Assembly: GCA_021740785.1 (NCBI GenBank)
Contig: JAIOZI010000041.1
Span: forward strand, 1-46,323
Length of the DNA: 46,323 nt
Direction: 5' to 3'
Origin: Melioribacteraceae bacterium
GTDB lineage: Bacteria; Bacteroidota; Ignavibacteria; Ignavibacteriales; Melioribacteraceae
Shown: one piece after another, positions 1-46,323 of the stretch
Position numbering within the stretch: the first letter of the stretch is position 1
Layout: each line of letters opens with the position of its first letter
Notes under the pieces: model-generated
The model's database searches: none
Told to the model about the DNA's origin: nothing
Seen by the model: only the letters and a program-made list of their open reading frames with translations
Translations under genes and position numbers: made by a program

Positions 1-176
1 TAAAATGTTTTATTAAAACATTTTATGTTGCGGGATTAACCCCGACAATTTGTAAGAAAAATATTTTACTCAAATAACGAATTCCAAAATTTCTATATGG
101 CTAAGTATTTGATATTTCTCAACTTACAAATTGTCGGCCGAAGGGCAGATTTTCCAATGGAAAATCTGGGTTAATA
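1..176 (+). repeat. Hairpin-rich ~175-bp repeat, left copy
   Basis: This stretch matches the reverse complement of 45871-46048 almost throughout, with only scattered substitutions and single-base indels. It consists of nested perfect inverted repeats: a 12-bp stem with a one-base loop at 1-25, a 15-bp stem with arms 42-56 and 123-137 enclosing about 66 bases, and an 11-bp stem with a one-base loop at 146-168, followed by GGGTTAA. The element may begin before base 1. It has no coding potential. It could be a MITE, an insertion-sequence end or a dispersed structured repeat; the sequence alone does not decide. Confidence 0.85.
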
Positions 177-233
177 ATATTTTGTGGGGGTTCTTTACTA
201 TAAATGAAATATCCCCAAGCAACAATTAAATAA

Positions 234-992
234 CTACTTCTTCTTAAACTGCTGAATATAATTTTTTGTAAAATCGGAAAGCACAAGCCTGCCGCTTATT
301 TCAGCTCTTTCTTCAAGAAGTGAATCCCAGTTGTCTGTCCCTTCCCAAAATATTTCTTTTAATTTCTTCATTGCCTCCGGGCTGCTGTTGGAAAGCTTAA
401 CGGCAATTTCGTTTAATGATGCGTCAAGTTGTTCAACTGAAGAGAATACATCAGTGTACAACCCTTTTTCCTTTGCCCATGATGAATCACGCCAATCATA
501 ATCGATTGACATTGCGGTAAATGATGCGGTGCCTACTTTTCTTTCAACTGCGGGACCAACGACAAACGGACCTATCCCAAGAGCAAGTTCACTCAACTTA
601 ACCGAAGCCGATTCATGTGCGAATACATAATCAGAGGATGCCGTTAAACCAACTCCGCCGCCTACAATTTTACCATGAACGCGGGCGACTATAAACTGCG
701 GACATTTTTTCATTGCATTAATTACATTAGCAAAACCCATGAAGAATTTTTTGCCTGTTTCAAAATCTTCTATTGCGAGCAGTTCATCAAATGAAGCGCC
801 GGCACAAAACGCCTTATCACCTTCACTCTTTAATATTATTACGTTTACATCATCTCTGTCCTTCAATGATTTAAATTCATCCGCAAGTTTAGTCAGCAAA
901 TCACCGGGGAGCGAATTACTTTTCGGATGAAAAAAAGTAACAGTTGCAATTTTATCTTTTACATCGGTTTTCACAAATCCGTTTTCACTCAT
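234..992 (-). CDS. Enoyl-CoA hydratase/isomerase family protein (crotonase fold)
   Basis: This 252-residue protein has the length and fold signature of the crotonase superfamily, which acts on acyl-CoA thioesters in the cytoplasm. The two oxyanion-hole segments are visible as AFCAGASFDEL (about residues 61-71) and GKIVGGGVGL (about 106-115). Of the two catalytic glutamates of classical enoyl-CoA hydratase, the second is present in KLSELALGIGP, while the first position (GGGxE in the rat enzyme) is Gly in GGGVGL. The same pattern occurs in methylglutaconyl-CoA hydratase-like (LiuC/GnyH) enzymes, so a branched-chain acyl-CoA role is possible but inferred. The ATG at 992 overlaps the 3' end of the upstream phosphatase gene by 8 bases, implying translational coupling. 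Confidence 0.85.
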   Translation of the reverse strand: MSENGFVKTDVKDKIATVTFFHPKSNSLPGDLLTKLADEFKSLKDRDDVNVIILKSEGDKAFCAGASFDELLAIEDFETGKKFFMGFANVINAMKKCPQFIVARVHGKIVGGGVGLTASSDYVFAHESASVKLSELALGIGPFVVGPAVERKVGTASFTAMSIDYDWRDSSWAKEKGLYTDVFSSVEQLDASLNEIAVKLSNSSPEAMKKLKEIFWEGTDNWDSLLEERAEISGRLVLSDFTKNYIQQFKKK

Positions 993-1656
993 TGTTAATT
1001 CCTTTCATTGATACAATGTTTTTCAATTCCAATAAATTTTCTATTATAAAATCAGGGTGCTCGGCTTTAATCTGATCAATCTCTCGGTAGCCGTGTGTTA
1101 CGGCACATGTTGATGCACCGGCATTTTTGCCGCATTGAATATCTTGTTCAGTATCGCCAATCATCAGGGTGTTTTGCGGATTGATTTTTAACTCGCCGCA
1201 GATGTTCAGTAACGGCGCCGCAGAAGGTTTGTTCGGGATGCCGGGTTTGCGTCCGGCTACATGATTAAAAAACTCTTCCAGCCTGAAATGTTCGATAATT
1301 TTTTCAGCTTGATCCTGACCTTTTGTAGTGAGCAGTGCGATTTTAATCCCGCTTGATTTTAAATAAGATAGAACTTCTTCAGTGTTTTCATATAAAGTTG
1401 AATGTGAAATGTAATCGAAATAATAATTTTTATAAATGGAAATGAACTGATCAAAATCAATTTCCGGGAGTTTGAAATAAAGGAATATTTCTTTGAAGTG
1501 CATCCCGATCATATTAATAAATTTGTTCTTCGAAATGTTGTGTTCAACATTCATTTCATCAAGTGCCGCAGAAGTAGAATTGTAAATGGTTTCGTGAGAA
1601 TTTACGATTGTACCGTCCAGATCAAATACAGCTAGTTCGAAAAATTTACTTTTCAT
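985..1656 (-). CDS. HAD-superfamily hydrolase, phosphoglycolate phosphatase-like
   Basis: A 223-residue cytoplasmic HAD phosphatase. All four HAD motifs are visible: motif I FDLDGT with the nucleophile Asp12 and general acid Asp14, motif II LLTTKGQ, motif III Lys in GRKPGIPNKPS, and motif IV MIGDTEQDIQCGKNAG. An alpha-helical cap between motifs I and II makes it a C1-cap enzyme of the Gph/PpaX type. The substrate could be 2-phosphoglycolate, pyrophosphate or another small phosphoester; sequence does not decide. The ATG at 1656 has a strong GAGAGGG ribosome-binding site. It is the first gene of a two-gene unit with the crotonase-fold gene, which starts inside its last codons. Confidence 0.85.
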   Translation of the reverse strand: MKSKFFELAVFDLDGTIVNSHETIYNSTSAALDEMNVEHNISKNKFINMIGMHFKEIFLYFKLPEIDFDQFISIYKNYYFDYISHSTLYENTEEVLSYLKSSGIKIALLTTKGQDQAEKIIEHFRLEEFFNHVAGRKPGIPNKPSAAPLLNICGELKINPQNTLMIGDTEQDIQCGKNAGASTCAVTHGYREIDQIKAEHPDFIIENLLELKNIVSMKGINNE

Positions 1657-1889
1657 GCCCTCTCAATTATTATTTCGGGTAAGATAAAAATAGAATTGAT
1701 TATATGCTGAAAAATATTTGTTACGGCATTTAATAAAGAGGAGAAATTAATAGTACTATTATTACCAGGTATAAAGGATTCGTTTTTTGTATTGTCCTGA
1801 ATGATGAATCTAAAACTGATTTATGGTGGCATCAATTTAACCGGAATTATGCTTTAGAACATGATACAGAAATAATATCATTATAAATT
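1657..1889. other. Gene-free stretch with a possible decayed reading frame
   Basis: No intact gene is visible. On the plus strand a frame stays open from about 1737 to a TAA at 1884-1886 and reads like protein (for example YKGFVFCIVLNDESKTD, then WWHQFNRNYALEHD), but it has no start codon and stops bound it upstream. It may be the tail of a lost gene. I could not assign a family. Confidence 0.3.
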
Positions 1890-1898
1890 GCGCCGTCA

Positions 1899-2040
1899 TT
1901 TTTTCGTAGGAACGCCTATGGCGATGGCGGCGATTCATTAAAGATAATGGAATGCGGGCTTTAGCCCAATAACCTTTTGGGTTAAAACCCGATATACTCG
2001 TTTATCCATTATTCACGGCGCTGAAGCGTCCTGCTATTAT
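1899..2040. repeat. Cluster of REP-like palindromes
   Basis: The stretch contains GGGCTTTAGCCC (1956-1967) and GGGTTAAAACCC (1979-1990), both perfect palindromes, flanked by GTAGGAACGC near 1904 and the imperfectly inverted GCGTCCTGCTAT near 2027-2038. The result is a roughly symmetrical 140-bp unit. Similar 'gggctttagccc' palindromes are common extragenic repeats in Bacteroidota genomes. It lies downstream of the anti-sigma gene, where it could also act as a transcript-end structure. Confidence 0.5.
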
Positions 2041-2166
2041 TCTTATTGAATAATCCATGTTTAATTCTACGGGGATGAGATTGTTGGATATATTTCCAGT
2101 GTGATTTTTTGTGATGAGAAATCTCAAGATATGTATTAATGAAGGAAAGCTAAAAATTGTTTGGAA

Positions 2167-2409
2167 TTATTCTTGGTCTTTTAACCCGAGAAAATCTAAA
2201 AGGTTATCGTGAGTTTTATCATCCACTTCAACATTATACATTTTGTAAAATTTAATGGTTGATTCAACCGAGTGGAAATAACTTTTACAATTATCACAAT
2301 GATCAAGATGTTCTTTTATTGCGACACATTTCGGCGAGTTCAGATCTTCTCCAAGATTATCACAAATGTGACTCATTACATCTTTACAAGTCGGTTTAGT
2401 TTCTTTCAT
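2167..2409 (-). CDS. Zinc-finger anti-sigma factor (ZAS/zf-HC2-like)
   Basis: A small soluble protein of 80 residues carrying the H-x3-C-x2-C zinc motif of anti-sigma factors (HLDHCDNC, about residues 35-42) with an upstream Cys in SPKC. Such proteins bind the cognate ECF sigma factor and hold it inactive, often responding to thiol oxidation. I chose the ATG at 2409 over an in-frame TTG at 2415 because ATG is stronger and the two lie six bases apart. The start lies within the last codons of the ECF sigma gene, a 14-base overlap typical of a co-translated pair. No membrane segment follows the zinc finger, so it probably acts in the cytoplasm. Confidence 0.75.
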   Translation of the reverse strand: MKETKPTCKDVMSHICDNLGEDLNSPKCVAIKEHLDHCDNCKSYFHSVESTIKFYKMYNVEVDDKTHDNLLDFLGLKDQE

Positions 2410-2983
2410 ATGCAAAAGTTTTATTTAATTCGTTTCTTAAAAATGCCCTGGCTCTGTGAAGCCTTGATTTAACTGCAGGAATGGATAAATCGGTAATTTT
2501 TCCTGTTTCTTCTGTTGATAATCCTTCAATATCTCTCAAGAGAAAAACAATCCTATAATCTTGAGGCAGTTTCTTTATGGCTTCATCCAAAATTTCTTTT
2601 AATTCATTATTTTCAGTAAAATTACCCGGAGTTACTTTCCAATCGGCGATATCTTTTTCATCGATAAATGCCTCATCGTCATCAAAAGAGGTATGACCGA
2701 ATTTTTTCTGCGATCTTGCAAGCATTAAGCAGTGGTTTGAAACAACGGTATAAAGCCAAGTTGACAATTTCGATTTACCGTGAAACTGACCGATATTTTT
2801 AACCATACTCAGAAAAGTTTCCTGCATTGAGTGTTCGGCGCGGTCTTTATTGCGGCAAATTTTAAAGGCAAAATTGTAAACCGTCTGCTCGTAAATCTTA
2901 ACAAGATCGGCTAAAGCTTTTCTGTCACCTTTTTGAGCTTTGCTTATTAATTCTTGTTCGTCTATGTTATTTGATGATTGCAT
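2396..2983 (-). CDS. ECF-family RNA polymerase sigma factor
   Basis: A 195-residue group 4 sigma factor. Region 2 spans roughly residues 20-90 (DLVKIYEQTVYNFAFKICRN, then STWLYTVVSNHC for regions 2.3-2.4), and region 4 roughly 130-185 (LPQDYRIVFLLRDIEGLS, then IPAVKSRLHRARAFLRNEL as the helix-turn-helix reading the -35 element). The acidic linker DDDEAFIDEKD separates them. It directs RNA polymerase to a small stress regulon and is presumably restrained by the overlapping zinc-finger protein. The ATG at 2983 faces a 389-base intergenic region. Confidence 0.9.
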   Translation of the reverse strand: MQSSNNIDEQELISKAQKGDRKALADLVKIYEQTVYNFAFKICRNKDRAEHSMQETFLSMVKNIGQFHGKSKLSTWLYTVVSNHCLMLARSQKKFGHTSFDDDEAFIDEKDIADWKVTPGNFTENNELKEILDEAIKKLPQDYRIVFLLRDIEGLSTEETGKITDLSIPAVKSRLHRARAFLRNELNKTFAYERN

Positions 2984-3372
2984 AAAAAAAAAGATTCACT
3001 TCCGGGATAAAACCACTTCTGATATTTGATGTAAATTGATAATTAATTCAAATGCAAAACACTAATTTAATACAATAAGCTGTTAAAGCCAAAAACTACA
3101 GACGGGCATCTATTATGCTAATTAGTTGACGCAGGTCAAAATGGAGCGGTTCTCTATATAATTGTGAACGGGAACATAGTATTAAATGAATATAATAATT
3201 AATATATCATCGAATTATTCAATGACCCCATGGAATTAAACGGCTAATGTGGTATTAAATTGCATTTACCGTACTTTTTTATTAATGTTGATATCATTTA
3301 TAGAACGGGATATATTGATTCAATTTGCTAGTAAATTATCCATCAAATTTTATACAATAAGTAAGAATCAAA
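2984..3372. other. Divergent intergenic region
   Basis: This 389-base region separates the leftward ECF sigma gene from the rightward cNMP/GAF ATPase gene and must hold promoters for both. The clear elements are a CRP/FNR-type palindrome at 3126-3139 and a TATAAT at 3157-3162 on the plus strand. A 17-codon reading frame at 3186-3239 is too short and has no ribosome-binding site, so I do not call it a gene. Confidence 0.6.
3126..3139. promoter_or_regulatory. CRP/FNR-type (DNR/NnrR/HcpR-like) operator
   Basis: TTGACGCAGGTCAA is a perfect 5-4-5 inverted repeat (TTGAC-N4-GTCAA), the form bound by CRP/FNR-family nitrosative-stress and anaerobic regulators such as DNR, NnrR and HcpR. A TATAAT hexamer lies 17 bases downstream at 3157-3162, putting the operator centre roughly 37-41 bases before a plausible transcription start, close to the class II activator position. 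The rightward transcript would lead into the cNMP/GAF ATPase gene after a leader of about 200 bases. Confidence 0.55.
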
Positions 3373-5439
3373 ATGGACAATCAATTACTAACAGCGTTTA
3401 AGAATAACTCACTTTTTAAAGATATTGATCTTAGCAACATCGATTTAAGTGAAGTTAAAGGGAAGCTACATTCTCTTAATGAAGGAAATATTATTTACGA
3501 AAAAGGAGATTCTCCGGGGTCAATATATCTTGTTATTGATGGTCAGGTGAACCTGTTAAAAAGAAAACCAGATGGATCTTCCGAAACGATCTCTGCAGGT
3601 CCGAACATGTTTTTCGGTCAGAATGAATTTTTCGGGGACTCGCCCCGCAGCCAAACTGCAGTTGCTGCCAAACAAACCTACCTCGTGGAATTAAATCAAC
3701 AGGAATTAATAACCTTAATAACGCAGGATGATTTAATTTCAAGAAATTTGAGGGGTGGTGTAACGGAAGAGGATAGTTTTTCAAATGAGATTGAGGTGCA
3801 GCCTGATGAATTTGATACAGAGGAAAATGGGGTTACCGAAACTACTGATCTCGATTTAAATATGGAAGACAATACCTCTGAACCGGAAAATACAGATGAT
3901 TCAAAGTTTTCCGAAATTCAAGGAGATGAGGATGCGGCGTTTTGGAAATCGATGGAAGGGGATAAATCAGTTGATTTTAATGAACCTAAGATAGAGAATG
4001 CTGCAGAAAAAAAAATTAATGAACCGGAAAAGGAAAATATGGAAACTAATAAACATGAAGATATTGATCCGGATAAATTAGCAAAAGACATCAATGCGGA
4101 AATAGAGGCACAGTTCAATTTTCCAAACAGTGATGATGAGTTCAATTTGGATGATGCCGTCAAAACTGAGGAAAAAGGAAGCGATGAAGATTTTGATAAA
4201 GATACGCAGAAAGAGAAATTAATTGAAGCGACTAGACAGCCGTTAAGAAATAAAGAAGGCAAACTCATATTAACCGCTGATCATTTGGAAATGATTAATC
4301 GTGCCGCCCAGATGGTGAACACCAATATTAAACTTGATGAATTGTTAAAGAATATTGTTGATGTTGCTTCCGAACTTACCGCTGCCGATAGGGGCACTTT
4401 GTATTTAGTTGATAAAGAAAAAAATGAGCTGTGGTCAAAAGTACTTCAGGGAAGTGAACTTAAGGAAATTCATCTGAAAATTGGTGAAGGTATTGCAGGA
4501 TGGGTAGCACAAAACGGAGAAGTAGTTAATCTGAGTAATGCGGAAAAAGATAAAAGATTTAAGTCGGATTATGATAAATCCAGCGGTTACCGCACGAAAA
4601 GTATGCTGGTGTTTCCTGTAAAGAATAAAGAAAAGGAGGTAGTGGGAGTTCTTCAATTGTTGAACGATGAAGAAGGTCATTTTAGTCGTCTTGATGAAGA
4701 ATTTTTAAATGCACTTTCAATTCATGCGGCGCTTGCGCTTGAGAATTCCGAACTGCTTGAAAAATTATTAAAAACCGAGCGTGTTAATACTCTTGGTAAA
4801 ATGGCAAATTTTTTGATCTCGGATATTAAGAAGCCCGTCTTGGTCAGCAAAAGATATGTTGAACACCTCAGGAGTAAAGAGATTCCTAAAGATATTATCC
4901 AGGTGCTTGATATGACTCTTGAGCAATTAAATCATGTTGCAGACTTAGTTCAAACGACTTCAAATTATTCCGAAGGGACGAAAATTCTTCGTGCAGTAAA
5001 AACAAGTATTAATGAAGCGCTTCAGGATTTCAGCAACCGGGTTTATTCACTTGTGCAGACGAAAAACAGCCAGTTGTTAAATGAATTTGCGATGGATGTA
5101 TATGTTAAGCTCGACAGGAAAGAGTTCTTCCAAGCATATAATCACATTATTAAAAATGCATGCGACGCAATGCCGGAAGGCGGCACGATAGAAGTAACTA
5201 CGGAAGTAGAAAACGATTTGGTTAAAATCTACATCAAAGATAGCGGTCTAGGAATTCCGGAAACAATAAGAGACAAAATATTCGAACCGTTTATGTCGCA
5301 TGGTAAAAAGGAAGGTACAGGTCTTGGACTGGCAATTACGAAAAAAATTGTTCAAGATCACGGCGGTTCAATAGATCTTAGAAGCGAACTGGGCGAAGGC
5401 ACAACATTCATTATAGCATTGCCTACGGTTCCCGCATAG
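3373..5439 (+). CDS. cNMP-binding/GAF/GHKL-ATPase sensor lacking the phospho-accepting His
   Basis: A 688-residue cytoplasmic protein without membrane segments. Residues ~1-125 form a cyclic-nucleotide-binding-like barrel (NIIYEKGDSPGSIYLVIDG). Residues ~130-285 are an acidic, probably disordered linker. Residues ~300-465 are a GAF domain (ADRGTLYLVD, LKIGEGIAGWVAQNGEVVN). Residues ~470-688 resemble a histidine kinase core. The ATP-binding boxes are intact: N box IKNACDAMP, G1 DSGLGIP, F box IFEPFMS and G2 GTGLGLAI. The dimerisation helix reads LISDIKKPV where kinases have IxHDIKNP; the His is Ser483 (codon TCG at 4819). It therefore cannot autophosphorylate there and may act by ATP-dependent conformational change or by partner binding. 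miaA follows 12 bases later. Confidence 0.85.
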   Translation: MDNQLLTAFKNNSLFKDIDLSNIDLSEVKGKLHSLNEGNIIYEKGDSPGSIYLVIDGQVNLLKRKPDGSSETISAGPNMFFGQNEFFGDSPRSQTAVAAKQTYLVELNQQELITLITQDDLISRNLRGGVTEEDSFSNEIEVQPDEFDTEENGVTETTDLDLNMEDNTSEPENTDDSKFSEIQGDEDAAFWKSMEGDKSVDFNEPKIENAAEKKINEPEKENMETNKHEDIDPDKLAKDINAEIEAQFNFPNSDDEFNLDDAVKTEEKGSDEDFDKDTQKEKLIEATRQPLRNKEGKLILTADHLEMINRAAQMVNTNIKLDELLKNIVDVASELTAADRGTLYLVDKEKNELWSKVLQGSELKEIHLKIGEGIAGWVAQNGEVVNLSNAEKDKRFKSDYDKSSGYRTKSMLVFPVKNKEKEVVGVLQLLNDEEGHFSRLDEEFLNALSIHAALALENSELLEKLLKTERVNTLGKMANFLISDIKKPVLVSKRYVEHLRSKEIPKDIIQVLDMTLEQLNHVADLVQTTSNYSEGTKILRAVKTSINEALQDFSNRVYSLVQTKNSQLLNEFAMDVYVKLDRKEFFQAYNHIIKNACDAMPEGGTIEVTTEVENDLVKIYIKDSGLGIPETIRDKIFEPFMSHGKKEGTGLGLAITKKIVQDHGGSIDLRSELGEGTTFIIALPTVPA

Positions 5440-5451
5440 TGCAGCTTTAGG

Positions 5452-6357
5452 ATGTGTAGTTATAACATAGTTACAATTCTAGGACCAACAGCAGTCGGTA
5501 AAACTAAACTTGCCTCCGAATTAGCTTATCAATTTAACGGTGAAATAATCTCCGCAGATTCACGCCAGGTTTATAAGAGAATGGATATTGGTACAGGCAA
5601 AGATCTCGAGGATTATATAGTTGCCGGCAAAACAGTCCCGTATCATCTGATTGATGTATTTGATCCCAAGGAAGAATTCAATCTCTTCGAATTCAATAAG
5701 TTGTTCAATAAATCTTTTGAGAAAATTACAAGTGTCGGAAAGCTGCCATTCCTCGTTGGCGGAACAGGTTTATTCCTTCATTCCATCCTATCACAATATA
5801 AATTAAAGGATGCGGGAATTTATAAAAAAGATAAATCGCAATTTGATGATTACAGTGACGATGAACTGATCAAAAGACTGAAGAATACTAATGCAAAATT
5901 ACACAACACAACTGATTTGAATGACCGAGAGAGAATAATTAAAGCGCTGCTGATTTCCGAAAGCAATGGAAATGTTCTGCGAAAACCTGAAATTAATTCA
6001 TTAACAATCGGGATTAAACTGCCGAGAGAAGAAATAAAATCAAGGATAACTTCACGATTGAAAGGAAGACTTGAGTCCGGTATGATTGAAGAAGTTAGGG
6101 CTCTGCTTGAATATGCGGGATTCGAAAAACTAAATTTCTTCGGATTGGAATACCGATACATTGGTCTGTATCTTATTGGCGAATTAAATTATAACGATAT
6201 GTTTCAAAAGCTAAACAGCAGTATTCATAAATTTGCAAAGAAACAAATGACATGGTTCAGGAAAATGGAACGCGAAGGAATTAATATTAATTGGATTGAG
6301 GGACCGGATTTTAATTCGGCATCGGAACTGATTGAACGAAACATAACTGATTTATAA
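5452..6357 (+). CDS. miaA: tRNA dimethylallyltransferase
   Basis: MiaA transfers the dimethylallyl group to N6 of A37 in tRNAs reading UNN codons, the first step of ms2i6A formation. The 301-residue length is normal. Diagnostic motifs are the P-loop GPTAVGKT (about residues 11-18), SADSRQVYKRMDIGTGK (about 34-50), the LVGGTGLF loop and the C-terminal QMTWFRKM segment. The ATG at 5452 lies directly behind an AGG, so its ribosome-binding site is unusual and a short leader cannot be excluded. It is followed after three bases by the GT2 gene, forming a tight rightward unit with the kinase-like gene before it. Confidence 0.95.
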   Translation: MCSYNIVTILGPTAVGKTKLASELAYQFNGEIISADSRQVYKRMDIGTGKDLEDYIVAGKTVPYHLIDVFDPKEEFNLFEFNKLFNKSFEKITSVGKLPFLVGGTGLFLHSILSQYKLKDAGIYKKDKSQFDDYSDDELIKRLKNTNAKLHNTTDLNDRERIIKALLISESNGNVLRKPEINSLTIGIKLPREEIKSRITSRLKGRLESGMIEEVRALLEYAGFEKLNFFGLEYRYIGLYLIGELNYNDMFQKLNSSIHKFAKKQMTWFRKMEREGININWIEGPDFNSASELIERNITDL

Positions 6358-6360
6358 TAG

Positions 6361-7662
6361 ATGATTGCAAAAAACGATATTGATAAAAAACTGGTTCAAT
6401 ACTTAAAAGAACAAAACAACAGTAAATGGAAAGTTTGTACTGCCGATAACAAAAAGTATCGTGTTATTGTAGTTGTTCCTGCATTAAACGAAAGCGAATT
6501 TATAAATACACTTCTGGATTCAATTCGTCAACTTGATCACAAGTATTCTGAGAGAACACTTTTCTTATTTGTAGTTAACAACATACGGTCTGCTGATGAA
6601 TTAATCAGAGAGAACAATCTAGAAACAATATCCAAGCTGAAAGATTTTTCGCAAAACTCGTTTTGGAATGCTGCCTATATTGATGCGGCATCAAATGGAA
6701 ACGAGTTGCCGAACAAATCCGGCGGTGTGGGTTATGCACGTAAGCTCGGCATGGATAAAGCATTGGAACTTTTTAATAATTTTCTGGGAAGTTACCTGGT
6801 TTGTTTAGATGCCGATTGCAAAGTTGATAAAAATTATTTGAATGTAATATTCGAAAAAATTATTCCGAATAAGATATCAGCCGGTTATTTTAGATTTCAT
6901 CATGAACTGCCGGAAGATAATAATTCTAGGGCAGGAATAATATTTTACGAATTATTTCTTCATTATTACATGCTTGGTTTAAAATTAGCCGGGTCACACT
7001 TTGATTTCCACACAATCGGCTCAACAATTTTCTGCAGTGCCGAGATTTATCTGCAGACAGGGGGAATGGTGAAAACTAAAGCCGGTGAAGATTTTTACTT
7101 TCTTGAGAAACTTGCGAAAATCGACAAGATCAATGTTGTAAAGGAAACATGCGTATACCCGGCTGCACGGATATCCGACCGCGTTCCATTTGGAACAGGC
7201 GCAAAATTAAGAAAGTTTGATTCCCAAAATCATCATCATTATGAAGTTTATAATCACAAAATATTTTTACTGGTAAAAGAATGGTTTCAATTCTTCAATA
7301 ATAATAACAGGACTGATAATATTCTAAATTTTTCCAAGGAACTGAATAAACACTTGTATCAATTTTTAGTTGATAATAATTTTGAAAGTGACTGGAATAA
7401 CATTTTGGAAAATTCGATTTCGGAACGGCAAATTGAAAGACAAAAAATATTTTGGTTCGATGCCTTTAAGACGATGAAGCTGATACATTATTTAAGGGAT
7501 TGCGAATATAAAAATGAAAACATTTTTTCGGCAGTGAAAAAGTTAATGATGAATTATGATTATAATTTAGAATTAATAGAACCTAAATTTGAAATCCCGG
7601 ATGAAAAAAATCAATTAGTATATTTGGAAAAGATAAGAAATTATGTTTGGGAAATATTATAG
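6361..7662 (+). CDS. Family 2-like glycosyltransferase
   Basis: A 433-residue protein with a GT-A fold. The nucleotide-sugar binding start VIVVVPALNESEFINTLLDS lies near residues 35-55, and the metal-binding DxD is in LVCLDADCKVD near residue 150. A conserved GVGYARKLGMDKAL segment lies between them. No membrane helices are evident, so it is likely cytosolic or peripheral. The acceptor is unknown. The C-terminal third (after about residue 290) matches nothing I know and contains a His-rich turn (QNHHHYEVYNHK). It begins three bases after the miaA stop codon, so it is co-transcribed with it. Confidence 0.75.
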   Translation: MIAKNDIDKKLVQYLKEQNNSKWKVCTADNKKYRVIVVVPALNESEFINTLLDSIRQLDHKYSERTLFLFVVNNIRSADELIRENNLETISKLKDFSQNSFWNAAYIDAASNGNELPNKSGGVGYARKLGMDKALELFNNFLGSYLVCLDADCKVDKNYLNVIFEKIIPNKISAGYFRFHHELPEDNNSRAGIIFYELFLHYYMLGLKLAGSHFDFHTIGSTIFCSAEIYLQTGGMVKTKAGEDFYFLEKLAKIDKINVVKETCVYPAARISDRVPFGTGAKLRKFDSQNHHHYEVYNHKIFLLVKEWFQFFNNNNRTDNILNFSKELNKHLYQFLVDNNFESDWNNILENSISERQIERQKIFWFDAFKTMKLIHYLRDCEYKNENIFSAVKKLMMNYDYNLELIEPKFEIPDEKNQLVYLEKIRNYVWEIL

Positions 7663-7678
7663 ATAAGCCGGAGTGATA

Positions 7679-8290
7679 ATGGAAAGATTAAAATCATTTT
7701 TAAAGACAACCTTTTTAGGAGGAGCATTAGTCGTACTCCCGGTGGTATTATCAATATTGATATTCACCTGGATGTTTGAATTTGTTTTTGAAAACATCGC
7801 TCCGTTAACAAATGTTTTGATTGAAGCTACTAGTATAAATAAAATCATATCTGGTTTTATAGCTTTACTCCTAATCATTATTATCTTTTTCTTAGTTGGA
7901 TTAATAATCAAAACTCGTTTCGGAAATATCGGTTATAAATATTTTGAAGAAAAAATTTTATACCGAGTTCCGGGATATAAAATAATTAAAGAAACGTTAA
8001 GCCATATTTTTGGTGAACAAAAGACATTGTTTTCTTCAGTCGCACTCGTCGATTTGTACGGGAGCAGAACCTTGGTAACAGCTTTCGTAACCGGCGAGTA
8101 CGAGGATGGAAGCTGTACGGTTTTCGTACCATCCGGTCCGGTGCCGACTGCGGGATTTATCTACCATGTGAGGAAAGATCAAGTGCATAAAATTGATTAT
8201 CCGCTCGATAAAGCAATGAGAACGGTTTTAAGCCTTGGCGCCGGTTCAAAGGAGCTGCTGGATAAATATAAAAAACAAGTTAATGACTGA
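7679..8290 (+). CDS. DUF502 family membrane protein
   Basis: A 203-residue membrane protein of the DUF502 family, whose function is unknown. Two transmembrane segments are visible (about residues 10-35, LGGALVVLPVVLSILIFTW, and 55-78), followed by a soluble domain with VPGYKIIKETLSHIFGEQ and the family's proline/glycine turn VPSGPVPTAGF. I start it at the ATG at 7679, which has GGAG seven bases upstream; a GTG at 7673 would overlap that ribosome-binding site. It follows the GT2 gene after 16 bases. Confidence 0.85.
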   Translation: MERLKSFLKTTFLGGALVVLPVVLSILIFTWMFEFVFENIAPLTNVLIEATSINKIISGFIALLLIIIIFFLVGLIIKTRFGNIGYKYFEEKILYRVPGYKIIKETLSHIFGEQKTLFSSVALVDLYGSRTLVTAFVTGEYEDGSCTVFVPSGPVPTAGFIYHVRKDQVHKIDYPLDKAMRTVLSLGAGSKELLDKYKKQVND

Positions 8291-8411
8291 TACCCGGATT
8301 AGAAAACTCTTAATTGCGATAAATATTCCTTTCGAAAAAATCATCTGTTCATACAATAAAATCTTCCTATATACGTTTACTGCAATAGGAACTCGAAAAT
8401 TAGGTTAGGTA

Positions 8412-8951
8412 TTGGAAAAAGAGTTGATAACAAAATGTAAAAACGGAGATGCCTCGGCGTTTCGTACAATTGTAAAAAGTTATAACCGGCAATTGTTCGG
8501 CTACCTTTTCAAACTTACTTATAATCGTGAAACTGCCGAGGATTTACTGCAGGAAACTCTTATGAAAGTTTGGCATAATATAAAATCTTATGATGAAAAA
8601 AATAGGTTTGCCTCATGGCTTTTTACAATTGCTCATAATGTTGCAGTTGATGCATTTAGGAAAAAGAAATTACCGCAAGAGGAATACAATGATAATATTG
8701 AATTTGAAAATTCATGGCGCAACAATCCTCATCAAGAATATGTAGTAAATGAATTGACCGAGCGACTTAACATAGCAGTGGCAAAGTTATCCGATAAACA
8801 GAAAAAGGTCTTCCTTTTAAGACAACACGGGGGATTGTCTTTTAAGGAAATTGCGGATCTAATGAACGAGCCGCTGAATACTGTTTTAAGTCATATGCGG
8901 TATGCTGTGAAAAAAGTAAAACAAAACTTGAGGACTCAAGATGCAATATGA
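8412..8951 (+). CDS. ECF-family RNA polymerase sigma factor
   Basis: A 179-residue group 4 sigma factor with region 2 (LFGYLFKLTYNRETAEDLLQ, then FASWLFTIAHNVAVDAFRKK) and region 4 (LSDKQKKVFLLRQHGGLSFK, then MNEPLNTVLSHMRYAVKKVK). Initiation must be at the TTG at 8412: an in-frame stop lies at 8406-8408 and no ATG is in a suitable place. The rare start may keep expression low. It overlaps the downstream anti-sigma candidate by 11 bases, so the two are co-translated. Confidence 0.9.
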   Translation: MEKELITKCKNGDASAFRTIVKSYNRQLFGYLFKLTYNRETAEDLLQETLMKVWHNIKSYDEKNRFASWLFTIAHNVAVDAFRKKKLPQEEYNDNIEFENSWRNNPHQEYVVNELTERLNIAVAKLSDKQKKVFLLRQHGGLSFKEIADLMNEPLNTVLSHMRYAVKKVKQNLRTQDAI

Positions 8952-9543
8952 TACTAAGGAATTGCTCGAAAAGTTTGAAACTGAAATCTGGCTTCTGATT
9001 GACGGTTCCCTCGCTCCCCGGAGAAAAAGCTTTTGGGAAAATCTGATAGAAAACAACTCGGAGATAAAAGCATTTTATGACCAGACGATTGAACTGCTTA
9101 ACACATACGAGAATAATTCTGCTATTGAGTTAGAACAGTCAAAATTAAATAAAATGATTGATAAAATTATTGAACCGGAATCAGTATTTAAGAAGATTAA
9201 AAAGTTTCTATTGATTAAAAATGGTTCCGAAGGATTTGATAGTAACGGGTTATATAGGATTGCATTTGGCAGCGTAATGGTTGTCTGCGCTATAGTTTTG
9301 TTCATGGTTTCCGAGAAGCCGAATCCGGTTAAAAATATTTCATCCGGGTTGCTGGAGTGGAATTCGGGTGAGGTAGCCGCGCAGCTAAGCGAAATAGAAA
9401 CTAAGATATTCTTTATGCAGAATGAAAAAATCAAGCAGTATATAATGTACGAAAAGACCAAGGATCAATGGTCCCGTGAAATTTATTCGATTGAGCAGGA
9501 TATAAATTTATTAATAGAAAATGCAAATGATGAATCATTATAA
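8941..9543 (+). CDS. Putative membrane-anchored anti-sigma factor
   Basis: I do not recognise a family. The 200-residue product has a soluble N-terminal part, one membrane helix at about residues 105-123 (IAFGSVMVVCAIVLFMV), and a charged C-terminal part likely to be periplasmic. The N-terminal segment (EIWLLIDGSLAPRRKSFWE) resembles the 'dyldGeL' opening of anti-sigma domains but has no zinc ligands. The role is inferred from the single-pass topology and the 11-base overlap with the ECF sigma gene. The next gene encodes a secreted protein that could be its periplasmic partner. Confidence 0.55.
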   Translation: MQYDTKELLEKFETEIWLLIDGSLAPRRKSFWENLIENNSEIKAFYDQTIELLNTYENNSAIELEQSKLNKMIDKIIEPESVFKKIKKFLLIKNGSEGFDSNGLYRIAFGSVMVVCAIVLFMVSEKPNPVKNISSGLLEWNSGEVAAQLSEIETKIFFMQNEKIKQYIMYEKTKDQWSREIYSIEQDINLLIENANDESL

Positions 9544-9563
9544 AAACAATAGCGGGGTAAAAA

Positions 9564-10139
9564 ATGAAAACCAGTAAAATTTTTTTGATGTTCTTAGTTG
9601 CATGCGTATATGCCGGGAACATTTATGCACAGCATGAAATCGAAGTGCCGAGAGCGCCCGATTTATTCAGTCATGAACTTTCCAAGGAAGAGGAAGAGGA
9701 GTATCTTAAAAATGTAGATGATAAATTAAAACAGCAGTTGGCTGAGATAAAACAACAGAATAAATCAAAGTATAATAAACTGTTGAGGGAGTTATATTTT
9801 AAGCAGCTCAACTTCTCATTCCCTGGCAGCTCCACAACTGAAAGCAGGGAATTGGCAAAAAAAATTTTGGAATATGAAATTTACACGACAGCGCTTGCCG
9901 GAAAATACAAATCAGCAAACAATACTGATAAAGTAAAAATAAAGGAGGATATGTCCCGGCACTTAAGCGAACTCTTTGATCTGAAAGAAAAGGAAAGAAA
10001 ATTAGAAGTGGAAAAACTGGAAATGAAATTGCAGGAATTAAAGAAAGCAATTGAAGTAAGAAGTAAAAATAAAAGTGAAATAGTTCAACGTAGAATGCAG
10101 GAACTGTTTGGAGAAGGTCAATACCTGGATTGGGAATAG
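9564..10139 (+). CDS. Secreted coiled-coil protein of the ECF module
   Basis: A 191-residue exported protein with a signal peptide (FLMFLVACVYAGNIYAQ, cleavage after about residue 22). The mature part is almost entirely helical and highly charged, with Lys/Glu-rich heptads at about residues 45-75 and 130-175, ending QELFGEGQYLDWE. This resembles small periplasmic helical chaperone or sensor proteins (Spy/CpxP-like or 'heavy-metal sensor' type) often found next to ECF loci, but I cannot confirm the family. It follows the anti-sigma candidate after 20 bases and probably belongs to the same envelope-stress operon. Confidence 0.6.
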   Translation: MKTSKIFLMFLVACVYAGNIYAQHEIEVPRAPDLFSHELSKEEEEEYLKNVDDKLKQQLAEIKQQNKSKYNKLLRELYFKQLNFSFPGSSTTESRELAKKILEYEIYTTALAGKYKSANNTDKVKIKEDMSRHLSELFDLKEKERKLEVEKLEMKLQELKKAIEVRSKNKSEIVQRRMQELFGEGQYLDWE

Positions 10140-10186
10140 TTTATTCTGTTTCAAATACACTTGAGTCTGCAGGCATTAAAAACTGA

Positions 10187-11419
10187 CTATATGTATTTCT
10201 GTTGAAGCTCGGATGTGACTTGATTTGGATCCTTGACGTTTGCATAAAATGAAAGTATTTTATTCAAAACATTATCAAACATTGCATCCGGGCAGCTTGC
10301 CCCGCTGGTTAAAATGATACTAGTTTTCTCTTTGTTTGGAAGGTATCCGTTGGTTCTAATCCCGGCTTTCTTATGAATATCAAAATGGTTTATAATTTCC
10401 TTTGATTCAATTTCTTTTTCGGATGAGATAAAATATGTCGGGAATTTACTTTCAAGCAATTCCACAATATGAGAAGTATTGGAACTGTTATATCCGCCGA
10501 TTACAATAGCCAGGTCCGCATCTTGATCCATTAATCCAAAAGTAGCTTGTTGGTTGTCGTTGGTTGCATAGCAGAGTGTATCGCGGGTATCAGCAAAATG
10601 ATTTCCAATATTCTCCACGCCGTATTTTTGAATCATAATCGATCTTAATTTATCGGCAATTTCCTGTGTTTCCGTTGCAAGCATAGTGGTTTGATTAACT
10701 ACACCAATTTTGGTTAGATGCATATCCGGATCAAATCCTTTTGAAAATTTACCTTCAAAAAAATCATAAAATTCTTTACGCGAAATTTCCCCGAGAATAA
10801 CTTTCCCGAGTATTTCTGTCTCTTCCAGGTTTCGCACTATAATTGAATTTCCAAATTGATTACTGTGAGAAAAAGTTGCCCGAGTTTCTTCGTGGTTATG
10901 TTTCCCGTGAATAATTATATTATGATTCTTTTTAGCGAGAGAATTTGACCGGTTCCAAACCTTTTCAACAAACGGACATGTGGTATTGTACTTAACAGTA
11001 TCAATCCTTTTTTCTTTTAACATGTTTTCGATTTCAAGCGTAGTTCCAAATGCCGGAATAATAACAATATCATCAGAAGAAATTTCATCCCATTGATAAT
11101 AATGATTCCCTTCCGTATCCATAATAAAATAAATTCCATGCGAGCGAAGATCGTCATTAACAACCGGATTGTGAATCATTTCACTGAGTAAATATATTTT
11201 CTTCCCCGGATTTTCATCAATTGTCCTGTAAGCAATTTCAATTGCATTTTCAACTCCGTAACAAAAACCGAAATGGCGTGCTATATAAAATTCAACTTGC
11301 CCGAAGTCTAGTTTTGTAGGAGTAAAATCTTTTTTACGAGGATCAGCAGTTTTTCTTATTTCTTTAATTCGGGAAATAATTGAACTTCTGTAATAATTTG
11401 GTATTTCAAAACTTTTCAT
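10187..11419 (-). CDS. ispH: 4-hydroxy-3-methylbut-2-enyl diphosphate reductase
   Basis: IspH is the last enzyme of the MEP isoprenoid pathway, reducing HMBPP to IPP and DMAPP with a [4Fe-4S] cluster. Three cluster cysteines are visible: Cys53 in HFGFCYGVENA, Cys148 in NTTCPFVEKVW and Cys376 in SGASCPDAMFD. The TSHIVELL and QTTMLATE segments also fit. At 410 residues it is the long form known from cyanobacteria, plants and some Bacteroidota/Chlorobi rather than the ~315-residue E. coli form. IPP/DMAPP from this pathway supplies the dimethylallyl donor of MiaA. The gene is monocistronic and convergent with the ECF module. Confidence 0.93.
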   Translation of the reverse strand: MKSFEIPNYYRSSIISRIKEIRKTADPRKKDFTPTKLDFGQVEFYIARHFGFCYGVENAIEIAYRTIDENPGKKIYLLSEMIHNPVVNDDLRSHGIYFIMDTEGNHYYQWDEISSDDIVIIPAFGTTLEIENMLKEKRIDTVKYNTTCPFVEKVWNRSNSLAKKNHNIIIHGKHNHEETRATFSHSNQFGNSIIVRNLEETEILGKVILGEISRKEFYDFFEGKFSKGFDPDMHLTKIGVVNQTTMLATETQEIADKLRSIMIQKYGVENIGNHFADTRDTLCYATNDNQQATFGLMDQDADLAIVIGGYNSSNTSHIVELLESKFPTYFISSEKEIESKEIINHFDIHKKAGIRTNGYLPNKEKTSIILTSGASCPDAMFDNVLNKILSFYANVKDPNQVTSELQQKYI

Positions 11420-11945
11420 TTGTTAATCTAGATCACTCAAAAAAATTGGTCGTAAAACATAGTTAATTTTCTGTTTAAACAAAATTTTGAGCAATAAATG
11501 AGCCTGCTTTAAAAAGGTAAAATTACTATCAGAATTCTTGGATTTTGCAATAAAATCGGAATCAAAAATATTCAAATTGAGCTTTTTAGATTCGGCTCAT
11601 AAATTCAATTGGCAGTAAAATAAAGTTAAGTTTACTATTGCTCCTATTGTAATAACTAAAACGCAATACTTTTACCGCTACGTTGGTAAAACAAAGGGGG
11701 AAAAGTCTGTTTCATCTGTACAAATTAATGGATAAATGGATGCATGGATGTATGGATGACTCCCTTCGCTGAATATTATTGTTAGAAAATATAAGTTAAT
11801 TTTAGCTCTACCTCCGGTAGACAAGTTCGGAAGTTAAAATTGGATGGTTGGGAATTCATCCTTTTGGATTAAGGCAACGAGTAATTTTTTAGATTTTGCT
11901 TTAATTCTTCAGTATATTTAAAGTTGTTTTTTTTAAGAGGTTGGA
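11420..11945. other. Intergenic region between ispH and prfA
   Basis: No gene is visible in these 526 bases. They contain the promoters of the divergent ispH and prfA genes, a minisatellite with a conserved tail (11731-11777), and a short hairpin CTACC-TCC-GGTAG near 11809-11821 enclosed by an imperfect outer inverted repeat (AATTTTAGCT / AGTTAAAATT). Confidence 0.5.
11731..11777 (+). repeat. Octamer minisatellite with conserved 3' module
   Basis: Three octamers (GATAAATG, GATGCATG, GATGTATG, 11731-11754) are followed by TGACTCCCTTCGCTGAATAT (11757-11776). The same tail, with three changes, follows a different octamer series on the opposite strand at 27111-27178. Shared tails with different repeat units suggest one repeat family. 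Confidence 0.6.
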
Positions 11946-13016
11946 ATGGAATTTATTAAGAAATTAGAAAGCGTAAAAAATAAATACGATAAAATATATG
12001 AACAACTGTCTGATCCGGAAATAGTTTCGAATCAGGAAAAGTTAATTTCCCTCAGCAGGGAAAGAAGCGAGTTGGAAGAAATAGTTACTTATTATAATAA
12101 GTATCAGAAATTGACAAAAGATCTTGAAGGCAACCGTGAGATTATCGAAACATCCGGTGATAAAGATTTAGTTGAAATGGCAGAGATGGAATTAGAAGAG
12201 CTTGAAGAGAAGATTGAAGAACTAGAGCAGAAAATAAAATTTCTTTTAATACCAAAAGATCCAAATGATGATAAAGATGTAATAATGGAAATAAGAGCCG
12301 GTACCGGGGGAGAAGAAGCCGGTCTTTTTGCCGGAGATTTATTAAGAATGTATTCGCGCTATGCTGAAGTAAGGGGCTGGAAGCAGGAAATGATCGATTT
12401 AAGCGAAACCGGAGTTGGTGGAATTAAAGAAGCGGTATTTAGTTTAATCGGGAAAAGTGTTTATGGCGATCTAAAATTCGAAAGCGGTGTGCATCGAGTT
12501 CAGAGAGTTCCTCAGACCGAGGCGAGCGGACGTGTGCATACATCCGCCGCATCCGTTGTTGTTATGCCGGAAGTCGAAGATGTAGAAGTTGAAATTAATC
12601 AAAATGATTTAAGGATTGACGTCTATAGAAGCGGCGGCGCCGGAGGACAAAATGTTAATAAAGTTGAAACCGCAATTAGAATTACCCATATTCCTACAGG
12701 ACTTGTTGTTCAATGCCAGGATGAAAGATCGCAGTTGAAAAATAGACATAAAGCGATGAAGGTTTTAAAAACCAGGTTGTATGATATGAAATCTCAAGAA
12801 CAAAATTCGGAAATTGCCGCTCAGAGAAAATCTATGGTTAAAAGTGGCGATAGAAGTGATAAAATCCGTACCTACAACTATCCGCAAAATAGAGTTACTG
12901 ATCATAGGATTGGTTTAACCCTCTACAACCTTTCCAATATTATGGAAGGTGATCTGGATGAACTTGTTGAGAAATTGAAAATTGCTGAAACAACGGCAAA
13001 ATTAAATTCAGACTGA
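11946..13016 (+). CDS. prfA: Peptide chain release factor 1
   Basis: RF1 ends translation at UAA and UAG codons. At 356 residues it has the usual length. The peptidyl-tRNA hydrolysis motif GGQ is at residues 233-235 in [14 protein letters not shown]. The codon-recognition tripeptide, PAT or PVT in most RF1 proteins, reads P189-Q190-T191 here ([16 protein letters not shown]). An acidic coiled-coil N-terminal domain (residues ~5-100) precedes it. The ATG at 11946 has an AAGAGG ribosome-binding site. prmC is not adjacent. The gene ends one base before the convergent small membrane protein gene. Confidence 0.96.
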
Positions 13017-13017
13017 A

Positions 13018-13236
13018 TTAGGCTTCCTTAAAGTTCTCCAGGAATCGAATTAGAAAAACCAATACAAAGCCGATCAACGATAAGAATATATCCCCGCTCT
13101 CAATTTTAAAATCAGGCTGCGTCTTTAATACATATGCGAGAAATTTGGTTATAACCAGGATTGAAAAAAAAGAAACAAATCCAAGTAAACCGGAACTTAT
13201 CGGTTTAATAAAATATTTTTTAACGTTGTTAATCAT
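13018..13236 (-). CDS. Small two-helix membrane protein
   Basis: A 72-residue hypothetical protein with two transmembrane segments (about residues 16-36, LLGFVSFFSILVITKFLAYV, and 48-65, IFLSLIGFVLVFLIRFLE), joined by a short polar loop, with a basic N-terminus. No family is recognised. The stop codon abuts that of prfA. Start and hydrophobic periodicity support a real gene, but its function cannot be inferred. Confidence 0.55.
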   Translation of the reverse strand: MINNVKKYFIKPISSGLLGFVSFFSILVITKFLAYVLKTQPDFKIESGDIFLSLIGFVLVFLIRFLENFKEA

Positions 13237-13504
13237 ATTGATATTTTACTTAGATCCAAGCCCTATAGAGAATCCAAATAAATTATCCCTCAATTTTTAT
13301 GAGTCAATATTAAGAAAATAATTTCATTTATGTGTGATTAGATTCACAAATATTTTGAGCAAAGAATAATAGGATGTCATTATCCAAGTAATTGAGGTTC
13401 GATGTATGCTTATCATTTATAAACAATTAAAATAATCTGAGAGTGGCATAAATAAGTCGGTGCATAAAAATTCGGTAGAAGAAAACTTTATGCAGATATA
13501 TTTT

Positions 13505-14479
13505 CTAAAGATGATCGGTTTTTAACAGCCTATTTTCAGAAGAATTTGCGATGCCGAAATCGAATCCCTTTGAAAGCGAAAACCCGCCGTACTCACCGTT
13601 TTTGTTGATTGCAATCAATCCAACTTGATTCTTGTTTTCTTTATTTTCAATTCGTTTATAAATTCTTTGGATTGCAATTTCACAAGCCTCGGTCGGTGAG
13701 TAACCTTCCCGCATTTTTTCAACAACCAGAAAACTTGAAACCGATTCCATCACAAGTTCGCCGAGACCTGTTGCGCAAGCGGCGCCGATTTCATTATCTA
13801 CATACAGGGCGGCTCCTATTATTGGAGAATCTCCGACACGACCCGGAAGTTTGTATGCAGCTCCGCTCGTCGAAACTCCTCCGCTGATATTTCCATCTTT
13901 ATCAATCGCTAATAACCCGATTGTATCATGGTTCTCACTTGAATCGATCTCTTGTTCATGCTTCCACCTTAACCAATCTGCTTTAGCTGCATCCGATAAT
14001 AAATTTTCTTCTTTAAATCCATGAGATAAAGCGAACTGTTTTGCGCCCTCTCCCACCAGCATAACATGATCAGTCTTTTCCATTACGAGTCTGGCAACCG
14101 AAATGGGATGCTTAATATTTTTAAGATAAGCAACAGAACCGGCATTACCGTTTTTATCCATTATTGATGCATCAAGAGTAACATTTCCTTCGGCGTCGGG
14201 GAAACCTCCGTATCCGACTGACATTATTTCCGGATTGCTTTCCGCTGTATGAATTCCAGTTTCTATTGCATCCAAAATATTTTTTCCATTTGATAAATAA
14301 TCGTAAGCTGCTTTTGTAGCCGGAACACCATGCGACCATGTTGATATTGCTATTGGAAAACTACTTTTTTGATCTTTGGCTTTAGTCGATAAAATCGATG
14401 CGGCAGTAGAGTTTGATAATGCAATTCCTGAACTTAAAACAATTCCGGACTTAATAAATTTTCGACGTGTTTGTTTCAA
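13505..14479 (-). CDS. TAT-exported glycosylasparaginase (Ntn hydrolase)
   Basis: This 324-residue protein is of the asparaginase_2/N4-(beta-N-acetylglucosaminyl)-L-asparaginase family, which cleaves the GlcNAc-Asn bond and self-processes to expose an N-terminal Thr. The nucleophile is Thr186 in NHDTIGLL, and the substrate loops GRVGDSPIIGAALY and GAACATGLGELVM follow. The N-terminus has a twin-arginine signal (TRRKFIKSG), so the folded precursor is exported by TAT. Initiation is at a TTG at 14479 with GGGGGA just upstream. It could recycle N-linked glycan remnants, which fits its position beside the polysaccharide region, although the link is inference. Confidence 0.85.
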   Translation of the reverse strand: MKQTRRKFIKSGIVLSSGIALSNSTAASILSTKAKDQKSSFPIAISTWSHGVPATKAAYDYLSNGKNILDAIETGIHTAESNPEIMSVGYGGFPDAEGNVTLDASIMDKNGNAGSVAYLKNIKHPISVARLVMEKTDHVMLVGEGAKQFALSHGFKEENLLSDAAKADWLRWKHEQEIDSSENHDTIGLLAIDKDGNISGGVSTSGAAYKLPGRVGDSPIIGAALYVDNEIGAACATGLGELVMESVSSFLVVEKMREGYSPTEACEIAIQRIYKRIENKENKNQVGLIAINKNGEYGGFSLSKGFDFGIANSSENRLLKTDHL

Positions 14480-14522
14480 AGAAATCCCCCGGTGTCATTT
14501 TGAAAATTAACAGTAAAGATAA

Positions 14523-16022
14523 TTATTTTAGTTTTATTTTGGACATATTTTCTTTCCAACGAAATGGGTTACGCCATTTAATCCAGGAAGATTGTAACCG
14601 TTCCAATTCAACTTTTTCATAAAACTTGCTAAAATAGAGAATTATCGGAAATATAATAATTAATCCGAATTTTATGATCACTCGTAAATAAATATTCAAT
14701 TCAGTAAATAAATAAGAGATTCCCACCAGCATTATTCCGATTGACAGCATTTTAATGATTTTCCCAATTTCATAAGGTACCGGGTATAAGCGCATCGAAT
14801 AATGGCGGGTAACAACTATCATTAATGCAATTGATATTATCATTGCTATTGCGGCGCCGTAGATAGAAAAAATCGGGACTAACAAAAAAGTCAGTGCAAT
14901 ATGAATGACAGCGCCTCCTAAAACGATATAAGCATTATACTTTGTCTGTTTCGTATAATGGAATCCCATTATAAAAACATACTGAATTCCTCTGAGAACA
15001 AATGCAAATGCTACAAAAGGGACTACCGTATAGGCGGCTAAGTATTCTTTGTTTGAGGCTAATAAGTTAATTACTTCTCTACTGAAAAGTGATAACCCGA
15101 TAAATGCGAGCGTTAAAACAAATACAAAATACGTTAAGGTTTTTGAGAAATACCTTTTCGCTTCCGGTTTATCAAGCATTTGGAATGCTATCGGCAGGAA
15201 ACCTAATTGAAATGAATGAAGCAAAAAGACGTTGATTACGCTGGCAATTTTATACCCGAGTGCGTAAATACCCAAGCTGGAATAATCCAATAAAAATGGT
15301 AAGATATAGCGGTCGCCAAGAGTAAGAGCCATTGCTGAAACCGTGGAGAATATTAAAGGAAAGCCATAAAAGAACATTTCTTTAAGAACCCCAAAATCGA
15401 ATTTCAGGTTAATGTTTTTAATAGTTATCGGGATTGAAAAAACAAAGAGAGCGAATTGACCGATAATCTGTCCGTATATAATTCCAATCACACCCAATTC
15501 AAGAAATGCAACAAAATAAATATTGAATCCAAGTATGAGAATCAGCTTTAATAGATTCAGAGAAACAAATAAAATTGACTTTTCACGCAGCCGTGTTAAC
15601 GCAAGCGGAAATTTATTAATTATTGCGGTACCGATAAGAATAAACAGCCATTGAAAGTAGTTTATATATTTATCATTACTAAAAAAGATTTGAGAAAAAT
15701 TATTGCTCAGCGGATATAATAGTATTGTCAGCAATCCTGCCAGAATGAAAATCGAAAAAAATGTAGTAAAAATAATTGACTTCTCTCTGCGGGGATCTTT
15801 TTCCTGGGTACACCATCTCAGCATTGCAATGGGAATATTAAATGCGAAAACTTCGATCATTATTTGACTGGTTGCTTCGAGAACAGCAAGAATACCATAC
15901 TCACTTGTTGTAAGATGATCGGTATATAACGGTAGCAAAATAAATCCCACCAACTTGGAAGAAATATTCCCGATACTGTATATTGCAGTGTGTTTAAATG
16001 TTTTTTTTATTTTAGCGAGCAT
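14523..16022 (-). CDS. Polysaccharide flippase (Wzx/MOP superfamily)
   Basis: A 499-residue integral membrane protein with about 12-14 hydrophobic helices, starting with FKHTAIYSIGNISSKLVGFI, the typical opening of PST/Wzx exporters. Such proteins flip undecaprenyl-linked oligosaccharide repeat units across the inner membrane. It is the only flippase in the cluster and supports a Wzx/Wzy-type route for a capsule, O-antigen or exopolysaccharide. No Wzy polymerase is clearly identified, though the YfhO-type protein at 21550 is a large membrane protein of uncertain role. The C-terminus is basic (EKVELERLQSSWIKWRNPF). Confidence 0.85.
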   Translation of the reverse strand: MLAKIKKTFKHTAIYSIGNISSKLVGFILLPLYTDHLTTSEYGILAVLEATSQIMIEVFAFNIPIAMLRWCTQEKDPRREKSIIFTTFFSIFILAGLLTILLYPLSNNFSQIFFSNDKYINYFQWLFILIGTAIINKFPLALTRLREKSILFVSLNLLKLILILGFNIYFVAFLELGVIGIIYGQIIGQFALFVFSIPITIKNINLKFDFGVLKEMFFYGFPLIFSTVSAMALTLGDRYILPFLLDYSSLGIYALGYKIASVINVFLLHSFQLGFLPIAFQMLDKPEAKRYFSKTLTYFVFVLTLAFIGLSLFSREVINLLASNKEYLAAYTVVPFVAFAFVLRGIQYVFIMGFHYTKQTKYNAYIVLGGAVIHIALTFLLVPIFSIYGAAIAMIISIALMIVVTRHYSMRLYPVPYEIGKIIKMLSIGIMLVGISYLFTELNIYLRVIIKFGLIIIFPIILYFSKFYEKVELERLQSSWIKWRNPFRWKENMSKIKLK

Positions 16023-16081
16023 GTATTACAAATTCACCGGTGATAGTTGAAATCAAATTGGGAAAACATAATCTTAAGTAT

Positions 16082-16927
16082 CTATCTGATGTTATCATTT
16101 AATCCGATAGATTTTTTTTGAAATTTATTAATAATCATATCCACTTGCTCAAGCGGAAGAGATATAAAATTATTTATATAATAATTAGTATTCCTATTAT
16201 CCTGAATTTGATGTACACTCAAATCAAAATCTGAGATATTATAAAGCTTCGCGTTAAAAAGAAAAAACAACTCATATTTTATTGAATGAAGAAGGTTTGT
16301 GACCTTTTGTATTGCATCCGTATAATGTCTATTTTCACTTTCTATTAATAATATGGGTCTTTGTTCGGTAATAGTTTTCAGCATTCCTTCCAATGCTTTC
16401 AGTTCATGTCCTTCTATATCAATTTTAATAAACCCAATATTTTCCAACCTCATCTTGTCAATTGAAGTTGATTTTACTTCGCACTCTTCAATGTTATCAA
16501 ACCCGGTTAATAAATTTTCGCTTTCAATAGTGGCATTGCCGGGATTATTTTGGGGAATTCTAAATCTGACAGTTTGTTCACGATCAGATACAGCCATATT
16601 GAAAAGTTTTACGTCATTATAATATTTAAATGATCTCTTTAAGAAAGAGTGATTAGTTTTGTTCGGTTCAAAGCAATAAACCATTTTTGAGTATTTTTGA
16701 ATAAGGTACGTATATCCCCCCCAAAGAGTTCCAATATCAAGGGAGAGTTTTTCCTTATCACAAAGAATATCCAAATAGTTGCTTTCTTTATCTTTGTATC
16801 TAACATAGAGGCTTTCTGAAATTGTGTAAAAACGGGGCAGAATTTTTATAATAAAATTTTTTATCGAAGGATGCTTTATAATCTTGCGAATAGTACGCAC
16901 ATAAAATTTTGTTAGTAAATATAACAA
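16082..16927 (-). CDS. FkbM-family SAM-dependent methyltransferase
   Basis: A 281-residue methyltransferase. The SAM-binding loop is LSLDIGTLWGGYTYLI near residues 60-75, the acidic residue of strand 2 is in VYCFEPNKTNH, and the FkbM hallmark is IGFIKIDIEGHELKALEG near 165-182. FkbM enzymes O-methylate sugars or polyketides, and here a sugar hydroxyl of the surface glycan is likely. Initiation is at the TTG at 16927 preceded by AGGTG; no ATG is nearby. Confidence 0.8.
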   Translation of the reverse strand: MLYLLTKFYVRTIRKIIKHPSIKNFIIKILPRFYTISESLYVRYKDKESNYLDILCDKEKLSLDIGTLWGGYTYLIQKYSKMVYCFEPNKTNHSFLKRSFKYYNDVKLFNMAVSDREQTVRFRIPQNNPGNATIESENLLTGFDNIEECEVKSTSIDKMRLENIGFIKIDIEGHELKALEGMLKTITEQRPILLIESENRHYTDAIQKVTNLLHSIKYELFFLFNAKLYNISDFDLSVHQIQDNRNTNYYINNFISLPLEQVDMIINKFQKKSIGLNDNIR

Positions 16928-17070
16928 ACAATCACCTGTATCAATTGGGGTTCATTATGAATTAAAGTATTTGATATATCTGTAACCTGTTATAGTTGAA
17001 AACATTTATTATATAAAAAATAATTTAGTAAATTACCAAAATAAACTTCAAATGGCTTAGCAAATTCTTA

Positions 17071-18228
17071 ATGACTCCGAAGAAAGTTGCAATTATACAA
17101 AATAGAATCATCCGCGGCGGTCGATTCCATGTGATTTCCGGTTTAGTAAAAGTTTTAAACGAGTTGGAAATTGTTCCCGATATTATTACTCTTAAATCAA
17201 GAGTTAATGAAAAAGATGCAGAACAATTTTACGGTGATAGGATAAAATTTAATCTAAAAGAAATTTTTATTGATCTTAGAATTCCATCGGACTTCCATAT
17301 TCTATTCTTCAATTCACTGGTTAGATTATATATTAAAAAATACGATTTAGTGATAAACAACAGCAACTCATCCTATATGCTGCCTGATTGGTTGAAAATT
17401 CTTTCCTATGTTCATTATCCAAGAAAAGACAGGTTGTTGTCCGATAAATTATCAATTCATTTCCCGGATGGTGAAAATAAAAACTGGTTGAATCCTTCAC
17501 ATATATTTTATAATAGTTGTGCATTGTTATATAGATTTAATAACCGGTTGCCAACTAAGGAGAAAGTAGTAACCAATTCGGAATTCACTAAAAATGCATT
17601 CATTAAAAATTATGATGTAAATCAAAATCATATCGATGTGATTTATCCTCCTGTGTGGAAAGAAGAATCGTCTGTTGATTTTTCTAATAAGAATTTCAAT
17701 GTAGTTTGCAGCCTGGGACGATTTGCGAAGGATAAACGTCAACTCGAACAAATAGCAATTGCTGAAAAGCTGCCGAATTTCGAATTTCATATCATGGGTT
17801 TTGCAAAAGAAGATGATCCTTATTTTATTAAGTGTAAAATGTATAAGGAATCCAAAGGGTTGAATAATGTTCATCTGCATCGCAGCATTAATTTTACGGA
17901 GATGAACAACATATTTAATGAGGCAGGATTGTTTATTCATTCTTTGCGAAATGAACCGTTCGGAATTGTTACCGTTCAGGCTATTGCAAATGGTTGTATT
18001 CCAGTTGTTCATAATTCTGGCGGGCAAAAGGAAATTGTTAATATCGATGAACTGAGGTATGATAATGCTGAACATGCCGTAGATGTGTTTAATCATCTTT
18101 CATCAATCGATAAGATTAGAATTCAAGAAATAACTCACGTACTACGAGAAAACTCAAAAAAATACAGTTATTCTAATTTCAAAAAAAAAATAAGTCCAAT
18201 AATTCTTAGTCAATTAGGTGATAAATAA
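17071..18228 (+). CDS. GT4-family glycosyltransferase
   Basis: A 385-residue GT-B glycosyltransferase of the glycosyltransferase 1/4 group. The C-terminal nucleotide-sugar domain shows SLGRFAKDKRQLEQ (about 210-225), IHSLRNEPFGIVTVQA and CIPVVHNSGGQKEIV (near 290-325). The EX7E motif is EX7Q here (E-PFGIVTV-Q), a substitution of the second glutamate. The N-terminus (VAIIQNRIIRGGRFHVISGL) resembles ALG11-like mannosyltransferases. It starts a rightward pair with the sulfotransferase gene 17 bases downstream. Confidence 0.8.
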   Translation: MTPKKVAIIQNRIIRGGRFHVISGLVKVLNELEIVPDIITLKSRVNEKDAEQFYGDRIKFNLKEIFIDLRIPSDFHILFFNSLVRLYIKKYDLVINNSNSSYMLPDWLKILSYVHYPRKDRLLSDKLSIHFPDGENKNWLNPSHIFYNSCALLYRFNNRLPTKEKVVTNSEFTKNAFIKNYDVNQNHIDVIYPPVWKEESSVDFSNKNFNVVCSLGRFAKDKRQLEQIAIAEKLPNFEFHIMGFAKEDDPYFIKCKMYKESKGLNNVHLHRSINFTEMNNIFNEAGLFIHSLRNEPFGIVTVQAIANGCIPVVHNSGGQKEIVNIDELRYDNAEHAVDVFNHLSSIDKIRIQEITHVLRENSKKYSYSNFKKKISPIILSQLGDK

Positions 18229-18245
18229 AACCGGATTTCATTTAA

Positions 18246-19112
18246 ATGAATTTAAGTAAAACTATCAAAAAAATACTTGATGCAAATAGAGAAGTTATAA
18301 ATTCAATAATCCGCAGCAAAAAGATTTATGATAATAAATCGATTGATTATGAAAATCTTTACAACGAAGTTCATCAAAATGCAGCCCCGTGTTTCGTTTT
18401 ATCCACGGGCAGGTGCGGCACACATTTATTAACAAAATTACTAAGCAGACATCAAAAGCTTGATGTTCACCATACTCCGAATCCGGAATTAGTATATTAT
18501 TCCAACTACGCTTACGAAAACTATAATAAAAAATCCGAAACAATTGAGAAGGTTTTCGATGCAGCAAGGTACGAATATATAAGAGATGCTTTTCTTCTTG
18601 ATCTTCAATTTGTAGAGACGAATAATAGAATTACATTTTTTGCAAATCAGATCTCTAATGTATATCCAAATGCAAAATTTATTCATTTAGTAAGAAATCC
18701 GTTGGCATTTGTAAAAAGCGGGCTAAACAGAAGTTGGTACAGCGGCAAAAGTGATCACGATGAGGGTAGAATAACTTTAAAATCAGAAGATTGGGAAAAA
18801 TATTCAACCGTACAAAAAATTGCCTGGTTATGGAATGCAACAAATGTTTTTATTGAAGATTTTAAATCGAGCATTGACAGCGAGAAAGTAATTACTATCC
18901 GATCGGAGGATTTGTTTAGCGATTATAAAGTAGCAGTATCGATATTTAACTTTCTATCACAGCAATCACTTAGGAAAAAAGAAATTGAAAAAATAATTGG
19001 AAGACCGACAAACGTAAGCAGAACAAAAAGTCGGAAAACCGATTCTCAAAAAATAATTGATGAGATTATACCGATCATTAAACTTACATCAAAATATAAT
19101 TATAGTGTATGA
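18246..19112 (+). CDS. PAPS-dependent sulfotransferase family protein
   Basis: A 288-residue soluble sulfotransferase. The 5'-phosphosulfate loop is FVLSTGRCGTHLLTKLL (about residues 45-61), and the 3'-phosphate-binding strand is AKFIHLVRNPLAFVKSGLNR (about 143-162), with the conserved Arg and Ser. These enzymes move sulfate from PAPS to hydroxyl or amino groups of carbohydrates. It is likely cytoplasmic and co-transcribed with the GT4 gene, so sulfation of a lipid-linked glycan intermediate is plausible. Exact acceptor unknown. Confidence 0.8.
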   Translation: MNLSKTIKKILDANREVINSIIRSKKIYDNKSIDYENLYNEVHQNAAPCFVLSTGRCGTHLLTKLLSRHQKLDVHHTPNPELVYYSNYAYENYNKKSETIEKVFDAARYEYIRDAFLLDLQFVETNNRITFFANQISNVYPNAKFIHLVRNPLAFVKSGLNRSWYSGKSDHDEGRITLKSEDWEKYSTVQKIAWLWNATNVFIEDFKSSIDSEKVITIRSEDLFSDYKVAVSIFNFLSQQSLRKKEIEKIIGRPTNVSRTKSRKTDSQKIIDEIIPIIKLTSKYNYSV

Positions 19113-19135
19113 TAGCACACAGAAATAAGTCGTAA

Positions 19136-20128
19136 TTATCTTAAGCTGAGAAGTAGAATTCTATTCAATATATAATTTTTAAAACTTTCCTTAGGCGCTC
19201 TCTTAAATATAGAAGTGTTGTTTGGTGTAAGGATATCATAATCATAATCATTAAGAATAAAATCAAAGAATTTATTTATAATAATTATTTCAAAATCGCT
19301 TATTTCATTTTTCCAAACATCTATGTTTTGTGATGAGACGCCGTTAAATTTTTTACCCCTTATGCTGTTGCCTTTCCAATCTTCACCTAATATGGTCGGA
19401 TTCAGTAATTGTTCATCATATTTAATCTCCAAAAAATCGGCGATTCTAATCATACTTGTTTTAGTATTGGTAAGTAAATCTTCATACTTTACTACTAAAT
19501 AATTGCTGTATGTTTTTAAGTTTTTATACAAATCATTGTAGGAATCGTACATCGAATTTATTGGATTTAGTAAATGAGGAAAATGTAAATTCTTTTTTTT
19601 CTTTGATGAATATTTTCTCAACGAAACAATATTTGAATATGGATTTCTAAGAATATGTACAAACTTTGCATCAGGGTAAATAGACAACCAATTACTAACA
19701 AACTCACTGTTTTCTACAGATTTTTCTACGAATCTTTTGTTCTGAGGTGGTGATTCGCCGAATAAACTAAAATACAAAGAAGTGTGAAATAGGTCAGATA
19801 ATTCCTTTAGATTATTCACTTCAGTTTTCATCATAAGCTCAGTTAGTTTTTCTAAATTCCATTTGTTCTTTGTAAAACCGTCTGCAATCAAATCCTCTTT
19901 CCTATTACGGTAATCAATCCAATTAATTAATCTTTTTTTCTTTTCCTCAATTGTTAATTGTATATTATTTGTTTTTCTGTAGGTGTATTTTACACCAAAG
20001 CCAATGTTTGCGAAAAAATGAGTTTCTGTTGGTACAACAAAAAGCTCCTTGTGGTCATCAAGTAAATTTCTTAGTAAAGTGGTCCCTGATTTATGACATC
20101 CTAGTATAAAAATGGGTTTTGCTTTCAT
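19136..20128 (-). CDS. PAPS-dependent sulfotransferase family protein
   Basis: A second, divergent sulfotransferase of 330 residues. The PAPS loop is FILGCHKSGTTLLRNLLDDH (about residues 7-26), and the 3'-phosphate motif is AKFVHILRNPYSNIVSLRKY (about 170-189). It resembles the Sulfotransfer_3 group in the spacing of these motifs. It is convergent with the first sulfotransferase gene, ending 23 bases away on the opposite strand. Two enzymes with different sequences suggest sulfation at two positions of the same glycan. Confidence 0.8.
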   Translation of the reverse strand: MKAKPIFILGCHKSGTTLLRNLLDDHKELFVVPTETHFFANIGFGVKYTYRKTNNIQLTIEEKKKRLINWIDYRNRKEDLIADGFTKNKWNLEKLTELMMKTEVNNLKELSDLFHTSLYFSLFGESPPQNKRFVEKSVENSEFVSNWLSIYPDAKFVHILRNPYSNIVSLRKYSSKKKKNLHFPHLLNPINSMYDSYNDLYKNLKTYSNYLVVKYEDLLTNTKTSMIRIADFLEIKYDEQLLNPTILGEDWKGNSIRGKKFNGVSSQNIDVWKNEISDFEIIIINKFFDFILNDYDYDILTPNNTSIFKRAPKESFKNYILNRILLLSLR

Positions 20129-20221
20129 TAGAATATTTAGATTGCACCTATGATTTTGTTAAATTTACCTGTTCAGAATTATACATCGTCGTAAAACTAA
20201 ATCTCTTTTTTGGAAAACAAA

Positions 20222-21553
20222 ATGCTAAAAATAATTATCCCGAAAAAGTTTATTAACGAAAAAAAATACATCATTGAGGTTTTCTTTGAATGGATTTTGA
20301 AAATTGAATATGTGGTGGAACTTGGTGAAGCGGGTAATTACATTATACAATTGTCGAATGGAAATGAAATAGAAATTGCTGATTTCTTTTTCGGGAATAA
20401 TGATGAATCCCAATCATTATCGAATGATGTTTTCCTACCCGGAAATATTAAACAACTTCACTCGGAATATGCTTTTGAGGAGAGTACTCCGATATTGTTC
20501 GGCGAAAACAAAATTGAGAAAATTGAAAAGGATGATAATTTTAAAAGATTTGTGTTACATGGTGATTTATTCGGTTCGGCTTTTTTTATGTTAACCAGAT
20601 TAGAGGAATTTATTAAGCCGGCTGTAGATGAGCACATTCGTTTCAGGGGAAGAAGTTCCTTTGCATTTAAGAATCATTTTATTAATCGCCCGGTTGTAAA
20701 TGAATATGCTGAATTGATTTGGAATATAATGGTTAATTTAGGTTGTGATGAGAAATTAAGAACAGAAATCGGTTATAAGATAATACCAACCCATGATGTT
20801 GATAAAGTTTATTATAAATTTTCATGGATTAATTTTTTCGCAGATGTTTTTCTTGATGGAAATATCAACCGTGCAATTAAAAGATTGAGATTAGATAAAC
20901 ACAACTACTGGGATACTTTCAACTGGTTGATGGATCAAAGCGAAAAAAATAATCTCAAATCAATATTTTATTTTATGGCGGATTCATCACACAAACTGGA
21001 TAACAGATATTCATTAAAGGACCCGTTCATTTTAGAAAAAATTAAAATTATAAAAGAGCGAGGGCATGTGGTTGGTATTCACCCGGGATATGGTACGATG
21101 GACAATCAAGCTGAATGGTCGAGACAAAAGAAATTGCTCGAGGATACTACGAATTCTTTTATTAATGAATCAAGACAACATTACCTCCGGTTTAATATAT
21201 CTGTGACCGGTAGAATTTTAGAAAATGAGAAAATAAAATATGATTCCAGTCTTGGTTACCCCGATGTTTTAGGATTTAGATGCGGTACATCTTGTGAATT
21301 CCCATTATATGATGTTGTCAATAGAAAAAAATTGAATGTGATTGAAAGACCTTTAATAATAATGGAAACGATTTTGAGAGATAGAAAAAACACAGAGGAT
21401 TCAGCAATTAATTCTATTGAGGTGTTTGATTATTATAAATCGATGTGTAAGAAGTATAAAATTCCTATTACAATTTTATTTCATAACAACAGCTTCGATC
21501 CGATCAGGTGGAACGGGTGGAAAAAGATATACGAAGAAAATGTTTTAGTCTAA
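20222..21553 (+). CDS. Polysaccharide deacetylase-like protein
   Basis: A 443-residue protein combining an N-terminal beta-rich domain (about 1-185) with a NodB-type deacetylase-like barrel. The metal-binding start is IIPTHDVDKVYYKF (about 190-203), and the HPGYGT motif lies near residue 285 (VVGIHPGYGTM). Such two-domain proteins are common in Bacteroidota glycan clusters and probably act on N-acetyl groups. I prefer the ATG at 20222 with GGA upstream to the in-frame TTG at 20210. It overlaps the convergent YfhO-type gene by four bases. Confidence 0.7.
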   Translation: MLKIIIPKKFINEKKYIIEVFFEWILKIEYVVELGEAGNYIIQLSNGNEIEIADFFFGNNDESQSLSNDVFLPGNIKQLHSEYAFEESTPILFGENKIEKIEKDDNFKRFVLHGDLFGSAFFMLTRLEEFIKPAVDEHIRFRGRSSFAFKNHFINRPVVNEYAELIWNIMVNLGCDEKLRTEIGYKIIPTHDVDKVYYKFSWINFFADVFLDGNINRAIKRLRLDKHNYWDTFNWLMDQSEKNNLKSIFYFMADSSHKLDNRYSLKDPFILEKIKIIKERGHVVGIHPGYGTMDNQAEWSRQKKLLEDTTNSFINESRQHYLRFNISVTGRILENEKIKYDSSLGYPDVLGFRCGTSCEFPLYDVVNRKKLNVIERPLIIMETILRDRKNTEDSAINSIEVFDYYKSMCKKYKIPITILFHNNSFDPIRWNGWKKIYEENVLV

Positions 21554-24015
21554 TCAGAATTTCTTCTATAATTAAATATCCCAAATCCAATCAGTCCGAG
21601 AATTATAATATTCCCAACCCAAACGGTTGTTATACTTGTATAATATGTTCCCGGTTCAAATGTAAATGTTAATGTGCTGTTTCCCGCCGGAACTCGAATT
21701 CCTCTTAAAATATGATTGGTTTTTATTATCTCTAATTCCTCGTCACCTATGAATGCTTTCCAGCCTGCAGGATAATAAACCTCGGATAATACCATAAATT
21801 GTGGCGACCCGGTTTTTATATCTATTACTATTTCATTTGGAGTGTAGGTCTTAACTTCTATGGTGCCATCAGCAGAAAATGTTTCCGGCACTGAATTTTT
21901 GTTAACAACCAATGCAAGGCTATCCGGTCTAAATTGCGGCTGATTCATAAACAGAACTAATTCTTCACGTGTTTCAAAACTTTTTACTTCTTTTACAAAC
22001 CATGCTTTCGGTTGAACGTTTTTGTTCTCGTACAAGATTTCTTTTCTTGCTGTTGACTCAGCAGCTTTCCGGAGAAACGGTTCCGGCAAGGGCGATGAAC
22101 TTATAATGTACTTCCCATTCAACATGTTAATTACGTTCCAATTAATTCCGCCGGATCCGTTTCCTTCCAGCAAATTATGTTCGTTAATATCTTGAATCAA
22201 CTGTAATTTAATTGCACTGTACCCGTTAATTGTGGGGTAGAAATAAGCATAATAGTTGCTCTGAAATTCACCGCCTAACGCAATTGCACGCATTTGACTA
22301 TTCTGCTTGCTTAAGTAACTCGTAATTTCCGTCTGTTGAAAGATCGATTGTTCAATTTCACTTGGATTTATAGTCTCGATTTTACTTACCTGCCTGTTGG
22401 TAATTGCAAAAATTTCTATAAATATAAGTAACATTGTAAGAATTATTGCAGCTTCCTTCTTGATTTTCTTAAAAACAAATCCGGCTATAACCGCTGTTGT
22501 TAGTGCAACCAAAATCAGTACACGAATTGTATCTGTAGTTAAAGCCTCAATGCGAATATTCTTAATTATTTCAAGGGTTTGAGGATTATACCTGCCCGCT
22601 TCATTAGATCCCAAATAATCAAAAGATCCTTTCATCAGCAGCATTAACACAAGAAATGCAATTCCTCCACCGAAGACGTAGAAGAGAGTTTTATAATCTT
22701 TTTCTTTAATGTCTTCAAACAATGATTTCAATCCAAAGCCCGCCAAAATAAACGTAGCAATAAACGTAATATGTGCAAACATTACGGGAACTCTGAATTT
22801 CGAGAAGAAAGGAACATATTCGTAGAAGATTGAATAGAGGAATGGTAAGTGTCTACCGAGTGCAAGTAAAACGGAAAATACAATAAATATTCCTAGTGCG
22901 GTTACAAATTTATTCTTCCTATTTTGGATAAACCCAAATAAAGCAAATAGGAATAATATCATTCCCATTGCATCATAATTATCAGTGAACGGCATTTGTC
23001 CCCAGTAACCCGGAATTTGTCTGCCTTTCAAATCGGGGTATTCATCCCCGTCATAAATTTCCGCAGAAGTTCCGCCGGTAAAACGAGGAATGAAAAAATC
23101 AATAATTTCCCTTGGTGCAAGCGACCATCTTGTAGCATATTCAAAACTTACTCCGCCGGATCTTTGTGCGCTTTTAGCTTCATCACCAAGCTTCACCGGG
23201 TTACCGCCGCGTGTTGAGTATTCGGCATATTCATAGGTAGAAAGCATCGGTTGAGCCGAGGTCATAACCGTAAGAACAATTGCAATAACGAGTTTAAGTA
23301 CTAAACCGCCGAGTTCCTTATAATGTTTTTCAATCAACAGTTTTATAAAATCATAAACATAAAGAAAGAACAAGATTAATATCCCATAGAATACGATCTG
23401 AAAGTGATGGGTTCTTACCAGAAGAGAAAATGCAAGCGCAAACAGCCCGGTTGAGAGCCACGATCTTTTTTCAATAAAATAATCAAAAGTGAAGAGCAGC
23501 CATGGCAAGACCATTATTGCGCGTATTTTTGAAAAATGTCCGTTGCCTATCATCGCCTGCCAATCCGGAAGCATAATAAATGCGACTGCAATTATTATTG
23601 ATATATACCACGGAATTTTTTTCTGCTGCAGAAATAGGAATAACCCGATACCTCCTAAAATAAAATACCAGAAGAATTGATAAACAATTTTGCTGAGAAT
23701 CGAAATGAATGAATCGACATGAATCGTCATTGGTGAGATTCTATTGTAGAAAGGCATTCCGCTGAAGATGGATGGATTCCATAGCGCATCTTCTCCGGAT
23801 TCCTCTTCATACAGCTTCATCAAATGGGTATTCCCTTTTGACCCGATAACATCGGAACCCGCCGGTTCCTTTCCATCAAAAATATATGGCGACATGAATG
23901 AAAGAATCGGTATTAACATCAAAATTATTAAGGCAAGATACTTTTGATAAGTTTGGACATTATCCAGAAAACTATTTACCGGAACTGATTTTTTTACTTG
24001 TTTTTTCTTACTCAT
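21550..24015 (-). CDS. YfhO-family multi-pass membrane protein
   Basis: A very large membrane protein of 821 residues with about 13 helices. After helix 1 comes a periplasmic loop (FDGKEPAGSDVIGSKGNTH), then a GT-C-like core of many helices to about residue 550, a soluble domain (~560-790, including EVYYPAGWKAFIGDEELEI) and a final helix. This matches the YfhO family, which in Gram-positive bacteria glycosylates lipoteichoic acid and whose Bacteroidota members have unknown functions. It is the last gene but one distance-wise of the leftward operon that begins at 27064, following the methyltransferase by nine bases. Membrane glycosyl transfer onto the surface glycan is inferred. Confidence 0.75.
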   Translation of the reverse strand: MSKKKQVKKSVPVNSFLDNVQTYQKYLALIILMLIPILSFMSPYIFDGKEPAGSDVIGSKGNTHLMKLYEEESGEDALWNPSIFSGMPFYNRISPMTIHVDSFISILSKIVYQFFWYFILGGIGLFLFLQQKKIPWYISIIIAVAFIMLPDWQAMIGNGHFSKIRAIMVLPWLLFTFDYFIEKRSWLSTGLFALAFSLLVRTHHFQIVFYGILILFFLYVYDFIKLLIEKHYKELGGLVLKLVIAIVLTVMTSAQPMLSTYEYAEYSTRGGNPVKLGDEAKSAQRSGGVSFEYATRWSLAPREIIDFFIPRFTGGTSAEIYDGDEYPDLKGRQIPGYWGQMPFTDNYDAMGMILFLFALFGFIQNRKNKFVTALGIFIVFSVLLALGRHLPFLYSIFYEYVPFFSKFRVPVMFAHITFIATFILAGFGLKSLFEDIKEKDYKTLFYVFGGGIAFLVLMLLMKGSFDYLGSNEAGRYNPQTLEIIKNIRIEALTTDTIRVLILVALTTAVIAGFVFKKIKKEAAIILTMLLIFIEIFAITNRQVSKIETINPSEIEQSIFQQTEITSYLSKQNSQMRAIALGGEFQSNYYAYFYPTINGYSAIKLQLIQDINEHNLLEGNGSGGINWNVINMLNGKYIISSSPLPEPFLRKAAESTARKEILYENKNVQPKAWFVKEVKSFETREELVLFMNQPQFRPDSLALVVNKNSVPETFSADGTIEVKTYTPNEIVIDIKTGSPQFMVLSEVYYPAGWKAFIGDEELEIIKTNHILRGIRVPAGNSTLTFTFEPGTYYTSITTVWVGNIIILGLIGFGIFNYRRNSD

Positions 24016-24024
24016 TTATCCTTC

Positions 24025-24771
24025 TCAAACTTTTTTCTTTAATAAACTTTCGCAACCGAATGCGATGAACTCTCTTAACCGTGGAATGCTTGGTACTTTT
24101 ACCGGGCTTACTCCAAATCTAATTTTATATATCGGTCTGAACAAAAACAAATCTTTGAAAGCAAATTCAAACGAATACTTATTAACATAATTTTCAAATT
24201 TATGTAAACTTAGACCAATTTTATAATTATCGATAACATGCTCAATTAACTTTTCGCTTTCATCAAACGATTTACCCAAAAATCTTATTATAAAAACCGG
24301 CAGTAAATGAAGAAACGGAATGTATCTGAATATAGATTTCCCGTTCTGCTGATGACCCGCGAAGCCCGAAAACCTTGGTGGAAAAGTAATGAATAAAAAT
24401 CCATTATCAGCAAGTAAAGAATTAAGATTCTTAAACGCGGCATCACGATTGGGAATGTGCTCAATTACATCGCGCATAACTATTAAATCATATTGATGCG
24501 GAATTTTTTCACCGATCTTCGGATCTGTAATATCAGCTTGAATAATATCAAGTTCCGGAGCTTTTTCCTTTGCAATATCTACCCGGGATTGTTCTAGTTC
24601 CAATCCTTTTATTGACATTCCTCTTTCGTGCAATACTTTCACAAATCCGCCTTCGGCACAGCCAACTTCAAGCACTTTACATGAATCAAATTTTGGAATG
24701 TGTTTTTCGAATAACGGAATCAAGTATGATTCTGTAAATTTTATTTGTTCGTAATAATGTTTTTCCGCCAT
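24025..24771 (-). CDS. Class I SAM-dependent methyltransferase
   Basis: A 248-residue protein of the Methyltransf_11/23 type. The glycine-rich SAM loop is VLEVGCAEGGFVKVL (about 34-48), the acidic strand-2 residue is in GLELEQSRVDIA, and YDLIVMRDVIEHIPNRDA (about 95-112) is the motif IV region. The C-terminal region (FIRFLGKSFDESEKLIEHVI) may be acceptor-specific. It sits inside the leftward glycan operon, five bases after the C5-epimerase gene, so a sugar or glycolipid target is likely. Confidence 0.8.
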   Translation of the reverse strand: MAEKHYYEQIKFTESYLIPLFEKHIPKFDSCKVLEVGCAEGGFVKVLHERGMSIKGLELEQSRVDIAKEKAPELDIIQADITDPKIGEKIPHQYDLIVMRDVIEHIPNRDAAFKNLNSLLADNGFLFITFPPRFSGFAGHQQNGKSIFRYIPFLHLLPVFIIRFLGKSFDESEKLIEHVIDNYKIGLSLHKFENYVNKYSFEFAFKDLFLFRPIYKIRFGVSPVKVPSIPRLREFIAFGCESLLKKKV

Positions 24772-24776
24772 CGCTT

Positions 24777-25778
24777 TTATAATCTTCTGATTTTCTTTAA
24801 TGCGTTAAACTTGACTTTATACATTTTCAATGCATTTAAAAATGTATCCTGTTTAGAGAATTTCTCCAAATACTCCGCAAAGATACTTTTATTTGTCAAC
24901 TTATACAGCATATCAAGTTGATTAATGTGCAATCTTTGATAACCAATAGTTGCCGGATCAACCTGGGGATACCAATCCGCTTTGCATAAGTTGTACTTCG
25001 ACCAAAATCCTAAATCAAATTGCGGAAGAATATTTTCCATGGTATTTATCCCGTTTTCAAATAAATTTGATGCGATTTTATTTTCGGGGAAGACCCTTTT
25101 GAAATCGTATAATCCGCATAATGCGAAAATCATTCCATTCAAAACCAGCGTAGGAACGGATGCTGTGTACTCTTCATAAAAGGAGCCAAACTCAGTAAAG
25201 ACAGTCACACCGCCTTCATTAAAGGGAATATTAAATGATATCAATCCCTGCTCAGCGGTTTTAGCGTATTCTTCATTCCCGGTCAATTGATACCCGCGCA
25301 GCAAGATTGAGATTGCACGGCTCTGCGAAAAAGCAGATTGCCATGGACCCGGATTTTTATATTGAGGCAGCGATACATCGGTAAGCCAGCGGGCTCCAAG
25401 TTTTTCAGTATAATCATAATTCGAGGGACTGTTAAACCAATCCGCAAATTTTATGAATCTATAATAATCTTTTTCCGATTGCGTTTTTAGGTAAGTGTGG
25501 AATACTGCCAAACCCATCTGACCGATTGAAATAGGAAAGTAAACATATTCCTTGTCGGCAACATCAACATAGGTTTTGTTTACCGGGATACCGTTTTCAT
25601 CGAATTGTTTAATCAATCTTTGGTTCTTACCCGAGGCAACTAACTCTTCATCAAAGATAAAATAATACTGACCAAGTTTTTGTGAATGAAGATCATCCGA
25701 AATTTTATAGTGCCTTTTGGGTGATCTTAAATCGACACATAATTTGTTCAGCATGAATATTTTATTTTTGATCTTCAT
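24777..25778 (-). CDS. D-glucuronyl C5-epimerase-like protein
   Basis: A 333-residue protein matching the C-terminal (alpha/alpha)-toroid domain of heparosan glucuronyl C5-epimerase, which converts D-glucuronate to L-iduronate in heparan sulfate. Recognisable blocks include WQSAFSQSRAISILLRGY (about 140-157, vertebrate FYSAMAQGQAISTLVRAY), FYEEYTASVPTLVLNGM (vertebrate WYEEYPTTPSSFVLNGF, with the catalytic Tyr) and YQRLHINQLDML (vertebrate YHTTHINQLQLL). It has no signal peptide, so it probably works in the cytoplasm or is exported unconventionally. Its ATG overlaps the stop of the upstream GT4 gene by four bases (ATGA). Confidence 0.85.
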   Translation of the reverse strand: MKIKNKIFMLNKLCVDLRSPKRHYKISDDLHSQKLGQYYFIFDEELVASGKNQRLIKQFDENGIPVNKTYVDVADKEYVYFPISIGQMGLAVFHTYLKTQSEKDYYRFIKFADWFNSPSNYDYTEKLGARWLTDVSLPQYKNPGPWQSAFSQSRAISILLRGYQLTGNEEYAKTAEQGLISFNIPFNEGGVTVFTEFGSFYEEYTASVPTLVLNGMIFALCGLYDFKRVFPENKIASNLFENGINTMENILPQFDLGFWSKYNLCKADWYPQVDPATIGYQRLHINQLDMLYKLTNKSIFAEYLEKFSKQDTFLNALKMYKVKFNALKKIRRL

Positions 25779-27064
25779 ATTTGTGAATCGAAAATTGCCG
25801 CTAATTTTTTTGTTAAATTTTTCCTCGTGAAAACCTCGGCATTATTATCAACTTTTTCTGATTTATTATTACTCCACTGATGATATCTTTTTAAAATTAT
25901 TTCTTCAGGATTATCATTAAACTCAACCGTTTCACCGCTGTGTAAGTTCTTAATTATTTCTGCCGCATCGCCATTCGCAGGTCCAATACAAAGAATGAAA
26001 TTTTTCGTCCCGATATACTCAAATAATTTCCCGGTTAGTATACCTTCATTATGCGGTACATTCGGAATCGTCAACAAAAGCATCTCCGCATTTACCATTT
26101 TTGCTATTACCTGATCGTGCGGTAAATAATTGTGAAACTTAACGATACTGTTGAGATTGTTTTCAGTAATAGATTTAATACAATCCGGGTGAACCGTGCC
26201 GAAGAAATTCAATTCCAACTTACCAATTAATTCCTTTTTATTAAGTGAACTCAAGGCTTCAAAAAATTTATGTGGTATTTGACTTTCTCTCAAACTGCCG
26301 GAATAGACAATCCTGAATTTATCCGAGGGGCTTTTTTCAATTCCTTTAAAATCATTTTCATCATATCCGTTTGGAATTATATGATAATTGTTTTTAACCT
26401 TCCGTGAGAGCAGCTCAATTATAGATTTACTCACAGCAACCACACCGTCCGCCCTCGTCAAAACTTCATGTTCATAACTCTTATCTTTTTTTATTGCATA
26501 ATTTGTTCGGGGTAGATCTTTCTGCCAAAATCCATCGGTCCACGGATCACGCAAATCAGCAATCCACTTAAGTCTACTTTTTTCTGCCAGCTTCATTGCT
26601 CCAATCTGTAATGAATGCGGAGGCGATGAACTTAAAATGATATCGGGCTTTTCTTTTTCAATTATTTCCAAACCGTTTTTTACAATTGATGAAATCCATC
26701 CTGCACGTGCGTCGGGAATAAAAATATTAGCGCGCGCCCATTTTGACGCTTTTTGTATAAAGCTTTCCGACGAACTTTTACTTAACACATGAGTCGGAAT
26801 ATTTCCTTTGTGTCCGGTCAATCCTTTGTAAAGTAAAAACGGCTCGAATGTTTTTGTTTTGTATACTTTCAAACCGTCGGGGATTTCGTTAAGCAAACTT
26901 TTGTCAATAGCTGGATACTCACCATTCTCGACAGTAAGAATTACAGGTTCCCATCCGAATTGAGGTAGATACTTTACAAACTTCAATACCCTTTGAACAC
27001 CGGGACCTCCGGCAGGCGGCCAATAATATGTTATAATTAATACCTTTTTCAATTTACCAATCAC
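25775..27064 (-). CDS. GT4-family glycosyltransferase
   Basis: A 429-residue GT-B glycosyltransferase starting VLIITYYWPPAGGPGVQRVL, the glycine-rich N-terminal loop of Bacteroidota GT4 enzymes. The C-terminal domain shows RIVYSGSLRESQIPHKF (about 245-262) and LTGKLFEYIGTKNFIL (about 355-370). Initiation is at the GTG at 27064, with GGGAG ten bases upstream; no ATG is available. It leads the leftward operon GT4, C5-epimerase, methyltransferase, YfhO-type protein. The first committed sugar transfer of that operon is likely its role. Confidence 0.85.
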   Translation of the reverse strand: MIGKLKKVLIITYYWPPAGGPGVQRVLKFVKYLPQFGWEPVILTVENGEYPAIDKSLLNEIPDGLKVYKTKTFEPFLLYKGLTGHKGNIPTHVLSKSSSESFIQKASKWARANIFIPDARAGWISSIVKNGLEIIEKEKPDIILSSSPPHSLQIGAMKLAEKSRLKWIADLRDPWTDGFWQKDLPRTNYAIKKDKSYEHEVLTRADGVVAVSKSIIELLSRKVKNNYHIIPNGYDENDFKGIEKSPSDKFRIVYSGSLRESQIPHKFFEALSSLNKKELIGKLELNFFGTVHPDCIKSITENNLNSIVKFHNYLPHDQVIAKMVNAEMLLLTIPNVPHNEGILTGKLFEYIGTKNFILCIGPANGDAAEIIKNLHSGETVEFNDNPEEIILKRYHQWSNNKSEKVDNNAEVFTRKNLTKKLAAIFDSQI

Positions 27065-27110
27065 CCAATTTTAACTCCCGAAGCTTTATTAAATCAATTT
27101 TTCATCTAAT

Positions 27111-27178
27111 AAGATTTAGCGTAGGGAGTCACCCAATCACCCAATCAGCCAATCACCCAATCATTCAATCACGCAATC
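27111..27178 (-). repeat. Octamer minisatellite with conserved module
   Basis: Six near-identical octamers (consensus ACCCAATC on the plus strand, 27131-27178) abut a 21-base module (27111-27131) whose reverse complement, TGACTCCCTACGCTAAATCT, matches the tail of the 11731 repeat at all but three positions. The repeat lies just upstream of the GT4 gene that starts at 27064, whose first bases contain one further ATTGGGTG unit. Copy-number change here could alter spacing of the GT4 promoter. Confidence 0.65.
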
Positions 27179-27233
27179 CTATCAATAGAGTAACAGATTG
27201 TATGATTGAAGAAAAGCTTTATTCTACATCAAA

Positions 27234-28265
27234 CTATTTATAATATTTTTTTACGAACCCGGTAAATTCATCCTGCTTAAGAATTACTCTTCGAATATAG
27301 GCAATAATAAATCCCAAACCGTAACCAAAAATTTGAGTGGGAACAATAACCGGAATGAATAAGAAAGTTCTGATGTCTTTATATTTAATTGTGCCGTGAA
27401 GTCCCATCATTATTAGTATTATTATTCCGGCAATTATGAGCCATATAAATATTGAAGGGAAAAAGAAAGTAAGCAGAATAATGAATAAAGAAATTAGAGT
27501 TCCAATCGAAGGCAGAAAATGAACAGGCTCCAGCATTCCGCTATCGATTTTATACAGATTAATTCTTGCAACTCCCCAATTGAAAACTTGGCGGAAAAAT
27601 TTTTTAATAGATGTTCTTCTTTTATGATAAACAACCGCATCGCTTACCTTAATAACGGGTTCGCCTGTGGATAAAATTCTATGGCTAAATTCAATATCCT
27701 GACCGTGGCGCAGCTTACCCATTCCGCCAATTTTTTGCACTACATCGGCACGGACACCCATATTAAAACTTCTCGGATAATATTTTGAAATTTTCTTGTT
27801 GGAATGACCTCTTATTCCGCCGGTTGTGATGAAGGAAGTCATTGAATAGTCGATTGCTTTTTGAACCGGACTAAAATCAGGCAAAACCTTATCCGGACCG
27901 CCGAATCCTGCAGCTATTAAATCTTTAGTTGCTTTGTAAAAAGCGGTTAGCCAATTTTCATCAGCAATACAGTCGCTGTCGATAAAAACAAAGTAATTGC
28001 CATTTGCTTCATTCATCCCGTAATTTCTTGCCGTGCCGGGACCTTTATGATCCTGCTTCAAGAAAGTTAAATTGAGCGAAGTATCATTTTGAAAGCTTGT
28101 GATTAACTCTTCTGTATTGTCTGTTGAACCGTCGTCTACAATCAACACTTCAAATTCATCCTTCGGGAAGGTTTGATTAATTAAAGAATCGAGAAGTTCT
28201 TTTAATTCCCCCGAACGGTTAAATGTTGGAACTATTACTGAAAAATGAAGACGCTTTTGAGGCAT
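27234..28265 (-). CDS. Family 2 glycosyltransferase with C-terminal membrane helices
   Basis: A 343-residue GT2 enzyme. The GT-A core has FSVIVPTFNRSGELKELLDS at the N-terminus, VDDGSTDNTEEL for nucleotide binding and FVFIDSDCIADENWL as the DxD metal site. Residues ~245-315 hold two or three membrane helices and a short basic tail, so it is anchored at the inner membrane like GT2 enzymes that build on lipid carriers. It starts a short distance (19 bases) after the DPM1-like gene on the same strand. Confidence 0.85.
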   Translation of the reverse strand: MPQKRLHFSVIVPTFNRSGELKELLDSLINQTFPKDEFEVLIVDDGSTDNTEELITSFQNDTSLNLTFLKQDHKGPGTARNYGMNEANGNYFVFIDSDCIADENWLTAFYKATKDLIAAGFGGPDKVLPDFSPVQKAIDYSMTSFITTGGIRGHSNKKISKYYPRSFNMGVRADVVQKIGGMGKLRHGQDIEFSHRILSTGEPVIKVSDAVVYHKRRTSIKKFFRQVFNWGVARINLYKIDSGMLEPVHFLPSIGTLISLFIILLTFFFPSIFIWLIIAGIIILIMMGLHGTIKYKDIRTFLFIPVIVPTQIFGYGLGFIIAYIRRVILKQDEFTGFVKKYYK

Positions 28266-28284
28266 TTAATTTCTCGCTGTGATA

Positions 28285-29355
28285 TTACTTCTTTTCCTTA
28301 ACAGAATATTCGGAATCATCTTTGGAATTGTGGACCATGAATTCTCCTAACAATCCAATTGAAAAAGATTGAATACCGACAATAATAAGTAAAATACCGA
28401 GGAATAAAAGCGGGCGCCGGCTCAATGAAATATCGCGGTAGATCCATTCGTAAGTTAGATATAAATTAATCAGAAAACCGACCATAAAAGCCAGAGCTCC
28501 GAAAAATCCGAATAAATGCATCGGGCGTTTGATATATCTGGTCGTGAATACAACCGTGATAAGATCAACAAAACCTTTAAAGAATCTTGATATTCCAAAC
28601 TTAGTTTTCCCGTACCGCCTTGGGTGATGCTTTACAGGAACCTCTGTTACCGAATAGCCCTGCCAATCAGCGAGAACCGGGATGTACCTGTGAAGTTCGC
28701 CATAAACATGAATGTTGTCTAATACTTCTTTACGGTAGGCTTTCAATCCGCAATTAAAATCATGAATTTTGATACCAGAGAAAACCCTAGTTGTGTAATT
28801 GAAAAATCTTGAAGAATATTTTTTTATAAACGGATCATATCTTTTTTTCTTCCAGCCGGAAACTAAATCATAGCCTTCCTGTAATTTTGAAAGCAGGGTC
28901 ACAATTTCGGAAGGATCATCTTGAAGATCGGCATCCATTGTAATAATCGCATCGCCTTTAACATTATTAAATCCGATTTGGAGAGCAGCCGATTTACCGT
29001 GATTTTTTCTGAAACTTAAGAATCGAATGTTCTTATCTATATTACATAACTCTTTTATTATTTTCAAAGAATTATCCGTGCTGCCGTCATCAACAAATAA
29101 AATTTCATATTGAATGTTAATTTCGTTAAGAGACTTTTTGATTTCATTATAGAGAGGTTTTAAAGATTCTTCCTCGTTGAAAAGTGGAACAAGAATAGAG
29201 ACCTTTTTGAAGCCACTAAACGCCAAACTCTTTTGACGGTTATCCTGTTTATTTTGATATTGCTTTTTCTTATTCCTGTAATAATATCTCTTTCTTTGAG
29301 GTTTTGGATTTTTTTCTTGATTTCTTTGTTTATTTTGATTTTCAGAATCGCTCAT
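28285..29355 (-). CDS. Polyprenyl-phosphate sugar transferase (DPM1/GtrB-like GT2)
   Basis: A 356-residue GT2 enzyme of the GtrB/dolichyl-phosphate mannosyltransferase group, which moves a sugar from UDP or GDP to a polyprenyl phosphate. Motifs are VSILVPLFNEEESLKPLYNE, LFVDDGSTDNS, ITMDADLQDDP and a conserved KTKFGISRFFKGF segment; two C-terminal helices span about 280-335. Before the catalytic domain is a 48-residue basic Asn/Gln/Lys-rich tail (for example KRYYYRNKKKQYQNKQ) that may bind membrane or nucleic acid. Its lipid-linked sugar could feed the YfhO-type protein. Confidence 0.85.
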   Translation of the reverse strand: MSDSENQNKQRNQEKNPKPQRKRYYYRNKKKQYQNKQDNRQKSLAFSGFKKVSILVPLFNEEESLKPLYNEIKKSLNEINIQYEILFVDDGSTDNSLKIIKELCNIDKNIRFLSFRKNHGKSAALQIGFNNVKGDAIITMDADLQDDPSEIVTLLSKLQEGYDLVSGWKKKRYDPFIKKYSSRFFNYTTRVFSGIKIHDFNCGLKAYRKEVLDNIHVYGELHRYIPVLADWQGYSVTEVPVKHHPRRYGKTKFGISRFFKGFVDLITVVFTTRYIKRPMHLFGFFGALAFMVGFLINLYLTYEWIYRDISLSRRPLLFLGILLIIVGIQSFSIGLLGEFMVHNSKDDSEYSVKEKK

Positions 29356-29428
29356 ATTATAATTTTCTTCGTATCGTTTTGTAATTGTAATTAAATAAGA
29401 TTATTAAAATAACATTAATATTTATTTT

Positions 29429-29458
29429 TTGACATAATAAAATATATTGATCTAAAAT
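29429..29458 (+). promoter_or_regulatory. Possible sigma-70-like promoter
   Basis: TTGACA (29429-29434) and TAAAAT (29453-29458) are separated by 18 bases and lie just before the small membrane protein gene starting at 29472. The predicted start would leave a leader of only several bases. If the organism follows the Bacteroidota -33/-7 consensus this match is fortuitous. Confidence 0.35.
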
Positions 29459-29471
29459 CAACGGGTAACTT

Positions 29472-29783
29472 ATGGGTAGAATAATTTACTGGACGCTAAT
29501 ACGACTTGCAATCTTGATACCGGCATTATGGATTTCTGCAGATTGGATGGATTATAAATTTTGGTGGTCGATTGCAATAATTGTTTTCTATCTATTTATT
29601 GTTCACCCATCATATATCCAGTATAAAAAGTTTATTGATACAAATAAAGAAGTAATTTCCGATACAATTTGCGGGCAGTGCAAACACTTTGATGAATCGG
29701 CAGTTCTCTGCATGCTTTATGATAAACATCCGACTGTTGATGATATACCTTGCGGCGGTGTTGATTGGGAGCCGGACAACTAA
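29472..29783 (+). CDS. Small membrane protein with C-terminal Cys motif
   Basis: A 103-residue protein, family not recognised. Two membrane helices (about residues 5-22 and 30-47) are followed by a soluble tail with four cysteines: C-x2-C in TICGQCKHF, then AVLCML and IPCGG. The CxxCxxF...C...C spacing resembles small iron-sulfur or zinc-ribbon proteins ('CGQCKHF...' type high-potential-like motifs). It could anchor a metal or redox centre at the membrane. It is convergent with the BtuF-like gene, the two stops being one base apart. Confidence 0.6.
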   Translation: MGRIIYWTLIRLAILIPALWISADWMDYKFWWSIAIIVFYLFIVHPSYIQYKKFIDTNKEVISDTICGQCKHFDESAVLCMLYDKHPTVDDIPCGGVDWEPDN

Positions 29784-29784
29784 T

Positions 29785-30684
29785 TCACATTTTGGATTTT
29801 ATATTGTCTGCCAGGGTTTTTAACGCTTCAGCAAATCTTGGACCGGGGCGCAGTAATAGGTTTGGATTAATTATAAACACCATTTCATTTTTGATAGCTT
29901 TAAGATTTTTCCATTCAGGATAATTGTCCTTGATATCATTTTGTGTGAAAACATCATCAGCAGGAAAAATTATCATATCAGGATCACGTTTTAAAACTTC
30001 CTCCCTGTTAAAGATCGGATAATTCATTTTGGAATCTTCGGCAATATTCTTGATGTGTAATAATTTCAGGAATTCATTGAGGAACGTATTATTGCCGGCA
30101 AGCATTACAGGTTTAAGTGCGACGAGTATCATTGCCGTTTTACCTTTGAATATTGATGTGTCGGTCACTACGCTGCTTATGGAATTGTCCCACCCGGATA
30201 AAATTGAATCCGTCATCTCCTCTTTGTTAAAGATTTTCCCAAAGTCGGAAAACGTTTTTTTTATTCCATTATAATCTCTCGGATTCGAAACAAAGACTTT
30301 TATATCTAGCTGAATCATTTTTTCATAAGATTCTTTATTGTTCCCTTCGACTGTAATGAAGACGAGATCCGGGTTTAGGGAAAGGATTTTTTCATAATTA
30401 ACGGAAAGCATATCTCCGACATTTGTGATTCGTTTTGCCGCCTCAGGGAAATCGCAATAAGTTGTATTGCCTATCAATCGATTTCCTTCATTGATATAAA
30501 AAATCATCTCAGTCAAGTTTGGTGCAAGGGTAATAACTTTCTTGGGAAGAGAAGAAAAAACCAACTCCTTTCCAAGATCATCTGTCACAGAATAGTTAAT
30601 TTCTTTTGATTGAGGTTGTTCATTATCCGAGCAACCAATAAAAAGAACGAAAATCAAGAACCAATTACAAAGCACTTTAATCAA
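29785..30684 (-). CDS. BtuF/FhuD-like ABC transporter substrate-binding lipoprotein
   Basis: A type III (helical backbone) periplasmic binding protein of the BtuF/TroA group, which binds vitamin B12, haem or iron-siderophores. Motifs include KKVITLAPNLTEMIFYI, RLIGNTTYCDFP, NVGDMLSVNYEKILSLNPDL and LLLRPGPRFAEALKTLA. I start it at the TTG at 30684, which yields a lipoprotein signal with lipobox LFIGC and 299 residues; an ATG at 30789 would add an improbable 35-residue extension overlapping the tRNA gene and its promoter. No permease or ATPase is adjacent, so it would work with a transporter encoded elsewhere. Confidence 0.8.
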   Translation of the reverse strand: MIKVLCNWFLIFVLFIGCSDNEQPQSKEINYSVTDDLGKELVFSSLPKKVITLAPNLTEMIFYINEGNRLIGNTTYCDFPEAAKRITNVGDMLSVNYEKILSLNPDLVFITVEGNNKESYEKMIQLDIKVFVSNPRDYNGIKKTFSDFGKIFNKEEMTDSILSGWDNSISSVVTDTSIFKGKTAMILVALKPVMLAGNNTFLNEFLKLLHIKNIAEDSKMNYPIFNREEVLKRDPDMIIFPADDVFTQNDIKDNYPEWKNLKAIKNEMVFIINPNLLLRPGPRFAEALKTLADNIKSKM

Positions 30685-30750
30685 AATAGGAATCCATAGA
30701 ATGATAAAACATAAAAGATAAGTCCAAAGCCGATGAAAAGCCAAAAAAAT

Positions 30751-30781
30751 TTTGTTGAACCGCAAAAATTCTCTATTTTTG
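30751..30781 (+). promoter_or_regulatory. Candidate Bacteroidota-type promoter of tRNA-Lys
   Basis: TTTG (30751-30754) and TATTTTTG (30774-30781), which fits TAnnTTTG, are 19 bases apart, the spacing of the Bacteroidota -33/-7 promoter. They sit directly before the tRNA. A start six or seven bases after the -7 box would fall at the mature 5' end of the tRNA, leaving almost no leader, so this remains tentative. Confidence 0.35.
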
Positions 30782-30785
30782 CAGT

Positions 30786-30858
30786 GCATCCTTAGCTCAG
30801 CTGGCAGAGCATCTGACTCTTAATCAGCAGGTCGGGGGTTCGAATCCCCCAGGATGCA
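30786..30858 (+). tRNA. tRNA-Lys (anticodon CTT)
   Basis: A full cloverleaf of 73 bases. The acceptor stem GCATCCT pairs with AGGATGC, the D arm is GCTC/GAGC, the anticodon loop CTCTTAA gives anticodon CTT (reads AAG), and the T arm is GGGGG-TTCGAAT-CCCCC. The 27-43 pair of the anticodon stem is a T-C mismatch. The discriminator is A and CCA is not encoded. A strong terminator follows at 30861. The 3' end of the gene borders a small island of mobile-type genes. Confidence 0.97.
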
Positions 30859-30860
30859 CA

Positions 30861-30895
30861 AAAAACCCCGATTACAAGCCATTTTCGGGGTTTTT
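30861..30895 (+). terminator. Intrinsic terminator after tRNA-Lys
   Basis: An 11-bp stem AAAAACCCCGA / TCGGGGTTTTT with a 13-base loop ends in a T-run. The A-run on the other side makes it usable in both directions, so it could also end leftward transcripts from the HEPN/nucleotidyltransferase operon. Confidence 0.9.
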
Positions 30896-30925
30896 AATTT
30901 TAAAGAATCATTTAATAATTAAGCA

Positions 30926-30956
30926 ATTTACCCCATTTAACCCCTATTTTACCCCC
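30926..30956 (+). repeat. Three tandem ATTTWACCCC repeats
   Basis: ATTTACCCC, ATTTAACCCC and ATTTTACCCCC stand in tandem 68 bases past the tRNA 3' end. Spaced short direct repeats next to a tRNA are reminiscent of integrase arm-type sites, but no integrase is present. Confidence 0.4.
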
Positions 30957-31025
30957 TTGCTATTGCAAAAACTATTGCAAAATTATTTGCAGCATCAATA
31001 AACAAAGAATCTTAAAGATTCATTG

Positions 31026-31166
31026 TCATCCGCTAGTAAGATTTGCCGATCTCCGAATCCTTATCGAAATCTTCCTCAAAGCAATTTTTATAGGAATAGC
31101 CCTTGCTTTGAAGATATCTACGGCTGTTTGTTCAATCAGTATGTCTTCTGAATAATCGTTTGGCAT
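31026..31166 (-). pseudogene. Frameshifted N-terminal remnant of type I restriction HsdR
   Basis: The reverse strand starts MPNDYSEDILIEQTAVDIF, which matches the N-terminus of HsdR subunits (SEDxLIEQxAxxLF). The frame then goes out of register, but the -1/+2 frame continues the family sequence: LQSKGYSYKNCFEEDFDKDS, EIGKSY, then a stop at 31033-31035 (compare LGYxxxNCFEEEFGKDGTLGR). The first frame stops at 31026. Only about 45 residues of the ~1000-residue nuclease/translocase survive, with no HsdM or HsdS nearby. It lies just downstream of the HEPN gene, so a longer restriction locus probably once stood here. Confidence 0.7.
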
Positions 31167-31178
31167 AAAAGTAATCAG

Positions 31179-31583
31179 CTATAAAATTGTTAATACCCAG
31201 TCCCTGAATCTATCGATGTGCTTCTTTAATTTGTCAATGTCTTTCCGGACATAAATATCACCGCTGTAAGAAACAGAATTTTTATGCGCTATTATTTTAT
31301 TTAATTGTAGTATCGCTTTCTTACGTTCCTCGGAGTAGGCAACTTTATCTTCAATTAGATTTACCAATTGTTGGTGATCTTCACCTTTGCTTTTTACCCC
31401 TCCATATTTAATGGTAACGGCGTCACCATATGCAATTGCTGCATGAACTATTAAAACGCCGGCTGCATTCCAATATTCAAACTCAGCGGCAACTTTTGCT
31501 CCATTATAAAAGTTATCTGCGACTACTTTGTAATCCTTTGCTCTGTGCCGTTCAACTGTTACTGTTTTTGCTCCCCTAGGCAT
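31179..31583 (-). CDS. HEPN-like domain protein (toxin candidate)
   Basis: A 134-residue, mostly helical protein resembling HEPN-fold proteins that pair with minimal nucleotidyltransferases. Characteristic pieces are YWNAAGVLIVHAAIAYGDAV (about 39-58) and KSKGEDHQQLVNLIED (about 64-79). The catalytic RX4-6H of HEPN RNases is not clear; the nearest candidate is NKIIAH, with Asn where Arg is expected, so RNase activity is doubtful. It overlaps the upstream nucleotidyltransferase gene by 8 bases. Toxin or immunity roles are inferred from partners only. Confidence 0.65.
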   Translation of the reverse strand: MPRGAKTVTVERHRAKDYKVVADNFYNGAKVAAEFEYWNAAGVLIVHAAIAYGDAVTIKYGGVKSKGEDHQQLVNLIEDKVAYSEERKKAILQLNKIIAHKNSVSYSGDIYVRKDIDKLKKHIDRFRDWVLTIL

Positions 31584-32193
31584 TAATTATCCTCTTAACC
31601 GGGTCACCAACAATTAATTCTCCTTCTTTAATTATTTGTTTAACCGGGGATTGTCCTTTCCTCGCTTTGGCTATAAAATCTTTTTTACTTATATAAAGTG
31701 GAGATAGACTGACTCCGTACTTCTGATATACCTTTGTTGAAAGATTGTTAATAATCTCTTCTAACTTCTTGAGGTTTTTTGAAGTATCATAGATTAAACA
31801 TAGATCCAAATCGCTCTCTTCGGTTTCTTCTTTACGTACAACACTCCCAAATATTATCGAACTAACCACTTTGCCTTTTAAGACGGATTTAATTTCTTTC
31901 TTAAGTGATTGTTCAAAGTCATCTTCGCTTTGCAGCAACGGAAGTATTGAATTCTGAATTAAATAGTTTTTTCGATTCAAAGAAAAAAGGTGCTCTCTTC
32001 CGCCGCGAATTCTGTTTACTAAACCGAGGTCTTCTAAGTGCGTTAAAGTATTGATACTATTTTTAGGAGCCATCCCGGAAATTCTTGCAACCTCTCTTCC
32101 GGAGATCCCGGATGAATAATTTTTCAGTGCTCTCAAAACTATAATGCTTGTTCTGCGAGAGAACACTTGATCTAAAACTTTGTTTATTATCAT
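31576..32193 (-). CDS. Winged-HTH fused to a minimal nucleotidyltransferase (MNT-type antitoxin)
   Basis: A 205-residue two-domain protein. Residues ~1-85 form a winged helix-turn-helix (GISGREVARISGMAPKNS, then HLEDLGLVNRIRGGREHLF), and residues ~95-200 a nucleotidyltransferase with IIFGSVVRKEETEESDLDLC, the GSx10DxD signature of the Pol-beta superfamily. In known MNT-HEPN pairs the nucleotidyltransferase AMPylates and silences the HEPN toxin. Here the added DNA-binding domain would also allow autoregulation. A 36-base palindrome at 32205-32240 starts 12 bases before its ATG, a natural operator. Confidence 0.75.
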   Translation of the reverse strand: MIINKVLDQVFSRRTSIIVLRALKNYSSGISGREVARISGMAPKNSINTLTHLEDLGLVNRIRGGREHLFSLNRKNYLIQNSILPLLQSEDDFEQSLKKEIKSVLKGKVVSSIIFGSVVRKEETEESDLDLCLIYDTSKNLKKLEEIINNLSTKVYQKYGVSLSPLYISKKDFIAKARKGQSPVKQIIKEGELIVGDPVKRIINA

Positions 32194-32204
32194 TGCTTAG
32201 CTCC

Positions 32205-32240
32205 GTTACCTTTAGGGTACATATGTTTCCCTTTGGTAAC
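32205..32240. promoter_or_regulatory. Palindromic operator of the HTH-MNT/HEPN operon
   Basis: GTTACCTTTAGGG and CCCTTTGGTAAC form an imperfect inverted repeat around CATATG; the outer GTTACC/GGTAAC arms are perfect. It covers roughly -12 to -47 relative to the start codon of the HTH-nucleotidyltransferase gene and is probably bound by that protein's own HTH domain. Confidence 0.6.
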
Positions 32241-32520
32241 AAAGATAAATAGATTAACTTTTACAAACAACCGGTCAAAGAGTATTTCTCTCGGAGTGTT
32301 CCTCAAAAGCCTGTATTATAAGGTACACAACCGAATCGATATAATCCTGACATATGCATTTGTTGGTCCGGGTACTTCCTTGTCTATTGCTGGAAGTGAC
32401 CCATTCGCTCTCATTGCGAGATACCGGGGGATCGAAATTAATTACTATTTGGCTGGATGGACAGGGTATCATGAAGATAAGCTGCATGTTCCCAAAACGA
32501 ACTATAGATTAAAAACACAT
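32241..32520. other. Gene-free stretch beside the toxin-antitoxin pair
   Basis: Open frames exist here on both strands, but none has a convincing start or recognisable family. The composition is slightly richer in G and C than neighbouring spacers. It could hold remains of island DNA between the HTH-nucleotidyltransferase gene and the ABC operon. Confidence 0.3.
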
Positions 32521-33291
32521 TTAATTGCTTTTTACTAAAGCGGCTATGTCATTGTCAAGATATGGAGTAGAAAAATTGACAAAGTTTTTACGCTCTTCGG
32601 TTACATTAAAGTTGGACAAAGCAAAATCAATCTTCCCGGATTTTAAAGCGGGGACTAAACCTTCGAAATTCATATCAACAAATTCAATTTTCTTATTCAG
32701 CAGTTCGCCAATCCGCATACCCAATTCAATATCAAAACCGGTAATTGAATTGTTATATATAAATGTCAGGGGTTCGGCTTTCGCACATGTCCCGATTTTT
32801 AGTGTTCCGTTCTCACTGCTTGATTCAATATCCGGTAATCCCGGGACTACCGTAAATCCCGGCTCGATCCACTTTTCCTTCATTATTTTCAATGTGCCGT
32901 TATCCGTTAATTCATTCAATGCATGATTAACTTCCGACAGTAATTCTATCTTGTCTTTATTAAACGCAATTGCAATATCAACTTTTGAAACAGGTTGATC
33001 CAAAATTATTAATTCAGAATCCTTTTTAACTATACTGCGTAGAACACTTTTATTATGAACAAAGGCTTCTGCCTTGCCAACCTTAACGCTGTATGCTGCA
33101 TCTGCTGCAGCTATCATATCCATAAAAACTGCATCGGGAAATGCTTCCCTTGCCGCATTATCACCGGATGAACCTGTTAATACACAAATCCTTTTGTCAC
33201 TTAATTGTTTTATATCCGTAATCTTCTCTTCTTTTTGAGAGCATGAAAATAAAATTGATACGGCTAATAATAGGGTTAAATTTTTACTCAT
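32521..33291 (-). CDS. Circularly permuted family-3 solute-binding lipoprotein
   Basis: A 256-residue lipoprotein (lipobox LFSC, Cys17). Residues ~25-140 are lobe 2 plus the C-terminal helices of a canonical amino-acid binding protein ([19 protein letters not shown], ending [12 protein letters not shown]). Residues ~163-256 are the canonical N-terminal lobe 1 ([49 protein letters not shown]). The lobe order is thus reversed. The carboxylate-binding Arg in TEER is kept; the lobe-2 Asp is Asn in AFVHN. It is the last gene of the operon and overlaps the ATPase gene by 8 bases. Only homologues with this order could complete one binding site per chain. Confidence 0.8.
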
Positions 33292-34387
33292 TATTTCCTT
33301 TCTCTCTTTTGATAAACATGCTTAATTTATTTTTATCCTTTACCCGGTTAAACTCAATACTGCTTGTCATATTTTTAACAATCATTAAACCAATTTCATC
33401 CTCGTTTATTTCATCAAGGATATTCACTTCTTTACCGTGGTTTTCGAAAATCACTTCCAATGTATCGCGCTTTTCCGAATATGATAAGGTTAGACTAACA
33501 TCATTTAGAAGTGAAAGTGAATCATACATCACCAATATTTCTTCCACAACAAGCAAAACATTATTGATTAATTTCTTGGGCAGAATATGCTTTTCGCAAA
33601 ACTGTTCAATCTCTGCATTCATCGCATATAAATCATACTGCGGATTTTCGATGAGATAGTGAAGGCTTCTAACTCTGTTTATAAAAGCCCTGGTTTTTTC
33701 TTTCTGTGGATTATCAAATATCTGCTGAGGCGAACCGTCTTCATAAATTAAGCCTTCATCCATGTATAAAACTCTGTTTGATACATCGCGGGCAAAATCC
33801 ATTTCATGTGTTACAATCGCCATTGTCATTCCTTCCTTTGCTAAGCGGCGAATTACTGCCAATACTTCACTTACCATCGTAGGATCAAGTGCTGATGTCG
33901 GTTCATCAAAAAGTATGATTTCAGGATCCATAGAGAGGCAGCGCGCAATCGCAACCCGCTGTTTTTGTCCGCCGGATAATTCATCTGCAAAACTTTCAGC
34001 CTTTTCAGAAAGCCCGACTAGTTTAAGAAGCCGCATTGCTTTTTCTTCAGCTTCTTCTTTTTTTCTGCCGAGCAGTTTTATCTGTCCTATTGTTAAATTT
34101 TCCATTACAGTGAGATGATGAAAGAGATTAAATGACTGGAAGACCATTCCCATTTTCTGACGAAGTTTCGGTACATCAGCGTCTTTATTTAATATGTCGA
34201 TCCCGTCAATTAATATATTTCCTCCGGTCGGTGTTTCCAAAAGATTGAGGCAGCGCAAAAAAGTACTTTTACCGGTTCCGGAGGGACCAATAATTGAAAT
34301 GACTTCACCTTTTTCGATATCAACATTTATCTCTTCTAGAACGGTTAAGCTTCCGAATTTTTTTGATAATTTTTCCACATGTATCAT
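33284..34387 (-). CDS. ABC transporter ATPase with C-terminal GHKL/RsbW-like domain
   Basis: Residues 1-243 are a GlnQ/HisP-type polar amino-acid transport ATPase with Walker [10 protein letters not shown] (34-42), Q loop FQSFNLFHH, signature [14 protein letters not shown], Walker [14 protein letters not shown] and H loop VTHEMDFA. Residues ~250-367 are an extra domain: [16 protein letters not shown] resembles the N box of RsbW/SpoIIAB anti-sigma kinases (VEExxxN), followed by [28 protein letters not shown] and a [10 protein letters not shown] end. The Asn of the N box seems replaced, so nucleotide binding is uncertain. It lies four bases after the SBP-permease gene. The domain may sense or gate uptake. 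Confidence 0.85.
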
Positions 34388-34391
34388 ATTA

Positions 34392-37379
34392 TTAACCCCG
34401 CTGAATTTTATGTTTAGGATTTGTTAACCGTTCCACATATCCTAGTGAATACATCAGCACCCATGATATAATGAAATAGAGTACGGCAACCATAATCAAA
34501 GGGAAAAAAGCATCGAAGGTTCGACTTCTTATTATATCACTCGCCTTTGTTAAATCTTGCACGGCAATATATCCGACAATCGATGTCATTTTTACCAACG
34601 AAATCACTTCGCCTTTATATACAGGTAAAATTCTTTTAACAGCTTGCGGAAGAATAATATAGATAAACGTTTTCACCTTTGTGAAACCCATCGCAATTCC
34701 GGCTTCGGTCTGACCTCTGTCAACTCCCTCTATTCCCGTCCGGTACATCTCGGAAACATACGCCGCAAAATTTAATCCGAATGCAATCACTGCAACTATA
34801 ACAGGATCAATATCAACTGAAGCAAATACAACGTAAAAGATTATCATCAAAACAACCAATACCGGTGTGCCGCGAAGGATTGATATATAAACTTTTGCCG
34901 GTATTAATAAAATATTTTTCTTCGACATTCTCATGAAGCAGATTAATCCGCCGAGAATTGTACCGAAAAGAGTTGCAAAGATAGATATAATAATGGTCGT
35001 TCTAAGTCCATCGAGTATCAAAATATACCGGTTTTCCAAAATAATATTGCTGTAAAAACTATTTAAGATGTCTTGAAAAAATGATATTGAAACTTCTTCT
35101 TTTTCCTCTTGTTGAGGTTCAATTTGACTTTTACCGGATAGATTACTGTTTAAAACGAGAACTCCGGTTTTGAACATATTGTAACTGTCTGAGAATGCAA
35201 CCTGCTTTTGTCTTTCTTCGGTTATTGCAATTCCGTCGGCAATCATGTCAACTTTACCAGACGATAAAGCTGCGATCAAAGATCCAAATTCCATTGTAAG
35301 TATCTTAAGGTTGTAACCTCCGCGCTGAGCAAAAGTTTTAATCATTTCAATATCAAACCCGACATGCTCGCCGTTCAATATTGCGGAATTAGGCAGGTCA
35401 CCAACGGCTGTACCAAGCTTAATTACGGGCTGAGTTTCATCGAATTCAAACTTAGGCATTACTGCTTTTTCGGGATCATCGACAAACCACCTTTTATAAA
35501 TTTCATCAAATTTACCGTCGGATTTTATACTACTCAAAAATTCATTGAACTGTTTTCGCAATTCAGGATTGTTTTTGCTAAAACCAATTGCAACCGGGAG
35601 ATCAAGTGCATCTTCACTTAATATGCCGATATCGGGATTGGATTTGAGCATCACCTTCGCCGAGGCAAGATCAATAAAGGCTGCATCAATTTTGCGGGAT
35701 TTCAAAGATAATATTATATCCGAAGGTGTATTGAATCTATTAATCACGGCGCTAGGGAAATTTTCTTCCACAAACGCATCGTGGATTGTCCCTGCATAAA
35801 CTCCTACTGTTTTGCCGTTAATATCATCGAGCGATTTGAGTTTTGTACCAGGAATTGATTCAACGTTATTTTTCAAGGCAAAGAAACTTGCGCTCAACCT
35901 GTAATAGGGATCGGAGAAATCTATTTGTTGCATCCGCTCTTCGGTAATCATAACCGTACTTGCAATTATATCAACTTTATTCGCTGCTGTGGCGGCAACC
36001 AAACTTCCGAATTCCATATCAAGCAGTTTTACCCCTTTCCCTAAAGAGGCGGCAAATCTTTCAGCTAATTCAATATCGAATCCGATCATTTTATTGTCTT
36101 TGATAATCGTAAAGGGCAGACCTTTATCACTTACAACGCCAACTCTCAATTCACCGTTTACATTCGATTTATCAATTACCGGCATTTGGGATTCACCGTT
36201 AATAATCCATCTTTTGTTCATGTCATCAAATGTGCCGTCGGCTTTAATCCTCTTTAGAAATTTGTTGAACTGTTCCTTCAAGTCGCCATTGTTTTTATTA
36301 AATCCTATTCCGATAGGTACGGTAAATAATGTATCACCGAAGACAGTTAAGTCAGACTCACCGCGCAGGATTTCTTGTAATGTTTCGGTATTATATATTG
36401 CTGCATCCACTTTGCCGGACCGAACAGCGAGTAATAATTCAGGAGGATTTTTATACTGTAAAACTTCTGCATCGGGAAATTTTTCAATTGCATAAGTGTC
36501 GTGAACAGAGCCAAGCAGAACCCCGATTTTTTTATTTTTGAGATCATCAAGCGATCGCAATTTAATATCGGTATTCTTGGATTCTTCATTTCCGCCTTCG
36601 GCTTTCTTTACAAGTACCACTTGTGAATTGGTGAAATAAGATGTTGTGAAGTTTACTGATTTTGCTCTTTCCTCGGTGGCTGTCATTCCTGCAACTATTA
36701 AATCAATTTTCCCGGATTGAAGAGCGGGAATGAGAGCGGAAAATTTCATATCATAATACTTTATGGGTCGATTTAATTTGGAACCTAATCTTCTAGCCAG
36801 CTCACCGTCGTGACCGGTAACCCTCTGATTTTCATCAACAAAACAAAATGGTTCACGTGTAGCGCTCGTCCCGATTTTTAATATCTCTCCATCTTCCGGG
36901 AGAATGATGTCAACTTCTTCATAAGGGGATAAATCATTTTTCAGCCAACGCCGTTTCATATCTGCTAATGTGCCGTCGGCTCTAAGTTCAGCAATGATTT
37001 CATTTACATCTTGAAGAAGTTTTTCATTACCCATCTTTACCGCAATAGATGTGTTTTCGTAATCGACGGGTTCTTCGATAATCATAAACTCAGGATTGTG
37101 TTTACATACATTCAGTGCAGTAGGGAAGGCGGTTATTACTGCATCAATTTGTCCCGATTTTAAAGCCGCAATCCCGTCCATAATATCATCGAAACTTTTT
37201 GTTTCTGCCTCCGGAAATCTTGTTTTAGCCAGATGCTCACCGGTGGAGCCTGTCATTGCCCCGATGGAAATGTCTTTTAAATCTTCCAAACGCGTTAGAG
37301 TTTTGTTTGTCTCACTGCATCCAAATGCCAAGATTAATAAAATGAAAGAAGATAGAATCAAGAGGAAGTGTTTTCTCAT
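34392..37379 (-). CDS. Triple permuted solute-binding module fused to ABC permease
   Basis: A 995-residue lipoprotein-permease fusion (lipobox LAFGC, Cys21). Lobes alternate 2-1-2-1-2-1: lobe 2 at ~30-150, lobe 1 ~160-255, lobe 2 ~270-390, lobe 1 ~405-500, lobe 2 ~515-630 and lobe 1 ~648-740. Each lobe-2 block opens like [16 protein letters not shown] and ends [12 protein letters not shown]; each lobe 1 ends with ITEER...FSDPYY. A linker leads to a BPD_transp_1 permease (~778-995) with the EAA loop [20 protein letters not shown]. Fused binding proteins recall GlnPQ of lactic acid bacteria, but those are canonical and at most two. The protein is anchored at the membrane at both ends. Confidence 0.85.
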
Positions 37380-37390
37380 AATTATGTTCC

Positions 37391-38176
37391 TTATTCTCTA
37401 ACCAATGCTGCAATTCCGCCGATATAATATGGTTCGGTGAATAAAACTTTTTGTGCCCGTTCCTCCGTTATTGTGATGCATGCCCCGATCATATCCACCT
37501 TATTGGATATCAACGCCGGTATCATTGCTCCAAAATCCATGTTAATAACTTTAAGTTCTTTTCCCAATTTTTGGGCTAATAGTCTAGCGATTTCAATATC
37601 CAGCCCGACAATTTCCTGTGTTCCGTCAATAAATGAGAACGGCTCCGTTACGGCTGATGTACCGAACTTCAATATTCCGTTTTCTCCTGAAAGTGTAATG
37701 GCGGGCATTGCTTCCGGTGAGCCGCTTTCAGGCAGCCAGCGTTTAAGCATTTCATCATATTTTCCTGTTGATTTCAAATCATTAATCAAACTATCGGCGG
37801 CTTTTTTCAATTCTGCATTTTCCGGGTTTACAGCAAAGCCGTATTTATCAATAGTGATCATATCTTTAAGCACTTTTAAACCGGGATTTTTCGCTGCGAT
37901 ATTTTTTAAAATCGGTTCGTCGTAAGCTGCTGCATCTGCTTTGCCTGATTTTACGGCAATACATGCATCTAAAACACTGTTGAAATACTTGAACTTTGCT
38001 TCAGGGAACTTGGACAAAACCAATTTGTCTGCAACTGTTCCCGTGGGAATGGCAAATTCTTTCCCTTTTAATTGACTTATATCTTCAATCTTTTCCCTTT
38101 CGCTGCAGCCAATAAATGCAATTGATAATAAAAGCAATGAAGCTTCTAATAATTTCACTAAAATTTCCTTATTCAT
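37391..38176 (-). CDS. Circularly permuted family-3 solute-binding lipoprotein
   Basis: A 261-residue lipoprotein (lipobox FIGC, Cys24) and the first gene of the operon. Lobe 2 comes first (QLKGKEFAIPTGTVADKLV to GKYDEMLKRW, ~30-147) and lobe 1 second (ILKFGTSAVTEPFSF, GLDIEIARLLAQKLG, TITEERAQKVLFTEPYYIGG, ~165-261). Both amino-acid contact residues are kept: the lobe-2 Asp in GKADAAAYDE and the lobe-1 Arg in TEER, so an alpha-amino acid is a plausible ligand. It precedes the triple fusion by 11 bases and may deliver substrate to the same permease. Confidence 0.8.
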   Translation of the reverse strand: MNKEILVKLLEASLLLLSIAFIGCSEREKIEDISQLKGKEFAIPTGTVADKLVLSKFPEAKFKYFNSVLDACIAVKSGKADAAAYDEPILKNIAAKNPGLKVLKDMITIDKYGFAVNPENAELKKAADSLINDLKSTGKYDEMLKRWLPESGSPEAMPAITLSGENGILKFGTSAVTEPFSFIDGTQEIVGLDIEIARLLAQKLGKELKVINMDFGAMIPALISNKVDMIGACITITEERAQKVLFTEPYYIGGIAALVRE

Positions 38177-38515
38177 TTCTAATTCCTTCTGTTCAAAAGA
38201 TGTTTATGAAAGTTTTTTTTTGATAGCTGGATTACGTGCAAAATAATTTTGATTTGTAATTTTCATAGAGTTGAATGCTTGGTACCTTCATAATTATTAC
38301 TGCTATTAAAATAGGGATATTGCTGTTAAAACACTAGCATCGCACCGAACCGGGGATGTCATAAATCAGAAAATTATCCTTGCGGAAAGGGTTACGTAAA
38401 CCTAATAATCGATTTATACGCTGAGGTAAAATTACACTGCCCCTGTTCGGAATGCTGCGCCGGGATTTTTCCATTTTGAACTTATCGATTTTGAAATCGG
38501 TTAATGAGGTAAATT
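38177..38515. other. Divergent promoter region of the ABC operon and doxX
   Basis: No gene is visible. The region separates the leftward ABC operon from the rightward DoxX gene. A short hairpin CGATTT-TG-AAATCG lies near 38489-38502, close to the DoxX start, and a GAGG ribosome-binding site lies at about 38506-38509. Confidence 0.4.
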
Positions 38516-38959
38516 ATGGAGAGAGAAATTATGTCGGGATTATCTGATGTTGGACTTTTGATTTTTCGGATTGCAATCGGTTCTATAATGCTGTTTGGTC
38601 ATGGACTTGGTAAATTTAACCGGCTGTTGAGCGGGGGTGAAATTAAATTTTTTGATCCGTTCGGAATTGGTGAATCATTTAGTTTCGTGCTTGCTGTTTT
38701 TGCAGAATTTTTTGCCTCAATTCTTATTGTACTTGGATTATTTACCCGGGTCGGTTCGTTATCACTCGTGATTACAATGTTCGTTGCCGGCGTGATTTAT
38801 CACTTTGATGATCCATTCGGCGGAAAGGAAAAAGCCCTGATGTATATGTTCAGCTTTGTCCTATTGTTTTTTACCGGGCCTGGTAAATACAGCCTGCAAA
38901 AATATATTGATGACAAAATCAAAAACATAAAAGGAAGTTGGAGGTTTTTTCTTGAATGA
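38516..38959 (+). CDS. DoxX-family membrane protein
   Basis: A 147-residue protein with four membrane helices. The DoxX signature is clear: LLIFRIAIGSIMLFGHGLGK in helix 1, AEFFASILIVLGLFTRVGSL in the middle, and GKEKALMYMFSFVLLFFTGP near the C-terminus. DoxX-type proteins are linked to quinone or thiol redox systems in some species, but this one's partner is unknown. The ATG at 38516 has GAGG upstream; a second ATG at 38531 follows GGAGAG and is also possible. It is monocistronic. Confidence 0.88.
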   Translation: MEREIMSGLSDVGLLIFRIAIGSIMLFGHGLGKFNRLLSGGEIKFFDPFGIGESFSFVLAVFAEFFASILIVLGLFTRVGSLSLVITMFVAGVIYHFDDPFGGKEKALMYMFSFVLLFFTGPGKYSLQKYIDDKIKNIKGSWRFFLE

Positions 38960-39030
38960 TCCGGCTGCTCTTTTTGATTTTGAGGGCGCACAAAATTATT
39001 TACGGAATGATAGAATAATTTGATTATAAT

Positions 39031-40848
39031 CTAACTTGCAATTTGTGCTAGCTCGTACGAGTTTTCTATCTCTAATGATAGGTAGTAAATGCTGAGGTCG
39101 CACATATGAAGATCATTAATGATTTGTTTTTTTGTATTGCTGAAATATTTTTTTGTTCCGCTAAACAATTTGTAATAATAATTTATTCCGTCTCTCAAGT
39201 TATCGGCGAATTTAAGCAAGCTCAATTTGTGTTTAGCTGAATCGGTATTTTCTTCGGAAATTTTTTCTTTGAGAAAATTAATATAAAGCCGGAGTTCTTT
39301 AATAAACATGTTCGGTCTGTCTGTTCTGGTTATTACATTCGTTCTTCCGTAAATATGATCTGAGATTTCTTTCAAACTCATAACTCGTGAGAAATATGCC
39401 ATGTTAGGACCGGGGCAAACAGATACGCCGCTGCCTTCAACCTTTGTCCCGATATCATTTACAAGAAGCGCAGGTGTTCCTAATCCAACGCAGATACACG
39501 TTTTGTCAACTATCTTATCATATTTTTCGCGGTACATTCCGGGAGTTAGGTACTCTTTATTTAACTCATCAATCTTTAATTTCTGATACTGTCGTGATGC
39601 CGTGCAGATTGATTTTTCCGTAAACTCTACATTTGAAATGAGAAATTTTTTAGGACACGAACTTCCGGGTCTTCCTTTTGCTATTGAAGACAATTTATCC
39701 AGATCCTTGCTGTTTCCTTTAAGACTGTTAAAACGAACACCCAGCGGAGAAATATGACTTAAATATAAATCCTCTTCTTTCGCTTTACACAACTGAAGTC
39801 TTGTGGCTTCGTCAACATTTGTCACTTCCGGTACGAGTAGAAAAGGAGTTCCCCAGCCAACGGAATCGACATTGTAGTTATCAATTAAGAATTGATGTTC
39901 TTCCGCCGTACCAACACCGCCCTGAACGGTAACTTTTATATTCAACTTATTCTTTGGTACTGCTCGATTCTTATCTGCAATTGATTTTATAAATATCTCA
40001 TGCATTGTTTCGGTCAACTCTTGTCGTTTTTCAGTAAACTCGCTCAGGATGGGTCCGAGCAAAAATCCATCGGTGGCAAAAGCATGTCCGCCGCAATTCA
40101 ATCCGGATTCAACCCTGTATTCCGAAACCCACAATCCTTTTTTAGCAAGAAATTTCCCTTGTATTAAAGCTGACCGGTAATCACTCACCTTTATTACAAT
40201 TTTCTTTTTTATGTATCCGTTTTCATCGGGATAAAAATCTTCAAATTGTTCAAGATAGCTGTATAATCTAGGATTCATTCCGGCAGATAAAATAAGCGAG
40301 GAATGCAGTTCACTTTCAGCGAAACCTCTTAATGCTGCATGAGCATCGTTAAATTCAGCAGTTAGCTTTTCGCCTTTCAGATAATTCGCTTTGTCCAGCT
40401 TTGTCATAATATTAACATCAATACTTCCCATCGAAAGGTTTTCATCAAGCCATTTATTAAATTCGTTTTCATTAATTAGACCATCTAACATTTTGTAATA
40501 ATTCATTTTAATGACTGAGTTATCCGGAAGCAGATCGAGAAACTCAATAAATTCAGCGCCTTTATTGATGGCAGATTGTTTTAATTCATTAAATTTTTTG
40601 CATGCTAAATCATTTATCAAATTGAGATATGATTTAATTCTCTCAGCTCTGAAGTCAGGAGTTTTATCAGTTATTTCATCGTAATTGAGATTGTTTTTGC
40701 TGCAAAAATGGGCTCTCAATTTTTCAATCAAAATATCATCTACAAGTGATATAACCGAATCAATCCCCAGGTGGGAAACCTTTAATGGTGTGTCTATCGT
40801 AAAACCGATTCCCATAACTGGTATATGAAATGTATGTGTGTTGATCAT
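39031..40848 (-). CDS. Uncharacterised conserved Cys-containing protein, TIM-barrel-like
   Basis: A 605-residue soluble protein I cannot assign to a characterised family. The N-terminus (IPVMGIGFTIDTPLKVSH) and middle (TVQGGVGTAEEHQFLIDNY, then DSVGWGTPFLLVPEV) read like an FMN-binding TIM barrel of the nitronate monooxygenase/glutamate-synthase type. Five conserved-looking cysteine motifs follow: GLNCGGHAF (~255), GSSCPKKF (~405), SICTASRQY (~420), TCICVGLGTP (~455) and SVCPGPNMAY (~480). These could bind an iron-sulfur cluster. No signal peptide is seen. No neighbour on the same strand helps to place it. Oxidoreductase activity is a guess. Confidence 0.55.
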   Translation of the reverse strand: MINTHTFHIPVMGIGFTIDTPLKVSHLGIDSVISLVDDILIEKLRAHFCSKNNLNYDEITDKTPDFRAERIKSYLNLINDLACKKFNELKQSAINKGAEFIEFLDLLPDNSVIKMNYYKMLDGLINENEFNKWLDENLSMGSIDVNIMTKLDKANYLKGEKLTAEFNDAHAALRGFAESELHSSLILSAGMNPRLYSYLEQFEDFYPDENGYIKKKIVIKVSDYRSALIQGKFLAKKGLWVSEYRVESGLNCGGHAFATDGFLLGPILSEFTEKRQELTETMHEIFIKSIADKNRAVPKNKLNIKVTVQGGVGTAEEHQFLIDNYNVDSVGWGTPFLLVPEVTNVDEATRLQLCKAKEEDLYLSHISPLGVRFNSLKGNSKDLDKLSSIAKGRPGSSCPKKFLISNVEFTEKSICTASRQYQKLKIDELNKEYLTPGMYREKYDKIVDKTCICVGLGTPALLVNDIGTKVEGSGVSVCPGPNMAYFSRVMSLKEISDHIYGRTNVITRTDRPNMFIKELRLYINFLKEKISEENTDSAKHKLSLLKFADNLRDGINYYYKLFSGTKKYFSNTKKQIINDLHMCDLSIYYLSLEIENSYELAQIAS

Positions 40849-41244
40849 TTTTTTGTTTTCTAAATTATTTCAAAAATTTAATTGTGATTCCTATGAGCAG
40901 TATTGGAAGATATTTTTAGTTCATCGGCAGAAATGTATTTTAATCAAAACCGCAGAGTTGATTTCTCTAGTTAATAAAGAATAACTGTTGCTTGAGAATC
41001 TTCTTTATGATGAAATAATTATACGCGAATCAGATTAATCCTTCTACTCATTTGGAAAAAACAATGAATTAAAGTATGCTTTAAAGAATAGAGATTCCAT
41101 GCAGGGGAAAGGTTTTACAAAAGTTTTACAATACAGTTTATGACATAAGGAATAGAATTCTGTCAATTAGATAACCGGTGCTCTAAATATGGAAATAATT
41201 CTCCCTCAATTAAATTAAATAGGAATATGAAACAATAAGCAAAA
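40849..41244. other. Gene-free stretch
   Basis: No gene, RNA or repeat is visible in these 396 AT-rich bases. They carry the upstream sequence of the leftward 605-residue protein gene and the 3' flank of the CPBP protease gene. Confidence 0.4.
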
Positions 41245-41961
41245 TCATTTAACCAATCCCAATGCTAAGGCAAGAAATCCGAAGGCACCGAAAACAAAAT
41301 GAATAATTATTGAGATGGTAGTGTTCTTTCTTATCTGGACGATCAAAGGAAGAATAAAAAGTATAGGCAGAGCAGAGAGAATAAGATCGATTCCCATCGG
41401 CAGATGCCATGCAGCCCATAGAAGTCCGTGCACCAGCCACGTGTGATTTTTATTCAGCAGCTCCTGCCTCGGTTGAATTAATCCTCTCCACAAAAATTCC
41501 TCGCCGAAAATATTAAAGAAGAAAAACGCCAGCCAAGCATACAAAATATAAAGATGGTTATCGTCGAGAGGCATATTCTGAAAAAAGAAAGGTGAGGCAT
41601 CTATGTTAAAATTTGGAAGGATGATTTTCGCAATTAGGAATGAAGTGAGAGAAAGAAAAAGGAAACCTAAAATTGTATAAATAATATCAACGCTTGTCAA
41701 CCGCTTGATTCTCATCCTTTCGAAAACATCTGACAATTTGATAGATTTAATTTCCTTCATACTTAAGAATATTGCTGAAAAGAACATGGGCATCATCACA
41801 AGAAGTCCGACGCTTAAAAAGTATGAAATTTCAATTGGGAATAGTTTTAAGTCATTGAGAATTGGAATTACAATTCTGCATGCAATAAAATTAAGCATGG
41901 TTGGTATTGCAAACAGTAAAATTAATTTATACCAAGAGAGTGGTTTTAATTTATGTGTCAA
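41245..41961 (-). CDS. CPBP-family intramembrane metalloprotease
   Basis: A 238-residue membrane protein of the CPBP (Rce1/CAAX-type, ABI) protease family. Three motifs are in order: EExxxR in FGEEFLWRGLIQ (~150-161), HGLLWAAWHLPMG with the metal-binding His (~178-190), and IIHFVFGAFGF near the C-terminus. About seven or eight helices are predicted by eye. Such proteases process membrane-embedded substrates and, in bacteria, are often linked to bacteriocin immunity or envelope signalling. Initiation is at TTG 41961 with GGGGA upstream; no ATG is near. Confidence 0.85.
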   Translation of the reverse strand: MTHKLKPLSWYKLILLFAIPTMLNFIACRIVIPILNDLKLFPIEISYFLSVGLLVMMPMFFSAIFLSMKEIKSIKLSDVFERMRIKRLTSVDIIYTILGFLFLSLTSFLIAKIILPNFNIDASPFFFQNMPLDDNHLYILYAWLAFFFFNIFGEEFLWRGLIQPRQELLNKNHTWLVHGLLWAAWHLPMGIDLILSALPILFILPLIVQIRKNTTISIIIHFVFGAFGFLALALGLVK

Positions 41962-42048
41962 TTATTCCCCAAGCTTTTTCTATATGATCTTATAAATCAA
42001 TAATTAGTTCCTTTGCAGAATTAACCGGCATGGATCAAATATAATTAA

Positions 42049-43842
42049 TTAGAAATCCGCAGAAAAGCTGATCCACCATTGAGCAATTCTAAGGAAATAT
42101 TCAAATTCGGGTTCAAACATAATTCTCGCATTTAGATCATCTGTAAAGTAAATATTAAATCCCGCGAGCAAACTTGCTTTATCTTCGGTTAACTTTTGAT
42201 CCGGGTAATGATAAACTTCCGATAAATTAGATTTATCATCAATTACCCCGTTATTATTTCTGTATCTGCTATCGATGTCTGCTCTCACTTCATCGGTGAT
42301 TTCCCAAGCGTCAACGATTCTGTTTATCCCGGCAATAATTCCGAAGTTTTTAGAGAAGTCGATTTTAAAAATAACTGGTACTTGCAGCGACCAGCAATCG
42401 GTAACCGAGTTCCATATTAATGTTTTTGTTTCCCGCTCTTCGTGGAATTCAGTTCCGCTATCAGTATTGCCCGTTGTTGATGTTCGTTCGACTCTAACAG
42501 GTTCCCGGCTGTGGATTTTTTCCTTTTCATTTTTATAATATATCCCGGAAGTTACCGTTGTGCTAGCGGTAATCTGCCAGTTGAGTGAAACGGAAATTTC
42601 ATGACGGTATATATTTCTTTCCCCCTTTCCGTTTCGTGTATCTTTGAAATAACTATTACCGTTATAAGAAGTATAATTATCATATACATCTCTCCACCTG
42701 GAAGCATAGAGGTTTGTATCTATAATTGAGGATGAATTCATTAGATCGGTAGAATTATTTGTATAGCGATAGTATAACCTTGCCGATTTATCCGTTCCAA
42801 ATTCCTTTTGCAGATTAAAACCTGCATACTTTGTACCGCCGTCTCGTTCCCATTTCTGTTTTAGTGAATAATACTGTTTATAAATAGAATACTCTGTGCC
42901 ACCGGTATCATAGCGGTATTCAGTATCGTTGATATTTTCAGTTGTATAACTTTGATCAGCATTACCCGATAAATATCCTGCCTTAACGCCAATTGTAAAA
43001 TCCTTCATTAATTTATATTGAGCGCCGCCGTTAAAATCGATGTGAGTATATTCGATTAATTTATTCTGGGAATAACTGTATATCTTTCTTTGAATGTAAT
43101 TATCTGCGGGATAGTTATCTGTGCTTATATAGTCTGATGATTTTTCATGTGACATGAAGTTTGCGCCAAGCCCGATGCTCAGGTTATTTGAAATGACCGT
43201 CCCGGTGTAAAATGAAATAAGATGTGCATTAGTGAATATTTCGTCCGCACCGAAGTATCTCTGGTACATGCTGAATTCTCCCCTTCCTTCATAATAATTG
43301 CCAAAGGCATCCTGAGCCGGAGAGAAATTATAAATTGGATAAGGCGAGTTATAGTAATCGCCATCCTTTCGAATTAATTGGTAACTGCCGGTAAAAAACA
43401 ACTTGTCATCTATCCGGGGAACCGGGAATAAAATAAATCCGAATGATACAAGAGGCTCCGGTTCAATGACTAAATGCGGTCTGTAAGTCGGATAATAAAA
43501 AGGATAAACATAAGACCCCGCTTCTGCATACGTCGGAACAACATAATCAAAACTTTCCGAATATTTTGACCGGTCGCCCCGGAAATCTATATATATTTTA
43601 AAACTCTTTTTACCAAGATCAGGAATTGAAGCAGGATTTAAATATAGATTTAAAAACGGGTCGTCAATCATTCCTACGGACACATCCTTAAAATTATAGA
43701 TGCCGTATGGATTAAGAAAATGACTGTTGAAATAAAACGATGAGCTTTCAAAAGTTTTTTCGTTTGATGTTTCCCTATTATATTGAGCTGTAATTAAAAT
43801 AGGAAGTAAAAATAAAAGAATACCAATCAATTTCGATTTCAT
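42049..43842 (-). CDS. Putative outer-membrane beta-barrel protein
   Basis: A 597-residue secreted protein beginning at ATG 43842 with GAGGCGGAA just before it; an in-frame TTG at 43857 is less likely. The signal peptide is LIGILLFLLPILITAQ. The mature protein is Tyr/Asn/Gly-rich and alternates aromatic and polar residues (for example SFKIYIDFRG, KLFFTGSYQLIRK), ending in an aromatic beta-signal (WWISFSADF), typical of outer-membrane barrels. The early LNLYLNPASIPDLG fits the PorV/FadL-like 'NPA' start common in Bacteroidota. No transport or catalytic role can be assigned. Confidence 0.7.
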   Translation of the reverse strand: MKSKLIGILLFLLPILITAQYNRETSNEKTFESSSFYFNSHFLNPYGIYNFKDVSVGMIDDPFLNLYLNPASIPDLGKKSFKIYIDFRGDRSKYSESFDYVVPTYAEAGSYVYPFYYPTYRPHLVIEPEPLVSFGFILFPVPRIDDKLFFTGSYQLIRKDGDYYNSPYPIYNFSPAQDAFGNYYEGRGEFSMYQRYFGADEIFTNAHLISFYTGTVISNNLSIGLGANFMSHEKSSDYISTDNYPADNYIQRKIYSYSQNKLIEYTHIDFNGGAQYKLMKDFTIGVKAGYLSGNADQSYTTENINDTEYRYDTGGTEYSIYKQYYSLKQKWERDGGTKYAGFNLQKEFGTDKSARLYYRYTNNSTDLMNSSSIIDTNLYASRWRDVYDNYTSYNGNSYFKDTRNGKGERNIYRHEISVSLNWQITASTTVTSGIYYKNEKEKIHSREPVRVERTSTTGNTDSGTEFHEERETKTLIWNSVTDCWSLQVPVIFKIDFSKNFGIIAGINRIVDAWEITDEVRADIDSRYRNNNGVIDDKSNLSEVYHYPDQKLTEDKASLLAGFNIYFTDDLNARIMFEPEFEYFLRIAQWWISFSADF

Positions 43843-44108
43843 TTCCGCCTCAATCAAGTTGTGACAAATCTAATGAATTTAATTATTCTTGTAAATCCAA
43901 TTAATTATACTCGGACGGAAAAGACATTTTGATTACAATTTTAACCGATTTGAATAAATCCCAAAATAAAAACTGGAGAGGACTAAAATTTGTAATGATG
44001 GAACCACCTGCTTTTATTGTGGATAGAAACGGTATTTAAATCAATGAATTGGTTAAAAAGCCCTTTAGCAAAATCTATTTCTATCTGTATCTCAACATCT
44101 TCAATGAA

Positions 44109-44705
44109 TTATTCGGCGGTTTCATAAATTATCTTAACATTTTTCCATCTTTTTTGATATTGCTTTTCTTTTATTCTCTTATTGTATGTTTTGATATCAA
44201 TCCGTTTTGGGTTGCGTCTTATTATCAAATTAAAAAGATCGTCCAATCCATACGGGGCAATTATAGTGATATCTCTGCCTTCAGTTTTAGTAATGCCGAT
44301 GCATGTACACGTTTCCGGGAAAGTTGAAACGGCGTCATCGATGTTTTTCAACGGGTCAACTTTGTACCCGAACTTTTTATGATACCACAAATGAACTCCC
44401 GCTTGATTAGTAACCTCCCATGGAATACCCGGCATGAGTTCTTTTAGTTTTGATTCATACATTTTATCCGTCTCGTATGAAGTATCTTTGCTATTGAAAT
44501 ATGCAACGTCAACATCACGGATTGGAGTCGCCGGTACATTCTCAAGATAATCAAAAACAATACTTCGGATAACACCCGCGCCGATACACCACTGAGGCAG
44601 TTTCAATTTACTAACTGTTTCGAGTGCATTCATAAACCATGAATGTGATTTCAAAATTTTAAGAAGCCGCTTCTCCTGTTGTGAATCAATTCCGGTTTTA
44701 TCCAT
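44109..44705 (-). CDS. Nucleotidyltransferase-fold protein (NTP_transf_6/DUF925 type)
   Basis: A 198-residue protein resembling the NTP_transf_6 family. The fold signature is WCIGAGVIRSIVFDYL near residues 39-54, with the metal-binding acidic pair in RDVDVAYF near 63-70. The GVHLWYHKKFG segment and PYGLDDLFNLIIRRNP near the C-terminus also fit. Substrate is unknown. It stands alone, with no HEPN gene beside it. The ATG is at 44705. Confidence 0.75.
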   Translation of the reverse strand: MDKTGIDSQQEKRLLKILKSHSWFMNALETVSKLKLPQWCIGAGVIRSIVFDYLENVPATPIRDVDVAYFNSKDTSYETDKMYESKLKELMPGIPWEVTNQAGVHLWYHKKFGYKVDPLKNIDDAVSTFPETCTCIGITKTEGRDITIIAPYGLDDLFNLIIRRNPKRIDIKTYNKRIKEKQYQKRWKNVKIIYETAE

Positions 44706-44764
44706 AATTTGAAATTTTATTCTCTTGCCATATCTTATATTCTATACCTTTCAAAAAAAAGATA

Positions 44765-45529
44765 TTATTTAGCATCTCTAAATTTTCGTACCAATTGAAT
44801 TGTATGATGAAGCAATTGTTTATCGCCGTACCCACCATGTCCGGGAATAACAATCTCGATATCCAGGAATTCAATTAAAATCTGCTCAATGGTCGAATCC
44901 CATTCTTCAAGAACTGCTTCTTTAATATACCCGAGATTTTTTGAATATGCACTTTTGACCAAACATCCGCCGAATAAAATTTTCGAGCTGGGGAAATATA
45001 CAACGATATTATCGATTGTATGACCGCCCCCGAAATATCGGCAGATTACTTTTTCGCCTTCGAAGTAAAAAGTCAGTGAATCCCGAAACGATAACTCCGG
45101 CACCGGTAAATTTTGATTCATGCAAATAGCTTTTGTTTTTTCTCCAGATAAACTTTCAACATTCACCGACTGCAGAAATTTGAATCCGCCAATACAATCT
45201 GGGTGCGAATGACCGGGAATAAATTTTGAGATTTTTGTGTTTAGAGAATCCTTTAAATATGTATACAGCGTATCCATCTGTTCATTTGAGTTTGGTGTAT
45301 CGAGAAGAAGCGCTTTCCCATTCTTTGTGAATATTAAACCATTCGAGGGGAATCTGCCGAATTCGTCGGACTCAATCCATGTTGTGTGAATGAAAAAATT
45401 GTCGTTCAATTTTATCAGTTCAATATCCGGAGTTATAGTGATGTGATTTTGCTGTGCAATGCTTTCGCTCATTAAAGTAAGTAGAAAAAATAAAACCAAA
45501 ATGGTTGATTGATAATTTGTTCTTTTCAA
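44765..45529 (-). CDS. Subclass B1-type metallo-beta-lactamase
   Basis: A 254-residue periplasmic enzyme with a signal peptide (ILVLFFLLTLMSESIAQ). All B1 zinc ligands are in place: His107, His109 and Asp111 in PGHSHPDCIGG, His170 in GGGHTIDNIVVYFP, Cys189 in LFGGCLVK and His231 in IPGHGGYGD. This is the Zn1 His3 plus Zn2 Asp-Cys-His set of BcII, CcrA and NDM-type enzymes, which hydrolyse penicillins, cephalosporins and carbapenems. Whether this member confers resistance is not shown by sequence. Initiation is at TTG 45529 behind AGG; no mobile genes flank it directly except a decayed transposase 50 bases away. Confidence 0.85.
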   Translation of the reverse strand: MKRTNYQSTILVLFFLLTLMSESIAQQNHITITPDIELIKLNDNFFIHTTWIESDEFGRFPSNGLIFTKNGKALLLDTPNSNEQMDTLYTYLKDSLNTKISKFIPGHSHPDCIGGFKFLQSVNVESLSGEKTKAICMNQNLPVPELSFRDSLTFYFEGEKVICRYFGGGHTIDNIVVYFPSSKILFGGCLVKSAYSKNLGYIKEAVLEEWDSTIEQILIEFLDIEIVIPGHGGYGDKQLLHHTIQLVRKFRDAK

Positions 45530-45578
45530 AAGGACCTCATTTTTGAATTATTAAGCAAAGAGGAATTTCAAATATATT

Positions 45579-45857
45579 TTAAACCGGTAAAATTCTCAAT
45601 TCTTTTTGAAGATTTTTGATTCGTTCTTCTATTTTTTCTTCTAGTCTTTATTCATAAATAGCATAACATCGTGCACTCATCGATATAATACAATCTTATT
45701 AACTATTTATAAATCCATCTTTTTGAACAATTTAGCGTTTCACATATTTCTGATACTCTCCAATTATTATTGAATAACTCAATTGCTCTTTTTCGTATTT
45801 GCTCTTTGCTTTGATTTTTTGCAATTGTTATCCTCTTCTTTTTGAGGATAACATGTT
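45579..45857 (-). pseudogene. Decayed HTH-domain transposase
   Basis: The reverse strand from 45857 to a TAG at 45703-45705 reads as an N-terminal transposase helix-turn-helix (KNQSKEQIRKRAIELFNN, then WRVSEICETLNCSKRWIYK). The 60 bases downstream are scrambled, then EEKIEERIKNLQKELRI in another frame ends at a stop at 45579, matching the linker helix of the same transposase type. The DDE catalytic domain is absent. It lies 13 bases from the right copy of the hairpin repeat. Confidence 0.6.
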
Positions 45858-45870
45858 TATAATTCTTAGA

Positions 45871-46048
45871 TTAAACCCAGATTTTCAATTGGAAAATCTG
45901 CCCTTCGGGCCGACAATTTTTAAGTTGTGAATTATCAGATACTTAGTCATATAGAAATTTTGGAATACGTTATTTGAGTAAAATATTTTTCTTACAAATT
46001 GTCGGGGTTAATCCCGCAACATAAAATGTTTTATTAAAACATTTTATG
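45871..46048 (-). repeat. Hairpin-rich ~175-bp repeat, right copy
   Basis: This is the inverted partner of 1-176. The palindromes are kept: the outer hairpin (46021-46047), the long-stem pair around CCGACAATT, and the AGATTTTC / GAAAATCT hairpin at 45879-45900, with compensating and non-compensating changes in the loops. GCCCTTCGGGC adds a short stem at 45899-45909. The orientation relative to the left copy allows inversion of the 46-kb segment by recombination. Confidence 0.85.
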
Positions 46049-46061
46049 AGCGGTCAGCGGC

Positions 46062-46088
46062 AAAAAATTCGTTTCCAATGAATTTTTT
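46062..46088 (+). repeat. Related short hairpin with GGGTTAA tail
   Basis: AAAAAATTC (46062-46070) and GAATTTTTT (46080-46088) form a 9-bp stem around GTTTCCAAT and are followed by GGGTTAA. The plan (CxGC, stem, TTCCAAT core, stem, TGGGTTAA) mirrors the third hairpin of the ~175-bp repeat, so it looks like a separate short member of the same family. Confidence 0.5.
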
Positions 46089-46244
46089 GGGTTAAATTAA
46101 TATTTTCAATCACTAAGTTTTGTGCACGATGTCCTGCAAACTCTCAATTATTAACTAAAGCGCAATAAAACTCAGGATGTCATCACTTAACCCAACTTGG
46201 CAAATCGGGGGTATAAGTTGTGTAAAAACAACCACTTAAAGATT

Positions 46245-46323
46245 TCAGTGGTACACTACATATTTTTTGACTGCTTTTTGAGTCTCTTTACATAGAGCTG
46301 CATCATAAATTTGTTTGGCTTCT
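46245..46323 (-). CDS. 3' end of a gene running off the window
   Basis: The reverse strand from the right edge to a TGA at 46245-46247 reads EAKQIYDAALCKETQKAVKK and on to YVVYH, a plausible helical C-terminus. Too little is present for a family call. The gene's start and most of its length lie beyond the window. Confidence 0.4.
   Translation of the reverse strand, partial: EAKQIYDAALCKETQKAVKKYVVYH

Follow-up and report, generated by a model that had tools for sequence, protein, structure and literature searches.

Can the solute-binding domains of an amino-acid-type ABC importer be built back to front, with the second lobe encoded ahead of the first? This question is raised by four genes on the minus strand of the window analyzed here, a 46,323-nucleotide stretch of a Melioribacteraceae bacterium (contig JAIOZI010000041.1). 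The original prediction, whose gene coordinates were exact, had read every family-3 binding module of this locus as circularly permuted, starting with lobe 2 (L2) and finishing with lobe 1 (L1). From head to tail, the genes encode a 261-aa lipoprotein (38176-37391), a 995-aa fusion protein (37379-34392), a 367-aa ATPase (34387-33284), and a second lipoprotein of 256 aa (33291-32521). Given that the intergenic gaps are 11 and 4 bases, and that the end of the ATPase gene and the start of the 256-aa gene overlap by 8 bases, the four genes very probably form one operon. The Walker A, signature, and Walker B motifs of the ATPase, read by eye, are intact. The features are as follows.

37391..38176, minus strand: free lipoprotein, 261 aa, subtype I, one permuted unit; signal/lipobox, lobe 2 at 37730-38083, lobe 1 at 37394-37678 (lobe profiles, phmmer)
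34392..37379, minus strand: whole 995-aa gene; lipoprotein-type signal, three L2-L1 units, and permease (Pfam, lobe profiles)
36939..37292, minus strand: 995-aa protein, unit a lobe 2, residues 30-147, subtype III (lobe profiles)
36597..36887, minus strand: 995-aa protein, unit a lobe 1, residues 165-261 (lobe profiles)
36201..36554, minus strand: 995-aa protein, unit b lobe 2, residues 276-393, subtype IV (lobe profiles)
35865..36155, minus strand: 995-aa protein, unit b lobe 1, residues 409-505 (lobe profiles)
35481..35834, minus strand: 995-aa protein, unit c lobe 2, residues 516-633, subtype V (lobe profiles)
35142..35429, minus strand: 995-aa protein, unit c lobe 1, residues 651-746 (lobe profiles)
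34410..35054, minus strand: 995-aa protein, polar-amino-acid-type permease domain, residues 776-990 (PF00528 E 1e-16 for the whole protein; NCBIfam TIGR01726 71.2 bits against a cut-off of 42.2)
33668..34387, minus strand: ABC ATPase domain, GlnQ-like, residues 1-240 (PF00005 E 1.6e-37; best NCBIfam model GlnQ, below its cut-off)
33287..33643, minus strand: ATPase C-terminal RsbW/HATPase_c_2-like domain, N-box Asn absent (PF13581 E 1.1e-4, below cut-off; hhalign 98.0%)
32521..33291, minus strand: free lipoprotein, 256 aa, subtype II, one permuted unit; lobe 2 at 32863-33216, lobe 1 at 32524-32808 (Pfam, lobe profiles)

Separate profiles for the two lobes, built from the window's own five SBP_bac_3 units, read the 261-aa protein as L2 (residues 32-149) followed by L1 (167-261), the 256-aa protein as L2 (26-143) followed by L1 (162-256), and the 995-aa protein as L2-L1-L2-L1-L2-L1-permease. 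The claim that all three binding-protein genes begin with lobe 2 and end with lobe 1 was borne out in five of five units, as was the alternation of six lobes ahead of the permease; the canonical order of lobe 1, lobe 2, and C-terminal helices was found in none of them. A canonical lobe 1 upstream of any first lobe 2, searched for with the lobe profiles in all three genes, was absent, and only a signal segment of 25-31 residues lies ahead of each first L2. In related genomes, these two profiles placed L1 ahead of L2 in 25 other SBP_bac_3 ORFs, including seven SBP-permease fusions, and found a single lobe in six more; the method thus detects the canonical order where it occurs.

SBP_bac_3 (PF00497) homology extends over both lobes and is above cut-off in the three proteins (E 4e-31, 5.2e-31, and 2.7e-101). 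In the two small proteins, Pfam and NCBIfam gave split or one-lobe matches, and the best Pfam SBP_bac_3 stretch was the second half (164-255 and 169-260), starting at profile position 1, a result independent of our lobe profiles. When the 261-aa protein was compared with solved structures by phmmer, residues 166-260 aligned to residues 9-103 of the canonical 6svf and residues 34-150 to residues 114-229 (E 4.9e-20 and 1.8e-16), in the same register as 6ggv, an entry titled T. maritima ArgBP. At the sequence level, this exchange of halves relative to a canonical arginine-binding protein is far beyond chance. Both lobes of the window units are homologous to those of TmArgBP and other SBP_bac_3 amino-acid binders, their order is reversed, and the unit is otherwise complete, as in a circular permutant.

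That the permutation is only apparent, owing to misplaced gene starts, fused genes, or a single contaminated assembly, is a reading for which we found no support and to which we give practically no credence. The signal segment directly precedes lobe 2, and the order is conserved among the genome's own relatives and in 80 named loci that include records not marked as MAGs, which refutes it. Among 58 relatives, a five-unit profile gave full-length matches in six genomes, the window's own included, while of the other 52, 10 had partial matches only and 42 had none at E 1e-10; the permuted order was present in the relatives G010, G018, G024, G042, and G047. In a wider draw, 42 of 395 genomes of the phylum matched at E 1e-20 or better. 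A scan of an 84,980-species collection returned 121 pattern stretches, of which 105 encoded relatives and 80 were kept as named loci; given that these were found with subtype I patterns, they cannot give the frequency of other subtypes without subtype I. Lobe 2 was followed by lobe 1 in all 80 loci and in 125/125 lobe-2-containing ORFs there (four touch a locus end), and a lipobox-like motif before lobe 2 was not seen in 30 of the 125. The named loci come from Ignavibacteria, Chlorobiaceae, Geobacter, Trichlorobacter, other Proteobacteria (Rhodocyclus, Azonexus), Bacillota, Planctomycetes (Kuenenia), Gemmatimonadetes, Verrucomicrobia, Acidobacteria, and others, most of them being metagenome bins whose names are possibly wrong. 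The few records not so marked include Trichlorobacter thiogenes, Azonexus hydrophilus, and Rhodocyclus purpureus, with the same order. A search for relatives in viral contigs yielded 51 pattern matches and no relatives. Far from being peculiar to this locus, the permuted order characterizes a whole family spread over many bacterial groups.

The original prediction left room for binding sites either within a permuted unit or across neighboring units. In the latter arrangement, L1a-L2b and L1b-L2c would form canonical flytraps, and the outer lobes would pair together or with the free lipoproteins. The 995-aa protein offers some grounds for this: its best Pfam SBP_bac_3 stretch is L1a plus L2b (167-392), its Pfam and best PDB matches span either that pair or L1b-L2c (about 410-639), and its between-unit linkers are short (14 and 10 residues). 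However, single units, which cannot pair in this way within one chain, are the commonest form. The ORFs of the 80 loci comprise 88 L2-L1, 20 L2-L1-permease, 11 two-unit, and 6 three-unit proteins, a few of them cut by locus ends, alongside 28 with a permease only (some fragments) and one L1-permease cut by a locus end (L152); copy number in the permease fusions thus varies by whole L2-L1 units, from zero to three. Linkers within units span 15-19 residues (148 cases), against 8-28 between units (23 cases). Subtype assignment against the window's five units also agreed between the two lobes in 152 of 153 units. In 18 multi-unit proteins, where comparisons are not independent of one another, L2 and L1 identities of the same unit correlated at 0.912 (903 comparisons), whereas the canonical pairing L1(i)-L2(i+1) gave 0.260 (300 comparisons; the same units self-paired, 0.92-0.93) and the outermost lobes, first L2 with last L1, 0.013 (153 comparisons). 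Both kinds of partner lie next to each other on the DNA, so the gap between 0.91 and 0.26 cannot be put down to linkage.

Each L2-L1 unit is one evolutionary module. The variation in copy number by whole units, the shared subtypes, and the divergence correlations all argue that the two lobes of each unit very probably also close together as a single Venus flytrap, and we consider pairing across units quite improbable. Of the two placements of the binding site first proposed, the one within a unit is therefore favored, while lone units, linkers, and subtype sharing speak against the other.

The AlphaFold2 model of the 261-aa protein, which adds to the case for such closure, was confident (pLDDT 94.2, pTM 0.84, 62 alignment rows), and that of the 995-aa protein was poor overall (pLDDT 71.7, pTM 0.34, seven rows) and too weak for lobe packing. 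In VIA-align comparisons with the 261-aa model, the best match over both lobes was OpuAC 2b4m (Z 11.4, rmsd 4.4, 203 aligned), and lobe 1 matched TmArgBP domain 1 (6gpc; Z 10.7, rmsd 2.9, 94 aligned, 41-42% identity). Given that the canonical-order GluR0 (Z 10.0) and GlnPQ SBD1 (Z 9.8), each superposed lobe for lobe with 11-12% identity, score little below OpuAC, the OpuAC match tells little about lobe order. Foldseek ranked chiefly HisG enzymes and further type II folds at the top, in sequential lobe-on-lobe alignments that are uninformative for the permutation.

To consider what the units bind, we examined two ligand-site positions, a lobe-1 Arg and a lobe-2 Asp, whose counterparts in HisJ/LAO contact the alpha-carboxylate and alpha-amino groups. 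The Arg was present in 152 of 153 units, with a gap in the remaining one. The Asp was present in 83/83 units of subtype I, 10/14 of subtype II, 0/19 of subtype III, 4/30 of subtype IV, and 6/7 of subtype V; all 19 subtype III units have A, G, S, or T at this place, and in the window itself the alignment puts Asn there in the 256-aa unit, Ala in unit a, and Asn in unit b. Subtype I is likely an amino-acid binder, while subtype III and most of subtype IV may bind something else. Given that the Asp is lost in subtype III and kept in only 4/30 of subtype IV, some units may not be amino-acid binders. For the importer as a whole, the ligands would be small alpha-carboxylates, in all likelihood amino acids.

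A tree of 53 of the 153 permuted units and 24 of the 25 canonical proteins from the fetched loci, with L006, TmArgBP, and GlnH left out and two canonical rows forming long branches, placed the permuted units on one side of a single branch (84/92 support, 87% of bootstraps) and divided them into five subtypes. There was probably one permutation event, perhaps through tandem duplication followed by loss of the outer lobes. Units of subtype II are free in the window and in L085, L086, L094, and L141 and fused elsewhere, while subtype III occurs free in L158, its other units being fused or truncated at a locus end. These states were assigned by length: one of the two subtype III units called free (L093) is cut by a locus end, and one subtype I unit called fused (L113) probably reflects a long miscalled start. 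The distribution fits a history in which, after the permutation, units were duplicated and moved between the free and the fused state.

The window ATPase carries a C-terminal tail that scored 22.7 bits against Pfam HATPase_c_2 (PF13581), below the cut-off of 27.4, and a PDB sequence search with this tail returned one chance-level row (E 0.53). A profile of the tail family (35 rows) aligned with a profile of stand-alone RsbW-like proteins (13 rows) at 98.0% in hhalign (E 1.6e-13), and on this profile comparison the tail is homologous to RsbW. The N-box Asn required for RsbW kinase activity is invariant in the 13 stand-alone copies. At the corresponding place, fourth after a conserved Glu pair, it is absent by eye from 35/35 aligned tails; given this loss, the tail is probably not a working RsbW kinase and not catalytic. 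It differs from RsbW anti-sigma kinases (HATPase_c_2) in this respect and in its fusion to an ABC ATPase. An RsbW-like tail was found in 56 of the 63 ABC-hit ORFs in the 80 loci. Of 66 permease ORFs, 53 had a same-strand ABC ORF within 300 bases, tailed in 53/53, and 13 had none in view; for the seven tail-less ABC ORFs, the nearest same-strand family permease is at least 1.7 kb away or missing from the locus.

Genes of partner-switch type occur near some of these operons. With models built from members in these same loci, we obtained 44 STAS, RsbW, or SpoIIE matches in the 80 loci, 41 within 3 kb of core genes (429 kb, 0.96 per 10 kb) and 3 beyond (432 kb, 0.069), an approximately 14-fold enrichment in which the loci are related and the counts are not independent events. 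Examples in or beside permuted-SBP operons lie at L072:6078-6842, L116:13556-14317, L143:14383-15162, and L094:5987-7865. SpoIIE, binding protein, permease fusion, ATPase, STAS, and RsbW follow in one run in L116, L140, and L143, the last being a Pelodictyon luteolum record, and STAS and SpoIIE lie directly upstream in L090, L093, and L094, with Pfam confirming SpoIIE in L090 and L094 and STAS in L094. Under a strict same-strand chain rule, partner-switch genes belonged to the operon in 13 of the 80 loci and in 10 of the 55 with an ATPase. None were seen beside this window's operon, and STAS/RsbW neighbors in its own genome lie on other contigs. The original prediction had included neither these genes nor the RsbW-like ATPase domain nor the family-wide spread.

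The pseudo-RsbW tail is probably a docking site for STAS proteins or a similar partner that would set transporter activity. The constancy of the tail beside family permeases, the full runs from SpoIIE to RsbW, the STAS-SpoIIE pairs upstream, and the enrichment near core genes could also suggest a system that is mainly a sensor, in which the tailed transporter reads ligand supply and feeds the STAS/RsbW/SpoIIE switch, import being secondary. We regard this as rather unlikely, given that the ATPase motifs look intact by eye, that the operon holds no partner-switch genes in 67/80 loci, this window's among those where none were seen nearby, and that the tail probably lacks RsbW kinase activity. 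Also tentative, and doubtful at present, is a scheme of mutual control in which ligand capture would alter the ATPase cycle, the tail would bind or free a STAS protein balanced by SpoIIE and RsbW, and uptake and a sigma-factor-type response would control each other. The permutation places both tethers on the hinge side, and this may allow several flytraps to gather around one permease.

The reading that we prefer, with a probability of roughly 0.77, is that of a polar-amino-acid-type ABC importer served by a naturally circularly permuted branch of SBP_bac_3 proteins, with self-closing units and a docking site on the ATPase tail. In such units, the old termini are connected by the fixed linker of 15-19 residues, and the new termini sit at the first hinge, where lobe 1 would otherwise lead into lobe 2; given this arrangement, the N-terminal lipid holds lobe 2, and in the fusions the permease tether departs from the strand of the hinge at which lobe 1 finishes. 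The three fused units and the pair of free lipoproteins, of five different subtypes, would pass small alpha-carboxylate ligands to the permease, which would probably act as a homodimer driven by the GlnQ-like ATPase, and a STAS protein or similar partner would dock on the pseudo-RsbW tail and set its activity. The original count of five potential sites feeding one permease and one ATPase needs correction: a single permease gene points to a probably homodimeric membrane part, which would offer six fused sites plus the free lipoproteins instead of five in total.

The domains of GlnPQ are canonical (L1-L2), and the GlnPQ tandem 6h30 matched the window proteins in the canonical register. GlnPQ-type importers have two tandem family-3 domains fused to the permease (PMC8025302). 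The 995-aa protein shares with them tandem SBP_bac_3 domains N-terminal to a polar-amino-acid permease, served by a GlnQ-like ATPase, but its fused domains are not in canonical order: all window units are L2-L1, the family has up to three fused, and it adds free permuted lipoproteins and an extra ATPase domain. Circular permutants among other natural binding proteins have already been published, so the permutation, real as it is in an amino-acid-type importer, is less unique than first implied. TpMglB-2 (Tp0684), a "Type Ic" glucose-binding lipoprotein, is reported to be a bilobed natural circular permutant that still binds its ligand (PMC4990184), and in its permuted bilobed form it resembles the window lipoproteins. 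It is a type I/cluster B sugar binder permuted inside the N-lobe, with a fourth cross-over needed (PMC4990184), whereas the window units belong to family 3 (type II fold), are opened at the hinge, and exchange whole lobes. The glycine-betaine binders OpuAC and ProX are reported as mutual circular permutants, recognized by structure comparison, with less than 24% identity among themselves (PMC2395249). They represent a different ligand family and do not belong to SBP_bac_3; they share with the window units a type II fold and a permutation between relatives, OpuAC being also our best structural match over both lobes. Among the matches listed from open-licence PMC text, subscription literature being outside the scope, none reported SBP_bac_3 proteins with permuted lobes or an ABC ATPase with an RsbW-like tail, and the matched passages of PMC9732360 and PMC2861598 mentioned no permuted binding protein. 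The RsbW-like tail may offer an apparently undescribed way to regulate an ABC importer.

The family amounts to a large natural experiment in circular permutation, in which five subtypes persist, units exist both free and fused, and related genomes supply relatives of canonical order; such natural pairs allow hinge mechanics and tether position to be compared. The curated profiles used in this analysis give split or one-lobe matches to these proteins and join the wrong lobes in fusions. The tail, in turn, suggests a testable route of ABC importer regulation.

Some individual loci showed further arrangements. In Rhodocyclus purpureus (L155:4418-11330), two permease-fusion/ATPase pairs on opposite strands surround one free lipoprotein, and in a Geobacteraceae bin (L119:4320-5369, plus strand) a lipoprotein that looks BMP/PnrA-like by eye lies between the ATPase and a STAS-RsbW pair. 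Elsewhere in the window's own genome, a 493-aa protein (L168:3495-4973, minus strand) is headed by an RsbW-like domain, with a later part that is acetyltransferase-like by eye, and adjoins a STAS gene and a second RsbW-like gene. Another protein of this genome (L170:3217-4678, plus strand) has its lobe 1 separated from lobe 2 by an insertion of about 115 residues, an arrangement like that of a GluR0-type ligand-gated channel, and is directly followed by a STAS-like gene.
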